From positions 124,001 to 188,000 of the forward strand of contig NZ_JACHLP010000003.1 in NCBI RefSeq assembly GCF_014204525.1: a stretch of DNA of 64,000 bases. The letters are read 5' to 3'. A program made the translations under genes and the position numbers. The DNA is from Roseateles oligotrophus. GTDB taxonomy: Bacteria > Pseudomonadota > Gammaproteobacteria > Burkholderiales > Burkholderiaceae_C. The first letter of the stretch is position 1, and every line of letters starts with the position of its first letter. The notes beneath the pieces were generated by a model. The model was not told where the DNA came from and did no database searches. It worked only from the letters and a program-made list of their open reading frames with translations. Below, in pieces: positions 1 to 64,000 of this stretch.

Positions 1-1114
<1,114 letters not shown>

Positions 1115-1151
1115 TTAAACAATCAGTATTCGTTGCGTATGAGGTGCAGCA

Positions 1152-2024
1152 TCAGCCCACGGCTGCTGCGCCGCTGACGATCTCAGACAGTTCCTTGGTG
1201 ATGGCGGCCTGGCGGGTCTTGTTGTAGACCAGCTTGAGCTCACCAATCAAGGTGCCGGCGTTGTCGGTCGCGGCCTTCATCGCCACCATGCGTGCCGATT
1301 GCTCGGACGCCATGTTCTCTGCCACGGCCTGGTAGACCAGCGCCTCGGTGTAGCGCAGCAGCAGCTCGTCGATCACGGTCTGAGCGTCGGGCTCATAGAT
1401 GTAATCCCACGAGTGCTCGCCGGCGCCCGTCTTCATGCCTTCGGTGCTCAGCGGCAAGAGCTGCTGAACCACCGGTTCCTGCTTCATCGTGTTGATGAAT
1501 TTGGTGTAGCAGAGGTAGACGGCGGACAGCTTGCCTTCGGCATACGCGTCCAGCAGCACCTTGACCGGGCCGATGATCTTCTCGATATGCGGCTGATCAC
1601 CCATCTGGGTGACATGAGCCACCACCTTGGCGCCCACGCGGTTCATGAAGCCCAGGCCCTTGTTGCCGATGGCAACGACCTCGGCCTTTTGACCGACGGC
1701 TTCCAAGTCCTTCAACTTGGTCGTCGCAGCGCGCAAGAGATTGGTATTCAAACCACCGCACAGACCCTTGTCGGTCGTCACCACCACAAAACCGACCGCC
1801 TTGGCACCTTCGTTCTTGACGAGGAAGGCGTGCTGGTACTCGGGATTGGCCTGGGCGAGATTGGCGGCGATATTGCCGATCTTCTCGCTGTAGGGACGGG
1901 CCGCGCGCATGCGCTCCTGCGCCTTGCGCATCTTGGAGGCAGCGACCATTTCCATGGCCTTGGTGATCTTCTTGGTGTTCTCGACCGACTTGATCTTGCC
2001 GCGAATTTCTTTGCTTGATGCCAT
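1152..2024 (-). CDS. atpG: F1Fo ATP synthase subunit gamma
   Basis: Central stalk subunit that rotates inside the alpha3beta3 head and couples proton flow to catalysis. The protein has 290 residues, the normal length. It has the diagnostic N-terminal coiled-coil helix ([20 protein letters not shown]) and the conserved C-terminal helix with MKAATDNA and [12 protein letters not shown]. It lies between atpA and atpD in the standard order. An upstream aggag matches a ribosome binding site before the ATG at 2024. Confidence 0.97.
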
Positions 2025-2079
2025 GATTTCTCCTGTTAGGTCCGGGCTGCTCTTTGCATCACAGCCCGGTCATGGTTCA

Positions 2080-3633
<1,554 letters not shown>

Positions 3634-3736
3634 TGCTATGGCTCCCACCTGGACTAGCGTCTGTTTCCAGAGCCGGGCACAGGGATGAACGGTTAGGTGT
3701 CGTCATGCGTTTGCCGCCAATGCGCGTCAAGCGCCA

Positions 3737-4270
3737 TTAAGCGGTGAGCGCCACTTTCATGCGTTCCAGGCGGTGCTTGACCGAGGTGTCCAGCACCTCA
3801 TCGCCAACCACCACACGGATACCACCGATCAGCGACGGCTCCAGCGTGACTTGGGGCAAGAGCTTGCGACCGAAACGCTTCTCCAGCGATGCCAGCACCT
3901 CGGCCAGCTGCGCTGGCTCGATCGCATAGGCACTGAAGATGTGCGCATCAGCCACGCCCGCTGCGGCATTGGCCAGAACATGGAATTGTTCGACCACAGC
4001 CGGCAGCGCCGTGAGGCGGCCATTGGCAATCACCGTCTGCACGAAGTTCTGCAACTCCGCGCTCAGGTTTTGCTTGGCAGCGGCCGTCAAGACGGCCAGC
4101 ACCTGCTCGGGCGTGGATTTGGGGCTGTCAGCGAACTGGCGCAGGTCGGCGTCTTGCGCCACCTGAGCCAGCACGTCGAGCTGGCGACCCCAGGCTTGCA
4201 CATCATGCTTCTGGGCGACTTGGAAAAGCGCTTCAGCGTAGGGGCGGGCAATGGTTGCGAGCTCAGCCAT
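3737..4270 (-). CDS. atpH: F1Fo ATP synthase subunit delta
   Basis: Peripheral stalk subunit that ties the b dimer to the top of F1. It has 177 residues, typical for the family. The N-terminal IARPYAEALFQVA motif and the C-terminal region (LGGIRV-like sequence LIGGIRVVVGDEVLDTSVKHRLE) identify it. It starts two bases after the atpF stop codon, so the two are probably translationally coupled. An 88-base gap of no obvious content separates it from atpA apart from ribosome-binding sequence. Confidence 0.95.
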   Translation of the reverse strand: MAELATIARPYAEALFQVAQKHDVQAWGRQLDVLAQVAQDADLRQFADSPKSTPEQVLAVLTAAAKQNLSAELQNFVQTVIANGRLTALPAVVEQFHVLANAAAGVADAHIFSAYAIEPAQLAEVLASLEKRFGRKLLPQVTLEPSLIGGIRVVVGDEVLDTSVKHRLERMKVALTA

Positions 4271-4272
4271 GA

Positions 4273-4743
4273 TTACAGCTCCGTCTTCAGACGGCCCAGC
4301 AATTCGGCATGCACGCTGGCATTGACCTCACGCTGCAGAATCTGCTCGGCACCCTTGACGGCCAGCGCAGCCACTTGCTCACGCAGGGCTTCACGGGCAC
4401 GCACGGTCTGCTGCTCGGCCTCGGCCTTGGCAGCAGCGACGATCTTGGCGCCTTCTTCTTCTGCACGCTTCTTCGCGTCTTCGACGATGGCCAGGCCGCG
4501 CTTTTCGGCGTCGGCCAATTGCTTGGTCGTCTCGGTGCGCGCTTGGCTCAATTGCTCGTCAACGCGCTTGTTGGCGGTGGCCAACTCGCTCTTGGCCTTG
4601 TCGGCCGCAGCCAAGCCATCGGCGATCTTTTGCGCACGCTCATCCAATGCCTTCGTGATCGGAGGCCAGATGTAGCGCATGGTGAACCAGACAAGGATCG
4701 CGAAAACGATCGCTTGCAGGAACAGAGTTGCGTTGATATTCAC
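4273..4743 (-). CDS. atpF: F1Fo ATP synthase subunit b
   Basis: Membrane-anchored peripheral stalk subunit. It has 156 residues: a single N-terminal membrane helix (about residues 5-25, [20 protein letters not shown]) followed by a long charged Ala/Glu/Lys-rich coiled coil typical of subunit b. It lies between atpE and atpH in the standard gene order. Confidence 0.96.
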
Positions 4744-4781
4744 AGCACGATCCTTTCAACCGTGAAAGGTTGGCCGTTCAA

Positions 4782-5080
<299 letters not shown>

Positions 5081-5094
5081 AGCGAGAAAGGATT

Positions 5095-5114
5095 TTGATC
5101 AGCTTTTCGATCAA
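5095..5114 (-). other. hairpin between atpB and atpE
   Basis: TTGATC and GATCAA form a six-base-pair stem around an eight-base loop, near the end of the atpB frame-to-atpE spacer. There is no T-tract, so it is more likely a processing or stabilising hairpin than a terminator. Confidence 0.3.
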
Positions 5115-5136
5115 GCCCTTCGTACCAAGCGCTTGC

Positions 5137-6027
5137 TTAGTGCGAATCGTGAGCTTGGCCGGTGTAGATCAAGGTCAACATCATGAAGATGAAGGCCTGC
5201 AAGGTGATGATCAGGATGTGGAACAGGGTCCACACCGTGCCCGCCACCAGATGGCCGACGCCCAGCCAGAAGCCACCCGACAGGGGGTTCAACTCCCAGG
5301 CCCAGACGCCACCCATCAGCGCGATCAACATGAACACCAGCTCGCCAGCGAACATATTGCCGAACAACCGCATGCCGTGAGACACGGTCTTGGCGGCAAA
5401 CTCGATCATCTGCATCAAGAAGTTGACCGGGTAGAGGAACCACTTGTCGCCGAAGGGCGCGGCCAGCAACTCATGCGTCCAGCCGCCGATGCCCTTGATC
5501 TTGATGCTGTAGAAGAAGCACATGATCAAGACGCTGGTCGACAGGCCCAGGGTGGTCGACAAATCGGCCGTGGGCACGACACGCATATAAGCGTGGTGTG
5601 CATCATGGCCCATGGAAGCGTAGACATGGGTCCAGGCGCTGGGGAGCAGGTCCACCGGCAGCATGTCCATGAAGTTCATCAGGAAGATCCAGACAAACAC
5701 GGTCAGCGCCAGCGGCGAGATGAGCTTGCGGCTCTTGGCGTTGTGGATCACGCCCTTGGCCTGGTTCTCGACCATTTCGGACAGGATTTCCACCGCGGCC
5801 TGGAAGCGGCCCGGCACACCCGAGGTGGCCTTGCGGGCGGCACGCCACAAGATGAAGCAGCCCAGCACACCCAGGATCACCGAGTAGATCAGCGAGTCCA
5901 GATTGAACAGGCTGAAGTCAACAATGCTGGTCTGCTTGACTGCTTCGCCAGAGAAATTCATCTGCATATGCTGCAGATGGTGCTGGATATATTCGCCCGC
6001 GTTCGGTGCGTGTCCTTCGGCTGCCAT
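5137..6027 (-). CDS. atpB: F1Fo ATP synthase subunit a
   Basis: Integral membrane stator subunit carrying the proton half-channels. It has 296 residues with several hydrophobic helices. The essential arginine lies in SHGMRLFGNMFAGELVFML, next to the c-ring. It starts two bases after the atpI-like gene ends. The length and the N-terminal QHHLQHMQM segment are typical of betaproteobacterial AtpB. Confidence 0.96.
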   Translation of the reverse strand: MAAEGHAPNAGEYIQHHLQHMQMNFSGEAVKQTSIVDFSLFNLDSLIYSVILGVLGCFILWRAARKATSGVPGRFQAAVEILSEMVENQAKGVIHNAKSRKLISPLALTVFVWIFLMNFMDMLPVDLLPSAWTHVYASMGHDAHHAYMRVVPTADLSTTLGLSTSVLIMCFFYSIKIKGIGGWTHELLAAPFGDKWFLYPVNFLMQMIEFAAKTVSHGMRLFGNMFAGELVFMLIALMGGVWAWELNPLSGGFWLGVGHLVAGTVWTLFHILIITLQAFIFMMLTLIYTGQAHDSH

Positions 6028-6029
6028 TG

Positions 6030-6653
6030 TCAGTTACCGTCCCGCTGTTTTTGTTTCAAGCGACCCTGCCAAAGCAGGGCCAACCAATTAACTTTCAAGC
6101 ACCCGATCAAAGCCACCAGCAGGGCCGGCCAACTCAGATCAGGCATCCATCTCACGATCGCTGCAAGCATTGCAACGCTCGACATAATCTTGATCAACTC
6201 CCAGAACATGAATCCCAGCACCTCGGCGCCAGGAACCGCTCTGGAGAGCCCGGTCATGCCCCAGGCCATCATGGCATTGGGCAAAACCACGGCGGCCGCG
6301 CCCGCAAGTGCCGACCACCCTTTGCTGCCTTGCCCGGTCAACAAAAACCAGAGCAGGGCCATCACCCCCCCCACCACCGCTTGCGCGATGACCACCCGCC
6401 ACGGCGACAGCGGCGGATGCTTGGCCCGCAAGACCTGCGCTTGTTCTCGCGTCAGGGGCTTGAAAGCCTCGTCTTCAACCTCATCATCATCCCAAGCCTG
6501 GGCGGACGCATGATTCTGCACACCCTGGCTTACAGCCGGATTTCGCCGCACAAGTACAGACCCAGGCGCGGACTCTTGCCTTGCTTCCGGGACCTCCCCG
6601 GCCACTGCATCCTGTTCGGGCAGCGGCCGCGCATTGCTTGTGTGTTCACCCAT
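6030..6653 (-). CDS. atpI: ATP synthase subunit I (AtpI-like)
   Basis: First gene of the operon; AtpI proteins are assembly helpers for the c-ring and are not part of the finished enzyme. It has 207 residues from the ATG at 6653 (MGEHTSNARPLPEQ); an upstream in-frame start at 6677 lies in the promoter region. A charged, proline-rich N-terminal half is followed by four hydrophobic segments in the C-terminal half (AQAVVGGVMALLWFLL, ALAGAAAVVLPNAMMAWG and two more). Sequence is weakly conserved in this family, so the call rests on topology plus position directly before atpB. Confidence 0.8.
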   Translation of the reverse strand: MGEHTSNARPLPEQDAVAGEVPEARQESAPGSVLVRRNPAVSQGVQNHASAQAWDDDEVEDEAFKPLTREQAQVLRAKHPPLSPWRVVIAQAVVGGVMALLWFLLTGQGSKGWSALAGAAAVVLPNAMMAWGMTGLSRAVPGAEVLGFMFWELIKIMSSVAMLAAIVRWMPDLSWPALLVALIGCLKVNWLALLWQGRLKQKQRDGN

Positions 6654-6686
6654 GACTTTTGGAACGCCCGGCGGCAAAACCCAAAG

Positions 6687-6692
6687 ATTATA
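6687..6692 (-). promoter_or_regulatory. -10 element of probable atp operon promoter
   Basis: A perfect TATAAT lies on the minus strand 34 bases upstream of the atpI start. No good -35 hexamer is present at 16-18 bases, so an activator or an extended -10 may be needed. It is the only plausible promoter in the short gap before the operon. Confidence 0.5.
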
Positions 6693-6794
6693 TGTGGAAA
6701 CCCGCAGCTTTAGGACAGGCCCTGCTCTCGCCGAGCCGTGGCGGCATCGGCGGGCGCACAGATTGGCGGCGTAGCCGCCGCAAAAAACGGCAAC

Positions 6795-7727
6795 TCAGGC
6801 CTTGAGCCGCACCCGCTGCGGGGCCAGGCCCGGCACATCGACGCGGACCTTGAGCACGCAACCGGCCCAGGGCTGGGCGGCCAACTCCTCGGCGGGCCGC
6901 TTCTCGCGCGCCGTGGTGATGTAGAGGGTGCGCAGATCGCTGTCGCCAAAGCTGGGCATGGTCGGGCAGGCCACCGGCAGGCGCAGCTCGCGCAAGACCT
7001 GACCCTCGGGTGAAAGCCGCAGCAGGCGCTGGCCCTCGAACATGGCCACCCAGTAGCAGCCCTGCACATCCACCGCCGCACCGTCGGGCCGGCCGCCGTA
7101 ATCGGCCAAGGCCTGCCCGGGCGCACGCTGGGGGAAGCTGGCAAAAACCCGGCGCTCACCCAGGCTGCCTGTCCGCGCATCAAAGTCCAGCTCATAAATC
7201 TCGTGGGCCTTGGTGTCCGACCAGTACAAACGGCTTTGGTCCGGGCTCCAGGCCAGGCCGTTGGAAGTCACGATGCCGCCGGCCAGGCTTGCAAACTCAC
7301 CGGCTACATAACGGTATAGCCCAGCGTGTGGCTGGCGCGCGTCGTCGATGCTGCCGACCCAGAAGCGCCCCTGCGCGTCGGGCTTGCCGTCGTTGAAGCG
7401 CTGGCGGGCCGAATCAAAGGGCGCGGCCGCGAGTTGGGTGTGCGCGCCGGATACGGTGTCGAGGCGCCACAGGCCGTTGCGCTGGGCGACAAGCAAGCCG
7501 CCGCCCTGCTCGGCCGCAATCAGGGCGATGCAACCCGGCTCGCTGTCCAGTTGCCAGTGCCGCAGCTCCCCGCTGGCCGGATGCAGGCGCAAAACCTGGC
7601 GGGCCGCGATGTCCACGTAATACAGCACCTGCTCCTGCTCATGCCACAGCGGCGACTCCCCCAGGATGGCGGGCGCGGGGCCGGCCAGATCAATCTGGAA
7701 CAAGGTGTCAGCAAAAGATGAGCTCAT
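6795..7727 (-). CDS. SMP-30/gluconolactonase family protein
   Basis: Six-bladed beta-propeller hydrolase of the SMP-30/LRE family, which opens sugar lactones such as gluconolactone or arabinolactone. It has 310 residues. Family metal-site motifs are present in order: GESPLW with the metal-binding Glu near residue 24, RFNDGKPD, SNGLAWSPD and RPDGAAVD. No sugar operon surrounds it, so the substrate is not predictable. A GGCGGC-gta-GCCGCC hairpin (6765-6779) follows the gene without a T-tract. Confidence 0.85.
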   Translation of the reverse strand: MSSSFADTLFQIDLAGPAPAILGESPLWHEQEQVLYYVDIAARQVLRLHPASGELRHWQLDSEPGCIALIAAEQGGGLLVAQRNGLWRLDTVSGAHTQLAAAPFDSARQRFNDGKPDAQGRFWVGSIDDARQPHAGLYRYVAGEFASLAGGIVTSNGLAWSPDQSRLYWSDTKAHEIYELDFDARTGSLGERRVFASFPQRAPGQALADYGGRPDGAAVDVQGCYWVAMFEGQRLLRLSPEGQVLRELRLPVACPTMPSFGDSDLRTLYITTAREKRPAEELAAQPWAGCVLKVRVDVPGLAPQRVRLKA

Positions 7728-7803
7728 GGACAGGCAAAGGGCAAGGGAAGGCAGAGAAGCGCCATCCTAAGCTGGTAACCGCCTGAAACTCAGGCGCACC
7801 CCG

Positions 7804-8295
7804 TCAGGCCAGTTCGACCTTCAGATAATGCGCGCCGGCAATCGGGTTGAAGTAGTAAGGCGGCACCGCCTCAAAGCCCAGGCTTTCGTAGAGGCCGCGG
7901 GCGGCCTCCATATCGTCCAGGGTGTCCAGCAGCATGGACGAATAACCCGCCTGCGTGGCGGCATCCAACAAGCCCTGGGCCAGCACGCGGCCGAGGCCGA
8001 AGCGGCGGAAGGCCGGACGCACATACAGGCGCTTCATCTCGCAGGCATTGGGGTAATCGACCTCGGGCAGATTGCGGAAGCCTCCGCAGCCCGCGACCGC
8101 CCCATCCACCAGCGCCAGCAAAAAACCGCCCGAGGGTTCGGCGTATTGGCCGGGCAGATCGAGCAACTCCTGCTCAAAGTCCTGGAAACCCAGATGCACG
8201 GACAGGCTGGCCTGGTAGTCGCACAGCATCTCGCGCACCAAGCCCCATTCCTCGGGCGTGCTGGGGGTGACGATGGCGATCTCGGGTGGGGTCAT
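7804..8295 (-). CDS. GNAT family N-acetyltransferase
   Basis: Predicted acetyl-CoA-dependent acyltransferase of 163 residues. The acetyl-CoA-binding motif A is visible as MKRLYVRPAFRRFGLGRVLA (R/Q-x-x-G-x-G/A pattern), followed by the motif-B-like ARGLYESLGFEAVPPYYF. The C-terminal sequence resembles small stand-alone acetyltransferases that act on amines or amino acids. It is a single gene with about 76 bases to the next one; the substrate is unknown. Confidence 0.88.
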   Translation of the reverse strand: MTPPEIAIVTPSTPEEWGLVREMLCDYQASLSVHLGFQDFEQELLDLPGQYAEPSGGFLLALVDGAVAGCGGFRNLPEVDYPNACEMKRLYVRPAFRRFGLGRVLAQGLLDAATQAGYSSMLLDTLDDMEAARGLYESLGFEAVPPYYFNPIAGAHYLKVELA

Positions 8296-8336
8296 GGTGC
8301 TTGGATGCAGGGACTGCAGGCGCAGTGTACCCAGAC

Positions 8337-8411
8337 CTCCCCGAAAACAGTGCTGTCAGGCTTCGGCTGCCTGGGCAAAGCCCAGGATGACCCTGCGGGT
8401 CATGGCGGGCA
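8337..8411. repeat. three-hairpin repeat, copy 1
   Basis: Shares about 55 nearly identical bases with the copy at 8459-8532. It contains CCTGGGC-aaa-GCCCAGG and ATGACCC-tgc-GGGTCAT as perfect hairpins and an imperfect first hairpin (caggcttcggctg). Its outer flanks no longer pair well. Confidence 0.75.
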
Positions 8412-8458
8412 CATTCTGGTGATCACCCACATCCGCTGCGCGGATATGAGTGCTCCCC

Positions 8459-8532
8459 GAAGAAAAGTGCTTCAGGCTTCGCCTGCCTGGGCAAAGCCCA
8501 GGATGACCCTGCGGGTCATCGCACTTTTCTTC
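8459..8532. repeat. three-hairpin repeat, copy 2, with perfect 12-bp outer stem
   Basis: A 12-bp perfect inverted repeat (gaagaaaagtgc / gcacttttcttc) encloses three adjacent perfect hairpins: CAGGCttcGCCTG (8473-8485), CCTGGGCaaaGCCCAGG (8486-8502) and ATGACCCtgcGGGTCAT (8503-8519). The result is a cloverleaf-like fold. It overlaps the 3' end of the alaX-like gene and encodes that protein's last 20 or so residues. Confidence 0.8.
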
Positions 8533-9203
8533 TCAATCTTCGTCACCACGACTGAACCGATTTCGGCGGTGTTGCTCACATGCGTGCCCCCGCAAGGCTG
8601 CAGGTCCACGCCCGCCACCTCCAGCAAGCGCACCCGGCCCGTGCCGCGCGGCGGCTGCACGCTCATGCTGCGCACCAGGCCAGGATTGGCGTCCAGTTCG
8701 GCATCGCTGATCCAACGCTGACTCACCGGATGCGCCTCGGCAATCAAGCGGGCCAGGCCGGCCGTCAGCGCCTCCTTGTCCAGCGGCTCGTTCATATGGA
8801 AGTCCAAGCGCGCGTACTGGGCCGTGATGGAACAACCATCGACCGGATGCGGCACCAGGGCGCACAGCAGATGCGTGGCCGTGTGGAAGCGCATATGGGC
8901 GTAGCGGCGCGCCCAGTCGAGGCGAGCCGTTAGCGCCTGGCCCGGGGACAGCAGCGCCAGCAAGGCCTCCTGACCCGGCAGGGGCAGATGCAGGACCTCG
9001 CCCGCCGCCAGACCCTTGCGGGTATCGGCGATCTTCAGCACCGCGCCATCGGGCAGAAGGAGATCGCCCGCATCGCCGGCCTGGCCGCCGCCCTGCGGGT
9101 AAAAAACCGTGCGGTCCAGCAGCAGGCCCTGTTCATCGACGCGAAGCAGGCGGGCCAGGCATTCGCGCATTTGCGCGTCTTCTCGAAACAGCTCTTCGCT
9201 CAT
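8472..9203 (-). CDS. alanyl-tRNA editing protein, AlaX-like
   Basis: Stand-alone relative of the AlaRS editing domain, which hydrolyses Ser- or Gly-mischarged tRNA-Ala. It has 243 residues from the ATG at 9203. The zinc-binding set is present: HTATH in RFHTATHLLCAL, and the Cys/His pair in QPCGGTHVSNTAEIG. The usual C-terminal motif KIEKKS..RRV is kept, but from SAMTRRV on the protein is encoded inside the three-hairpin repeat at 8459-8532. It is third in a likely operon behind phzF-like (28-base gap) and an aminotransferase. Confidence 0.88.
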   Translation of the reverse strand: MSEELFREDAQMRECLARLLRVDEQGLLLDRTVFYPQGGGQAGDAGDLLLPDGAVLKIADTRKGLAAGEVLHLPLPGQEALLALLSPGQALTARLDWARRYAHMRFHTATHLLCALVPHPVDGCSITAQYARLDFHMNEPLDKEALTAGLARLIAEAHPVSQRWISDAELDANPGLVRSMSVQPPRGTGRVRLLEVAGVDLQPCGGTHVSNTAEIGSVVVTKIEKKSAMTRRVILGFAQAGEA

Positions 9204-9231
9204 GGCCACCCTTGATTCGCTGGGGAGCTAA

Positions 9232-10086
9232 CTACAAACGCACCTGGCCTTCGATCAGCGGCGTCACATCGCCACCGATCCAGACCTCCTCACCCTCGCG
9301 CTGCACATGGATGCGACCCGCCCGCGCCAGGGCCGCGCCTTGCGCCGCCACATAACGGTCGGGCGCCAAACCTGCACCCTGCAACCACAGGGCCAGGCCG
9401 GCATTGAGGCTGCCGGTGACGGCGTCCTCGGGCACACCCAGGCCGGGCACAAAGGCGCGCACCTCGAACTGCTGCGGCGAACCCGCCGGATAAGCGCCCA
9501 CCACACCCAGCTTGAGGCCGGCCATGGCCTGGAAGTCGGGCCGCAGGGCCAGCACGGCCTCGGCACTTTTCAGGCGCGCGGCCATCCATTCGGGGCCGTT
9601 GTCCACCCACTGCACGTCCAGCACGTCTTCCGCCTGCAAACGCAGGGAGCGCAGCACCTGGGCGTACAGCTCGGGCGCCACCGGGCCGGAGCGGCGCAGC
9701 GGCGGCGCGGCAAAAGCCAGGCGCTCCTTGTTGCGATCGGCCGTGCGCTTGATGCGCACCAGGCCGATGCCACATTCCTGCACCAGCATGCTCTTGTTCT
9801 TGGGCAGGCCTCCGCTGGCCAGCCAGCAATGCGCCGTGCCCAGGGTCGGGTGACCGGCAAAAGGCAGCTCGCCACCGGGGGTGAAGATGCGCACCCGGTA
9901 ATCGGCGGCCGCATCGCTGGGCGGCAGGATGAAGGTGGTCTCGCTCAGATTGGTCCAGCGCGCGAAGGCCGCCATGGCGGCATCGCTCAGGCCCTCGGCG
10001 TCGATGACCACGGCCAGCGGATTGCCCCGCAAGGCCATGGCCGTGAACACATCCACCTGGGCAAAACGGCGGGATTGCAAACTCAT
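9232..10086 (-). CDS. PhzF family isomerase/epimerase-like protein
   Basis: Member of the PhzF fold, related to diaminopimelate epimerase. It has 284 residues. Motifs include GNPLAVV at the N-terminus, the catalytic Glu in LSETTFILPP, the glycine loop PFAGHPTLGTAH and EDAVTGSLN in the second half-domain. No phenazine genes are nearby, so this is one of the many PhzF proteins of unknown substrate. Its ATG overlaps the stop codon of the aminotransferase (ATGA), so the two are translationally coupled and probably act on a common amino-acid-derived substrate. Confidence 0.9.
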   Translation of the reverse strand: MSLQSRRFAQVDVFTAMALRGNPLAVVIDAEGLSDAAMAAFARWTNLSETTFILPPSDAAADYRVRIFTPGGELPFAGHPTLGTAHCWLASGGLPKNKSMLVQECGIGLVRIKRTADRNKERLAFAAPPLRRSGPVAPELYAQVLRSLRLQAEDVLDVQWVDNGPEWMAARLKSAEAVLALRPDFQAMAGLKLGVVGAYPAGSPQQFEVRAFVPGLGVPEDAVTGSLNAGLALWLQGAGLAPDRYVAAQGAALARAGRIHVQREGEEVWIGGDVTPLIEGQVRL

Positions 10087-11303
10087 GGCGCGTGTTCGGC
10101 CGACCCGTCCATGGCCTCACGCAAAACACGCCCCAGAATCGCCACGCCTTCGCCGATCTGCGAAGGCGTCAGCGTCACAAAAGACAGGCGCAATGCACGC
10201 GGATCGGGCGAAGCTGCGTAAAAGGCCGCGCCGGGCACAAAGGCGATGCCGGCGTCCACCGCCTTGGGCAGCAGGGCCATCGCATCCAGCCCGGCCGGCA
10301 GGCGGATCCAGAAGAACATGCCGCCCTTGGGCATCTGCCATTCGCAACCGGCCGGCAGATGCTGTTTGATGGCCTCGGCCATGGCATCACGGTTGGCCTT
10401 GTAGAGGGCGCGGATGCGCGGCACATGCTGGTCGAGGAAGCCCTCGCGCACCACCTCGTAGACCACGCGCTGGTTGAAGCCCGGCGTGTGCAGATCGGCC
10501 GCCTGCTTGGCTTGCAAGAGCTTGGGGTAGAGCTCGGGCGGGGCAATCATGTAGCCGAGGCGGAAGCCGGGCGTCAGCACCTTGGAGAAGGAGCCCAGAT
10601 AGATGGAACCTTCGGGCCACAGGCTGCTGAGCGAGGGCAGGGGCGGCTCGTCGAACCACAGATCGCCGTAGGGGTTGTCTTCCACGATGGGCACGCCGGC
10701 AGCGCGGGCCGCGGCCACCGCCTCCTCTCGGCGGCCGGCGCTCATCACCCGGCCGGTGGGGTTCTGGTAATTGGGCAGCAGATAGGCGAAGCGGGTGCCC
10801 GGCGCATCGTGCGGCAGGCGGGCCAGGGCAGCGGGCGAAACGCCTTGCTCATCGCTCTCCAGGCTGGCGAAGATGGGCTCGTAAGGCGTGAAGGCCTGCA
10901 GCGCGCCCAGATAAGTGGGCGTCTCCACCGCCACCGGCGCACCGGCGTCACACAGAATCTTGCCGACCAGGTCCAGGCCTTGCTGCGAGCCGCTGGTGAT
11001 CAAAACCTGATCGGGCGACACCGTCATGCCCAGCGCGGCCGAACGCGCCGCCACCCATTCGCGCAGCGGCGCGAAGCCCTCGCTGGCCGCGTACTGCAAG
11101 GCCTCGCGCGGATTCTGCGTCAGCACCCGATCGCAGGCCGCCTTCAGCTCGGCCACCGGGAAGGTGTCGCTGGAGGGCAGGCCGCCGGCCATCGACAAGA
11201 TGCCGGGCTTCTCGGTGACCTTGAGGATCTCCCGAATGATGGAAGGATTCATGCGCGCAGCGCGGCGGGCGAGGTGGAAGGCGCTGGGGTTCTTGGACAA
11301 CAT
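10083..11303 (-). CDS. PLP-dependent aminotransferase, class I/II (2-aminoadipate transaminase-like)
   Basis: Fold type I aminotransferase of 406 residues. It shows SGSQQGLDLVGKILC (substrate/cofactor region), NYQNPTGRVMS, EDNPYGDLWFDE with the conserved Asp, and YLGSFSKVLTPGFRLGYM with the PLP-binding Lys. The sequence style matches the LysN/aromatic aminotransferase group (multi-substrate 2-aminoadipate aminotransferases). It begins an operon with phzF-like and alaX-like genes. A LysE exporter and a MocR regulator lie just upstream, suggesting regulated amino-acid turnover. Confidence 0.92.
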   Translation of the reverse strand: MLSKNPSAFHLARRAARMNPSIIREILKVTEKPGILSMAGGLPSSDTFPVAELKAACDRVLTQNPREALQYAASEGFAPLREWVAARSAALGMTVSPDQVLITSGSQQGLDLVGKILCDAGAPVAVETPTYLGALQAFTPYEPIFASLESDEQGVSPAALARLPHDAPGTRFAYLLPNYQNPTGRVMSAGRREEAVAAARAAGVPIVEDNPYGDLWFDEPPLPSLSSLWPEGSIYLGSFSKVLTPGFRLGYMIAPPELYPKLLQAKQAADLHTPGFNQRVVYEVVREGFLDQHVPRIRALYKANRDAMAEAIKQHLPAGCEWQMPKGGMFFWIRLPAGLDAMALLPKAVDAGIAFVPGAAFYAASPDPRALRLSFVTLTPSQIGEGVAILGRVLREAMDGSAEHAP

Positions 11304-11372
11304 CGAGCTTGTCTCCGTTTTTATGCAAAAGGGCGTGAGGATTTTGAAAAGTGTGCCTGATTGTGGGGCCTC

Positions 11373-11987
11373 TCAGGTCTGCAACATAGGCCAAATGGTG
11401 AGCAGCAGGGCCAAGGCCATCACCGTGTTGAAAGCCTTGCGGCGATCCGGCCGGGCCAGCCAGCGGCTCAGCCGGGCACCGGCATAGGCCCAGATGCTGA
11501 CACAGGGCAGATTGACCGCCGCACAAACCAGGGCCAGCAGCCACAGGGCGCTCCAAGCGCCTTGCGGGCCGACAAAGCCGGCAATCGCGCCCAGCGCCAT
11601 CATCCAGGCCTTGGGGTTGACCCACTGGAAGGCGGCCGCGCCCCAGAAGCCCAGCGGGCCGCTGGCGGCCTTGGCCGGCGCCGCGCTCTGCGGGTCGGGC
11701 GCGGCATCGGCCCGCCACAGCTTCCAGGCCAGCCAGACCATATAGTCGGCGCCCAAGATCTTCAGGCCCAGATGCAACTCGGGCCAGCGCTGCAGCAAGG
11801 CCCCCAGGCCCAGACCGGCGGCCAGCAGAAGCAGCAGGAAACCGGCGCTGATGCCCAGCATATGCGGCACGGTGGCGCGGAAACCGTAGTTCACGCCCGA
11901 GGCCAGCAGCATCATATTGTTGGGGCCGGGCGTGACCGAGGTCACCGTGGCAAAAGCCACTGCGGCAATCAGCGTGTGCATCTCCAT
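11373..11987 (-). CDS. LysE family amino acid exporter
   Basis: Inner-membrane amino-acid efflux protein of the LysE/RhtB family, 204 residues from the ATG at 11987 (MEMHTLIAAVAFATVTSVTP). The signature TPGPNNMMLLASGVNYG follows the first membrane helix; about six hydrophobic segments are present. The substrate cannot be told from sequence. It is divergent from the MocR-type regulator at 12084, which is the likely controller, and lies 69 bases upstream of the aminotransferase on the same strand. Confidence 0.92.
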   Translation of the reverse strand: MEMHTLIAAVAFATVTSVTPGPNNMMLLASGVNYGFRATVPHMLGISAGFLLLLLAAGLGLGALLQRWPELHLGLKILGADYMVWLAWKLWRADAAPDPQSAAPAKAASGPLGFWGAAAFQWVNPKAWMMALGAIAGFVGPQGAWSALWLLALVCAAVNLPCVSIWAYAGARLSRWLARPDRRKAFNTVMALALLLTIWPMLQT

Positions 11988-12025
11988 CGGGCGTCCTGAT
12001 GATTTCTGTTGAGGCAAAGTCTAGG

Positions 12026-12053
12026 TTGCCAAGCAATACAGAACCAGTACACT
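12026..12053 (+). promoter_or_regulatory. probable promoter of the MocR-type gene
   Basis: TTGCCA (12026-12031) and TACACT (12048-12053) are 16 bases apart and 30 bases before the ATG at 12084. ATACAG (12036-12041) and its complement CTGTAT (12074-12079) flank the region and could be regulator half-sites shared with lysE. Confidence 0.4.
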
Positions 12054-12083
12054 TTTACGAACAAGCACCGCCTCTGTATCGGC

Positions 12084-13511
12084 ATGAACACCAACACAGC
12101 CCTGCCCCGCAGCGCCCGGCTTTCGCTGGCCCAACAGCTGGCGGCACGCTATGCCGAGCAGATCCAGCAGCGCCTGATCCTGCCCGGCGCCCGTCTGCCC
12201 TCGGTGCGCGAATGCGCCCGCCAGCACGGCATCAGCCCCTACACGGTGGTGGCGGCCTATGACCAACTGCTGGCCCATGGCCTGCTGGAAGCTCGCAAGC
12301 AGCGCGGCTTTTTTGTGCGCGAGCCTGCCGGCAATAGCGCGGCGCTCAAGCGCCCAAGCGGCAAACCCGATCTGAGCCCCAATGTGGGCGAGCCGGTCGA
12401 TGCCAGCGCCCTGATACGCGGCATGTTCCAGGCCGACGCCAAGCGTGCGCCCGGCCTGGGCACCCTGCCCGGCGAATGGCTGGACCTGCCCATGATCCAG
12501 ACCGCCATGCGCCAGGTGCTGACCCAAGGCAATGCCCAGGATCAGCTGGCCCTGCACTACGGCGAGCCCGCCGGCGATGCCCGCCTGCGCCAGGCCCTGG
12601 CTCAGCGCATGAGCGACCTGGGCATCGCGGCCGAGCCCGGCCAATTGGTCACCACCGTGGGCGCCACCCATGCGCTGGACCTGATCACCCGCAGCCTGCT
12701 GCAGCCCGGCGATGCGGTGCTGGTGGACGACCCCGGCTGGGCCATCGAATTCGCCCGCCTGAGCCAGGCCGGCATGCGCCTGCTGCCGGTGCCGCGCGGC
12801 GCCGAGGGGCCGGACCTGGCGGTGATGGCCCAGCTGATCGCCCAGCACCGGCCCAAGATGTATGTCACCGTCTCGGTGCTGCACAACCCCACGGGCAACA
12901 GCCTCTCGCTGGCCAATGCCCATCAGCTGCTCAAGCTGGCCGAAGCCGCCGACCTGCTGATCGTCGAGGACGACACCTACGCCTTTCTGGCCCCCAACCA
13001 CGCGCCGCGGCTCTCGGCCCTGGACGGGCTGCGGCGCACCATCTACGTCTCGGGCTTTTCCAAGATACTCACGCCCGCCTGGCGGGTCGGCTATGTGGCG
13101 GCCAGCGCCGACAAGATCGCCCCGCTGACCCAGCTCAAGCTGATCAGCACCCTCACCACCAGCCCCATGCTGGAGCGCGCCGTCGCCCATTGCCTGGAAA
13201 AAGGCCAGTTGCGGCGGCACGCCGAGCGGGTGCTGGCCCGGCTGGACGCCGCCCGCCAGCGCAGCATGCGCCTGGCCGAAAGCGCGGGCTGCCGCGCCCT
13301 CACCCCGCCCACCGGCCTGTTCGGTTGGATAGACACGGGGCTGGACACCGAAACACTGGCCCAGCGCCTGATGATGGAAGACTGGCTGATCGCGCCGGGC
13401 GCCCTGTTCAGCCCGACGCGCCGGCCCGGCACGCTGATGCGCATCAACTACGCCACCTCGCAAGACGCGCATTTCTGGCGATTGCTGGAAAAGCTGCGCA
13501 AGAACAATTGA
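12084..13511 (+). CDS. MocR/PdxR-type transcriptional regulator with aminotransferase domain
   Basis: A GntR winged-helix DNA-binding domain (about residues 10-80; ARLPSVRECARQHGISPYTV is the recognition region) is fused to a fold-type-I aminotransferase-like domain that binds PLP as a ligand. It has 475 residues from the ATG at 12084. The PLP Lys is in YVSGFSKILTPAWRVGYV, and NPTGNSLS and EDDTYAF are present. MocR proteins usually regulate a divergent neighbour, here the lysE exporter and perhaps the aminotransferase operon beyond it. Confidence 0.92.
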   Translation: MNTNTALPRSARLSLAQQLAARYAEQIQQRLILPGARLPSVRECARQHGISPYTVVAAYDQLLAHGLLEARKQRGFFVREPAGNSAALKRPSGKPDLSPNVGEPVDASALIRGMFQADAKRAPGLGTLPGEWLDLPMIQTAMRQVLTQGNAQDQLALHYGEPAGDARLRQALAQRMSDLGIAAEPGQLVTTVGATHALDLITRSLLQPGDAVLVDDPGWAIEFARLSQAGMRLLPVPRGAEGPDLAVMAQLIAQHRPKMYVTVSVLHNPTGNSLSLANAHQLLKLAEAADLLIVEDDTYAFLAPNHAPRLSALDGLRRTIYVSGFSKILTPAWRVGYVAASADKIAPLTQLKLISTLTTSPMLERAVAHCLEKGQLRRHAERVLARLDAARQRSMRLAESAGCRALTPPTGLFGWIDTGLDTETLAQRLMMEDWLIAPGALFSPTRRPGTLMRINYATSQDAHFWRLLEKLRKNN

Positions 13512-13536
13512 CAAAGCTTTTGCTGAGGCATGATGC
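13508..13536 (+). promoter_or_regulatory. probable promoter of the bacterioferritin gene
   Basis: A consensus TTGACA at 13508-13513 overlaps the stop codon of the MocR-type gene; TGATGC follows after 17 bases, 34 bases before the ATG. The -10 match is weak. Confidence 0.35.
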
Positions 13537-13569
13537 ACGCCCTCCGATCCCAAACACCAACACCCCGCC

Positions 13570-14037
13570 ATGCCCAGCACCTCCCCCGTCATCACCGCCC
13601 TCAACCATTTGCTGAGCCACGAGCTGGCCGCGCGCGACCAGTACTTCATCCACTCCCGCATGCTGGCCGAATGGGGCTTTGCCAAGACCGCCGCGCGCAT
13701 CGCCCATGAGATGGAGGACGAGACGGCGCATGCCGACGTGCTGATCAAGCGCATCCTGATGCTGGGCGGCCTGCCGGCCATGCAGGCCAGCGCGCTGAAC
13801 ATCGGCTTTGATGTGCCCAGCATGCTGGCCAGCGACCTGGCCGTGGAGCAAACCGTGGGCCAGCTGCTGCGCGAGACCATCGCGCTGTGCGAGCAGACGC
13901 GCGATTACGTCAGCCGCGATTTGCTGCTACCCCTGCTGGTGGAAACCGAGGTGGACCATGCCCATTGGCTGGAGCAGCAGCAGCGCCTGATCACCCAGCT
14001 GGGCCTGGCCAACTATCTGCAGTCGCAAACGGCCTGA
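13570..14037 (+). CDS. bacterioferritin homologue lacking the heme-ligand Met52
   Basis: Iron-storage 24-mer subunit of 155 residues, co-linear with E. coli Bfr. The ferroxidase residues Glu18, Tyr25, Glu47, Glu51 and His54 are all at the same numbers, and the later Glu (LAVE) and Glu/His (ETEVDHAHW) are also present. The residue at position 52, Met in heme-binding Bfr, is Thr here, so heme is probably not bound between identical subunits. Subunits without Met52 are known in species with two bacterioferritins, where they co-assemble with a Met52 partner; none is seen in this window. Confidence 0.9.
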   Translation: MPSTSPVITALNHLLSHELAARDQYFIHSRMLAEWGFAKTAARIAHEMEDETAHADVLIKRILMLGGLPAMQASALNIGFDVPSMLASDLAVEQTVGQLLRETIALCEQTRDYVSRDLLLPLLVETEVDHAHWLEQQQRLITQLGLANYLQSQTA

Positions 14038-14041
14038 GCCC

Positions 14042-15088
14042 ATGATCCCGGAACTTGAACGCCTGGACGGCGCCATCGCCCAGCTCAAAGCGACCCACAA
14101 AGCGGATGAACCGGGTTTCTGCCTCGCCCTCGTTCATGAGGGTCAGGTCTTGCGCCAAGTTCATCACGGCATGGCGCATCTGGAGTGGCAGCAGCCCATT
14201 GCCGGCGATACCCGCTTCTACCTGGCCTCGGAGTCCAAGCCTTGGGTGGCGGCCCTGGTGATGCGAGCGGTTGCGGCCGGGCGTCTCAGGCTCGGCGACG
14301 ACGTGCGGCCCTGGCTGCCCGCGCTCAAGTCCTACGAACAAGCGATACAGCTGGGCCACTTGCTGCGCCACAGCAGCGGCATTGCCGACTACTTGTTTCT
14401 CTGGCACGCCCAACTGGGCCGGCATGAGCACGACATCGTCACCCAGGCCCAGGCGCTGGAGCTGATCGCCCTGGCCGATGACGTGCAGTTCAAGCCCGGC
14501 ACACGCCATGAGTACAGCAATAGCAACTATGTGCTGCTGGCCGAACTGCTCAAGGCCGTCGAAGGCGCCGAGCTGGCCGAACTCCTGCACCGCCATTGTT
14601 TCGAGCCCTGGGGCATGGCAGATAGCAGCGTCGAGAGCCAGCCCGGGCGTGTCATGGCCCGGCGCGCACGCAGCTATGTGCGCGATGAAGGCGACAAGGC
14701 CCTGCCCGACGCCTGGCTGGATGCGCCGGTTGCCCTGGCCAGTTGGGGCGACGGCGGCATCTGGTCCACGCTGGACGACCTCATCCGCGCCGAGCCCTTT
14801 TGGCAGGCCCAGGCCGGCAGCGAACCCAGCCTGCTCACCCAATGCTGTGCGCAGGACGAGCACTTCGCTCCAGCGGACACGGCCTACCGCCTCGGGCTGG
14901 AAGTCGTGGCGCATGGCGAGGAGCAGCTGGTGTTCCACGGCGGGGGCTACGCCGCGTTTTCCTCGCTCATGCTCAGAAACCCGCGGCGCGGCCTGAGCCT
15001 GATTGTGCTGAGCAATGCCGAGGGCTTTGAGACCGACCTGTCCACCTGGGCGACGCGACTTTGGGCGCCCGCTGCCGAGCTGACGTAG
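14042..15088 (+). CDS. serine hydrolase, beta-lactamase/class C family
   Basis: Penicillin-binding-protein-like esterase or peptidase of 348 residues. The SxxK nucleophile is Ser63-Glu-Ser-Lys66; the YxN-type motif is YSN in HEYSNSNYVLL, and the third motif is HGG in FHGGGYAAF. No signal peptide is seen, so it appears cytoplasmic. It begins four bases after the bacterioferritin stop codon, which suggests co-transcription, but no functional link is evident. The substrate is unknown. Confidence 0.88.
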   Translation: MIPELERLDGAIAQLKATHKADEPGFCLALVHEGQVLRQVHHGMAHLEWQQPIAGDTRFYLASESKPWVAALVMRAVAAGRLRLGDDVRPWLPALKSYEQAIQLGHLLRHSSGIADYLFLWHAQLGRHEHDIVTQAQALELIALADDVQFKPGTRHEYSNSNYVLLAELLKAVEGAELAELLHRHCFEPWGMADSSVESQPGRVMARRARSYVRDEGDKALPDAWLDAPVALASWGDGGIWSTLDDLIRAEPFWQAQAGSEPSLLTQCCAQDEHFAPADTAYRLGLEVVAHGEEQLVFHGGGYAAFSSLMLRNPRRGLSLIVLSNAEGFETDLSTWATRLWAPAAELT

Positions 15089-15166
15089 GATTCGCTCCTG
15101 CAAGAAACGCCAGCAAGCCCTCCCGTCAGCCAGCCTTCGCTCCCTCACTCCAAAAGGACGCCTGAC

Positions 15167-16567
15167 ATGACTGACTCCCGAGACGAAACCGACTCCTTCG
15201 GCCCCATCGCCGTCGCCAACCATCACCTGTGGGGCGCGCAGACCCAGCGCTCGCTGAGCAACTTCGAGATCGGCGCCGACCGCTTCCGCTGGAAGTTCCC
15301 GGTCATCCGCTCGCTGGGCATTTTGAAGAAGGCCGCAGCCCAAGCGAATTCGGAGTTAGGCCAGCTGGCACCCGAGCTGGCCCGCGCGATCGAGCAGGCC
15401 GCCGACGAGGTGATTGCCGGCCGGCTCACCGAGCATTTCCCCCTGGTGGTGTTCCAGACCGGCTCGGGCACGCAGTCGAATATGAATGCCAACGAGGTCA
15501 TCGCCAACCGCGCCAGCCAGCTGCTGGGCGGCAAGCTGGGAGCCAAGAGCCCGGTCCACCCCAACGACCACGTCAACTGCGGGCAGAGCAGCAACGACAC
15601 CTTCCCCACCGCCATGCACATCGCCGTGGTGGCGCAGCTGGAAGCCCAGCTCTTCCCCAAGGTCCAGCAATTGCGCGACACGCTGGCGCAAAAAGCGCAA
15701 GCATTCGAGGCCGTGGTCAAGACCGGCCGCACCCATTTGCAGGACGCCACCCCCATCACCCTGGGCCAGGAAATCGGCGCCTGGGTGGCCCAGCTGGACT
15801 ACGCCCTGGCCACGCTGCGCCGTGGCATGCCCGAGCTCTACGACTTGGCGATTGGCGGCACGGCCGTGGGCACGGGCCTGAACGCCCACCCGCGTTTTGG
15901 CGAGCGCTGCGCCGCCTTCATCGCGGCGCAGACCGGCCAGCCCTTCCGCGCCGCCGACAATAAATTCTTCGCCCTCTCGGCCCATGACGCCCTGGTCACG
16001 AGCTCGGCCAATCTGCGCACCCTGGCCGGCGCCCTGCTCAAGCTGGCCAACGATGTGCGCTGGCTGGCCAGCGGCCCACGCTGCGGCATCGGCGAGATCA
16101 ACATCCCCGAGAACGAGCCGGGCTCATCGATCATGCCGGGCAAGATCAACCCCACGCAGTGCGAGGCGCTAAGCATGGTGTGCGTGCAGGTATTCGGTAA
16201 CGATGCGGCCACCGCTTTCGCCGGCAGCCAGGGCAATTTCCAGCTCAATGTCTACAAGCCGGTGATGGTGCACAACGTGCTGGAAAGCATCGATTTGCTG
16301 GGCGATGCCTGCGCCTCTTTCGATATGCATTGCGCGCGCGGGATTGAGCCCAATCTGCCCGTCATCGAGGCCAATCTGGCCAAGAACCTGATGCTGGTGA
16401 CGGCGCTGAACCGCCATATCGGCTACGACAAGGCGGCCAAGATCGCCAAGACCGCCCACCAGCAAGGCAAGAACCTGCGCGAGACGGCCATAGAGTTGGC
16501 CTACACCACGGCGGATGAGTTCGAGCGTTGGGTCAGGCCGCTGCAGATGACGCACAGCAGCGAGTAG
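15167..16567 (+). CDS. fumC: class II fumarate hydratase
   Basis: Iron-independent fumarase of the TCA cycle, converting fumarate to (S)-malate. It has 466 residues, the standard length. The fumarase/aspartase signature [11 protein letters not shown] starts near residue 319, and the earlier [15 protein letters not shown] and [20 protein letters not shown] active-site stretches are intact. An aaagga ribosome binding site precedes the ATG at 15167. Strand and spacing suggest its own transcription unit. Confidence 0.97.
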
Positions 16568-16664
16568 CCGCGCTGTCGCGGCGGCGAGACGCGGGCTGAC
16601 CCGGCTATCGCTGCGCCTTGCCTGCGCCTGAGAATGGGGCGCAAACGCAATGCCGGAGCTCTCG

Positions 16665-17846
16665 ATGACAAACCCCCCGCAAGCCCTGGCCGCCGCCACG
16701 CATTCCCTGCGCCAGCGCGGCTCAGCGGGCCCCAAGGTCAGCTTTGCCGAGCTGTTCTTTGACCTGGTCTACGTCTTCGCCGTCACCCAGACCTCGCACT
16801 ATCTGCTCGCCCATCTGAGCTGGGAGGGCGCGCTGCAAACCCTGCTGCTGTGGTTCGCCGTCTGGCTGGGCTGGCAATACACCTGCTGGGTCAGCAACTG
16901 GTTCGACCCCGAGACCCTGCCGGTGCGCAGCCTGCTGTTCGCCGCCATGCTGGTGGCCCTGCCCATGGCGGCCGCCCTGCCCCATGCCTTCGAGCCCGGC
17001 GGCGGCTGGGTCTTCGCCGGCTGTTTTGTGACCCTGCAAGTGGGGCGCACGCTCTGGGTCCTGCATATGCTGGGCCCGCGCCATGCGCTGACGCCCAACT
17101 TCCAGCGCATCCTGGGCTGGACCCTGATCGCCAGCGCCTTCTGGCTGGCCGGCGCCGCCTGCGACGACGGCCATGGACGCATGGCGCTCTGGGCCCTGGC
17201 CGCCGGCAGCGAGTATGTGGCCCCCATGTTCGGCCTGTGGCTGCCGGGCCTGGGCCGCTCGCAGACCCGCGACTGGACGATTGACGGTGGCCACCTGGCC
17301 GAACGCTGCCAACTCTTTGTCATCGTGGCCCTGGGCGAGTCCATCCTGCTCACCGGCGCCACCTTCAGTGAAGCCAAAACATGGGACAGCTGGACCGTGG
17401 CCGCCTTTGCCTGCGCCTTCGTCACCGCCCTGGCCATGTGGTGGCTCTACTTCGACACCTCCAGCAAGGAGGCCAGCCACGCCATCGAGCACGCCGAGGA
17501 TCCGGGCCGGCTCGGTGCGTACTTCCACTACATCCACGTCCTCATCGTGGCCGGCATCATCGTCGCAGCGGTGGGCAGCGAGTTGCTGATTGCCCATCCG
17601 CATGCCGCACTGGAAGGCAAAAGCCTGGCCGTGATGCTGGGGGCCTTTGTGTTCTTCATCGCAGGCAATGCCTTGTTCCGCCGCATCGTGTTTGGTCGCT
17701 GGGCACCGTCCCTCTTGCTCAGCCTGCTGATCCTGCCCCTGCTGGCTTGGCTGGGGCATGGCTGGCCCTTGATCTGGGTGGCCGGCCTGTTGACCCTGCT
17801 GATCGCCGGCGTGGCCTTGTTCGACAGCTGCCTGCAAAGGCATTGA
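16665..17846 (+). CDS. low temperature requirement protein A family (LtrA)
   Basis: Multi-spanning membrane protein of 393 residues with about ten hydrophobic segments. The LtrA hallmark VSFAELFFDLVYVFAVTQ is near the N-terminus, and HLAERCQLFVIVALGESIL follows in the middle. LtrA was named from a Listeria cold-growth mutant; its biochemical role is unknown. GGAG seven bases before the ATG at 16665 favours this start over the ATG at 16650. The FAH-like gene follows after 22 bases on the same strand. Confidence 0.88.
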   Translation: MTNPPQALAAATHSLRQRGSAGPKVSFAELFFDLVYVFAVTQTSHYLLAHLSWEGALQTLLLWFAVWLGWQYTCWVSNWFDPETLPVRSLLFAAMLVALPMAAALPHAFEPGGGWVFAGCFVTLQVGRTLWVLHMLGPRHALTPNFQRILGWTLIASAFWLAGAACDDGHGRMALWALAAGSEYVAPMFGLWLPGLGRSQTRDWTIDGGHLAERCQLFVIVALGESILLTGATFSEAKTWDSWTVAAFACAFVTALAMWWLYFDTSSKEASHAIEHAEDPGRLGAYFHYIHVLIVAGIIVAAVGSELLIAHPHAALEGKSLAVMLGAFVFFIAGNALFRRIVFGRWAPSLLLSLLILPLLAWLGHGWPLIWVAGLLTLLIAGVALFDSCLQRH

Positions 17847-17868
17847 TTTCCGGGCGCAGAAGAAATTC

Positions 17869-18654
17869 ATGAACAACACCAAGCCTCAAACCCTGGCCGC
17901 CGCCCTGGCGCAAGCTTGGACAGAAGGCCTGCTCCTGCCCTCCGGCGGCTGGCTTGCCGCCCTCAACAGCAGCGAGGACGCCTATCTCACCCAGGACTTG
18001 CTGGCCCATCGTCTGGCCTGGGCCGATGTCACCACCGGCCAGGTGCGCTGCTGGAAGTCCGGCGGCCCCTCACGCAGCGCCGAGCTGAGCCATGCGCCGC
18101 TGGCACCAACAGGGGTCCGCATGGGCAAGGCCGATTTTTCCGATCTGCAGCTACGCGCGCCCGGCGTCGAGGCCGAGATTGCCCTGCGCCTGGGCGAAGA
18201 GGTCAGCCCGGCCCGCGCGGCCAGCCTGGGCTATGAAGAAGCAAGCCGCTTGATCGAGGCCTACACCGTGTCGGCCGAGTTGGTCTGCTCGCGCTGGCTG
18301 GAGGCGGGCGAGGCGCCGCCCCTGCTGCGCCAGGCGGACTGCCTCTCGCATGGCGCCTTGGCCCTGGGCGACTGGATCCCTTGGTCCGCCACGGCCCTGC
18401 CCGACTGGAGCCGACTGGACTGCTGGATACAGCGCAACCAGGAAGCGCCGCTGCGCGGCCAGGGCGGCCACCCCCTGCAAGACCCGGCCTGGCTGCTGCC
18501 GGGCTGGCTGCGCCACCTCAGCCGCAAAGGCATGACGGTGCCCGCCGGCACCGTGGTCACCACCGGCGCCTGGCTGAGCTGGGCCGAGCTGAGCCCGGGG
18601 GATAGCGTGCGCCTGGGCTTTGAGGGCCTGGGCGAGATCAGGCTGAGCTTGTGA
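17869..18654 (+). CDS. fumarylacetoacetate hydrolase / 2-keto-4-pentenoate hydratase-like protein
   Basis: Protein of 261 residues related to MhpD-type hydratases and the FAH fold. The metal-site motif is recognisable as GVEAEIALRLG (ExE) near residue 105, followed by EAYTVSAELVCSRW and, near the C-terminus, PAGTVVTTGAWL, the G-x-V/I-x-T-G loop of the family. No aromatic degradation genes are nearby, so its substrate is unknown. The C-terminal motif is good but the overall match is divergent, hence only a family call. Confidence 0.75.
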   Translation: MNNTKPQTLAAALAQAWTEGLLLPSGGWLAALNSSEDAYLTQDLLAHRLAWADVTTGQVRCWKSGGPSRSAELSHAPLAPTGVRMGKADFSDLQLRAPGVEAEIALRLGEEVSPARAASLGYEEASRLIEAYTVSAELVCSRWLEAGEAPPLLRQADCLSHGALALGDWIPWSATALPDWSRLDCWIQRNQEAPLRGQGGHPLQDPAWLLPGWLRHLSRKGMTVPAGTVVTTGAWLSWAELSPGDSVRLGFEGLGEIRLSL

Positions 18655-18657
18655 GCC

Positions 18658-19056
18658 TCACCAGGCAAAGAGCCGGTACAGCGCAAGCGCCAGCAGGATC
18701 ACATAGCTGCAAGCCAGGCTGGGCCGCAGGGCCTGGCTCAGGTATTGAGCCAGCAAGCCACCCACGCCGGGCCGATGGGCCTGCCACTCGCTGTGCAGCT
18801 GCATGCCAAGGCTGGGCAAGCCCCCCTCGCGCAGGCCTTGCTCCACCTTGAGCAGGCGCTCACCCAGGCGGGCCTGGTAAGTCTTGAAAATGGCCTCCTG
18901 CAGCCACAGCAAGGCCAACAGCACCAGCACCAAACGCCCCGGGCTCAAGACCAAGAAAACACCCAGAGCGGCGAGCTTGTTGAACAGGGCCAGGAACTCG
19001 TACTGCTCGTACTTGTTCTGCAGCGCCACCCATTCCTGTTGGAAGATTTGGTTCAT
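18658..19056 (-). CDS. small membrane protein of unknown function
   Basis: Protein of 132 residues that I do not recognise. It has two hydrophobic segments in the middle and C-terminal parts (around residues 28-52 and 112-130), with an amphipathic Gln/Glu/Arg-rich segment between them, and a polar N-terminus with aromatic residues. It is convergent with the FAH-like gene (three-base gap) and starts 24 bases after the Uup stop codon, so it is likely co-transcribed with uup. Confidence 0.7.
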   Translation of the reverse strand: MNQIFQQEWVALQNKYEQYEFLALFNKLAALGVFLVLSPGRLVLVLLALLWLQEAIFKTYQARLGERLLKVEQGLREGGLPSLGMQLHSEWQAHRPGVGGLLAQYLSQALRPSLACSYVILLALALYRLFAW

Positions 19057-19080
19057 TGCAGACTCCGCCTCCAGCGCTGC

Positions 19081-20970
19081 CTACTTGGCGTCCAGCACTT
19101 CCCAGCGCTCCATCAAGGCCAGCAACTGCTCGTCGATTTCACCGGCACGGGCGGTCACCTCGGCGATGCGGGCCGCCCCCTGGCTGTACAGCTCGCTGCC
19201 ATTCAGCAAGGCATTGAGCTGCGTCTGCTCGGCCTCCAGCGCGGCGATTCTCTGGGGTAGCTCGTCCAGCTCGCGCTGCTCTTTGTAGCTGAGCTTTTTA
19301 GGCTTGGCCACGACCAGGGCGTCGGGTGAGGCCACGGGTGCGGGCGCGGGGGCCGGTGCGCTGGCCACGGCAGCCGGCTCGTTCTTGGCGCGCAGGGCCG
19401 CGGCCCGCTTGCTTTGGATCAGCCAGTCCTGCACCCCGCCTTCGTACTCGCGCCAGCGGCCATCGCCTTCATTGACGATGGTTGAGGTGACGACGTTGTC
19501 CAGGAAGCGTCTGTCATGACTGACCAGGAAGACGGTGCCGTCGTAGTCGGCCAGCAGCTCTTCCAGCAGTTCCAGGGTCTCGATGTCCAGGTCATTGGTG
19601 GGCTCGTCCAGCACCAGCACATTGGCGGGGCGGGCGAACAGACGGGCCAGCAGCAGGCGGTTGCGCTCGCCGCCCGACAGGCTCTTGACCGGCGAGTTGG
19701 CGCGCGCGGGCGAGAACAAAAAGTCGCCCAGATAACTTTTTACATGCTTGCGCTGGTTGCCGATCTCGATCCACTCGCTGCCGGGGCTGATGGTGTCGGC
19801 CAGGGTGGCGTCCAGGTCCAGCACATCGCGCATCTGGTCGAAATAGGCCACATTGATCTTGCTGCCCATCTGCACCTTGCCGGTGTCGGGCGCCAACTGG
19901 CCGAGAATCATTTTCAGCAGCGTCGTCTTGCCGGCGCCGTTGGCTCCGACCAGGCCGACCTTGTCACCGCGCAGAATGGTGGCGCTGAAGTCGCGCACGA
20001 TGGCGCGGCCGCCATAGCTCTTGCTGACCGTATCCAGCTCGGCCACGATCTTGCCGCTGGCGCCACCGGTGTCGATGTCTAACTTGACCTTGCCCTGCAC
20101 ATCGCGGCGCGCCGCGTGCTGCAAGCGCATGGCTTCCAGGCGCTGGATGCGGGCCACGCTGCGGGTGCGGCGAGCCTCGACGCCCTTGCGTATCCAGATT
20201 TCTTCCTGCGCCAGCAGCTTGTCGAAGCGCGCATTGAAGAGCGCCTCGTTCTCCAGCTCATAGGCCTTGGCGGCGGTGAAGGCGGCGAAGTTGCCGGGGT
20301 AGCCGCGCAGCTGGCCACGGTCCAGCTCGACGATGCGGTTGGCCACATTGTCGAGAAAGCTGCGGTCGTGGGTGATCAGCAGCAGCGAACCCTTGAAGCC
20401 GTTGAGCAGCTCCTCCAGCCAGGTGATGGCGTCCAGGTCCAGGTGGTTGGTGGGCTCGTCCAGCAAGAGCACGTCGGGCTGGGCCACCAGGGCGCGGGCC
20501 AGGGCCACGCGCTTCTTCAAGCCGCCCGAGAGCGCGCCGACGATGCGCGAGCCGTCCAGATTCAAACGCTGCAAGGTCTCTTCGACGCGCTGCTCCCAGT
20601 TCCAGGCGCCCAGATGCTCGATGCGCTCGGCCACCCATTCCAGATCGTCCTCCGGGTCGTGGATCTCGTAGCGCTCGCGCAAGGCCTTGGCCTCGGCCAC
20701 GCCCTCGCTGACCACGTCGAAGATCGTCGCCTCGGGCCGCAGCTCGGGTTCCTGCGGCACGTAGACGCTGGTCAGGCCTTGCTGCAGCTGCAAGAGGCCG
20801 TCGTCGAGCTTGTCGATCTGGGCGAGGATTTTCAGCAGCGACGATTTGCCGGTGCCGTTGCGGCCGATCAGGCCGACACGCTCACCCATTTCGAGTGAGA
20901 AGGAGGCGCCATCCAGCAAGGCGACGTGGCCGTAAGCGAGATGGGCGTTGGAGATGGATAGGACTGCCAT
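19081..20970 (-). CDS. uup: ABC-F ATPase Uup
   Basis: Soluble ABC-F protein of 629 residues from the ATG at 20970 (MAVLSISNAHLAYGHVALLD). Two ABC cassettes are complete: Walker A GRNGTGKS and GANGAGKT, signatures LSGG (GALSGGLKKR and SLSGGERNR), and Walker B plus DEPTNHLD/DEPTNDLD. The C-terminal region (about 540-629) is an Ala/Pro linker then a coiled coil, as in Uup, which binds branched DNA and ribosomes. The longer upstream start at 21048 is not supported. ABC-F proteins of this type act in translation or genome stability rather than transport. Confidence 0.93.
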   Translation of the reverse strand: MAVLSISNAHLAYGHVALLDGASFSLEMGERVGLIGRNGTGKSSLLKILAQIDKLDDGLLQLQQGLTSVYVPQEPELRPEATIFDVVSEGVAEAKALRERYEIHDPEDDLEWVAERIEHLGAWNWEQRVEETLQRLNLDGSRIVGALSGGLKKRVALARALVAQPDVLLLDEPTNHLDLDAITWLEELLNGFKGSLLLITHDRSFLDNVANRIVELDRGQLRGYPGNFAAFTAAKAYELENEALFNARFDKLLAQEEIWIRKGVEARRTRSVARIQRLEAMRLQHAARRDVQGKVKLDIDTGGASGKIVAELDTVSKSYGGRAIVRDFSATILRGDKVGLVGANGAGKTTLLKMILGQLAPDTGKVQMGSKINVAYFDQMRDVLDLDATLADTISPGSEWIEIGNQRKHVKSYLGDFLFSPARANSPVKSLSGGERNRLLLARLFARPANVLVLDEPTNDLDIETLELLEELLADYDGTVFLVSHDRRFLDNVVTSTIVNEGDGRWREYEGGVQDWLIQSKRAAALRAKNEPAAVASAPAPAPAPVASPDALVVAKPKKLSYKEQRELDELPQRIAALEAEQTQLNALLNGSELYSQGAARIAEVTARAGEIDEQLLALMERWEVLDAK

Positions 20971-21254
20971 GGCCCGATTGTCGCCGCAGCGGCGAGACGC
21001 GCCGCCAGGCGCCGATTCCAGCCTCACCAGGCACGGACAAATAATCACCCATTCAAGCGGCTTTTGAGGCGCCCGGGCCGACTCCCTTTGACTTAGGGGG
21101 AGGGCGGGTTTTCACGGAAATGCAATCCCGCGTGAAATGACTCCAATGGTTTCGCCGCTCCGATTTCATGCGCTTGCATCGAATGGAACACCGTCCAGCA
21201 AGGGCTTGTCGAGCGAGTGAACCTTCCCCGTCAATCACAAAGGAGAGGAATCCC

Positions 21255-21971
21255 ATGTTCGCACCCAAGACCCTTGCCCGCCACACCGCCCCCGCCCTGC
21301 TGGCCTCCCTGGCCCTGGCGGGCAGCGCCTCGGCCGCCAGCCTCAGCGAAGGCTTTGACACCGTCACGCCCGCCGGCTGGACCGTGAAAAACAATAGCGC
21401 TCCCCTCGGCTCGATCTCCTGGTTCCAGGGCAATACCGCAGTTTTCTCGGCCCAGGCCGGTGCCGCCAATTCCTACGCCGGCGCCAACTTCAACAGCACC
21501 GGCAGCGTCGGCGATATCAGCAACTGGCTGATCACCCCCACCCTGAGCTTCAACAACGGCGACGTGGTGAGCTTCTACACCCGCACCGCCACCGGCTCGC
21601 AATGGCCCGACGCCCTGGAGCTGCGCTTCAGCAATGTCGGTGGCACGGATGTGGGCAATACCAACACCAGCGTGGGCAGCTTCACCTCCTTGCTGCTCAG
21701 TATCAATCCGGCGCTGGACGTTGGTGGATACCCGGAAAGCTGGACGAAATACAGCGCCACCATCAGCGGCCTGTCCGGTGCCACCAATGGCGCCCTGGCC
21801 CTGCGCTATCTGGTCAGCGACGGCGGCTCCGCGGGCAACAACTCCAACTACATCGGCGTGGACAGCTTTGCCATCACCGCCGCCGTGCCCGAACCCGGCA
21901 GCTACGCCCTGATGGGCCTGGGCCTGCTGGCCCTGGGCCTGCGGGCACGCCGCGGCGGCAAGGCACAGTAA
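21255..21971 (+). CDS. PEP-CTERM exported protein, choice-of-anchor J domain
   Basis: Secreted protein of 238 residues. It has a Sec signal peptide (MFAPKTLARHTAPALLASLA up to the ASA site), a choice-of-anchor J (cleaved-adhesin-type) beta-sandwich beginning LSEGFDTVTPAGWTV, and a C-terminal PEP-CTERM tail: VPEPGSYALMGLGLLALG plus a basic cluster. The tail is recognised by an exosortase (EpsH/XrtA type) not in the window. A strong aaggagagg ribosome binding site is 8 bases before the ATG. A rho-independent terminator follows. Confidence 0.9.
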   Translation: MFAPKTLARHTAPALLASLALAGSASAASLSEGFDTVTPAGWTVKNNSAPLGSISWFQGNTAVFSAQAGAANSYAGANFNSTGSVGDISNWLITPTLSFNNGDVVSFYTRTATGSQWPDALELRFSNVGGTDVGNTNTSVGSFTSLLLSINPALDVGGYPESWTKYSATISGLSGATNGALALRYLVSDGGSAGNNSNYIGVDSFAITAAVPEPGSYALMGLGLLALGLRARRGGKAQ

Positions 21972-21992
21972 GAGCCTGCGCCCTGGCACCCC

Positions 21993-22017
21993 AAACCCGG
22001 CTGCTGCCGGGTTTTTT
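21993..22017 (+). terminator. rho-independent terminator of the PEP-CTERM gene
   Basis: The stem AACCCGG / CCGGGTT with a six-base loop is followed by TTTTT. It lies 22 bases after the stop codon. Confidence 0.85.
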
Positions 22018-22118
22018 CATTGGCGCCCTAATTTCCTGAACCAGCGTGCTGAAGCTGCCAGAATCTGCAGTCTTGGGAGGCTGTCCAGCCACCGTTGCCA
22101 ATGGAAAGCAATAACGAT

Positions 22119-23102
22119 ATGAAACGCAGAACGATGCTGAATGCCGGCGGCCTGGGCCTGCTGGCCGCCACACCCCTGGCCAGCCTGGCGCAAGCCAGGG
22201 CCAAGTCGACGAACACAGCGCCGCTGGATTCCCTGCGCCTGCTGGTGCCGGCCTCGCAGGGTGGCGGCTGGGACCAGACCGCCCGTGCCATGGGCAATGC
22301 CCTGCAGGCCAGCCGGCTGGTCGACAAGGTGGAATATGAATACAAGCCCGGCAAGGGCGGTGTGCCCGGCTTGGCCTATTTCGTCGAGAAGTACGCCCGC
22401 CAGCCCAATACCCTGATGTTGGGCGGCATGGTCATGCTGGGCGCCATCGCCCTCAACCGCGCCCCCATCGACCTCAGCCAGGTCACGCCGGTGGCCCGCC
22501 TGACCTCGGACGCCCTGGTCATCCTGGTGCCCAAGGCCTCCCCGCTGCGCAACCAGGCCGAATTGAACGCGCGCATCCGCAGCGACGCCGCCACCCTCCG
22601 CTTTGGCGGCGGCAGCGCCGGCGGGGTGGACCATATGTTGATGGGCATGATGGGCCGCGCCCTGCAGGTGGACGCCAGCAAGCTGCGTTACCAGCCCTTC
22701 TCGGGCGGCGGCGAATTGGTCGCGGCCCTGCAAAAAGGCGATCTGGACATCGGCATCAGCGGCTACTCCGAGGCCATGGAGGCGATCAATAGCGGCAGCG
22801 TGCGCGCCCTGGCCATCTCCAGCCGGGCCGACACGGCCGGCCTGCGCTCCCTGCGCAATCAGGGCGTGGCCACCGACCTCAGCAATTGGCGCGCCGTCTT
22901 CGCCCCCCCGGGCCTGACGCCGGCCCAGGCCGAACGCATGACCCAGCTGGCCACGGCCTTGAACGGCAGCAGCGCCTGGGCGGCCGAACTGCAGAAGAAC
23001 CGCTGGAACAATGCCTTCATGACGGGCAAGCTGTTCAGCGAGTTCCTGGAGACCGAACAGACCACCGCCCGGGTGGTGCTGCATCTGCTCAAGCTCAGCT
23101 GA
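22119..23102 (+). CDS. Bug family tripartite tricarboxylate transporter substrate-binding protein
   Basis: Periplasmic solute-binding protein of the TctC/Bug family, 327 residues from the ATG at 22119 (MKRRTMLNAGGLGLLAATPL), which gives a clean signal peptide with a twin-Arg start. In-frame alternatives lie at 22101 and 22095. Family segments include LRLLVPASQGGGWDQTARAM, YEYKPGKGGVPGLAYF and GGGSAGGVDHMLMG. No tctA/tctB membrane genes are adjacent, which is common for the many orphan Bug proteins of Burkholderiales. The ligand is unknown. The repeat array starts 50 bases downstream. Confidence 0.88.
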   Translation: MKRRTMLNAGGLGLLAATPLASLAQARAKSTNTAPLDSLRLLVPASQGGGWDQTARAMGNALQASRLVDKVEYEYKPGKGGVPGLAYFVEKYARQPNTLMLGGMVMLGAIALNRAPIDLSQVTPVARLTSDALVILVPKASPLRNQAELNARIRSDAATLRFGGGSAGGVDHMLMGMMGRALQVDASKLRYQPFSGGGELVAALQKGDLDIGISGYSEAMEAINSGSVRALAISSRADTAGLRSLRNQGVATDLSNWRAVFAPPGLTPAQAERMTQLATALNGSSAWAAELQKNRWNNAFMTGKLFSEFLETEQTTARVVLHLLKLS

Positions 23103-23154
23103 GCGAACCTTGAAGCCGGGCGCCGCCAGGGCGCCACGGCTGCTCCATATTCGG

Positions 23155-23241
23155 GCAAGCCAGCGCAGGACCGATGAACAGGGGCTTCTCGGCCCCTCTC
23201 CAAGCGCCATCCCCAAACTTGCCCACAGGCTCTGTGGACAG
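23155..23241. repeat. 87-bp palindrome-bearing repeat, unit 1
   Basis: First of five units in a gene-free region (23103-24584). It begins gcaagccag, contains gatgaacaggggctt, and ends CCCACAGgctCTGTGGaca. It also has a perfect AGGGGC/GCCCCT stem. Similarity extends 14 bases upstream (catattcgg) and, more weakly, about 70 bases downstream. Confidence 0.85.
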
Positions 23242-23403
23242 TGCCCAACACGGCCGCGCGATCAGCGCCCCGATGCGGGCGGCAATCGCCCGAAACTGGG
23301 CGATCAGCAATCCAATCTGCCCTGTTTTTCAGCAGGCCAGAGCCCACAGCTGCGGCCCAGGCAGGTACTCTTGCTGCGCAGCGGCGCTTTGCCTTGATTT
23401 GCA

Positions 23404-23490
23404 GCAAGCCAGGGAATCCGCGATGGATAGAGGCCTTGGCCACATGCTCCCGCAGACATCCCCAGGCTTGCCCACAGACACTGTGGACAT
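23404..23490. repeat. 87-bp palindrome-bearing repeat, unit 2
   Basis: Same length and ends as unit 1, with a CCCACAGacaCTGTGG palindrome. The middle stem here is GGCC-tt-GGCC, a different sequence but the same pairing as in unit 1. Confidence 0.85.
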
Positions 23491-23616
23491 TCAGCCAAAC
23501 CACCGAGCGCGCAATGCGCCCAACACGGGGCGAAATTCGCACAACAGGCGATGGCGAGCAAATCGCTCGCAGCAATGCAGCTGCCGAGTTTTTACGCAAA
23601 TCCAAGCCGGGCCTTT

Positions 23617-23625
23617 TTGTCCACA
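23617..23625 (+). other. DnaA-box-like site TTGTCCACA
   Basis: One mismatch to TTATCCACA, in the spacer between units 2 and 3. Similar one-mismatch sites are TCATCCACA at 23851-23859 and TTACCCACA at 23743-23751 inside unit 3. Binding by DnaA is not shown. Confidence 0.25.
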
Positions 23626-23678
23626 GCCCCAGTCCGAAAGGAATCGACTCCCGGGCGGTCCCCCTGCCCCATCTTCGA

Positions 23679-23765
23679 GCAAGCCAGGGAAATCGCGATG
23701 GACAGAGGCATCGCCCACGCACTCCAAGGCCCATCCCCAAACTTACCCACAGCGACTGTGGACAT
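23679..23765. repeat. 87-bp palindrome-bearing repeat, unit 3
   Basis: Contains CCCACAGcgaCTGTGG. Its left palindrome arm reads TTACCCACA, the closest of the five to a DnaA box. The middle stem is shortened to GGC-atc-GCC. Confidence 0.85.
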
Positions 23766-23987
23766 AAAGACCCAAAAATCGCGCGGCCTGCGCACCATCA
23801 CGGGCGACAGCCGCCCAAAGCCGGGCGTATTGCGCGCAAAGCGGCAGATGTCATCCACAACAGGGCCGCTGGGCAGCCCAGACGCCGACCGAAGCTGCCG
23901 CAAAATAAAGCAGCGATCTGCCGCGCCGAGAACCCGGCCTGGCGAGCCCCGGTTTTCGCGCCCCCAAGCCGCCTGCCCGCATTTGAT

Positions 23988-24074
23988 GCAGGCCAGGGAA
24001 TCGTCGATGAACAGGGGCTTCTGAGCGATTCCCCCACTCGCGTCCCCAAGCTTGCCCACAGCCTCTGTGGACAG
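23988..24074. repeat. 87-bp palindrome-bearing repeat, unit 4
   Basis: Contains gatgaacaggggctt as in unit 1 and CCCACAGcctCTGTGG. The GGGG run can pair with a CCCCC run 18 bases further on. Confidence 0.85.
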
Positions 24075-24310
24075 GCGCCGCAGGATGAGAGGACGATTTC
24101 AATTGAAATCGACGCTTTTGCGCGCACTGCGCACCGACTCGAACGCCGCCCGCAAATCCCGCCGCCAGGCCGCCGTTCAAGCCACCCATCCGCAGGGGAA
24201 TTGCCGCTGAATCGCCCCGTTCTTGCCACAGGCCAGCGCTGCCGCGCCGCGCATTCGCGTCCGAAATTGACGCTTTTCGGCCCCGGCCGAGGCGGCTGCC
24301 GCATATTCGG

Positions 24311-24397
24311 GCAAGGTCTTGACGAGCCCATGAACAGGGGCTTGGGCGCGATTCCATCGCAACACTCCCCAAGCTTGCCCACAGGCGCTGTGGGCAA
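24311..24397. repeat. 87-bp palindrome-bearing repeat, unit 5
   Basis: Most diverged at its left end, but shares the upstream catattcgg with unit 1. It has the longest palindrome, TTGCCCACAGgcgCTGTGGGCAA (10-bp perfect arms). Confidence 0.8.
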
Positions 24398-24584
24398 CGC
24401 CGACCTAGATACGCGCGCCTGCCGCCCCGCCCGGGGCGCGTGCCGCACAAGGTGAATGGTGGGCAAGTGCGACCCGCCGTCAGGAGCCCCCCCATCGCCT
24501 CCCTATACTGGGCCGCCCCGTCCAAGCCGACTGGGCAGACCCCGAGCTTTCAAGCCAAACGATCCCTATCCGCGGAGTCCATTG

Positions 24585-27386
<2,802 letters not shown>

Positions 27387-27441
27387 GAAGCAAGAAAGAA
27401 GGCGCGGGGGCGGGCCGCGGCCCGCCCCGCAAGGCTGCACG

Positions 27442-27882
27442 ATGAAACACCTGGCCCTGTTACTGATCCGCGCCTACCAGCGCTGGCTGTCACCGCACAA
27501 AGGCTTTGGCTGCGCCTACCGCCTGCACTGCGGCCGAGCCAGCTGCTCGGCCCTGGGCTACCGGGTGATACGCCGCCACGGCTGCTGGTCGGGCCTGGCC
27601 CTGCTGCGCCAACGCCTGCGGCTGTGTGGCGTGGCACATCGCCGTTATGGCAGCGTGGCTTCAGCTCGCCTGAGCCATGCCGGGCAGCGCGGGCTGTGCG
27701 ATCCGGGCTGCGATCTGCCCTGCGATCTTCCGGGCGGACATAGCTCCTGCGGTGTCTGCGATGCCTTCAGTTGCTTCGACTGCTGCGATTGGCCCAGCCG
27801 CAAAAAGTATCGAAGCCAAAGCCCGCGCGAGCGCTGGGCGGAACGGCGCCGGCACTTGCCGCCGAAGCGCCCCTTGCCCTAA
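27442..27882 (+). CDS. yidD: YidD-like membrane protein insertion efficiency factor with Cys-rich tail
   Basis: Protein of 146 residues. The first 60 match YidD (LLIRAYQRWLSPHKGFGC, then a Cys-containing segment and IRRHGCWSG), a small membrane-associated protein that helps YidC insert proteins. The family's CRFYPTCS motif is diverged to CAYRLHCGRASCS. An extra C-terminal region (about 80-146) is rich in Cys (12 or more, with CCDW and CxxC pairs) and ends basic. It is not next to rnpA/yidC, so this is a second or stand-alone YidD. Its last codons lie in the 25-bp repeat at 27876. Confidence 0.72.
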   Translation: MKHLALLLIRAYQRWLSPHKGFGCAYRLHCGRASCSALGYRVIRRHGCWSGLALLRQRLRLCGVAHRRYGSVASARLSHAGQRGLCDPGCDLPCDLPGGHSSCGVCDAFSCFDCCDWPSRKKYRSQSPRERWAERRRHLPPKRPLP

Positions 27883-27900
27883 CTCCAGATCCGATAGGCC
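27876..27900. repeat. 25-bp direct repeat, left copy, flanking a small gene cassette
   Basis: Identical over 25 bases to 28299-28323. It carries the stop codon of the yidD-like gene, and in the other orientation the last codons (YRIWS-stop) of the AraC-type gene. Confidence 0.85.
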
Positions 27901-27949
27901 ACTCCAAGGGACAGACTTTGGACAAGGCCTATCAACTACCCGATGAATC

Positions 27950-28291
27950 ATGGCCGATCGCCCTGACTTGCTCGACTATGTGCTGTTCTTCGAAACGGAG
28001 CCTGAGTGGGTCCACTCCGAAGGCTGGTACTACGGCGCCAGATTCAGCACCCAGCGGGGCATGGACAGAATCATTGCCACCATCGCGCCGGATGAGGCGG
28101 AGTTCTCGTTCGAATGGTGGCAGGGGGAGCTGTTGCGAGTGCGCCTGAGCTCGGTGATGGCAAGCGGCTGGGAAATCGAATCAAGCGCTGCCAAGGAGCT
28201 GTTGCGTGTGTCCTTCAACGATGAACGAGTCAAGTTCTGCGAACTGCAACTCAAACCCCATGTCCGGGTCGAATGGGGAATGAGCTGGTGA
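27950..28291 (+). CDS. small acidic protein of unknown function in a repeat-flanked cassette
   Basis: Protein of 113 residues that I do not recognise. It is rich in Glu, Asp, Trp and Phe, has no signal peptide or membrane segment, and is predicted to be a small alpha/beta soluble protein. It is the only gene between the two 25-bp direct repeats. Its size, acidity and cassette-like setting resemble orphan immunity proteins of polymorphic toxin systems, but this is only a resemblance. No toxin is adjacent. Confidence 0.65.
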   Translation: MADRPDLLDYVLFFETEPEWVHSEGWYYGARFSTQRGMDRIIATIAPDEAEFSFEWWQGELLRVRLSSVMASGWEIESSAAKELLRVSFNDERVKFCELQLKPHVRVEWGMSW

Positions 28292-28298
28292 AAGCCCC

Positions 28299-28323
28299 GC
28301 CCTAACTCCAGATCCGATAGGCC
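28299..28323. repeat. 25-bp direct repeat, right copy
   Basis: Identical to 27876-27900. It forms the true 3' end of the AraC-type gene, so this is probably the original site and the other copy was made when the 423-bp segment was inserted. Confidence 0.85.
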
Positions 28324-29231
28324 CAGAACGCCTCCTGCGTTTCGATGCGCTGGCGCAAGGCCTCGGGGCTGAAGCCGGTGACGCGGCGGGTCTCGCGGCA
28401 GAGATGGGCCTGGTCGGCATAGCCGGAGGCATAGGCCAGATCGGTCCACACCACCTGGCCGCGCTCCAGCGCCTCGCGGACGCGGAAAAAGCTCTGCTCC
28501 GCGCGGCTCAGCGATTGCAGCTGGCGCATCGATTGCCCGCTCCACTGCTTGATGCGGCGCTCCACCTGGCGCAGGCTGCGCCCCTTGCCCGCGGCGATGG
28601 CGCGCACGGCCAGGGCCTCCATCCAGTCGCGGTAACGCGGTAGCTCATGGCCACCCTCGAGGCGGGCGCGCTGCCAGCGCGGCTGCAAAAAGTCCTCGAA
28701 GATTCGCACCCGTGCCGCATCATCGGCGGCCGTCTGCACGGCCGCGGCCATGGCCTGCCAATCGGCGTCCAGGTGCTCGCTCAGCAACAGCACCGAGTCC
28801 TGGCATTGCTGCAGGTCCAGGCCGGTCAGCAGCTTGAAGGCATCGGGCATCAGCACCGCGACAAAGCTATGGCCAGGGCCAAAGGTCCGGAACTTGGCGG
28901 GCCGGCTGTGCGGGCCGGCCAGAAAGGGCTGCTCGGGCAGGAAGCGCAGGCCGCGCTCCTGTTCGGCCTCTTCCTCGCCCGGCGCGCACAAGACCTCGGC
29001 GCACTGGCCCTGCAGAAACCAGCTGATGGTGCAGACCGGCGAGACCGGGAACCAGGTGCTGCGCTGTGCCGGGCTCAGCCCGGGCGCGGCGCGCAGATCA
29101 CGCACCATAAAGCCGCGCAAGCAAGCGCCCAGGCTCAGGCGCGGCGGGATCAGGCGGGCCAGCGTCAGCGGGTGGATGCAGGGATCCCCCAGATCCACCG
29201 GGCCGACAGGGCGTTCGATTTCGGCATGCAT
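28302..29231 (-). CDS. AraC family transcriptional regulator
   Basis: Regulator of 309 residues from the ATG at 29231 (MHAEIERPVGPVDL). The N-terminal part is a sensor domain with HTH-type AraC architecture. The C-terminal double helix-turn-helix (about residues 205-305) has RSLRQVERRIKQWSGQSMR as the first and DLAYASGYADQAHLCRETRR-VTGFSPEAL as the second recognition region, the usual AraC signature. It is divergent from the P450 gene, with a short intergenic gap, and is the likely regulator of it. The extension to 29846 overlaps P450 coding sequence and is rejected. Confidence 0.9.
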   Translation of the reverse strand: MHAEIERPVGPVDLGDPCIHPLTLARLIPPRLSLGACLRGFMVRDLRAAPGLSPAQRSTWFPVSPVCTISWFLQGQCAEVLCAPGEEEAEQERGLRFLPEQPFLAGPHSRPAKFRTFGPGHSFVAVLMPDAFKLLTGLDLQQCQDSVLLLSEHLDADWQAMAAAVQTAADDAARVRIFEDFLQPRWQRARLEGGHELPRYRDWMEALAVRAIAAGKGRSLRQVERRIKQWSGQSMRQLQSLSRAEQSFFRVREALERGQVVWTDLAYASGYADQAHLCRETRRVTGFSPEALRQRIETQEAFWAYRIWS

Positions 29232-29321
29232 GATGACGCCAGTGTAGAAGCATGGCTTGGCCGCGCGGCCATGTCGTTTTCGTTCAAGACAGGCGCCGCC
29301 CTGGCGGCCAGGATGGCTGGC

Positions 29322-30710
29322 ATGAACTCGCTCAGCAAAACCAAGACACAGCCCGCCAGGCAAGACCTGCCCCCCGGCCCACCCTGCCGCTTCTTCGGCC
29401 TGCCCGAGCTGCGCGCCATGGGGCCGGACTATCTGGGCTTTCTGCAAGCGCAGCAGCGCCAGCATGGTGATGTGGTCTATATGCGGCTGGCGCAGTACCG
29501 CGACTACAGCTTCTTCCACCCCGAGCAGGTGCGTGAGCTGCTGGTGGCCGCGCACGAAGGCCTGATCCGCTGGGAGCGCGGCATCGAGTGCATGGCCTCG
29601 GCCCATGGCCATAGCGTCTTGATCGCCGAGGGCGAGGCCTGGGCCCGCAAGCGCCGCATGCTGCAGCCGGGTTTTGCCCCCAAGCGGGTCGCGGCCTTCG
29701 CCACACTGATGGTGCAGGCCGGCGAAGAGGCCTTGGCGGCCTGGCCCCAGCAGGCCCAAGCCGATATGCCTTTTGAACACGCCATGACTCAGCTGACCAT
29801 GGACGTTATCTTGCGCACCCTGTTCAGCAGCCATGCGGGGCCGCAAGCCCGCGCGGCCGAGCAGGCCTTGCGCACGCTCAGCGTGATCGCCTATCGCGAG
29901 ATGTTCTGGCCCGCCAGCGCGCCGCTATGGGCCCCGTGGAAAGCGCCCAAGCGCCGCGCCTTGAAGGTCTTGAACCAGTTGATCGAAGGCCAGATTGCGG
30001 CGCGCCGCGCCCATATCGCCGCCGGCGGCGCAGACAAGCCCGACCTGCTCGATATGCTGCTCAAGCTGCAGGACGAAAACGGCCAGCCCCTGAGCGATAG
30101 CGAGCTGCGCGACGAATGCATGACCACCTTTCTGGCCGGCCACGAAACCAGCGCCGGCGCCCTGACCTGGTGGGGTTGGTGCATGGCCACCCACCCTGAG
30201 GCCGCCGCGCAGGCAGCGGCCGAAGTCGACGCCCAGTTGGGCGGCCGCAAGCCCGGCGTCGAAGACATCGCTCAACTGCCCTTTCTGGGCCAGACCATCA
30301 AGGAGGCCTTGCGTCTCTACCCGCCCGCACCGGCCTTGCTGACCCGCAAGAGCACGAAAGCGATGGACATCGCGGGTTGGCACTTGCCTGCGGGCAGCAT
30401 GCTGCGCATCACGCCCTATCTGATGCACCGCGATGCGCGCTGGTTCCCCGCGCCCGAGGCCTTCAGGCCCGAACGCTTCGGCCCCGCGGCGGCCGAGATC
30501 CCGCGGGGTGCCTATCTGCCCTTCGGCGCCGGGCCGCGGGTCTGCCTGGGCCAGCATTTCGCGCTGACCGAGATCACGCTGATCGCCGCGCTGCTGCTGC
30601 AGCGCTATCGGCTAGTGCCCGTGCCCGGCAGCGAGCCACCCCGGCCCACGCTCAATATCACGTTGCGGCCGCATCAGCCGCTGCGGCTGCGGCTGATCAA
30701 ACGCGCCTGA
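29322..30710 (+). CDS. cytochrome P450
   Basis: Heme-thiolate monooxygenase of 462 residues from the ATG at 29322; starts at 29313 and 29271 are also in frame. The heme-binding loop is FGAGPRVCLG with the ligand Cys at about 408. The K-helix ExxR is in IKEALRLYPPAP, and the I-helix oxygen-binding motif is AGHETSAGALTWW. The PPGPP-type entry (LPPGPPCRFFG) lacks an N-terminal membrane anchor, so it is soluble. No redox partner genes are nearby. The sequence style is closest to bacterial fatty-acid/terpene-type P450s; the substrate is unknown. Confidence 0.93.
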   Translation: MNSLSKTKTQPARQDLPPGPPCRFFGLPELRAMGPDYLGFLQAQQRQHGDVVYMRLAQYRDYSFFHPEQVRELLVAAHEGLIRWERGIECMASAHGHSVLIAEGEAWARKRRMLQPGFAPKRVAAFATLMVQAGEEALAAWPQQAQADMPFEHAMTQLTMDVILRTLFSSHAGPQARAAEQALRTLSVIAYREMFWPASAPLWAPWKAPKRRALKVLNQLIEGQIAARRAHIAAGGADKPDLLDMLLKLQDENGQPLSDSELRDECMTTFLAGHETSAGALTWWGWCMATHPEAAAQAAAEVDAQLGGRKPGVEDIAQLPFLGQTIKEALRLYPPAPALLTRKSTKAMDIAGWHLPAGSMLRITPYLMHRDARWFPAPEAFRPERFGPAAAEIPRGAYLPFGAGPRVCLGQHFALTEITLIAALLLQRYRLVPVPGSEPPRPTLNITLRPHQPLRLRLIKRA

Positions 30711-31884
30711 TCTTGTAGCGCCAGGCCAGGGCCAGCAAGGCCAGCAGGCAAAAGCCGGCGCCGGCGTAAAAGCTGCTGGCGGCGCCAAAAGCGTCCCACA
30801 GCCAACCCGCCGCAGCGCTGGCCAGTAACAGCGCCAGGCCACAGACCAGATTGAAGAAGCCGTAGGCCGTGCCGCGCAGATCGGCCGGGGCGGTGTCGGC
30901 CACCAGGGTCGCCAGCAGGCCCTGGGTCATGCCCAGATGCAGACCCCACAGGCCCACGCCCAACAGCAGCGAAGCCCAGTGCTGGCTGGCGGCCAGCACC
31001 AGATCGGCCAGCGCCAGGACCAGCAGCCCCAGGGCCAGCAGGGCCGGCTTGCTGATGCGATCCGAGAGCTTGCCAAAAGGGTAGGCCGAGGCCGCGTACA
31101 CCGCATTCATGGCCACCATCACCAAGGGCACCCAGGCCAGGCCCACGCCGACCTGCTGGGCCTTGAGCACCAGAAAGGCTTCGCTGAAGCGGGCCAGGGT
31201 GAACAGGGCCGCGATCAGCACCACCGCCCAGAACGCGGGGCTCAGGCGGCGCAGGTTTTCGCGCCGAATGGGATTGACGCGCGCCGGCTTCCCGGTGGCA
31301 TCCGGCTCTCTCACACCCAGGGCCAGCAGGGCGACGGACAGCAGGCCAGGGATCAGCGCCACCCAGAACACGGCACGAAAATCATTCGCCCACAGCAGCA
31401 TCAGGCCCACGGCGATCAAAGGCCCCAGAAAAGCGCCCACGGTGTCCAGCGATTGGCGCAGGCCGAAGGCCGCGCCGCGCAGCTCGGCCGGCGCCAGGTC
31501 GGCCACCAGGGCATCGCGAGGCGCGCCGCGTACACCCTTGCCCACCCGGTCGATCAGGCGGGCCGACACCAAAAGGCCCAGGCCGCCGGAAACGGCGAAC
31601 AAGGGCTTGCTGAGCGCTCCCAGGCCATAACCCAGCAAGGCCAGGCCTTTGCGGCGGCCCAGATAGTCGCTCAGGGCACCGGAGAACACCTTGACGATCA
31701 GGGCCGTGGCCTCGGCCAGGCCCTCGATCAGGCCCACGGTCAGGGCGCTGGCCCCCAGGCTGCCCACCATGAACAGGGGCAGCAGGCTGTGGATCATCTC
31801 GGACGAGATGTCCATCAAGAGGCTGACAAAGCCCAGCGCCCAGACCCCGCCGGGGATCTTGCGCAGGGTGGTGAAGCGGCTCAC
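30697..31884 (-). CDS. major facilitator superfamily transporter
   Basis: Twelve-helix transporter of 395 residues. The loop 2-3 motif GALSDYLGRRKGLAL and the repeat in the second half (GKLSDRISKPALLALGL) are typical MFS signatures. It ends by overlapping the P450 end by 14 bases in convergent orientation. It follows fghA after six bases on the same strand, so it is the last gene of the gshB-frmA-fghA unit. The substrate is unknown; the context suggests a small-molecule or formaldehyde-stress role, but this is speculative. Confidence 0.9.
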   Translation of the reverse strand: MSRFTTLRKIPGGVWALGFVSLLMDISSEMIHSLLPLFMVGSLGASALTVGLIEGLAEATALIVKVFSGALSDYLGRRKGLALLGYGLGALSKPLFAVSGGLGLLVSARLIDRVGKGVRGAPRDALVADLAPAELRGAAFGLRQSLDTVGAFLGPLIAVGLMLLWANDFRAVFWVALIPGLLSVALLALGVREPDATGKPARVNPIRRENLRRLSPAFWAVVLIAALFTLARFSEAFLVLKAQQVGVGLAWVPLVMVAMNAVYAASAYPFGKLSDRISKPALLALGLLVLALADLVLAASQHWASLLLGVGLWGLHLGMTQGLLATLVADTAPADLRGTAYGFFNLVCGLALLLASAAAGWLWDAFGAASSFYAGAGFCLLALLALAWRYKIRRV

Positions 31885-31890
31885 GTGAAC

Positions 31891-32727
31891 TTACCGCAGC
31901 AGCTGAGCGGCGTGGTGGCGCAGATGGTCTTCCATAAAGCTGGCGATGAAGTAGTAGCCGTGGTCATAGCCCTTGTGCCAGCGCATCGTGACCGGCTGGT
32001 CCACAGACTTGCAGGCGGCCTCGAAGACCTCGGGCAGCAGCTGCATCTCCAGCAGGAATTTGTCCGACATGCCCTGGTCGATCAGGATGCCTGCAGGGAA
32101 GGGTGGGCGGGTCTGGCGCTTCATCAGCTCGCTGGCGTCATGTTCGGCCCAGGTGTTGGTATCCGCCCCCAGATAGCCGCCGAAGGCCTTCTTGCCCCAG
32201 GCGCATTGACTGGGCGCGGCGATGGGCGCAAACGCCGAGACCGAGCGGAACAATTGCGGATGGCGCAGGGCCAGCGTCAAGGCCCCGTGGCCGCCCATGG
32301 AGTGGCCGAAGATACCCACCCGCTCGGCCGGCAGGCCCAGCTCCGCCAGGACCTCGGGCAGCAGCTCCTCGGTCAGATAGCTCTCCATGCGCCAGTGCCG
32401 GGCCCAGGGCTGCTGCGTGGCGTCGAGATAGAAGCCGGCGCCGACGCCGAAGTCCCAGCTCTCGGCCTCGCCGGGCAGATTGGCACCGCGCGGGCTGGTG
32501 TCGGGCATCAGCAGCGCCAGGCCCAGCTCGGCCGCCACCCGCTGGGCGCCGGCCTTGATGGTGAAGGTCTCTTCGCTACAGGTCAGGCCGGCCAGAAAGA
32601 CCAGCAAACCCTTGGCCTCGGGCGGCACAAACAAGGCGTAGCGCATGGGCAGGCCGATCTCGGCCGACTCATGGCGGCAGAACAGCTGCTGGCCGCCAAA
32701 ACAAGTGTGGCTGGACAGGATTTCCAT
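31891..32727 (-). CDS. fghA: S-formylglutathione hydrolase
   Basis: Esterase D-type alpha/beta hydrolase that releases formate and glutathione from S-formylglutathione. It has 278 residues from the ATG at 32727. The nucleophile elbow is GHSMGG with Ser143, preceded by the family's LAGLTCSEETF and MPDTSPRGANLPGE. Two bases separate it from frmA, the enzyme making its substrate. Asp and His of the triad fit DQGMSDKF and KGYDHGYYF. Confidence 0.95.
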   Translation of the reverse strand: MEILSSHTCFGGQQLFCRHESAEIGLPMRYALFVPPEAKGLLVFLAGLTCSEETFTIKAGAQRVAAELGLALLMPDTSPRGANLPGEAESWDFGVGAGFYLDATQQPWARHWRMESYLTEELLPEVLAELGLPAERVGIFGHSMGGHGALTLALRHPQLFRSVSAFAPIAAPSQCAWGKKAFGGYLGADTNTWAEHDASELMKRQTRPPFPAGILIDQGMSDKFLLEMQLLPEVFEAACKSVDQPVTMRWHKGYDHGYYFIASFMEDHLRHHAAQLLR

Positions 32728-32729
32728 GA

Positions 32730-33839
32730 TCAGAACTCCACCACCGAGCGGATGGACTCGCCGCGCTTCATCAGCTCGAAGCCTTCGTTGATCTGTTCCA
32801 GCTTGAGCTTGTGGGTGATCAACTCGTCGATCTTGAGCTTGCCGTCCATATACCAGTCGACGATCTTGGGCACGTCCGTGCGGCCGCGCGCGCCGCCGAA
32901 GGCACTGCCCTCCCATTTGCGGCCGGTCACCAGTTGGAAGGGGCGGGTGCTGATCTCGGCACCGGCCTCGGCCACACCGATGATGATGGAACGGCCCCAG
33001 CCCTTGTGCGTGCACTCCAGCGCCTCGCGCATGACCTGGGTATTGCCTATGCACTCGAAGGAATAGTCGGCCCCGCCATCGGTCAGCTGAACGATGGCGT
33101 CCACCACATTCGCATGCTCCTTGGGGTTGATGAAGTGGGTCATGCCGAAGTCGCGCGCCATCTTCTCGCGTGCCGGGTTCAGGTCCACGCCGATGATTTT
33201 GTCGGCGCCCACCATCTTGGCGCCTTGGATCACGTTCAGGCCGATGCCGCCCAGGCCGAACACCACCACATTGGCGCCCGCCTCCACCTTGGCGGTGAAC
33301 AGCACCGCACCCACGCCGGTGGTGACGCCGCAGCCGATATAGCAGACCTTGTCAAAGGGCGCGTCCGCGCGGATCTTGGCCAGGGCGATGCCGGGCACGA
33401 CGATGTGGTTGGCAAAGGTCGAGGTGCCCATGTAGTGGAAGATGGGCTGGCCGGCGATGGAGAAGCGCGAGCTGCCGTCGGGCATCAAGCCCTTGCCCTG
33501 GGTCGGGCGGATGGCCTGGCAGAGATTGGTCTTGCGCGAGAGGCAGAACTTGCACTGGCGGCATTCGGGTGTGTAGAGCGGGATCACATGGTCGCCGGGC
33601 TTGAGCCAGCTCACGCCCTCGCCCACCTCCAGCACGATGCCCGCACCCTCATGGCCCAGGATGGCGGGGAAGATGCCTTCCGGGTCGGCGCCGGAGAGGG
33701 TGTAGTAATCGGTATGGCAGATGCCGGTGGCCTTGACCTCCACCAGCACCTCGCCGGCGCGCGGGCCCTCGAGCTGGACGTCTTCGATCGTCAAGGGGGC
33801 ACCGGCCTTCCAGGCCACGGCTGCGCGGGTTTTGATCAT
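32730..33839 (-). CDS. frmA: S-(hydroxymethyl)glutathione dehydrogenase, class III alcohol dehydrogenase
   Basis: Zinc- and NAD-dependent enzyme that oxidises the spontaneous formaldehyde-glutathione adduct. It has 369 residues from the ATG at 33839 (MIKTRAAVAWKAGAPLTIED). Catalytic zinc ligands are in GICHTDYYTLSG and GHEGAGIV; the structural zinc Cys cluster is in TPECRQCKFCLSRKTNLC. The Rossmann motif is VFGLGGIGLNVIQGAKM. A shifted upstream start at 34004 overlaps gshB and is rejected. Confidence 0.96.
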   Translation of the reverse strand: MIKTRAAVAWKAGAPLTIEDVQLEGPRAGEVLVEVKATGICHTDYYTLSGADPEGIFPAILGHEGAGIVLEVGEGVSWLKPGDHVIPLYTPECRQCKFCLSRKTNLCQAIRPTQGKGLMPDGSSRFSIAGQPIFHYMGTSTFANHIVVPGIALAKIRADAPFDKVCYIGCGVTTGVGAVLFTAKVEAGANVVVFGLGGIGLNVIQGAKMVGADKIIGVDLNPAREKMARDFGMTHFINPKEHANVVDAIVQLTDGGADYSFECIGNTQVMREALECTHKGWGRSIIIGVAEAGAEISTRPFQLVTGRKWEGSAFGGARGRTDVPKIVDWYMDGKLKIDELITHKLKLEQINEGFELMKRGESIRSVVEF

Positions 33840-33903
33840 GCGTTGACTCCGGAGGTGTTCAAAAGAGGGGATGGGGGGCAGCATAAACGCGGGCCGGCCG
33901 CTC

Positions 33904-34854
33904 TCAAGCCAGCAAGGCCCGCTCCAGCGCGTCGACAAACATCTTGGCCACGTCGAAGCCGGTCTGATCGGTGATCTCCTGGAAGCAGGTGGGGCTGGTG
34001 ACATTGATCTCGGTGAGGCTGCCGCCTATCACGTCCAGGCCCACCAGCAGCAGGCCGCGCGCGGCCAGGACGGGGCCCAGGGCCGCGGCGATTTCGCGGT
34101 CGCGCTCGCTGATGGGCTGGGCCACCCCCTTGCCACCGGCGGCCAGATTGCCGCGCACCTCGCCGCCCTGCGGAATGCGCGCCAGGCAAAAAGGCACGGC
34201 CTCGCCGCCGATCACCAGCACGCGCTTGTCGCCCTGCAGGATCTCGGGCAGATAGCGCTGCACCATCACGGTCTCGGCGCCATTCTTGTTGAGGGTCTCG
34301 ATGATGGAGCCCAGGTTCAGGCCGTCGGCGCCGACACGGAAGATGCCCGCCCCGCCCATGCCGTCCAGGGGTTTGAGGATGATGTCACGGTGCTCGGCAT
34401 GGAAGGCGCGTATCACCTCGGCGGAGCGCGTCACCAGGGTCGGCGGGCAGAACTGCGGGAACTCCATCAGCGCCAGCTTCTCCGGGTGCTCGCGCAAGGC
34501 CGCGGGCTTGTTGAAGACGCGCGCGCCCTCGCGCTCGGCCTGGCCCAGCAGATGGGTGGCGTAGAAGTACTCGCTGTCGAAAGGCGGGTCCTTGCGCATC
34601 AGCACGGCGCCGGTTTCGGCCAGCACCAGCTCCTGCGTCGCGAGCACGGTGAACCAGTCCTTGGCGTCGCCTGTCAGCGCCAGCGCTCGGGCCTTGCGCG
34701 CCACCACGCGCCCGCCGGAGCGCCAGACCAGATCGCCCACCTCGCAGGCCCAGATCTCATGGCCGCGCTTGGCGGCCTCGCGCATCATGGCGAAAGTGCT
34801 GTCCTTGTGGGTCTTGAAGGTCTCGATGGGGTCGGCGACGAAGAGCAGAATCAT
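33904..34854 (-). CDS. gshB: glutathione synthetase
   Basis: ATP-grasp enzyme that joins gamma-glutamylcysteine and glycine, the last step of glutathione synthesis. It has 316 residues from the ATG at 34854 (MILLFVADPIETFKTHKDST). The ATP-grasp lysine region DIILKPLDGMGGAGIFR and the catalytic loop EINVTSPTCFQEI are present. It is upstream of frmA by 64 bases on the same strand. Its usual partner gshA is 12 kb away at 46828, on the same strand. Confidence 0.96.
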   Translation of the reverse strand: MILLFVADPIETFKTHKDSTFAMMREAAKRGHEIWACEVGDLVWRSGGRVVARKARALALTGDAKDWFTVLATQELVLAETGAVLMRKDPPFDSEYFYATHLLGQAEREGARVFNKPAALREHPEKLALMEFPQFCPPTLVTRSAEVIRAFHAEHRDIILKPLDGMGGAGIFRVGADGLNLGSIIETLNKNGAETVMVQRYLPEILQGDKRVLVIGGEAVPFCLARIPQGGEVRGNLAAGGKGVAQPISERDREIAAALGPVLAARGLLLVGLDVIGGSLTEINVTSPTCFQEITDQTGFDVAKMFVDALERALLA

Positions 34855-34883
34855 GGCGTTTGGGTTTCTCAAGTTTGCAAATT

Positions 34884-36059
34884 TCAGCGGCTGCGCAAGT
34901 GTTGCACCAATAGCGCCACCGTGCCCGCCACCACGCCCCAGAAGGCCGAGCCTATGCCCAGCAGAGTCAGGCCCGAGAGCGTGACCAGAAAGGTCAGCAT
35001 GGCGGCGTCGCGGTGCTTGGCCTCGGCCAGGGCGCTGCTCAGGCCGCCGGCAATGGTGCCCAGCAAGGCCAGGCCGGCGATGGCCGCGACCAGCTCGCGC
35101 GGGAAGGCCGCCAGCAGGCCCACGACGGCACCACCGGCCAGGCCCAGGGCGATGTAGAACAGGCCGGCACAAGCCGCGGCCAGATAGCGGCGCTGCGGGT
35201 CTTCATGCGCCTCGCGGCCCATGCAGATGGCGGCGGTGATGGCGGCCAGATTGAAGGCATAGCCGCCAAAAGGTGCCAGCACCAGGCCAGCAAGACCGGT
35301 CACCGTGATGCTGCGTGAAACCGGCGTTTGGTAGCCCGAGGCGCGCTGGGCGGCCACGCCGGGCAGATTCTGCGAGGCCATGGTGACCAGAAACAGCGGC
35401 AGGGCCACGCCGATCAAGGCGGCCAGGCTGAAGGCGGGCGTGGTCCAGACCGGCTGGGCCCAGGCCCAGTCCACCGCGCCCAAGTGCAAACGGCCCTGCA
35501 GCGCCGCCACCACCACGCCCACGGCCAGCACGCCGGGCACGGCATAGCGCGGCCACCAGCGCTTGCCCAGCAGATAGGCCAGGGCCATGGCCAGCACCAG
35601 CAGGGGCGCCGTGCCCAGCGTCAACACGGCGTCCAATCCAAAACGAGCGAGAACACCGGCCAGCAAGGCCGAGGCCACGGCCAGGGGAATGCGGTCCATC
35701 AGGCGCTCGAACCAGCCGGTGATGCCGAACAGGACGATCAAGGCGCTGCTGACCAGGAAGGCGCCGATGGCCTGCGCCATGGGCAGGCCGGCGGTGGCCG
35801 CGATCAAGGCCGCGCCGGGGGTGGACCAGGCCGTCAGCACCGGTTGGCGGCTCCACAACGACAGACCCAGGCTGGTGACGCCCATGCCCAGGCCCAGGGC
35901 CCACATCCAGGAGCTGCTCTGGGCGGGCGTGGCGCCCAGGGCCTGGGCGGCCTGGAAGACGATGGCCACCGAACTGGTGAAGCCCACCAGCACGGCCACA
36001 AAGCCGGCGACCACGGCGGAGATGGAAAGCTCGCTGAGCCAAGTCTTGTGCGCTGTCAT
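34884..36059 (-). CDS. benzoate/H+ symporter BenE family transporter
   Basis: Membrane protein of 391 residues from the ATG at 36059, with about twelve hydrophobic segments. The BenE-type GFVAVLVGFTSSVAIVFQAA start, LTAWSTPGAALI and AFGGYAFNLAAITAAICMG segments are present. Members carry benzoate or other small aromatic acids, but no aromatic degradation genes occur here. It is 29 bases before gshB on the same strand (BenE ends upstream of gshB's start), so it may be co-transcribed with the glutathione unit. Confidence 0.9.
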   Translation of the reverse strand: MTAHKTWLSELSISAVVAGFVAVLVGFTSSVAIVFQAAQALGATPAQSSSWMWALGLGMGVTSLGLSLWSRQPVLTAWSTPGAALIAATAGLPMAQAIGAFLVSSALIVLFGITGWFERLMDRIPLAVASALLAGVLARFGLDAVLTLGTAPLLVLAMALAYLLGKRWWPRYAVPGVLAVGVVVAALQGRLHLGAVDWAWAQPVWTTPAFSLAALIGVALPLFLVTMASQNLPGVAAQRASGYQTPVSRSITVTGLAGLVLAPFGGYAFNLAAITAAICMGREAHEDPQRRYLAAACAGLFYIALGLAGGAVVGLLAAFPRELVAAIAGLALLGTIAGGLSSALAEAKHRDAAMLTFLVTLSGLTLLGIGSAFWGVVAGTVALLVQHLRSR

Positions 36060-36199
36060 GGCAGGCAGCATAACCAAGGCCCGCGAAACGGACTGCGCGA
36101 GGGGCAATCGGAGGTGATTCGTGAAAAAGGTCGAGAAGCGGCCGAAACATCGCATTTCTACGGAGTCAGCGGCTGCCAACTCGCGCGCAAACTGGGGCC

Positions 36200-36970
36200 A
36201 TGTGCCGTTTCCTCGCCTATCTGGGTCCGTCCATTTTTCTGGATGAGTTGGTTTGTACGCCGCGCCATTCCCTGGTGCGGCAATCGCTGCGGGCCGATGA
36301 GGCCAAGGCCGTCACCAATGGCGATGGCTTCGGCATCGGCTGGTACGGCGAGCGCGAGCACCCGGGCATCTACCGCGAGGTGATGCCGGCCTGGTCGGAC
36401 GAGAACCTGCTGGCCTTGTGCGGCAATGTGCGCTCCGGCCTCTTCTTCGCCCATGTGCGCGCCGCCACCGGCACCGGCATCGCGCGGCAGAACTGCCACC
36501 CCTTCCACTACGGCCCCTATCTCTTCATGCATAACGGCCAGATCGGTGGCTACGGCCAGCTGCGCCGCAGCCTGGAGTCGCGCCTGCCCGACCACCTCTA
36601 CGCCCACCGCAAGGGCGCGACGGATTCCGAGCTGCTCTTCCTGATGATCGTCAACCACATCGAGAGGGGTGAGACGATCGCCCAGGCGGTCAGCCAGGTC
36701 CTGCACGAAACCCAGGCCATGATGCAGGTGCTGCGCATCAGCCAGCCGCTGCGCTTCTCCGCCGCGCTGGCCGACGGCAAGGCCGTCCACGCCTTCCGCT
36801 TCTCCAGCGATCTGCATGCGCCCACGCTGTATCTGCACCGCCACGGCGAGCAGGGTCAGGTGATCGCCTCCGAGCCGCTGGAAGACGGCCACGAGGGCTG
36901 GGAGCTGATCCCGCAGGGCACGCTGGTGCATCTGACGGCCGAGGGCTGGCGCAGCGAGGATCTGGGCTGA
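36200..36970 (+). CDS. class II glutamine amidotransferase (YafJ/EgtC-like)
   Basis: Ntn-hydrolase of 256 residues whose Cys2 becomes the N-terminal nucleophile after Met removal (MCRFLAYLGPSIFLDEL). The conserved active-site stretches NGDGFGIGWYG, HVRAATGTGIARQNCHPF and FMHNGQIGGYGQLRR are all intact. YafJ-type proteins have glutaminase activity with an unknown partner; ergothioneine EgtC is a relative but no egt genes are present. It is divergent from benE. Confidence 0.9.
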   Translation: MCRFLAYLGPSIFLDELVCTPRHSLVRQSLRADEAKAVTNGDGFGIGWYGEREHPGIYREVMPAWSDENLLALCGNVRSGLFFAHVRAATGTGIARQNCHPFHYGPYLFMHNGQIGGYGQLRRSLESRLPDHLYAHRKGATDSELLFLMIVNHIERGETIAQAVSQVLHETQAMMQVLRISQPLRFSAALADGKAVHAFRFSSDLHAPTLYLHRHGEQGQVIASEPLEDGHEGWELIPQGTLVHLTAEGWRSEDLG

Positions 36971-37011
36971 GATTGCCTATCATCCTGAAAAGTTCCGCAA
37001 CAAGGGATGCC

Positions 37012-37302
37012 ATGCGACCGTCCATCGTGCTTGAGATGAAACGAGCTGCCGTACGCGAAACGGTGGGCCGCTTCCCCGCCGTGAACCCGCGCGTCTTCGG
37101 CTCGGTGCTGCATGGCACCGACCAGGACGGCAGCGACCTTGATCTATTGGTCGACGCCCTGCCCGGCGCGACCCTGCTGGACCTGGGCGGCCTGCAAGTC
37201 GAGCTGGAGTCACTGCTCGGCCTCTCTGTCGATCTGCTCACACCCGGCGACCTGCCGCCAAAGTTCCGGGCCCAGGTGCTCGCGGAAGCGCAGCCCGTAT
37301 GA
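37012..37302 (+). CDS. mntA: MntA-type minimal nucleotidyltransferase antitoxin
   Basis: Minimal nucleotidyltransferase of 96 residues from the ATG at 37012, with AAGGGA upstream. The diagnostic GSX10DXD motif is Gly30-Ser31 to Asp42-Leu-Asp44. Known MntA antitoxins inactivate HepT by adding AMP to its active-site tyrosine. It overlaps hepT by four bases (ATGA), the usual arrangement. A possible TTG start at 36973 would add 13 residues. Confidence 0.92.
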   Translation: MRPSIVLEMKRAAVRETVGRFPAVNPRVFGSVLHGTDQDGSDLDLLVDALPGATLLDLGGLQVELESLLGLSVDLLTPGDLPPKFRAQVLAEAQPV

Positions 37303-37661
37303 GCGACAGCCGCTTGGCCGACTATCTCGGCCATATGCAACAGGCAGCAAGCGATGCATGCTGCTTTGTGGAAGGCCTGGCCAAGGAAGATTTCCTCAGG
37401 GACAAGCGAACCCAGCAAGCCGTCATCATGAGTCTGGTCATCATTGGCGAGGCCGCCACGAAAGTGATGGAGAGTCATGACGAGTTCGTCCAGTCCCATG
37501 CGCAAGTGCCGTGGCGCAATATGCGTGGCATGCGCAACCGCATCGCCCACGGCTACTTCGACATCAACCTCGATGTGGTGTGGGACACCGTGCAAGCAGC
37601 ACTACCCAACTTGCTCAAGCAACTGCCCGTCCTGCGCCGGGATGCCGACGCGGCGTCCTGA
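37299..37661 (+). CDS. hepT: HepT-like HEPN ribonuclease toxin
   Basis: HEPN-family toxin (DUF86 type) of 120 residues. The catalytic RX4HXY motif is Arg79 to His84 and Tyr86 in RNRIAHGYF. Earlier motifs (LGHMQQAASDA, LVIIGEAATKV) match HepT. It forms a type VII toxin-antitoxin pair with the upstream MntA, which adenylylates the Tyr. HepT targets tRNA or mRNA ends in characterised systems; the target here is unknown. Confidence 0.92.
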   Translation: MSDSRLADYLGHMQQAASDACCFVEGLAKEDFLRDKRTQQAVIMSLVIIGEAATKVMESHDEFVQSHAQVPWRNMRGMRNRIAHGYFDINLDVVWDTVQAALPNLLKQLPVLRRDADAAS

Positions 37662-37686
37662 CAGGAAGTTCAAGCCCACCGGCAAT

Positions 37687-38652
37687 TCAGGGGGCATAAG
37701 CACTGGCCTTGAGCAGCGCTGCCAAATCATCGTCCAGGTCGATCAATCGGCGTATTGCGGCAGGCTTGTCGGCGGCACGGGCCACATAGCTTTGAGCGAT
37801 GCGCATGCCCACCCAGTAGCCGGCCTCGCTGGGCCAGTCTGGCGGCGCGCTGCCGGCGTTGGCAAACCAGCGGTGCCAGGTTTTGCTTGCCGCCGGGTTC
37901 ATCTCGCCCTGAGCGTCCGTGCCGGCCTTGACCGTCTGTGCATCGCGTAGAAACTCCTGCCAGAGCACCGCCTCGCGCGCCCTGGCCCAGGCACCCCGTT
38001 CGGGCATGGGCACCTGGCCGGTGACCAAGCTGGCCAGGTAATCACACAGGCCCTCATTGAGCGCGGCCCAGAGCATGGGATCGCGGCGCTGGGCGGGCGT
38101 GGCGTCTTTCTGCCAGGTGTGTACCGTCTCGTGCGCGAAAAAGCCGCGCAGAGTGGTGCGGAACTGTTCGGGCGTCGTGCCCACGGGGCACAAGACCTCC
38201 AGGGCCAGGGCCTGGACATGCGTCTCCGCCGAGGCCGTGCCACCCGAGTTTCCCGCACCGAAAATCACCTGGATCTCGGGCAAAGGCCGTTCGGGCTGCA
38301 AGCCCGCAAAGGCCAGGTAGATGGCGCGTAAATCGCCGGTCAGGGAAGGCAGCTGCGGCAGGCAATGCTCGATGGCATAGCGGTAATGCTGGCCCCGCCT
38401 GGCCACCACACGGGCCAGGTTTTGCGCATCCTGAATGCGGCCGGGCATGAAGACCGCCACACCGGGCCCGGCCTGGTCGAGATAGCCGCGCTGCAACTGC
38501 TCGGCACTGGGCCGACCCTCAGCCGCCAGAAACACAGCAGCAAAGCGCTGGGCGTCCTTGGCTTGGATCTCGACAGTCAGCGGGTCGGCCACAGCTCGGG
38601 CCTGACCCGTAACGCAAAAACTTAGCAGCACGGACGCCAACAAACGCCGCAT
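37687..38652 (-). CDS. exported protein with HExxH motif, putative DUF2268-like peptidase
   Basis: Protein of 321 residues with a signal peptide (MRRLLASVLLSFCVTGQARA). It has a zincin HExxH, HETVH, in FFAHETVHTWQKDATP near residue 177, with a possible third ligand Glu in ALNEGLCDYLASLV about 30 residues later, the spacing used by DUF2268 predicted zinc proteases. It starts three bases after the kup stop codon on the same strand and is likely co-transcribed with it; no link to potassium is evident. Confidence 0.7.
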   Translation of the reverse strand: MRRLLASVLLSFCVTGQARAVADPLTVEIQAKDAQRFAAVFLAAEGRPSAEQLQRGYLDQAGPGVAVFMPGRIQDAQNLARVVARRGQHYRYAIEHCLPQLPSLTGDLRAIYLAFAGLQPERPLPEIQVIFGAGNSGGTASAETHVQALALEVLCPVGTTPEQFRTTLRGFFAHETVHTWQKDATPAQRRDPMLWAALNEGLCDYLASLVTGQVPMPERGAWARAREAVLWQEFLRDAQTVKAGTDAQGEMNPAASKTWHRWFANAGSAPPDWPSEAGYWVGMRIAQSYVARAADKPAAIRRLIDLDDDLAALLKASAYAP

Positions 38653-38655
38653 GAA

Positions 38656-40539
38656 TCAGATCTCGACCTTGGACCCCAGCTCCACGATGCGGTTGGTGGG
38701 CAGGTGCAGGAAGTCGGCGGCCGCCGCGGCATTGCGGTGCATGCTGGCGAACAGCTTCTCGCGCCACAAGGCCATGCCCGAACCTATCGTGGGGATGACG
38801 ATGTCGCGCGAGAGGAAGTAGCTGGTCTCCATCTCGTCCAGATGCACGCCATGCTGCTTCATCAGCTTCAAGGCCTCGGGCACATCGGGCTCGTTCTTGA
38901 AGCCGAAGTTCAGGCTCACCATCCAGCAGTCATTGCCCAGGGGCTCGTAGCGCACCCGCTTGTCGAAGCCGACCCAGGGCACTTCGTGGTGCTTGACGGT
39001 GACGAACAGGTTTTGCTCGTGCAGCACCTTGTTGTGCTTGAGGTTGTGCAGCAAGGCATTGGGCGTCACACCGGCCTCAGCGGCCAGGAAGACGGCGGTG
39101 CCGGCCACCCGCGTGGGCGGATTGACGAAGATGGCTTCCAGAAAGCTCTTCAGATCGATGGCGTCTTCGCGCAGCTTGTTGCTGAGCTGACGGCGGCCCT
39201 GCTTCCAGGTCAGCATCAGCGTGAACATGCCTATGCCTATCATCAGCGGGAACCAGCCACCGGCCAACAGCTTGAGCATATTGGAGGCGAGGAAGGTCAG
39301 GTCGATGACGAAGAAGAAGCCGGTGGCCAGCAGGCACAGAGGCAGCGGGTACTTCCAGCCATGGCGGATGACGAAGAAGGTCATCACCGTGGTGATGGTC
39401 ATATCGATGGTCACCGCGATGCCGTAGGCGCCGGCCAGCTTGCTGGAAGAACCGAACAAGACGACGGCCAGCACGATGAAGACGAACAGGCCCCAGTTGA
39501 CGAAGGGCACATAGATCTGGCCGGTGTCGCGCACCGAGGTGTGCAGGATGCGCATGCGCGGCAGGATGCCCAGCTGCACCGCCTGCTTGGTGACCGAGAA
39601 GGCCGCCGTGATCAGGGCTTGCGAGGCGACGATGGCCGCGCAGGTGGCGAGCAGGAAGAGCGGGATCTCGGCCCAGTCCGGCGCCAGCAGGAAGAAGGGG
39701 TTCTTCACGCCCTCGGGGTTGTCCAGCAGCATGGCGCCCTGGCCGAAGTAATTGAGCACCAGGGCGGGCATGACGACGCCGTACCAGGCGATGCGGATGG
39801 GCTTGCGGCCGAAATGGCCCAGGTCGGCGTACAGCGCCTCGCCGCCCGTCACCACCAGCACGACGGCGCCCAGGGCCACGAAAGCCACCCATTTGTGCGC
39901 CAGGCAAAAGGCCAGGGCATAGGCCGGATTGACGGCCACCAGCACATGGGGGTTGTCCAGGATGTGGGGCAGGCCCAGCGCCGCCAGGGCGCCGAACCAC
40001 AGCACCATCACCGGCCCGAAGGCCCGGCCTATGCCGCCCGTGCCAAAGCGCTGCACGGCGAACAGGCCGGCCAGCACCAGCAGGGTCAGTGGGAGTATGG
40101 CGTCATGGAACTGGGGCTGGTAGACGTCGATGCCTTCTACCGCGCCCAGCACCGTCATGGCCGGGGTGATGACCGCGTCGCCGTAGAAGATGGCGGTGCC
40201 GAACAGCCCCACCAGCAGCAGGCCACGCCGCAGCTGCGGCTTGTCGTTCACCGCATTGGTGGCCAGGGCCAGCATGGCGATCAAGCCGCCCTCGCCGTTG
40301 TTGTCGGCGCGCAGGATCAGCAGCACATATTTGACGGAGACGATGGTGGTCATCGTCCAGAACAAAAGGGAGAGCACGCCCAGGATGTTGTCGGCCGTAG
40401 GGGCTACATGGCCGCCATGGAACACTTCTTTGAGTGCGTAGAGCGGACTGGTGCCGATGTCGCCATAGACAACGCCCAGCGCACCCAGGGTCAAACCGGC
40501 CAGGGCCGATTTGGATTGAGGCGTGTTATTGGAACTCAC
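38656..40539 (-). CDS. kup: low-affinity potassium uptake protein Kup
   Basis: K+/H+ symporter of the KUP/HAK family, 627 residues. About twelve membrane helices are followed by a C-terminal cytoplasmic region. Family signature [23 protein letters not shown] is at the N-terminus, and [17 protein letters not shown] follows after helix two. The start is GTG at 40539 ([12 protein letters not shown]). In the C-terminal part, [20 protein letters not shown] and [10 protein letters not shown] match Kup. No other K+ genes are nearby. Confidence 0.95.
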
Positions 40540-40612
40540 GTGATTGCAGACGGGCCCCGTAGAGCCCGCTCAAGCCAAAACAGCTATTTTGCCCCTCGTT
40601 TGCTGCATTGCA

Positions 40613-42646
40613 TCAGAAATTGCCGGTTTGCAAACTGTTGTTGCCAAGCACGCGACGCACGAATTCCAGCGTGGCCTGGTTCAGGTATTCGCGGTTGCTG
40701 GCCTTGGTGAAGCTATGGCCCTCGTCCTCGGCGCTCAAGAACCAGACCGGCGTGCCCACGGCACGCACCGCGGCCACCATCTGCTGGGCCTCGCCGTAAG
40801 GCACCCGCGGGTCATTGCGGCCATGGACGACGAACAAGGGCTTGCGCACCTCGCCGGCCCGGGCCAGCGGCGAGATGCGCTGCAAAAAGGCCCGCATGGC
40901 GGGGTCGCGCTCGTCGCCGTACTCGGCGCGGCGGTTGTCGCGCCGGTAGCTCTCGGTGTTCTCCAGAAAGGACACGAAATTGGCAATGCCCACCCGGCAG
41001 ATGCTGCCGGCAATGCGCTTGGACTCATGGGTCGCCACCGCCAGCGACATATAGCCGCCGTAGCTGCCGCCGGCCACCACCACGCGGCCGGCGTCCATAT
41101 CGCTGCGGGTGGCGATCAGATCCAGCAGGGCGCTGATGTCCTTGACCGAGTCCTCGCGGCGCAGGCCGTTGTCCAGGTTCAGAAAGCGCTGGCCGAAGCC
41201 GTCCGAGCCCCGCACATTGGGCAGGATCACATGCATGCCCAGCTCTTCCACCAACTGCCGCAGCAGCCCCGACAGATAGCCCGGCCGCGACTGCGCGGAC
41301 GGCCCGCCGTGGATGCTGATGTAGACCGGCCGCGGCCCGCTGAAGCGCGCCGGCGGTGCGATATGCAGGCCGGAGATGGCCTGGCCGTCGAAGCTCGTCC
41401 ACTGCAGGCTGGCGTATTCCACCCCGCCAGCCGCGCCCTCGTGGCCGGCCCAGAGCTGCAACTCATCGGTCTGGCTGTTGTAGGCATAGATGCGGCCCGG
41501 GCTCTGCGCCGAGGCATGCTCGAAGCCCAGCAGGGGCAGGCTGCCATGCCAGCGCAGATTGCGCATGACGCCGGCCGGCAACTGGCCGGCGATGCGGTGC
41601 GGCTGGGCCTGGGCCTGCAGGGGATCGAAGAGGCGCAGCACCGAGATGCCCTGCTCGTTGTTCAGCAAGGCCAGGGGGCGGCCGTCGGCGCGGGGCGGCA
41701 CGGCCAGCGCCTCCAGGTCCGAGTGCATCTGCGTCAGCCAGGGCTGGCGCTGGCCGCTGTCAAGGTCCAGGCGGACCAGATGACGGTAGTCGGACTTGAG
41801 CGCCTGGCGGCGCCACAGCGCGTCGGCGGCCGGCGCCGAGGCCAGCTTGGGGGCCTCCTCGGCATCGTCCTCCGCCCTGGCCTCGACCGCGCCCAGCGGC
41901 CGGCCGGGCTTGCCGTCCAGCTCGTAGCGCAGCAGCTGGCTGCGACCCTGCACGGTGCGCTTGATCACGATGCTGCCGCCGGGGCTGACGGCCAATTCGG
42001 TGAAACGCCCTCCCTCCACCGCCGCCAACTCGCGCGGGCGGGCCGGGTTTTGATCGGGGTCCACCCACATCAGCCGGCTCAAGGGCTTTGCCGCCTTGGC
42101 TCCGGCCTCGGACTGGCGGTTCAAGCGCTCCCACAGATAAACCAGGCCGCGGCCTTTGGGCAGGAACTGATAGTCGCTGACCCGCCCTTCGCTACCGCTC
42201 AGGCTCAGCGGCTGAGCCAGGGGCTCGCCCTCCCCGGCCGGGCTCAGGCGGTAGAGCTGGTAGGCCTCGTCGCCGCCCTGGTCGCGGCTGAAGACCAGAT
42301 ACTCACCACGCTCGGGCTCCCAGCTGGCCTGGGCCACGGCATCCCGCCCCTCCGTCAAGACTAGCGGCTTGGCCCCCGCTGCTTTGAGCAGATGCAGCTG
42401 CTGGCGGCCGCCGACTTGCGCCAGCACCAGCATCTCCCGTCGCAGGAGATGCCAATCCACAAAACGCGGGCTGGCCGCTTCTTTGGCCGCCGGGCGGCTG
42501 GGCTGAAACAGCGGCGGCATCCCATCGGCCACCAGGCTGGCGCCAGGCTCCAGGCGGCGCTCCTGCGCCAAAGCCGGGCCCAGCGCGGCACCCAGCAGCG
42601 AGACCGCAGCCAGCCAGATCCTCAGGGATTTTTGATACTTCTTCAT
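40613..42646 (-). CDS. S9 family prolyl oligopeptidase-type peptidase, exported
   Basis: Serine peptidase of 677 residues from the ATG at 42646 with a signal peptide (MKKYQKSLRIWLAAVSLLGA to the LAQ site). An N-terminal beta-propeller is followed by an alpha/beta hydrolase domain. The Ser is in GGSYGGYM (about residue 526), the Asp in HGRNDPRVP and the His in DEGHSFTK. It follows the TonB receptor on the same strand after about 120 bases. TonB receptor plus S9 peptidase pairs often handle peptides or peptide-like siderophores in this group. Confidence 0.92.
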   Translation of the reverse strand: MKKYQKSLRIWLAAVSLLGAALGPALAQERRLEPGASLVADGMPPLFQPSRPAAKEAASPRFVDWHLLRREMLVLAQVGGRQQLHLLKAAGAKPLVLTEGRDAVAQASWEPERGEYLVFSRDQGGDEAYQLYRLSPAGEGEPLAQPLSLSGSEGRVSDYQFLPKGRGLVYLWERLNRQSEAGAKAAKPLSRLMWVDPDQNPARPRELAAVEGGRFTELAVSPGGSIVIKRTVQGRSQLLRYELDGKPGRPLGAVEARAEDDAEEAPKLASAPAADALWRRQALKSDYRHLVRLDLDSGQRQPWLTQMHSDLEALAVPPRADGRPLALLNNEQGISVLRLFDPLQAQAQPHRIAGQLPAGVMRNLRWHGSLPLLGFEHASAQSPGRIYAYNSQTDELQLWAGHEGAAGGVEYASLQWTSFDGQAISGLHIAPPARFSGPRPVYISIHGGPSAQSRPGYLSGLLRQLVEELGMHVILPNVRGSDGFGQRFLNLDNGLRREDSVKDISALLDLIATRSDMDAGRVVVAGGSYGGYMSLAVATHESKRIAGSICRVGIANFVSFLENTESYRRDNRRAEYGDERDPAMRAFLQRISPLARAGEVRKPLFVVHGRNDPRVPYGEAQQMVAAVRAVGTPVWFLSAEDEGHSFTKASNREYLNQATLEFVRRVLGNNSLQTGNF

Positions 42647-42769
42647 GCGCGACTCAATTTCCGGCGCAGCGCGCGGCTGCCCCAATCAAAGAAGGGCCAA
42701 CGCCCCAGGCATTGACCCTTTGCATCAACGGCCACCCCGAGCTGACCCGGCAGCGGCGCTCGCCATCAC

Positions 42770-45727
42770 TCAATCGAAAGAATAGTTGGCGCTGATGGTG
42801 TAGCGGCGGCCCAGCTGATCGGTCGCGCCTTGGTCGTAGTAGTTGAACACCGAAGGCACGCCGGAGCTGAAGCCATAGGTGCCCATCACATTCAAGACCG
42901 TGGCCGACAGCGTCACATTCTTGAAACCGCGATAGGTGGTGCCCAGATCCAGCGACTGCTGCGGCGTGTTGTAGCAATAACCATTGCCACGCAGCAAGGT
43001 GTTGGAAGCCGATGTCGAGCTCAGGCAGGTGTCGGTGGTCGAGCGCTTCAGGCCGTCGGAATGCGAGATGCGGGCAAAGCTGTCCCAGTCCGCGGCCTCC
43101 CAGTTCAGCGTCAGCTTGACCTTGGTCTTGGGCATGTCCGAATTGGTCGTGCCCGCGGCGTAGACCACGTCGCTGCTGTCCAGGATCTTGTAGTCGTAAC
43201 GGCGGGTGTAAGTGCCGTCGACCTTGAGCTTGAAGCGGCCCAGCTCGGTGTCGGGGAAGCGCACGGTCAGGTCATAGTCCAGGCCGCCGGTCTTGGTCCA
43301 GTTGTAGTTGCCGTACTGGCGCACCGCCATCAGGATGGGGCCGCTATTGGGCACGCCGGGCAGCCAGGTCTGCGGATTGGGGTCACGCACCAAGGAGGCG
43401 TTAGGTGCCGTGGGGTTGCGGTTGGCGTCCTCCATGATGTCGACCGCGCGCTGGCTGCGGATCTCGTTCTGGCGCTCGATATACCAGGCGTCCAGGCTCA
43501 GATCCACCGCCTTGCTGGGCGAGAACACCAGGCCCAGGGTGGCGGACCTGGAGGTTTCCGGCTTCAGGTCGGGATTGGCCGCGATGGTGCTGGCCAGGCT
43601 GCCCGGGTTGGGCGTGCGCGAGCTGAAGCCCAGCACATTGCAATCGCGGTTATTGGCCGGGTCGGCCTTGCTGACCGGCTTGGCGGGATTGCTGGTGTCG
43701 CAGCGCAGGGCGTCCACCACGGCATAGGAGGAGAAGGAGGTGAAGGACGAGGCGTAGGACTTGCCGATCTGCGAGATCGAGGGCGCACGGAAGCCGGTGG
43801 CCGCCGTACCGCGCATCAGCAGCACCGAGGGCACGGCCATCCACTTGAAGCCCAGCTTGCCGGTATTGGCATTGCCGAAGTCGCTGTAGCGCTCGGCGCG
43901 CAGGGCGGCCTGCACCTCCAGGTCTTTCAGCACCGGCAGGCTCAACTCGCCGAACAGCGCGGTGGAGTTGCGGCTGCCCGAGGCCCCATTGGCCACCAGG
44001 CCGATGAAGTCGCCGTTTTGATAGGCCTCATTGGGCGCCGACTCCAGGGTCTCGCGGCGGAACTCGGCGCCCAGGGCCACACCGGCCTTGCCACCGGCCA
44101 TCTCGAACCAGAGGCGGCTGGCGCGCAGATCGACCGAGGCGATGCTGGCCTTGCCGTCGATGACCGCGTCCGAAGCCACGCTGGCGATGGCCGCCGCGTC
44201 ATTGGGCTTGCCGAAGCGGTAGGTCTTGTCGGCAATGGCCTTGCTGAGCAGGGAGGCACGCAGCTCATTGCCGCGGATGCGGCTCATGTCCTGCTTGCTG
44301 TACAGCAGGGCGCTGTCAATGTCCCAATCGCCCAGCGTGCCCTCCACGCCCAGGGTGAAGCGTGAGGCTTGCAGCTCGGTGGTGTCGCTGCGCTGGATGT
44401 CGGCGAAGCGATAGAGCAGCTGTACGGCCTCGGGCTTGGCCAGACCGTTGGTCGGGTTGTCCGGGTGGCCCACCGGCAGCACCAGGGCCGGGAAGCTCTG
44501 CAACGAGCCATCCAGCTTGGGCCATTGCACGGCATTCTTGGCGGTGCTCTGGGTAAACAAGCTGGTGGTCAGGGCGCGCGGCGCCGACAGGGACTCGGTC
44601 GTGGTCTTGGACAGCATCACGTCGGCATACACCGTCAGGTCCTTGCTCAAGGCGAAGCTGCCGCGCAGCGAGCCGCCGATACGGTCCTGCTTGGAGATGA
44701 TCTCGGTGGCGCTGTCGAGGTCGTAGCGGCACATGCCCTTGGGCATATTGGCCGTGCCGTAATCGGTGCCGGTGCCGGCGGGCAAGAAGCCCGGCAGGCG
44801 CTGGGGCAGGCCCTTGCCGACCAGCATCTCATCGGGGCAGCCGGCCAGGCTGCCGAGGAAATTCACACCCGAAGCGCTGTTGTTGGCGACGCTATAGCCG
44901 TCAATCACCGTACGGCCGGACAGGCTGGCGGGCACGCGGTAGTAATTGGCATAGGGCGAAGCCACCGAGCTGGGGGCGAAGCGGGACAGGCTGCCGTCCA
45001 GGTTCAGCACCTGGTCGGCCAAGGCCTGATTGCCCTGGTTGCGCAGCTCGGTCGCCATGACGCGATCGCGCTTGCTGACCTCCAGGCCGCCGTAGATATT
45101 GAAACGCTGGGTGCCCAGATTGCCGAAGCCGAAGGCCGCATTGGCCGACTTGGTGCCGCCCACGCCATCGTGGTTGACGGTATAGCTGCCACCCAACTCA
45201 CCACCCACATAGTCCTTGCGCAGGATGTAGTTGACGACGCCGGCCATGGCGTCGGAGCCATACATGGCCGAGGCACCGTCTTTCAGGATGTCGATGCGCT
45301 CGACCGCGCCCTTGGGGATGGTGTTGACGCTGACCAGATTGCCACGGCCGAAGTTGACGTCCACCGCCGCGGCGGGCGCCAGGCGGCGACCATTGACCAA
45401 GGTCAAGGTGCCTTGCGAGCCAAAGCCCCGCAGCGAGACGGTGGACAAGCCCGAGACAAAGCCCGAACTGGCGCCGTCGCCGATGGAGGAACTGTCCACC
45501 GCGCTGACGGTGCGCAGCATCTCTTCGATGCTGGCGTAGCCCGATTTACGGATGTCCTCACGCGAGATGCTTTGCACCACCGAGGGCGTTTCCTTGTCCA
45601 CGCGCTTGATCAGGCTGCCGGTCACCTCGACCCGTTCGATCTTGGCAGGCGTGGCCGCCTCTTGCGCGAATGCCGTGGCGCAGCAGCTGATCAGGGCCAG
45701 GGTCAAGAGATTGTGGCGATGCTTCAT
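42770..45727 (-). CDS. TonB-dependent outer membrane receptor
   Basis: Outer-membrane transporter of 985 residues from the ATG at 45727 with a signal peptide (MKHRHNLLTLALISCCATAF ... AQ). The plug domain is clear: VEVTGSLIKRVDKETPSVV and LVNGRRLAP, then IPKGAVERIDILKDGASAMY. The C-terminal beta-barrel ends in RRYTISANYSFD, the outer-membrane sorting signal. Length and plug type match large receptors that import peptides, vitamins or glycans rather than simple siderophores. It is divergent from the LysR gene at 45854. Confidence 0.93.
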   Translation of the reverse strand: MKHRHNLLTLALISCCATAFAQEAATPAKIERVEVTGSLIKRVDKETPSVVQSISREDIRKSGYASIEEMLRTVSAVDSSSIGDGASSGFVSGLSTVSLRGFGSQGTLTLVNGRRLAPAAAVDVNFGRGNLVSVNTIPKGAVERIDILKDGASAMYGSDAMAGVVNYILRKDYVGGELGGSYTVNHDGVGGTKSANAAFGFGNLGTQRFNIYGGLEVSKRDRVMATELRNQGNQALADQVLNLDGSLSRFAPSSVASPYANYYRVPASLSGRTVIDGYSVANNSASGVNFLGSLAGCPDEMLVGKGLPQRLPGFLPAGTGTDYGTANMPKGMCRYDLDSATEIISKQDRIGGSLRGSFALSKDLTVYADVMLSKTTTESLSAPRALTTSLFTQSTAKNAVQWPKLDGSLQSFPALVLPVGHPDNPTNGLAKPEAVQLLYRFADIQRSDTTELQASRFTLGVEGTLGDWDIDSALLYSKQDMSRIRGNELRASLLSKAIADKTYRFGKPNDAAAIASVASDAVIDGKASIASVDLRASRLWFEMAGGKAGVALGAEFRRETLESAPNEAYQNGDFIGLVANGASGSRNSTALFGELSLPVLKDLEVQAALRAERYSDFGNANTGKLGFKWMAVPSVLLMRGTAATGFRAPSISQIGKSYASSFTSFSSYAVVDALRCDTSNPAKPVSKADPANNRDCNVLGFSSRTPNPGSLASTIAANPDLKPETSRSATLGLVFSPSKAVDLSLDAWYIERQNEIRSQRAVDIMEDANRNPTAPNASLVRDPNPQTWLPGVPNSGPILMAVRQYGNYNWTKTGGLDYDLTVRFPDTELGRFKLKVDGTYTRRYDYKILDSSDVVYAAGTTNSDMPKTKVKLTLNWEAADWDSFARISHSDGLKRSTTDTCLSSTSASNTLLRGNGYCYNTPQQSLDLGTTYRGFKNVTLSATVLNVMGTYGFSSGVPSVFNYYDQGATDQLGRRYTISANYSFD

Positions 45728-45853
45728 GGGTTCCTTGTATGGATGCCTTGCTGATATTTGCTGCGCCCGAACAAGTCCGGGTCGCAAACGAAGCCCGCAC
45801 ATTAAGAGGCCATGAAAAGGGATTTATGACATTTGGTTTGCTAGAGTATTCCG

Positions 45854-46837
45854 ATGGTTATGTCGAGTTCCCCCACCGCCGATCCCCAACTGGCCGAGGC
45901 CTTCGTCGCGCGGCGCCTGAGCCTGCGCCATCTGCGTCTGGTCCTGGCCTTGTATGAGGGGAAGAGCATCAGCGCAGCGGCGGAGTTATTGCACGTCACC
46001 CAGCCCGCCGTCAGCAAGTCTTTGGCCGAGCTGGAGCAAGGCCTAGGACAAACCCTGTTTGCGCGAAGAGGCCGCGGTTTTCATGCCACAGCCCTGGGTG
46101 AAAGGCTGCTCGCCCTGGCCCGCAAACTGGAGTCGGACCTGCGCCGCGGCAGCGAAGATGTGGCCTCCATCGTGCGCGGCACCCACGGCGAATTGCAGAT
46201 CGGTGCCACCAATGCCGCCCTGCCCCAGCTCCTGCCCGATGCCATGGCCTTGCTGAAGCAGGAGCGCCCCCTGGTCACCATCAGCGTGCGCACCCATGCG
46301 CTCAGCGACCTGATCAACGAGCTGCGCCAAGGCCGGCGCGATCTGGTGCTGGCGCGTGTGCCGCCGATCGAAATGCCGCCCGATATCGAGGGTCAGGTCT
46401 TGCTCAAGCAGCGCGAGGTGGTGGTGATCAGCTGCATCCACCCGTTGGCCAAGCAGCGCCAGCTGGCCTGGGCGCAGCTGCATGAACAGGCCTGGGTGGG
46501 CCATCTGCCCGGCACCCGCATGCGTGAGCTGATGGACCGCATGTGGCAGGAACTGGAGCTGGCGCCGCCCTGCAATCTGATCGAGACCGGCGACATCATG
46601 CTGGCCCTCAGCATGATGAAACGCCTGCCCCTGCTGGCCATGATGCCCCAGCATGTGGCGCGACTGGCGGCCCAGCAAGGCGTCGTCAAGATCCTGCCGC
46701 TGGAGGCCAGGGTGGGCCTGGCCGACCTGGCGCTCTGGCATCTGCGCGAACCGCAGTCGGAGCTGGTGGAACGCTTCAAGCAGCTGCTGCACCAGGTCGC
46801 CGCGGACTATGTCCGGCGCGAGTCAGCTCAGGCGTAA
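45854..46837 (+). CDS. LysR family transcriptional regulator
   Basis: LysR-type regulator of 327 residues. The N-terminal winged helix has SISAAAELLHVTQPAVSKSL as the helix-turn-helix. The effector-binding domain follows from about residue 100 (ELQIGATNAALPQLLPDAM). An ATG six bases further in (45860) is equally possible. It is divergent from the TonB receptor gene with a 126-base intergenic region containing CCCG-N8-CGGG (45766-45781), a candidate operator, so it probably controls the receptor-S9 peptidase unit. It overlaps the gshA end by 10 bases, convergently. Confidence 0.9.
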   Translation: MVMSSSPTADPQLAEAFVARRLSLRHLRLVLALYEGKSISAAAELLHVTQPAVSKSLAELEQGLGQTLFARRGRGFHATALGERLLALARKLESDLRRGSEDVASIVRGTHGELQIGATNAALPQLLPDAMALLKQERPLVTISVRTHALSDLINELRQGRRDLVLARVPPIEMPPDIEGQVLLKQREVVVISCIHPLAKQRQLAWAQLHEQAWVGHLPGTRMRELMDRMWQELELAPPCNLIETGDIMLALSMMKRLPLLAMMPQHVARLAAQQGVVKILPLEARVGLADLALWHLREPQSELVERFKQLLHQVAADYVRRESAQA

Positions 46838-48123
46838 ACCTCGGCCTCCGGGTCGGTGACTTCCAGCTCATAGCTGGCGGCCAGCATGCCCAGCCGGGCA
46901 ATCACGCCGTACATATAAAAGCGGTTGGGGGCGCTGGCGCCGGGCTTCTCGCCCGGGCGGGGCAGCTGGGAGGCCTGCGAGAAGGCCAGGGGCACATAGC
47001 TGGCGCCGGGGGCGTTGAGGTTCTCGTCCATGCCACGGTCGGCATGGATGCGGTAGAAGCCGCCCACCACATACCGGTCCATCATATAAACCACCGGCTC
47101 GGCCACGGCGTCGTTGACCCGCTCGTGCGTCACCACGCCCTCCTGCACCAGCACCTGGTGCACGGCCTGGCAGTCCTTGCTGACGCTCATCTTGTTGCGG
47201 CAGCGGCGGCTCAACTCCAGCACCTCCTTGGCATCGCGCACCGTCATCACCCCCATGCCATAGGTGCCGGCGTCGGGCTTGACGACGACAAAAGGTTTTT
47301 CCTGGATGCCGTATTCCTTGTACTTGCGGCGGGTCTTGCTCAACACCGCGTCCACATGGGTCTGCAAGGCTTCCAGGCCCTGGCCCTCGCTGAAATCCAG
47401 GCCTTCCACCGGCACCGAGAGCGGGTTGATCAGCCAGGGGTCCATGCCCAGCAGCTTGGAGAATCTCTTGGCCACGTCTTCATAGGCCTTGAAGTGCTGG
47501 CTCTTGCGCCGCAGGGCCCAGCCGGCATGCAGGGGCGGCAGCAGGTATTGCTCATGCAGATGCTCCAGCACGCGCGGGATGCCGGCGCTGAGATCGTTAT
47601 TGAGCAGGATGGTGCAGGGGTCGAAGCCCTTGAGCCCCAGGCGGCCACGAGTGCGCAGCAAGGGCTCGACCGTCAGGCTGCTGCCGTCGGCCAGGGCCAG
47701 CTCGGTGGGGGCGGTGATGGCTTCGTCCAGGCTGCCCAGGCGCACATTCAGGCCGGCTTGGGTGAAGATGCGGATCAGGGTCGCGATATTGCTGAGATAG
47801 AAGCTGTTGCGCGTGTGGTTCTCGGGGATCAGCAGCAGGTTCTTGGCCTCGGGGCAGATCTTCTCGATCGCCGACATGGCCGCCTGCACCGCAAACGGCA
47901 GCATCTCGGGCGTCAGATTATTGAAGCCGCCGGGAAAGAGATTGGTGTCCACCGGCGCCAGCTTGAAGCCGGCATTGCGCAGATCCACCGAGCTGTAGAA
48001 GGGCGGTGTGTGCTCCATCCACTCGAGCCGAAACCAGCGCTCGATGGCCGGCATGGACTCCAGCACGCGCTGCTCCAGTTCATTGATCGGGCCAGTCAGT
48101 GCGGTGATGAGGTGAGGGACCAT
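46828..48123 (-). CDS. gshA: glutamate-cysteine ligase, betaproteobacterial type
   Basis: First enzyme of glutathione synthesis, joining glutamate and cysteine with ATP. It has 431 residues and matches the betaproteobacterial GshA family rather than the E. coli one. Conserved stretches include FNNLTPEMLPFAVQAAM, NHTRNSFYLSN and VVVKPDAGTYGMGVMTV. It starts at the ATG at 48123. In Burkholderiales it is normally followed by gshB; here gshB lies at 33904-34854 on the same strand, 12 kb further on, and amtB-glnK are on its other side with a response-regulator gene between. Confidence 0.93.
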   Translation of the reverse strand: MVPHLITALTGPINELEQRVLESMPAIERWFRLEWMEHTPPFYSSVDLRNAGFKLAPVDTNLFPGGFNNLTPEMLPFAVQAAMSAIEKICPEAKNLLLIPENHTRNSFYLSNIATLIRIFTQAGLNVRLGSLDEAITAPTELALADGSSLTVEPLLRTRGRLGLKGFDPCTILLNNDLSAGIPRVLEHLHEQYLLPPLHAGWALRRKSQHFKAYEDVAKRFSKLLGMDPWLINPLSVPVEGLDFSEGQGLEALQTHVDAVLSKTRRKYKEYGIQEKPFVVVKPDAGTYGMGVMTVRDAKEVLELSRRCRNKMSVSKDCQAVHQVLVQEGVVTHERVNDAVAEPVVYMMDRYVVGGFYRIHADRGMDENLNAPGASYVPLAFSQASQLPRPGEKPGASAPNRFYMYGVIARLGMLAASYELEVTDPEAEVYA

Positions 48124-48238
48124 AGGGGGGGCCAGTGAAGGGAGGTGGAGCTATTCTAGGAGTCTGCACTTGGGGTCTTTCCTGGCAAAGCCAAGCCCCG
48201 GCGCGGCAGTAATATCCCAGCCTTCTCCCCGCTCAAGC

Positions 48239-48643
48239 ATGGCATCGAAAATACTCGTCATCGAAGATCAGGCCGAGATCCGCCGCCTGATCTGCTGGTC
48301 CCTCGCCGAAACCGACCATCAAGTCCAGGAGGCGCCCAACGGCAGCCTGGGCCTGGCCATGGCCCAGGCGATCAGGCCGGACCTGATCTATCTGGACGTG
48401 ATGATGCCCGGCGAGATCGACGGCATCGAGGTCTGCCGCCAGCTGCGCCAAGACCCCGCCACCGCCGCCATCCTGATCGTCATCCTCAGCGCCGATGCCA
48501 GCCAGGACAACAAGGCCCGCGCCCTGGCGGCCGGCGCCAATTTCTTCCTGCCCAAGCCCTTCAGCCCCGCCAAGCTGCTGGAGCTGACCGAACTGCTCTT
48601 GCGCAACAAGGTGAAGGCCCCGGAAGATCCCGAGGCCCCCTGA
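48239..48643 (+). CDS. single-domain response regulator
   Basis: Stand-alone receiver domain of 134 residues from the ATG at 48239 (MASKILVIEDQAEIRRLICW). The acidic pair Glu9-Asp10, phosphoacceptor Asp53 (IYLDVMMPG), Thr/Ser region VILSADA and Lys in FFLPKPFSP are all present. No output domain or adjacent kinase is encoded; it probably signals by protein-protein contact. It interrupts the usual amtB-gshA neighbourhood on the opposite strand. Confidence 0.9.
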   Translation: MASKILVIEDQAEIRRLICWSLAETDHQVQEAPNGSLGLAMAQAIRPDLIYLDVMMPGEIDGIEVCRQLRQDPATAAILIVILSADASQDNKARALAAGANFFLPKPFSPAKLLELTELLLRNKVKAPEDPEAP

Positions 48644-48662
48644 ACACAAGAGCCGGCCCGGC

Positions 48663-50177
48663 TTATTTGTGATACGCCGTCTCGCCGTGCGAGCTGATGT
48701 CCAGGCCCTCGCGCTCTTCCTCTTCGCTCACGCGCAGGCCTATCGTCAGGTCGACGATCTTGTAGGCGACCAGCGAAACGATGCAGGACCAGATCACCGT
48801 CACGCCCACGGCCTTGGCCTGCACCCAGACCTGTGAGGCGATCGAGTAGGCATCGGGCGTGATCATGGAGGCCGTGACCCAATCACCGACGGCGCTGGGG
48901 CCGCCCAGCGCGGGTGAGTTGAACACACCGGTCAGCAAGGCGCCGACGATGCCGCCCACGCCGTGCACGCCGAACACGTCCAGCGAGTCGTCCGCACCCA
49001 GCAGCTTCTTCAGGCCGGACACCCCCCACAGGCAGGCGAAGCCGGCGATGGCGCCGATGATCAAGGCGCCGCCCACGCCGACATTGCCGGCCGCCGGCGT
49101 GATGGCCACCAGACCGGCCACCGCGCCGGAGGCCGCGCCCAGCATGGAGGCCTTGCCCTTGTGCAGCGCCTCACCCACCGACCAGGCCAGCACCGCGGCG
49201 GCCGTGGCCACAAAGGTGTTGATGAAGGCCAGGGCGGCAAAGCCATTGGCCTCCAGGGCCGAACCGGCATTGAAACCAAACCAGCCCACCCACAGCAGGG
49301 AGGCGCCGACCATGGTCAGGGTCAGGCTGTGCGGGGTAAAGGCTTCCTTGCCGTAGCCAACGCGCTTGCCCACCATGAAGGCGCCCACCAGGCCGGCCAC
49401 CGCGGCATTGATGTGCACGACGGTGCCGCCGGCAAAGTCCAGCGCGCCCCACTGCCAGATCATGCCGGCCGTGCTATTGACCTGGTCGACCACGGCGGCG
49501 CTGGTGTAAGCGTCCGGGCCGGCCCAGAACCAGACCATGTGCGCGATGGGCAGATAGCTGAAGGTGAACCACAGGGCCAGGAACATCAGCACGGCGGAGA
49601 ACTTCACCCGTTCGGCAAAGGCGCCGACGATCAGGCAGCCAGTGATGCCCGCAAACGTGGCCTGGAAGGCGGCAAACACGATCTCGGGAATGACCACGCC
49701 CTTGCTGAAGGTGGCGGCGTTGGCAAAGGTGCCGGCGACGTTGTCCCAGATGCCCTTCATCATCAGCCGGTCGGTGCCGCCGATGAAGCGATTGCCCTCG
49801 GTGAAGGCCAGGCTGTAGCCGTACAAGACCCACAGCACGACGATCATCGAGAAGGCCACCATCACCTGCATCAGCACCGACAGCATATTCTTGCTGCGCA
49901 CCAGGCCGCCGTAGAACAGGGCCAAGCCGGGCACGGTCATCATGATGACCAGCAGGGTGGACAACATCATCCAGGTGGTGTCGCCCTTGTTCGGCACGAG
50001 CACCGGGGCGGAGGCAGGCGCCGCTGCCGCGGGGGCCGAGGCCGCCAGAGCCTCGGGCACGGCCGCGCTGGCGACGCTCGCGACCGCGGAAGCTGCGGCG
50101 GAAGCGGCATCCTGGGCCCAGGCCGCGGGTGTCAGCACCGCTGCCGCCAGGGCCAGACAGGCAAAGAGTTTCTTCAT
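48663..50177 (-). CDS. amtB: ammonium transporter Amt
   Basis: Trimeric ammonium channel of 504 residues from the ATG at 50177 with GGAG upstream (an alternative start lies four codons earlier). A signal peptide (MKKLFACLALAAAVLTPAAW) precedes eleven membrane helices. Pore residues are visible as the His in LPIAHMVWFWAG and in FGVHGVGGIVGALLTG; WVGWFGFNAGSAL is an Amt signature. glnK lies 67 bases upstream, the classic glnK-amtB pairing, and its product blocks the channel when nitrogen is plentiful. Confidence 0.96.
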   Translation of the reverse strand: MKKLFACLALAAAVLTPAAWAQDAASAAASAVASVASAAVPEALAASAPAAAAPASAPVLVPNKGDTTWMMLSTLLVIMMTVPGLALFYGGLVRSKNMLSVLMQVMVAFSMIVVLWVLYGYSLAFTEGNRFIGGTDRLMMKGIWDNVAGTFANAATFSKGVVIPEIVFAAFQATFAGITGCLIVGAFAERVKFSAVLMFLALWFTFSYLPIAHMVWFWAGPDAYTSAAVVDQVNSTAGMIWQWGALDFAGGTVVHINAAVAGLVGAFMVGKRVGYGKEAFTPHSLTLTMVGASLLWVGWFGFNAGSALEANGFAALAFINTFVATAAAVLAWSVGEALHKGKASMLGAASGAVAGLVAITPAAGNVGVGGALIIGAIAGFACLWGVSGLKKLLGADDSLDVFGVHGVGGIVGALLTGVFNSPALGGPSAVGDWVTASMITPDAYSIASQVWVQAKAVGVTVIWSCIVSLVAYKIVDLTIGLRVSEEEEREGLDISSHGETAYHK

Positions 50178-50244
50178 TTGGATCTCCAAAAGGAAGAGAA
50201 AGCGAATCTTGATGAGGGGAGCGATGAGAAGCGAGCCGCGCTAG

Positions 50245-51371
<1,127 letters not shown>

Positions 51372-51447
51372 CGCGAAACTCCTGGCAAGGTTTTGGACAA
51401 ATACAAAAAGGGAGGCAAGGCGAGCCGAGCCCGTTTGCGTCTGGCAT

Positions 51448-51463
51448 TGCAGCTTCCGTGCCA
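51448..51463 (-). promoter_or_regulatory. sigma-54 promoter of torF-glnK-amtB
   Basis: On the minus strand, TGGCACGGAAGCTGCA matches the -24/-12 consensus TGGCAC-N5-TTGCA with a single mismatch. It is 77 bases upstream of the torF start, within a 348-base gap before the gene (51372-51719). Confidence 0.75.
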
Positions 51464-51602
51464 ACTCGCGCCCAACACAGGGTTTGACCTGGCGGCACGC
51501 TGCCAAGCATGGGCCGCGCTCCATGACAAAAGACCCGGCCCTGCTTGGCGAAGAATTCACCAAATCGCGGCACAGCCAGCAGAGGGGGCGCGACCCGCGA
51601 GC

Positions 51603-51617
51603 GCATTCTTTTGGTGC
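51603..51617 (-). promoter_or_regulatory. NtrC-type enhancer site
   Basis: gcattcttttggtgc matches GCAC-N5-TGGTGC with one mismatch. It lies about 155 bases upstream of the -12 element, the normal distance for NtrC acting on a sigma-54 promoter. A weaker half-site follows. Confidence 0.5.
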
Positions 51618-51717
51618 ATGCACCGCTTATGGGCGCACGAAGCCGAGCGGGGCTCGCCCGCAGGCCGTGCAAAAGGCAGAATCGGCCCGACATGCCGCAC
51701 AAGGAAAGGTAGAGCCG

Positions 51718-51873
51718 ATGTCCCTGGCCCTGGTTCACAGCCGCTCGCTGGACGGCATCAGCGCCGCCGCCGTCAGCGTGGAGGTGCATCTGGCCAACGG
51801 CCTGCCCAGCTTCACCCTGGTGGGCCTGGCCGAGACCGAGGTCAAGGAGTCGCGCGATGATCTAGATGAATAA
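51718..51873 (+). pseudogene. comM: N-terminal fragment of yifB/comM, interrupted by the island
   Basis: Mg-chelatase-like ATPase YifB/ComM, a helicase for branch migration in natural transformation and recombination. MSLALVHSRSLDG, VEVHLANGLP and LVGLAETEVKESRD match the family start. The normal frame stops after codon 47 (at 51858), where four foreign codons and a stop follow. Usual length is about 500 residues, so all ATPase motifs are missing. The remainder of the gene would be expected on the far side of the island. Confidence 0.85.
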
Positions 51874-52055
51874 ATACCGTCCCCTTGCGCCCTGGGAACC
51901 GGGATTCTGAAAAATGACCATCCGGCCCGTCCAAGCCCCCTCCTCGCCCATCTCCCTTTGTGCAAGCAAAAATAAATCCTGTTTACGCTGAGAGCTCAGC
52001 CCGTCATTCGGCGTGCCTGCACTTACCAGCAAGGCGATTGCTGCAAGCTTCTCGA

Positions 52056-54287
52056 TCAAGCCAGCAGGAATACTGACCGCAACACGGCCAGAGCGGCTTC
52101 AACCTTCTCAATTGAGCTGTACTGTTGGCTTCGGATGAAGTCAGGGACCGACTGATTGCGCTCCCTTGCTTCGTACGCGTCGCGAATCAAGCGGACGTCA
52201 TCGTGGCTGACACGCCTTCGGACCTCGCCATAGCGAGACCACTGCTCGAAGGCTTTACCGCCCCCAAACGTCCAGTTCTTGCCGAGGGCCGGCTGTAGGG
52301 CGACTTCGCGCTCCAGGCGCAGCTTCTCTTTGTCCGCATCCCTACGTTGCTTTTCTGCGAGTGCTTCAGCCTGGTTCCGCGCTAGTTGTTCCTCGTGAAG
52401 CTCCCTGGTTCGACGAGTTGCGTACGCTAGGGTGCCGCGCGCTTCATTGGAAAACGCCTCGCCAAACTCCGGAAAGAGCAGCCGGAGCGCCTCGTCGTAC
52501 TTGGGAGGGCATGCATAGGTCGTCGACCCAGACTCGACCAAGCTCAGAACCCTACGAGCCTCATCGCTCACCCGACCTCGCAGCTCCAGGTCGGGGGTCC
52601 GCGCTCCGGATATCCGCAGGCAGGTGAACAGCATGGGCAGGTAGCACCGCAGACTCAACTCGGCCGCAGCCGCAGCGGATTCCATGGCGCGGTATGCATC
52701 GGTGCCGCGCAAGTCTTCGCCTTGCCGTCGGGGCGCTGGACCCATAGCATTGCGCATCGTGTAAAGAAGCACGAGTAGCTTCTGAAGGGTCATCTCGGCC
52801 AACGAGCTCTGTCCCTTGCCCGCGAACGCTGAGAGATAGGCTTCGTGCGTCTCATCCCGCCATTCCGGGTCCGTGATCACATTGCGGATCCTGATCAACT
52901 CTCGGAAGTAGTCCCGCGTTAGCTTCTCAAGCGACTTAGCGCCGAGCTCCCTCCTAAACTGCTGCTGACGCTCCACCCGTGCACGAGCTTCTCGCTCCCG
53001 AGCGAGAGCGGCAATTGCCTTCTGTGCTTTGATCTGCTCCTGCCTGACATGCTCGCGTTCCAAACGCGACCGCTCTAGCGCGACCCGCTCGTCGAACTTC
53101 GGGTTGTATATCCATGTAAACGCCTCCGGGGAGGTCTGCACGAGGTTGCGCAGGGCGTCGATCGTCAATCTGCGCGGCCCGGCCAGGCGCGTTGCATCCA
53201 GCTCAATGCACGGCGTGCCCCGTGCTCTGATCTTGCCGCGCTTGATCTCATCCACGCGATGCGTAACCGCGATTTCTACAATCAGCTCGGACTGATCGAA
53301 CAAACCAGCCGCCTCGCTCGCCTGGCAAATCACATCGGGCACAAGATTTCCCAGATGCTGCTCGAGCCGGACGTCAGAAAGCGTCAACACGCTCGCAGGC
53401 AGCGAAACCCAATGGCTAACTGCCGGCCCGCTCTTAGGGTGATATGTCGCTAGCACCGCATGAGGACCAACACGGACCTGCGGTACTTCTGCTAGCAAGT
53501 TCTTCAGGATACGGTGGAGAAGAGTTTCCTGACGCTCAGCTTCGGTCAACATTGCAAGCCATACCTGATCAGAATAGTGTGATTCGCCAGCCTCGGAATG
53601 CACCTCTTCCGCTTGATCTTCAGCCTCAGGTTCGGTGTCGCAATAGAGGACGGCTTCTTGCAACGCCAGCGCGTCTGCCTTTGCTTGGACGGACTCTTGG
53701 TCCCAATGCTTCTCCATGCACACCCAGTCGGCATCCAACTGCGCCATCGACAAGAGCTTGTCACGATCCCAGGCTGCGATCTCGGGGTCATCGATCAGAA
53801 AAGTGACGATTGCATCAACCGATGCATCGACATATGTCTCAGCACGCAGCTGGAACCGAACTCGTCTGCCGTCCGGCAGTGTGATCAGCGCATTGTGGGT
53901 GTCTATCCATATGGCCGACTGGATGGGTTCATCGATGGGGTCACCGCAGGCCTGCTTGACGTACTCATCGCCGCGATAGCCTTTATGGCGTCCGATTGCT
54001 CGATAGCCAGGCAGCTGCAACCTCCCCGAATCGAGCCAGAGTTGCAGCAGCGCCGCCCGTGATGCAATGCGTAGACACTCGCCGCCTTGAGATCCTGCGT
54101 GATGGCGGAAGGACATCCGATGGGCCCGGGGCTTTAGGAAGTGTTCAGCCGGTCGCCCTGGATTTACAGCCTCGAGCTGTCCGCCACAGCCAGCACAGAG
54201 GCATCGGCAACCCCGCCCCTTCTCTTCGCGGGTGAACATCGATACATGGACGATGCGGCCGTCTTCCTCGCGTCTGGCCCACGCCAT
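52056..54287 (-). CDS. CoiA-like protein with zinc-finger and PD-(D/E)XK-type nuclease motif
   Basis: Protein of 743 residues from the ATG at 54287 (a GTG at 54338 would add 17). It opens with CRCLCAGCGGQL, the CxxC of CoiA proteins. Around residues 325-380, DVICQASEAAG...LIVEIAVTHRVDEIKRGKI and PCIELDATRL match the nuclease domain of competence protein CoiA, with Asp and Glu at motif positions and the Lys of DEIKRGK. The rest is mostly helical and charged, rich in Glu and Arg with a coiled-coil stretch near 420-470. Its role in uptake or processing of foreign DNA is unknown; CoiA-like nucleases turn up in defence neighbourhoods. Confidence 0.7.
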   Translation of the reverse strand: MAWARREEDGRIVHVSMFTREEKGRGCRCLCAGCGGQLEAVNPGRPAEHFLKPRAHRMSFRHHAGSQGGECLRIASRAALLQLWLDSGRLQLPGYRAIGRHKGYRGDEYVKQACGDPIDEPIQSAIWIDTHNALITLPDGRRVRFQLRAETYVDASVDAIVTFLIDDPEIAAWDRDKLLSMAQLDADWVCMEKHWDQESVQAKADALALQEAVLYCDTEPEAEDQAEEVHSEAGESHYSDQVWLAMLTEAERQETLLHRILKNLLAEVPQVRVGPHAVLATYHPKSGPAVSHWVSLPASVLTLSDVRLEQHLGNLVPDVICQASEAAGLFDQSELIVEIAVTHRVDEIKRGKIRARGTPCIELDATRLAGPRRLTIDALRNLVQTSPEAFTWIYNPKFDERVALERSRLEREHVRQEQIKAQKAIAALAREREARARVERQQQFRRELGAKSLEKLTRDYFRELIRIRNVITDPEWRDETHEAYLSAFAGKGQSSLAEMTLQKLLVLLYTMRNAMGPAPRRQGEDLRGTDAYRAMESAAAAAELSLRCYLPMLFTCLRISGARTPDLELRGRVSDEARRVLSLVESGSTTYACPPKYDEALRLLFPEFGEAFSNEARGTLAYATRRTRELHEEQLARNQAEALAEKQRRDADKEKLRLEREVALQPALGKNWTFGGGKAFEQWSRYGEVRRRVSHDDVRLIRDAYEARERNQSVPDFIRSQQYSSIEKVEAALAVLRSVFLLA

Positions 54288-54446
54288 TACCGGCTCAGGC
54301 GGATCAGATCGCTTGGAGTTTTCAGACCTGGCAGTCACGATGCTTTTCTGCGGCTAGGAAAAGAAGGGGTCGGGTAACAATTCTTGGCAATGCGGAGACT
54401 CACATGAGCGCTCTGGCCGGCCTCGCTGAAGAGTTCGCGAAGCTGG

Positions 54447-56021
54447 CTAGACGAAGCGCTGCTTGTAGATATCGTCCGCCATGTAGATTGGCATCGATCC
54501 CATTCGATCATCCGCAGCAGTAGCTGCCCGGCGACGGCGCTCCTCCTGGTTCATGCCGAGGAGGAGGTAGATCAGCGCCGACCTAGCCAACTTCAGCATG
54601 CGCAAAGTGCGTTGCTCCAACTCAGCTACGGTCAACGAATGCGCGAGATCGTCCTTGAACAGGTCGAAGGGCTCGGACGTCGACGCTAGTTCCGGCTGCA
54701 TCATCAAGTGGAGCTTGAGGTACTTGTGTTCCAGGTGATTGCGCAGGTCATGGCAGGCGCGGGCCTCTGGCTCCGTGGTGTCCTTCAAGTCCGGATCAAA
54801 GAAATCCTTGCTCAACCAGTACAACCCACGAAATGCCAGGTTCTCGGTGTTCTCGAACGCGGGCCGAAGCACACCGGTCTTCTTGTCTCGCCAGATGTGC
54901 CTGAAGGAGACCTGTGTCACCGGGATGCCCAACTTTAGATAGTGGTTGAGGAAGAAGGCGATCTTGTCAAAGAGGGAGTAGCTCATCCGAAAGGTTACCT
55001 TCACCTTTTCCGCAGCCAAGCCCAACGCCGGGTAGTCAAGCGTGTTGTATAGCGCCACATCCCGGTCAGAAAAGTGCATGCCTTGGGTCGTGATGCCTTC
55101 GAAGTAGAGCCATCGCGCCGAGACGAACTCTTGCTTCAACTGATTGAAGAGACCCAGCACCACCGGCTTCTCATCGAGCGCCGTCGCGAAAGTCGGGAGC
55201 TGCATCACATCACGCGCAGCAATCGAGTGTGGACCGGTGTCGTTCAGCGGATTCAGGAACAGGCAGTGATCCAAGCACCACTTCCGATAGGCCTGCTCGC
55301 CCGCGTCATCGCCCAGCGAAGACCCCTCGGCGTCGTACCCTGCCGCGAAGGAGGCCAGGTCGACGTGCTCGGCAATCTGACTGGCCACTGCCACGAAGTT
55401 CCTCCTCAATCGCGGATCGCCGTAATGGGGATGCGAATCAAGGTCGGTGATTGCATCAGTCATGTCCGTGTGAGCACTCAAAGCAAGCGCGCATCGGTGG
55501 CCGTCGTCGTACAGACACCGCGCATACGCCATCAAGCCATTACCTCGATTGAACCGGGCCATCCAGAATTTCGGCAGCGTAGTCACGGCACGTGACCACA
55601 GTTCACGCGCCTCAATAAACCGCCCGACAAAGCTCAGCTGATTGCCGAGATTAGTGAGGATCTGGCATTGAACATGACTGGGGAGATCCTCAAAGGTCAC
55701 GCGATTCAGTGCGCGCCGGAGCAGCAATAGCTGTTGCTGCAAAGGTTCCTGATCCCAGGCCCATGCCCGGGTGCAGTCTTGGCGTGCTTCGTTGTGGCGA
55801 TTGGCCCAAGCGTTGGCCCGGTAGTAGTCCAGCAGAGCAAGATCGGTGTCAGCCGTCAGCCTTGACTCGAGTCGATCGGCCCACCCAAGTGCCCGGGTCG
55901 TCATCTCCGGATCAACTGTGTCCATCGCATAGTCGACCAGCAACGCAATTGCACCCAAAGCCTCAGTCGGCTCGACATCTTCCAGGGTTTCCAGCGCTAG
56001 TATCGATTCAAGATCCAACAT
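54447..56021 (-). CDS. LA2681-type HEPN protein with TPR-like N-terminus
   Basis: Protein of 524 residues. The N-terminal part (about residues 20-190) has TPR-like helical pairs (LTNLGNQLSFVGRFIEARELW). The C-terminal LA2681-type HEPN domain contains ALYNTLDYPALGLAAEKVKV, SYSLFDKIAFFLNHYLKLG and the HEPN ribonuclease motif Arg427-N-H-L-E-His432-K-Tyr434 in CHDLRNHLEHKYLKLH. A GAGG sequence precedes the ATG. HEPN domains of this family are predicted RNases of anti-phage and stress systems. It is 180 bases downstream of the AAA+ gene and upstream of the CoiA-like gene, all on one strand. Confidence 0.85.
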   Translation of the reverse strand: MLDLESILALETLEDVEPTEALGAIALLVDYAMDTVDPEMTTRALGWADRLESRLTADTDLALLDYYRANAWANRHNEARQDCTRAWAWDQEPLQQQLLLLRRALNRVTFEDLPSHVQCQILTNLGNQLSFVGRFIEARELWSRAVTTLPKFWMARFNRGNGLMAYARCLYDDGHRCALALSAHTDMTDAITDLDSHPHYGDPRLRRNFVAVASQIAEHVDLASFAAGYDAEGSSLGDDAGEQAYRKWCLDHCLFLNPLNDTGPHSIAARDVMQLPTFATALDEKPVVLGLFNQLKQEFVSARWLYFEGITTQGMHFSDRDVALYNTLDYPALGLAAEKVKVTFRMSYSLFDKIAFFLNHYLKLGIPVTQVSFRHIWRDKKTGVLRPAFENTENLAFRGLYWLSKDFFDPDLKDTTEPEARACHDLRNHLEHKYLKLHLMMQPELASTSEPFDLFKDDLAHSLTVAELEQRTLRMLKLARSALIYLLLGMNQEERRRRAATAADDRMGSMPIYMADDIYKQRFV

Positions 56022-56201
56022 TGCACCTCTTCAAGGGAGTGAATCGCCCCGCGCTTGGTGGAGCGCAGTTGATTTGAGTTAGGCCGGCATGGCATCGACC
56101 TGCCCAGCAAGTTGCTGATCGTATTTCTCTTCAACGTCAGCCGGCGCCCTACGCCTTTGCGTGTTCATTTTTCAAGCGCAGACTTGCCTCTAGGCACACA
56201 A

Positions 56202-57881
56202 TCAATGCCGCACAGCATTTCCCGGAAGACTCATCCAGTGCCGCATAGCCGCGCCCACCGCGCGGCGCAGGGCTCGCAACGACGATATTGACGCTGGGAG
56301 AAGCTGCTCGACTGGCATTCCTGTGAATGTGCCCTGCGGGACGTCCATCTCTCGCTCGATATCTGCAACCACGAACTTAGCGACATGCAGTAGCTCTCTC
56401 CGTGTTGGTCGCCTGATCTCGTGTTCTCGCAATCGACTGCGAAGCGCTTGCGAGAGCCAAACGCTCGAATTGCAGGTCAGCACGAAGACGAAGTTGCTCA
56501 GATCGCATTCCGCCTGCAGATAAACGTCTCGCCAATGCCTGCTCTCGGACGGCTCAAGCAGTGCCAGCAAAGCGTTCTGAACAGAGGGGCTGCCATGTAC
56601 GCTGTCTGCTGCTTTGTCCACTTCGTCCAGCGCAACAAGGACCGTCGCGTTCCCCTTGAGGAGAGGTCGCAGGAGCGGGCTCGGCTGACCCGTGCTCCAC
56701 CCCCGAGCAGTGCCAAGGATCGACATGGCATCACTTGCTCCAGCGAGCGACGCGGAATAGCACTCAAGCCCAAGAACTTCGGCCAATCGACGCGCGAGAT
56801 GCGTCTTGCCGGAGCCCGCCGGGCCGGTCAGCAAGATGTGCTGGAAATGAAGTTTGACCGCGCCGATCTGCCGTCGCCCCACAAGTTCGTCGAACACTGA
56901 GTTGATGGCGTTTGAGCCCCAAAGGAACTCATCGAGCAACTGCGTTCGCCGGAGCTCAAGGTCAACGACCTCCGGCAACGCGGCCACCGGCATGGGCCTG
57001 CGCAAGACTTCAAACTCTTTGAGCATCAGTTTGTCGGCATCATCTTTGCCCGGCGGAAAGCTACCCGCTACGACGGTATGCATCAGCCGGTGCGGGGTTG
57101 GTGTCGGTCGAAGAACGCGAGAGGGGTTCTGTACCGCAGACGCGATTTCCGCCCGGCAGTTCTCGTCCAATAAGCGCGCAAGCGCAGCCACAGCTTCAGG
57201 CCCGTAGATTGCGGCGTCCCGGTCAGCATATTCAAATTTGCTCAGCCTGAGCCAGATCGGCTCGGCGCGCTGCCGGAAGAAATCAACGCGCGCTCGAAGC
57301 TTGCTCCCGCCTCCTATTGGCTCGCAATAGCGGCTGTAGAGACGCAGTAGCCTGATCGCAGCGCGCGCCTCTGAATCTGGCAAGTCACGCTGGGCATCGG
57401 GGGCCATCCTTTCGAGAATCTCAAACGCCCATTGCATTGCAACCAGTGCACGCCTCAGCTTTACCGGATCGCTGGGTTGGAGAACCGGAACGCCAGCCCC
57501 TTCATGGGTGGCTTGATATTCATCAATGATCACCCCTTCGCTCGACAGATACGCCCAGACTGACCATTCCACAACATCAAAGGAGAATTCGCGCTCGAGT
57601 GCACGGTTCGCAACTTCGATCAAGAACTCCAATCGCTCATGCATGTCGCCGTACTCGGTGTCGTAGAACGACGCAATTCGCATGATCGCAGCGGCTCGAC
57701 CCTCATGGTTCTGATCAGGCCTCAACGCGTGATAAGTCTGGATTTGAAGCTCGACATACTCTTCAGGCGAGGCCCAGCTGTAGGGCATCAGCCGGAGGAA
57801 CAGATGCCGCCGGCTATAGGGCAGCGCCCGATAGATCTCGGGGGCGGAGATGCCTTTATGCGTGTCTTGGTACCCGTCCAT
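56202..57881 (-). CDS. AAA+ ATPase, Lon-like but without protease domain
   Basis: Protein of 559 residues from the ATG at 57881 (MDGYQDTHKGISAPEIY). The N-terminal 300 residues are helical and not recognised. The AAA+ module has Walker A GPAGSGKTHLARRLAE near residue 353 and Walker B VLVALDEVDKAAD near 415. The pattern of the segments after Walker A (SLAGASDAMSILGTA), LLALLEP, YDLS-like CDLSNFVFVLTCNS and RLREHEI resembles Lon, but the Lon serine-lysine protease domain is absent; the protein ends right after the helical lid. It may load or remodel a partner, perhaps the HEPN protein encoded next. Confidence 0.85.
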   Translation of the reverse strand: MDGYQDTHKGISAPEIYRALPYSRRHLFLRLMPYSWASPEEYVELQIQTYHALRPDQNHEGRAAAIMRIASFYDTEYGDMHERLEFLIEVANRALEREFSFDVVEWSVWAYLSSEGVIIDEYQATHEGAGVPVLQPSDPVKLRRALVAMQWAFEILERMAPDAQRDLPDSEARAAIRLLRLYSRYCEPIGGGSKLRARVDFFRQRAEPIWLRLSKFEYADRDAAIYGPEAVAALARLLDENCRAEIASAVQNPSRVLRPTPTPHRLMHTVVAGSFPPGKDDADKLMLKEFEVLRRPMPVAALPEVVDLELRRTQLLDEFLWGSNAINSVFDELVGRRQIGAVKLHFQHILLTGPAGSGKTHLARRLAEVLGLECYSASLAGASDAMSILGTARGWSTGQPSPLLRPLLKGNATVLVALDEVDKAADSVHGSPSVQNALLALLEPSESRHWRDVYLQAECDLSNFVFVLTCNSSVWLSQALRSRLREHEIRRPTRRELLHVAKFVVADIEREMDVPQGTFTGMPVEQLLPASISSLRALRRAVGAAMRHWMSLPGNAVRH

Positions 57882-58103
57882 GATGACCTCTGCATGCAAA
57901 AGGCCAGCGTAACCAACTGATAGCTCACTGGATGAGCTAGCATCAGCGGACCGATAGCCAACCACGCACGATCGGCGGCACGCAGTAGAAAGGCATGTCA
58001 GCGAACGCGGTCGCCCCTGACGTAGGTTCCGGAAGCTTGTCTTTTCATTCAATTTCAGGTCACAGTAAAAACGACGGACGGCACCGTACGTGCCTGTCGT
58101 CAC

Positions 58104-58692
58104 GAGCTATCCGTTTGACTACAGGTCAGCTATCGGCACATCGTCGTCAGGCTGCTGGTGTCTCGCCAACTACGCCGAGCCATGGTACGGTGGACGCTAT
58201 GCCAAAGCGCCAGCGCAAGAAAAGTACGGCTGTCGATCGGGATGACGCACGACAACCGACAAGCTCGCTGCACCTCGATACGGCGCTTCACTTGCGCCTC
58301 ATGGCAGAAGGCGGGACCCGCCCTTCCACCTATGCATCTGCCATGGCTGCACTGCAGAGAATCCGCCTACGACGTCTGCGCTAGCGCATTTCTCCAGAGC
58401 GGTATCCGATTGCGGGTAATTGCGGCGAGATCCCGCAATTGCACCTTCGGACCGCAATCAGTGCCTCGCCACCGGCTTTTGCGATCATGGACTGCTGCCG
58501 TTGAGTAGCTGAAAGTCGGCGTCGCGTATGCGACGGTCCGGTGTGCCATGGCAGTAGTCCTTCGCGTCGCGCCTCTGACCGGCTTCTCACGGCCAAGAAA
58601 CTATCAATAGGCAGTGCTCTTTGACGTTGGCGGCCCCGCTCAGGGAGGAAAAGCAGGAGAACTTGTGTTCACGGACAACCATATCGCCATGG
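58104..58692. other. 589-bp stretch with little evident content
   Basis: Only one small frame is plausible (58199-58384, + strand). A stem ATTGCGGG/CCCGCAAT is seen at 58409-58439. No RNA gene, promoter or repeat is evident, and the AAA+ gene and the 58693 gene are on the same strand on its two sides. Confidence 0.4.
58199..58384 (+). CDS. small basic protein, uncertain
   Basis: Frame of 61 residues (MPKRQRKKSTAVDRDDARQP at its start) with a Lys/Arg-rich N-terminus and a helical C-terminus. It has no recognised domain or strong ribosome binding site. It could be a regulator or an unexpressed frame. Confidence 0.25.
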   Translation: MPKRQRKKSTAVDRDDARQPTSSLHLDTALHLRLMAEGGTRPSTYASAMAALQRIRLRRLR

Positions 58693-59667
58693 TTACGCGG
58701 GCCGCTTCGCGAAGCCGACCAAATAGTTGATGAGCGCAATCGCTTTGAGACTGTTCGACTGCGTGCCGTAGTCAACTGACTCGCCATGCAAAACCAAATG
58801 TCGATTGAGCTCCCGCCAGGTGGGCAGGCCCTGATCTTGAATCATGCGATCTCGCTCCCTTTCGCTCGCATTGATGGGCAACACTTGGGCCAAGGGACTC
58901 AGCAGCGCGGCGGAGAACGCGTCAAGAGCAGCGTCGGCGGCGTGTCGAGCCACTTCTGGCAATCCGAGCCTTCGATCCTTGATGAACAGATAGAACCCGG
59001 TCAATTCCAGGCACACGCCGTCCGACTGCGCGAGCAATGTCGGAACCGAGAGGACGAATTCGCCGCGCCCGTGCGCGGCGAAAGCCGCTCTCAAAATTGC
59101 CTCCCTCGCCGGCAACGCCTTGACCAGTTCATCTTCAATTTCAGGCAGCCGGCTTTCGAAGTGAGCAATCAAAGCGGCATCGACCTTGTCCACGTCGCCA
59201 GCAGCGAGCCATTCTTCCAACTTCCACAGTTCGGAAAAACCGAACTGGCCGTCCATATACCACCCGCGTTTGCCCAGCTCCAATAGAGCCGCCTGAATCC
59301 TTGGAGGCATTTCGCGGTATGCCGCGGCCATCTGAGTGATGACGGGACTCAAGAGGGCGGAAACGTCCTTCTGCCATTGGCCGAACTGCCTGATCGCGTC
59401 GGGCAGCTTGGCAAGCATCGGCCTCATCTGCTCCGCGACGCGCGAGAAGGTCTCGCGCACTCCTTGGAACGCCTCCTGCAGTTTCTCTCGGGCGGCCACA
59501 AGTTGCCGACGCTCTTCGTCGCTGATGGGCAAGCCCTCATTCAACCGGCGTTCGAGCTCTATGACTTGGCCAACTTTCAGTGGCCTGGGAGCAGAGTCAG
59601 CAGAGTCCATTCGGTCAAGATCAAGCCGCTCCACTTTTTTTTCGTCTCCAACTGGTTTCTTCGACAA
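58693..59667 (-). CDS. HEPN-like protein (RX4HG motif), TTG start
   Basis: Protein of 324 residues. It begins at a TTG at 59667 (MSKKPVGDEKKVERLDLDRM); GGAGGAG six bases upstream decides this start, and the first ATG would be only 20 codons later. The N-terminal half (about 40-110) is a charged coiled coil. The C-terminal half ends with Arg289-HLVL-His294-Gly in NRHLVLHGESVDYGT, then SLKAIALINYLVGF, a pattern seen in abortive-infection HEPN proteins. No partner gene overlaps it. A role as an RNase effector is inferred from the motif only. Confidence 0.75.
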   Translation of the reverse strand: MSKKPVGDEKKVERLDLDRMDSADSAPRPLKVGQVIELERRLNEGLPISDEERRQLVAAREKLQEAFQGVRETFSRVAEQMRPMLAKLPDAIRQFGQWQKDVSALLSPVITQMAAAYREMPPRIQAALLELGKRGWYMDGQFGFSELWKLEEWLAAGDVDKVDAALIAHFESRLPEIEDELVKALPAREAILRAAFAAHGRGEFVLSVPTLLAQSDGVCLELTGFYLFIKDRRLGLPEVARHAADAALDAFSAALLSPLAQVLPINASERERDRMIQDQGLPTWRELNRHLVLHGESVDYGTQSNSLKAIALINYLVGFAKRPA

Positions 59668-59875
59668 GGCCGCTCCTCCGTAAACGCACGCGCCGCTTGC
59701 GAACGCCTGTCAACGTGAACTCGCAAGGCTTATGAACTGCATAAAAGCGCAAAGAGCCAAACATATCAAACGTCTGCCCCCAATCCCTTGGCGGGCAGCC
59801 CCAGCCGGCGAACCGGCTATAAACGACGGTCAAGCGAGCCACAGAGCTCTTCAATAACTGAATTCAGGGGCGTTC

Positions 59876-61039
59876 ATGTTTTTCTATGTGGATGAGAGCG
59901 GGCACACGGGCTCGGAGTTGTTCGACGCGACCCAACCCGTCTTGTATTACGGGGTCATATCGAGCGACGTAAACCTCGACGTGCTGGCCGATGAGCGGTT
60001 GGTCCCGTTGCGCAAGCGCCTTGGCGTGGACCGGCTGCACGCTGCGCAGCTTGGCGTCGGCAGGCTTGCCACCATCGCTGGCGAGCTGGTGGCCATGCAG
60101 AAGAAGTTTGACTTGCGCTTCGACCTCTACCGGGTGAACAAGCCGGACCACGCCGTCATCTGCTTCTACGACCAAGTCTTCGACCAAGCCATGAACCCGG
60201 CCGTCACTTGGACCAGCTATTGGACGCCGCTGCGATACATCCTGCTGCTGAAGCTCGCTTCCTTGTTCGAGGAGGACGATGCCCGGCTCGCATGGTCCGC
60301 CCGAACCGACACAAACCGCGCGCGCTCCAACGGGAAGTTGATCGAGGTTTGCCAACGAATCGCGGCGCGCGTCGGCGAGCTCCCCGACGCTCGCTCGCAA
60401 CAGCTGATCGGCGACGGCCTCGCCTGGGCCGCCCAGAACCCCGACGCGATTGGCTACAACGTGGATCACGCGGACGACATCAAGCAGATCAGCCCCAACA
60501 TCATCGGATTCCAGTTCGTCATGCACGGCATCGCCAAGCGCATCATGCAGCGCGGCAAGGGGGCCTCGAGGATTGTGGTGGACCGGCAGTCCGAGTTCAA
60601 CAAGGCGCAGAGGACTCTCTCGGAGTTCTTCGCTGCCGCGTCGGGCATCGAAGGCGCCACAGGCCCCGGCATGCCAAAGGTCAGCTTCGCGGGGATGCCC
60701 AAGACACCCATCGAGTTCGCGGCCGGCACCAACAGCGCAGGACTCGAGCTTGTCGATGTCTACCTCTGGATTTTCAAGCGGCTCATCGACGGCAAGGATA
60801 TGGCCCCGGAGCTGATGCCGCTGGTCTATGCCCAAAAGCATCGCGGCAACACTGACGAGGTGTCCTTGCGGGCCATTGAACATCGTTGGGAGCAGCACTT
60901 CGCCAACATGCCCCCGCTTGAGGACATGCCGCCTGAACAGCTCGAAGCGGCGCGGGAGATCATGGCCAAGGAAGAGCAGCGCAGGCAGGTTGCAGTCCAA
61001 AGCCTGCTAGGGCCGCCAGATGCCGCCACGCCCGCTTGA
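59876..61039 (+). CDS. DUF3800 family protein
   Basis: Protein of 387 residues beginning MFFYVDESGHTGSELFDATQ. The acidic DESG motif near the N-terminus and the later IVVDRQSEF acid pair are the hallmarks of DUF3800, a predicted RNase H-fold family. It is divergent from the 58693 HEPN gene. The C-terminus is helical and charged. DUF3800 proteins are frequently found in defence islands, but no activity has been assigned in this sequence. Confidence 0.85.
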   Translation: MFFYVDESGHTGSELFDATQPVLYYGVISSDVNLDVLADERLVPLRKRLGVDRLHAAQLGVGRLATIAGELVAMQKKFDLRFDLYRVNKPDHAVICFYDQVFDQAMNPAVTWTSYWTPLRYILLLKLASLFEEDDARLAWSARTDTNRARSNGKLIEVCQRIAARVGELPDARSQQLIGDGLAWAAQNPDAIGYNVDHADDIKQISPNIIGFQFVMHGIAKRIMQRGKGASRIVVDRQSEFNKAQRTLSEFFAAASGIEGATGPGMPKVSFAGMPKTPIEFAAGTNSAGLELVDVYLWIFKRLIDGKDMAPELMPLVYAQKHRGNTDEVSLRAIEHRWEQHFANMPPLEDMPPEQLEAAREIMAKEEQRRQVAVQSLLGPPDAATPA

Positions 61040-61136
61040 ACGGGGCCGTTTTCCCTGCCGATCATCGACGAAGCTCAGCCGCCAAGCGCAATTGAGCCGT
61101 AGACGGTTTGACCTCTGACCTCGCTAGCATTTCCGC

Positions 61137-62258
61137 ATGGACACGCGACAAAACATAACGCCAGAAGACGATGGGATGCAGGTGGCGATTCGCTTACCCG
61201 ATGGCTTCCCGGTTGAGGACATCGAGCAGCTTTGCTCGCTGATGGCCGACGCCGACCCGTTCGTTCCCGCCTTTAAGCCTTCGAGCTATGGGCTCTACAG
61301 CCTAATCGGCCAAGTTTGGTCTCTTCAAGTCGAACAGATCGAGACGATCCTACTTCCAGACCGGAACGTCGCCTCCCGCATGGCTCAGATTGCCAAGGGC
61401 ATGGCAATCGGCAAGGAAGCCCAGCTCATCGCCGGCATCAATGCCTTTGCTCATTTCTTCGACATCCTCATGGAACCAAGCATCGGATTTCACGAGCTCG
61501 CGCGGAGGGATGGCAATGAGGCGGCGCTTCAAGAGCTTGCATGGTTTCGGGCCGCCGACCATGGCGACAAGTTCGATTGGCTCGAGGTGGCCCTTGGGCG
61601 CGCTGAACGCCTTGCGCGCCCCGAGAAAGCTCGCGCGCTCGAATCGCACGATCTGGCGGCAGGACTGCGTGACTGGAGCACTGGCTACGGCGCCGTGCTC
61701 AAACTGGCGGAGGTTGAGTTGCTCCATCCAGGCGAGCCCATTGAAAAGATCATGGCCCTGTTGGAGTGGCTGCATCGCGATTACTTCTTCGCCGGCCAGG
61801 TCGCCACCATGGCTTGCGTTTACTTCGCGCCGATCAACGCGCCCAAGGCCGGGCTTATGAAGAGCCTGCGCTCGCCGAATCGGGAAAAGGCCATTGACGG
61901 GGCGAAGAATGCCGCTTGGGATGCGCTCTACCTGAGTTCTCTCATCTCCATGGTCAACAAGGCGGCAGGCGGCCCCAAGCGCTACATCTACGCGAGCCTG
62001 GATAGGCGCGCGCGGTTGATCGCCCGCATGGCCACGGCCTTTGGCGGCGATGGCCCCCACAGGGATGCCATGGCGGCCATGCTCGGCGAATGGTGGGCCA
62101 AGAAGCATGCGGAAGCCATCGCCGACAAGCTGACTACGATTGCGTTCGACATTGACTTGCCTGAAATGGCCAAGAAGCGACGCAAGGCCGCCGAGAGCAA
62201 ACAGCAAACCACCGCTTCTGGTGAGAAGGTCATACGCGACTGGTTGCCAAGCCCTTGA
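61137..62258 (+). CDS. unrecognised protein, possibly PIN-like
   Basis: Protein of 373 residues that I do not recognise. Separated acidic residues occur in the order ETILLPDRNVASRM (near 75), FHELARRDG, KNAAWDALYLSSLISM (near 260) and YIYASLDRRARLIARM (near 285). This spacing recalls the four-Asp arrangement of PIN nucleases, with SLDRR like the T-x-D motif, but the match is not firm. It lies 97 bases after the DUF3800 gene on the same strand, and is followed by VWA and PP2C genes. Confidence 0.6.
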   Translation: MDTRQNITPEDDGMQVAIRLPDGFPVEDIEQLCSLMADADPFVPAFKPSSYGLYSLIGQVWSLQVEQIETILLPDRNVASRMAQIAKGMAIGKEAQLIAGINAFAHFFDILMEPSIGFHELARRDGNEAALQELAWFRAADHGDKFDWLEVALGRAERLARPEKARALESHDLAAGLRDWSTGYGAVLKLAEVELLHPGEPIEKIMALLEWLHRDYFFAGQVATMACVYFAPINAPKAGLMKSLRSPNREKAIDGAKNAAWDALYLSSLISMVNKAAGGPKRYIYASLDRRARLIARMATAFGGDGPHRDAMAAMLGEWWAKKHAEAIADKLTTIAFDIDLPEMAKKRRKAAESKQQTTASGEKVIRDWLPSP

Positions 62259-62401
62259 GCCATCGCGCGGTGTTCGACAGGCTCACGCGCAGACGCCTTG
62301 GCGGCCGGGGCGAGCAGCAGTCGCCATAGAGCGGAGCCCTCCTCACGCTGCTTAGAATGATGCCAAGCGTGCATATCTTTATCAAAACGCAGGAGGATTG
62401 A

Positions 62402-63235
62402 ATGTCATACCAAGCGCAGATCAGCCGGACCAGCCCGACCGCATTTCTTTTCGTGGTCGATCAATCTGGCTCCATGGCCGACAAAATGTCATCCGGCCGC
62501 TCCAAGGCTGAGTTTGTCGCCGACGCGCTCAACCGTACTTTGGTCAATTTGGTCACACGCTGCTCGAAATCCGAGGGCGTGCGCGACTACTTCGATGTCG
62601 GCGTGATTGGCTACAGCGGCACGACCGTCGGCAACGGCTTCGCCGGCCCCCTGGGCGGGAAAATTCTCAACGCCATCTCCGAGATCGAACGCAATCCACT
62701 GCGCGTGGAAGACCGCAAGCGCAAGATGGACGACGGTGCCGGCGGCATCATCGAGACGTGCATCAAGTTCCCCGTGTGGTTTGAACCGCGAGCCGATGGC
62801 GGCACGCCGATGCACGCGGCCTTAACCAAGGCCGCCGAGGAGCTTGTCGCCTGGTGCGACGCGCACCCGGAGAGCTACCCGCCGACCGTGCTGCACGTCA
62901 CCGACGGCGAGTCCACCGACGGCGACCCGGAAGCCGTCGCCTCCCACCTGGGCCAAATCCGGACCAACGATGGCGAAGTCGTCGTGCTCAACATCCACGT
63001 CAGCGCGCTCGGCGCCGAGCCCATCCGCTTCCCGACCTCCGAGTCCGGCCTCCCCGACAGCTACGCCAAGATGCTATTCCGCATGTCGAGCCTGCTGCCC
63101 AAGCACTTGGTCGATTTCGCCAAGGACAAGGGCCACGCCGTGACCTCGGAGTCGGGCGGCTTCATGTTCAACGCCGAGGCGGCTGAAATCGTAGATTTCT
63201 TCGACATCGGAACCCGAGCGTCGCAACTGCGCTGA
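62402..63235 (+). CDS. VWA domain protein, TerY-like
   Basis: Von Willebrand factor A domain protein of 277 residues. The MIDAS metal-binding site is Asp20-Q-Ser22-G-Ser24 (FVVDQSGSM), with the Thr in ADGGTPMHAALTKA and the Asp in LHVTDGEST. The length and single-domain layout match TerY proteins, the metal-binding members of Ter stress clusters. A perfect AGGAGG lies 6 bases before the ATG. It is nine bases before the PP2C gene. Confidence 0.88.
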   Translation: MSYQAQISRTSPTAFLFVVDQSGSMADKMSSGRSKAEFVADALNRTLVNLVTRCSKSEGVRDYFDVGVIGYSGTTVGNGFAGPLGGKILNAISEIERNPLRVEDRKRKMDDGAGGIIETCIKFPVWFEPRADGGTPMHAALTKAAEELVAWCDAHPESYPPTVLHVTDGESTDGDPEAVASHLGQIRTNDGEVVVLNIHVSALGAEPIRFPTSESGLPDSYAKMLFRMSSLLPKHLVDFAKDKGHAVTSESGGFMFNAEAAEIVDFFDIGTRASQLR

Positions 63236-63243
63236 GCCCGCCG

Positions 63244-63999
63244 ATGAAGCGGGAGTTTGCGGGCACCTGCCCCAAGGAGCCGCAGGAGCCCGCCTCGAAC
63301 GAGGACCGGAGCGCATTCTCCGAGGACGGCGCGCGCTTCGCCCTGTGCGACGGCGCCAGCGAGTCCTACAACTCGCGCCTCTGGGCCAAGGTGCTCGCGG
63401 AGAAGTTCGCGGCCAACCCCGCGTTTGGCCCCGAATGGCTCGCCGAGGCGCTCCGGGACTACATCGTGGGGCACGACTTCGAGGCGATGACCTGGTCGCA
63501 GCACGCGGGCTTTGACCGCGGGAGCTTCTCGACCCTGCTAGGCGTCGAGTTCGACTCGGCCCACCGAACCGTGGACACGCTCGCCATCGGCGACTGCGTG
63601 GCCATCTTGGTCGATGGCGAGCGCTTTGTCGAGGCCTGGCCCTTCGCAGACCCCGAGCGGTTCAAGGAACATCCAACCCTGCTCGCGACCAAGTCCGAGC
63701 ACAACGCCTTTGTGTCGGAGCTAGGCTTTTGGACCAATAGCGTCAAGACGTTCCACCTAGATGCATGCGAGTCTCCGCGCCTGGTATGCATGACCGACGC
63801 CCTGGCCGAGTGGACTCTGCGCGGCGTCAGGGACGGCGAGCCCACCTTGAGCCGGCTGCTAGGCCTGGCTTCCGAGGCGGAGCTCGCCGAGCTCGTGCTC
63901 GAAGAGCGCGCGGCCAAGCGCATGCGCGTTGATGACTCGACCCTGATCGTCGTCTCCTTCCCCAACCCGAGCAGCAGCGATGTCCTACCCGTCGCTTGA
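63244..63999 (+). CDS. PP2C family protein phosphatase
   Basis: Mn/Mg-dependent Ser/Thr phosphatase of 251 residues, cytoplasmic. Metal-binding acids are in NEDRSAF and FALCDGASES; the later motifs AIGDCVAIL and CMTDALAEW are present, as is the C-terminal RVDDSTLIVV. It pairs with the VWA protein encoded just upstream. In the TerY-P triad the third component is a serine/threonine kinase, whose gene is expected directly after (see 63980). Confidence 0.87.
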   Translation: MKREFAGTCPKEPQEPASNEDRSAFSEDGARFALCDGASESYNSRLWAKVLAEKFAANPAFGPEWLAEALRDYIVGHDFEAMTWSQHAGFDRGSFSTLLGVEFDSAHRTVDTLAIGDCVAILVDGERFVEAWPFADPERFKEHPTLLATKSEHNAFVSELGFWTNSVKTFHLDACESPRLVCMTDALAEWTLRGVRDGEPTLSRLLGLASEAELAELVLEERAAKRMRVDDSTLIVVSFPNPSSSDVLPVA

Positions 64000-64000
64000 A
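63980..64000 (+). CDS. start of a downstream gene, expected kinase (cut by window edge)
   Basis: An ATG at 63980 opens MSYPSLE, overlapping the end of the PP2C gene by 20 bases in another frame. Only seven codons are visible. The kinase identity is inferred from the TerY-P triad layout alone. Confidence 0.35.

Follow-up and report, generated by a model that had tools for sequence, protein, structure and literature searches.

Five non-coding units, all on the same strand, are flanked by a TctC gene upstream and an M16 peptidase gene downstream. We regard them, with a confidence only somewhat better than even, as tandem copies of a DARS-type, DnaA-binding element that belongs to a proteobacterial family and would act on the nucleotide cycle of DnaA. 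Sequence comparison establishes the architecture, the conservation and the distribution of these elements, and from these we infer a role in the reactivation of ADP-DnaA.

The array and its units

The window, i. e. the whole 64-kb stretch of DNA that was analysed (G000:C3:124001-188000 of a 5.34-Mb draft genome in 30 contigs), contains the array at positions 23141-24398 (Table 1). The five repeat units proposed in the initial annotation were recovered by a repeat finder, all in register and with start-to-start steps of 249, 275, 309 and 323. Their starts had been placed correctly at 23155, 23404, 23679, 23988 and 24311; the proposed length of 87 bp was too short, since the conserved sequence starts about 14 bp sooner and the unit comprises about 102 bp. 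Moreover, the 87 bp had been counted from a gcaag motif to the end of a palindrome: CCCACAGNNNCTGTGG ends at 83 bp from gcaag, and 87 bp takes in four more bases. The arms of this palindrome are indeed fixed, and the bases that follow them differ in unit 5 (TGTGGGC for TGTGGAC). In the 5.34-Mb genome, exact CCCACAGNNNCTGTGG is confined to the array (five forward places and one reverse reading of the fifth), and the reversed-pattern control gave 1 and 0.

Table 1. Features of the array and its surroundings (window positions; identities refer to Paucibacter sp. KBW04)
Feature	Position	Strand	Remarks
ATPase gene with two ABC domains	19081..21048	-	ABC-F type by domain content (Pfam)
TctC gene (tripartite tricarboxylate transporter receptor), upstream of the array	22095..23102	+	Pfam PF03401
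Array unit 1	23141..23242	+	94/102 identical
Trio of unit 1 (box III, 3 bp, box II, 5 bp, inverted box I; DARS-core-like)	23207..23241	+	geometry scan
Array unit 2	23390..23491	+	79/102 identical
Array unit 3	23665..23766	+	best boxes of the five (6 mismatches/27); 90/102 identical
Array unit 4	23974..24075	+	95/102 identical
Array unit 5	24297..24398	+	palindrome runs on as TGTGGGC; 95/102 identical
Equivalent trios, units 2-5	23456-23490, 23731-23765, 24040-24074, 24363-24397
Extra DnaA-like box TTGTCCACA, spacer 2	23617..23625	+	also at the matching place in KBW04
GATTTCAATTGAAATCGACGCTTTTGCGCGCAC, spacer 4	24095-24127		identical in KBW04, most of the spacer not; its first 16 bp form a perfect palindrome
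M16 peptidase gene, downstream of the array	24585..27386	+	Pfam PF00675 and PF05193; start 24585 assumed from ATG

Read from 5' to 3', unit 1 carries the half-palindrome TGCTCCATATTCGGGCA, box III (CCATCCCCA), box II (TTGCCCACA) and inverted box I (TGTGGACAG). The block CGATGRAYAGGGGC is largely kept across the units, and box II reads TTGCCCACA in four of the five and TTACCCACA in one. The initial annotation had described arms and spacer sites as one mismatch away from a DnaA box: This is true for TTACCCACA in unit 3 and for the spacer sites TTGTCCACA and TCATCCACA, but not for the other four units, as TTGCCCACA has two mismatches. No counterpart of TCATCCACA within one mismatch was found in KBW04.

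Each unit carries a trio of DnaA-like boxes with DARS-core geometry

In all five units, boxes III and II have the same orientation and lie 12 bp apart, start to start, and box I is inverted and located 5 bp past box II. We scanned for this pattern (box III, 3 bp, box II, 5 bp, inverted box I), counting the mismatches to three ideal boxes out of 27. The top five places in the 64-kb window are exactly the five array units, with 6, 7, 7, 8 and 8 mismatches, as compared to 10-12 for the best places in ten first-order Markov windows. The geometry is kept in all ten array units of the window and KBW04.

For comparison, E. coli stretches that we take to contain DARS1, DARS2 and datA were picked by gene neighbours; the datA stretch was placed beside glyVXY. 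The best trio has 3 mismatches in the DARS1 region, 5 in the DARS2 region and 8 in the datA region, as compared to 12 in the dnaA region of the host and 10 in that of the related genome G008. Thus, three boxes at fixed spacing, with box I opposite to II and III, are found in the five units just as in the DARS1 and DARS2 regions, and like DARS the array is intergenic, as it lies between tctC and the M16 gene and has no conserved frame. DARS1, in the intergenic region between bioD and uvrB, has boxes III-II-I with identical spacing and orientation, and upstream of mutH the best trio of the DARS2 region, which was taken as the published core, also has the core geometry of the array. According to excerpts of a review (PMC5742627), DARS1 and DARS2 lie at 0.81 and 2.97 Mb in E. 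coli, which fits the stretches used; their boxes share one common spacing with box I reversed, the head-to-head pair of boxes I and II is a prominent DARS feature, and DARS sites favour ADP-DnaA.

A second line of evidence comes from the model R2, a sequence-only model with rough E-values that was trained on 35 copies, including seven array units. Since array units were among the training sequences, the array matches by construction. Over 21 kb comprising the three E. coli regions and the two dnaA regions, R2 gave one match: the core of DARS1, in register, with an E-value of 5e-5 and an alignment that covers the core region only (model positions 48-101). There was no match at datA or DARS2 and none in the two dnaA regions. 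The geometry fits DARS cores and R2 matches DARS1 but not datA, so that among the candidates of the initial annotation the protein-binding array was the right class, with binding being predicted, rather than the datA-like site. The structured RNA found no support. The lead to DnaA was well founded, as each unit is a three-box cluster of the DnaA type. An origin of replication was rejected, because the host dnaA gene sits on another contig than the array and a trio is absent from the dnaA region (12 mismatches).

The distance between boxes II and I was also surveyed in the order. Exact pairs of TTATCCACA and TGTGGA with a gap of 0-14 were collected in 399 genomes of the order, and among the matches listed the gap was 5 in 117 of 150 (counted by eye; the survey lists palindromes on both strands). 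The host has no exact TTATCCACA-N5-TGTGGA pair, and its single match has a gap of 14. The host DnaA protein keeps residues R399, H434, T435 and H439, which have known roles in DnaA, as well as D269, R285 and L290. The roles of the latter three are described in the review, as excerpted (PMC5742627).

The array is conserved in Paucibacter sp. KBW04

Paucibacter sp. KBW04 has the same five units at the same place, next to an M16 protein that is 93% identical to that of the window. Aligned identities are 453/510 (89%) for the units and 445/747 (60%) for the spacers, and still the spacers contain only 2 gap columns as compared to 85 in the 185-base stretch after the array. The unit steps shift by one base between the two arrays (309/308 and 323/324). 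Spacer length is under more constraint than spacer sequence. In a tree, window units 1, 2, 4 and 5 pair with their KBW04 counterparts (unit 1, 96/99; unit 5, 100/100; unit 4, 90/90; unit 2, 91/79), and we can conclude that the array is older than the split of the two species.

The comparison also bears out the claim that the repeat is non-coding, as no frame is kept between the species and the steps between units differ by one base. In the window, an open frame of up to 407 codons runs across the array; in KBW04 none exceeds 156 codons, and all six frames contain 4-13 stops each. A protein-coding repeat was therefore rejected.

The constraint on the spacers bears on titration, according to which the array would be a DnaA sink that delays initiation by binding, without nucleotide exchange. 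We consider this reading unlikely, yet it is the strongest competitor of the DARS reading: Five clustered trios and additional spacer boxes provide many sites in 1.26 kb, the copies of the family are scattered without positional preference (see below), and chromosomal titration is supported by a 2025 study on E. coli, as far as excerpted (PMC12371093). A sink, however, needs boxes only and neither the fixed trio geometry with its distances of 3 bp and 5 bp nor a conserved module of about 65 bp upstream of the boxes. Nor would it need spacers whose lengths are kept to 1 bp but whose sequence has drifted to 60% identity, and boxes weaker than the family consensus would be odd for it. On the other hand, the weak array boxes, the loss of the IHF site and the lack of a fixed distance of the family copies from dnaA leave room for titration.

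The units belong to a family that is widespread in the sampled Proteobacteria

A covariance model built from the ten array units (R1) matched 34 of 148 genomes, including the host. R2 was used to search genomes of Proteobacteria, among them the host and the training genomes. Matches were obtained in 372 of the 399 genomes and 160 of the 165 genera of the order (E 0.01; about four would be expected by chance if the rough E-values hold), in 243 of 323 genomes of the class and in 130 of 249 genomes of the phylum (both at E 0.001), with 73 rows of the latter survey marked as outside the class. As the numbers of copies per genome in these three surveys are lower bounds (10-16 candidates were scored each), copy numbers are quoted from the genus and from single-contig genomes: All 18 genomes of the genus have 2-12 matches each (E 0.1), some of them weak and partial, and 39 of 40 single-contig genomes have 1-13. 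In the host, ten copies are clear, with E-values of 1.4e-7 or better, and an eleventh match has E 0.083. Five of the clear copies form the array, two form a pair on contig C4, and single copies are located on C1, C5 and C12. The five-unit array is present in two of the 18 genomes of the genus, and in the 40 single-contig genomes no more than three copies are clustered on one strand within 1 kb.

According to the initial annotation, hundreds of scattered copies would have indicated a dispersed repeat family. We looked for these and found the ten clear copies and a very weak one. The array stretch had no match in plasmid or phage collections, and a mobile or high-copy dispersed repeat was rejected on both grounds. 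No particular distance from dnaA is preferred by the copies, as judged from 97 loci in 39 single-contig genomes (KS test versus uniform, p 0.30). Thus, the family does not have the conserved distance from oriC that has been reported for DARS of E. coli strains and that is perhaps not a defining property elsewhere.

Outside the class, the element adjoins a UvrC-like ORF at six of the nine loci with ORFs read (L243, L244, L245, L246, L252 and L253; Pfam for L244 only), and at four of these six a short-chain dehydrogenase is encoded on the other side; E. coli DARS1 adjoins uvrB. A 114-bp variant with an 11-bp insertion (L158:2652-2765, equal to G000:C5:419651-419764, and L153:3000-3113) is near-identical, flanks included, in two genera, which suggests recent horizontal transfer. 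The copy beside glmU (L225:2415-3515, G000:C12) lies directly after an ORF that resembles a REP-associated tyrosine transposase (by eye).

The family alignment also allows a judgement on the proposal of a tandem family of structured small RNAs, which we hold to be extremely improbable. The units can form hairpins with 18 consensus pairs, and in the 107 distinct family rows there are 67 cells with two-sided changes, a number reached by 21 of 500 shuffles, and a covariation score reached by 6 of 500. However, 323 of 500 shuffles reached the number of family pairs with two-sided change (5 of 15), pairing in the 5' helix of the family amounts to only 76%, and palindromic protein sites would give the same weak signal. 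In the array itself, a second stem had been thought to be kept by changed bases, and this did not stand up: none of the 18 predicted pairs has a two-sided change in the ten units. Rfam gave no match to the array units at the gathering threshold and nothing credible at a relaxed threshold. A structured RNA family was rejected, given the lack of an Rfam match and of two-sided changes in the array units and a family signal that is at most weak.

Anatomy of the family: IHF consensus and palindrome

The consensus of 97 distinct non-array copies is ATCAAG(G/C)(A/G)(C/T)TT(A/G) ... TTRTCCACA-N3-TTATCCACA-GNNNC-TGTGGATA. These copies have a 17-bp palindrome of the form TGC(C)-N9(AT-rich)-(G)GCA, followed by an IHF consensus, box III, 3 bp, box II, G-N3-C and inverted box I, and in box II (TTATCCACA) six of the nine positions are invariant. 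The boxes of the family consensus are near-perfect matches to the DnaA consensus, whereas those of the array units have 6-8 mismatches out of 27.

An IHF consensus with at most one mismatch is present in 43 of 92 full-length copies as compared to about 5% in shuffles, and 36 of these 43 matches start at one of two adjacent positions. The window units are 2-4 mismatches away from the consensus, i. e. they have no IHF site of the DARS2 type, and in KBW04 a single unit of the five matches with one mismatch, though off position. A second IHF-consensus-like site was seen by eye about 15-35 bp upstream of the palindrome in several copies (TAAGTACTTGATT, TAAACCGTTGATT, TAAGTCATTGATT and TATCAATGGCTTA; loci L152, L159, L244 and L248).

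This pairing of DnaA boxes with an IHF consensus in the non-array members is reminiscent of datA, a non-coding DnaA-box cluster with an IHF site, and one could imagine a datA-like site at which IHF assists the promotion of DnaA-ATP hydrolysis. We give this reading little credence: The datA region has no III-II-I trio (five of its 8 mismatches fall in box I), its boxes are arranged differently, R2 does not match it, and the window units do not have the IHF consensus. Moreover, the IHF site of the family flanks the boxes, whereas that of datA lies between them, as stated in the excerpted review (PMC5742627). A datA-type arrangement of boxes around an IHF site was rejected on the geometry scan and the R2 result.

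The palindrome was judged on full-length copies, as local alignment trims poor ends. Among these copies, 66 of 92 begin with TGC, and 62 of the 66 have GCA at positions 15-17. The Fis consensus GNNYANNNNNTRNNC is found at the palindrome with 0-1 mismatch in 26 of the 66, and the best Fis match anywhere is exact in 24 of the 92 full-length copies versus 8% in shuffles; at this place, the array units have 2-3 mismatches. We rate the apparent Fis resemblance of the family palindrome as weak to moderate. A short HTH_8 (Fis-type) ORF follows a Dus-type ORF (Dus by eye), and we take it to encode Fis because of the HTH_8 match and the gene order, which is dusB-fis in E. coli.

It is also conceivable, but quite unlikely, that another sequence-specific protein has taken over a DnaA-type site and that the change from TTATCC to TTGCCC reflects a changed specificity. 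All ten array units of the two species have C at position 4 of box II, as compared to three of the 97 other copies, the TGC..GCA ends of the palindrome in 62 of 92 full-length copies exceed what the E. coli Fis consensus demands, and the block CGATGRAYAGGGGC is largely conserved in the array as well. However, the trio geometry has been retained in every unit, and no candidate protein is known.

Relation to known systems and possible function

If the units are DARS-type elements, DnaA would bind to the boxes of the trio, and the head-to-head pair at boxes I and II would favour ADP-DnaA and the release of ADP, as in E. coli DARS. Apo-DnaA could then reload ATP, and the number and state of the elements would help to set the timing of initiation. 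The five array copies may be low-affinity, IHF-independent (DARS1-like) sites that act together, or they may mainly hold DnaA: the weak boxes and the absence of an IHF site suggest either cooperative, IHF-independent action or a mere DnaA reservoir.

The E. coli elements resemble the array and its relatives in part. For DARS1, as for the array, there is no requirement for IHF or Fis, according to the excerpted review (PMC5742627). DARS1 is, however, a single copy at a fixed chromosomal position in E. coli, it has better boxes than the array, and only its core aligns to R2. DARS2 is regulated by IHF and Fis sites, with the IHF site between the core and the Fis site, as described in excerpts of two papers (PMC4245941, PMC4585315), and the non-array members have the same order of core, IHF consensus and palindrome. 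In contrast to the family elements of about 100 bp, DARS2 comprises 455 bp, it is not matched by R2, and the palindrome of the family is only partly Fis-like. Some observations speak against the DARS reading: the genomes of the genus carry 2-12 matches, far above the two DARS of E. coli, the array boxes are degenerate, there is no preference for a distance from dnaA, unlike in the case of E. coli DARS, and R2 misses DARS2.

A more distant parallel is the enhancer of chromosome II on chromosome I of Vibrio cholerae, which is presumably the site called crtS. It is a non-origin enhancer site that was likened to DARS by its authors; in contrast to the array, it binds RctB, a single DnaA box was reported in it, with three mismatches, and DnaA does not seem to be important for the site (PMC3937223, in excerpt).

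In the literature surveyed, as far as excerpted, recycling of the DnaA nucleotide by DARS is described for E. coli. Conservation of the DARS2 core was reported specifically for those gamma-proteobacteria that are relatives of E. coli (PMC4245941, in excerpt), and conservation of its spacing for 'E. coli-proximal' beta or gamma species (PMC5742627, in excerpt). As the latter work extends conservation to beta species, some of the beta relatives may already be known to its authors. Our literature search turned up no description of the family or of a multi-copy DARS array. Given the related elements in many of the sampled Proteobacteria, this replication-timing device may be wider and more multi-copy than the work on E. 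coli implies. A sequence-defined family, matched in 372 of 399 genomes of the order, would make the generality of regulated DnaA reactivation directly testable, as well as the dependence of initiation on copy number and the reason for which five copies at fixed spacing have been retained in one lineage. Should the proposed function turn out to be wrong, we would still be dealing with a deeply conserved DnaA-box element for which our search gave no description.

Possible origin of the array

A tree of 26 copies places the array units together with three dispersed copies each of the genomes G008 and G015 and with a single copy from each of G006 and G044. The metG, xseA, glmU and acyltransferase copies fall outside this group, and the support is weak (82/95); many forks of this tree are weak, 4 of 22 inner branches are starred, and xseA and glmU were named by eye. 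Both G008 and G015 have a single element between the ABC ATPase gene and tctC, and the proteins of the window and G008 are 67% (TctC) and 91% (ATPase) identical. The single copy of G015 belongs to the array group and is located upstream of the same M16 gene, on the same strand; the window array is on the opposite side of tctC from it. The best reading is that an element already resident there was expanded locally and shifted to the other side of tctC, and judged by its boxes, the array is a box-degenerate expansion of the wider family.

It is tempting to speculate that DARS-type DnaA-recycling sites are an ancient and largely unrecognised replication control of Proteobacteria, often with several sites per chromosome and with IHF-bearing and IHF-less subtypes, and that in one Paucibacter lineage a single IHF-less copy at the abcF-tctC-M16 locus grew into a phased five-unit station for cooperative DnaA recharging (or timing). 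We regard this broader scenario as possible rather than probable.

Fixed spacing is also found in the pair of family members on contig C4 of the host (G000:C4:124726-125102, L223:4727-5103), which adjoins a gene for methionyl-tRNA synthetase (Pfam). This pair was compared in 11 genomes of the genus (L223, L227, L221, L216, L219, L202, L220, L215, L204, L205 and L217; some matches are a few bases short, and three further genomes with the pair were left out). The start-to-start distance is 274-277 in nine of them and 280 and 286 in the other two, and the mean pairwise identity is 0.49 for the spacer versus 0.68 and 0.76 for the units. Array units 2 and 3 are 275 bp apart as well, like the pair beside metG.
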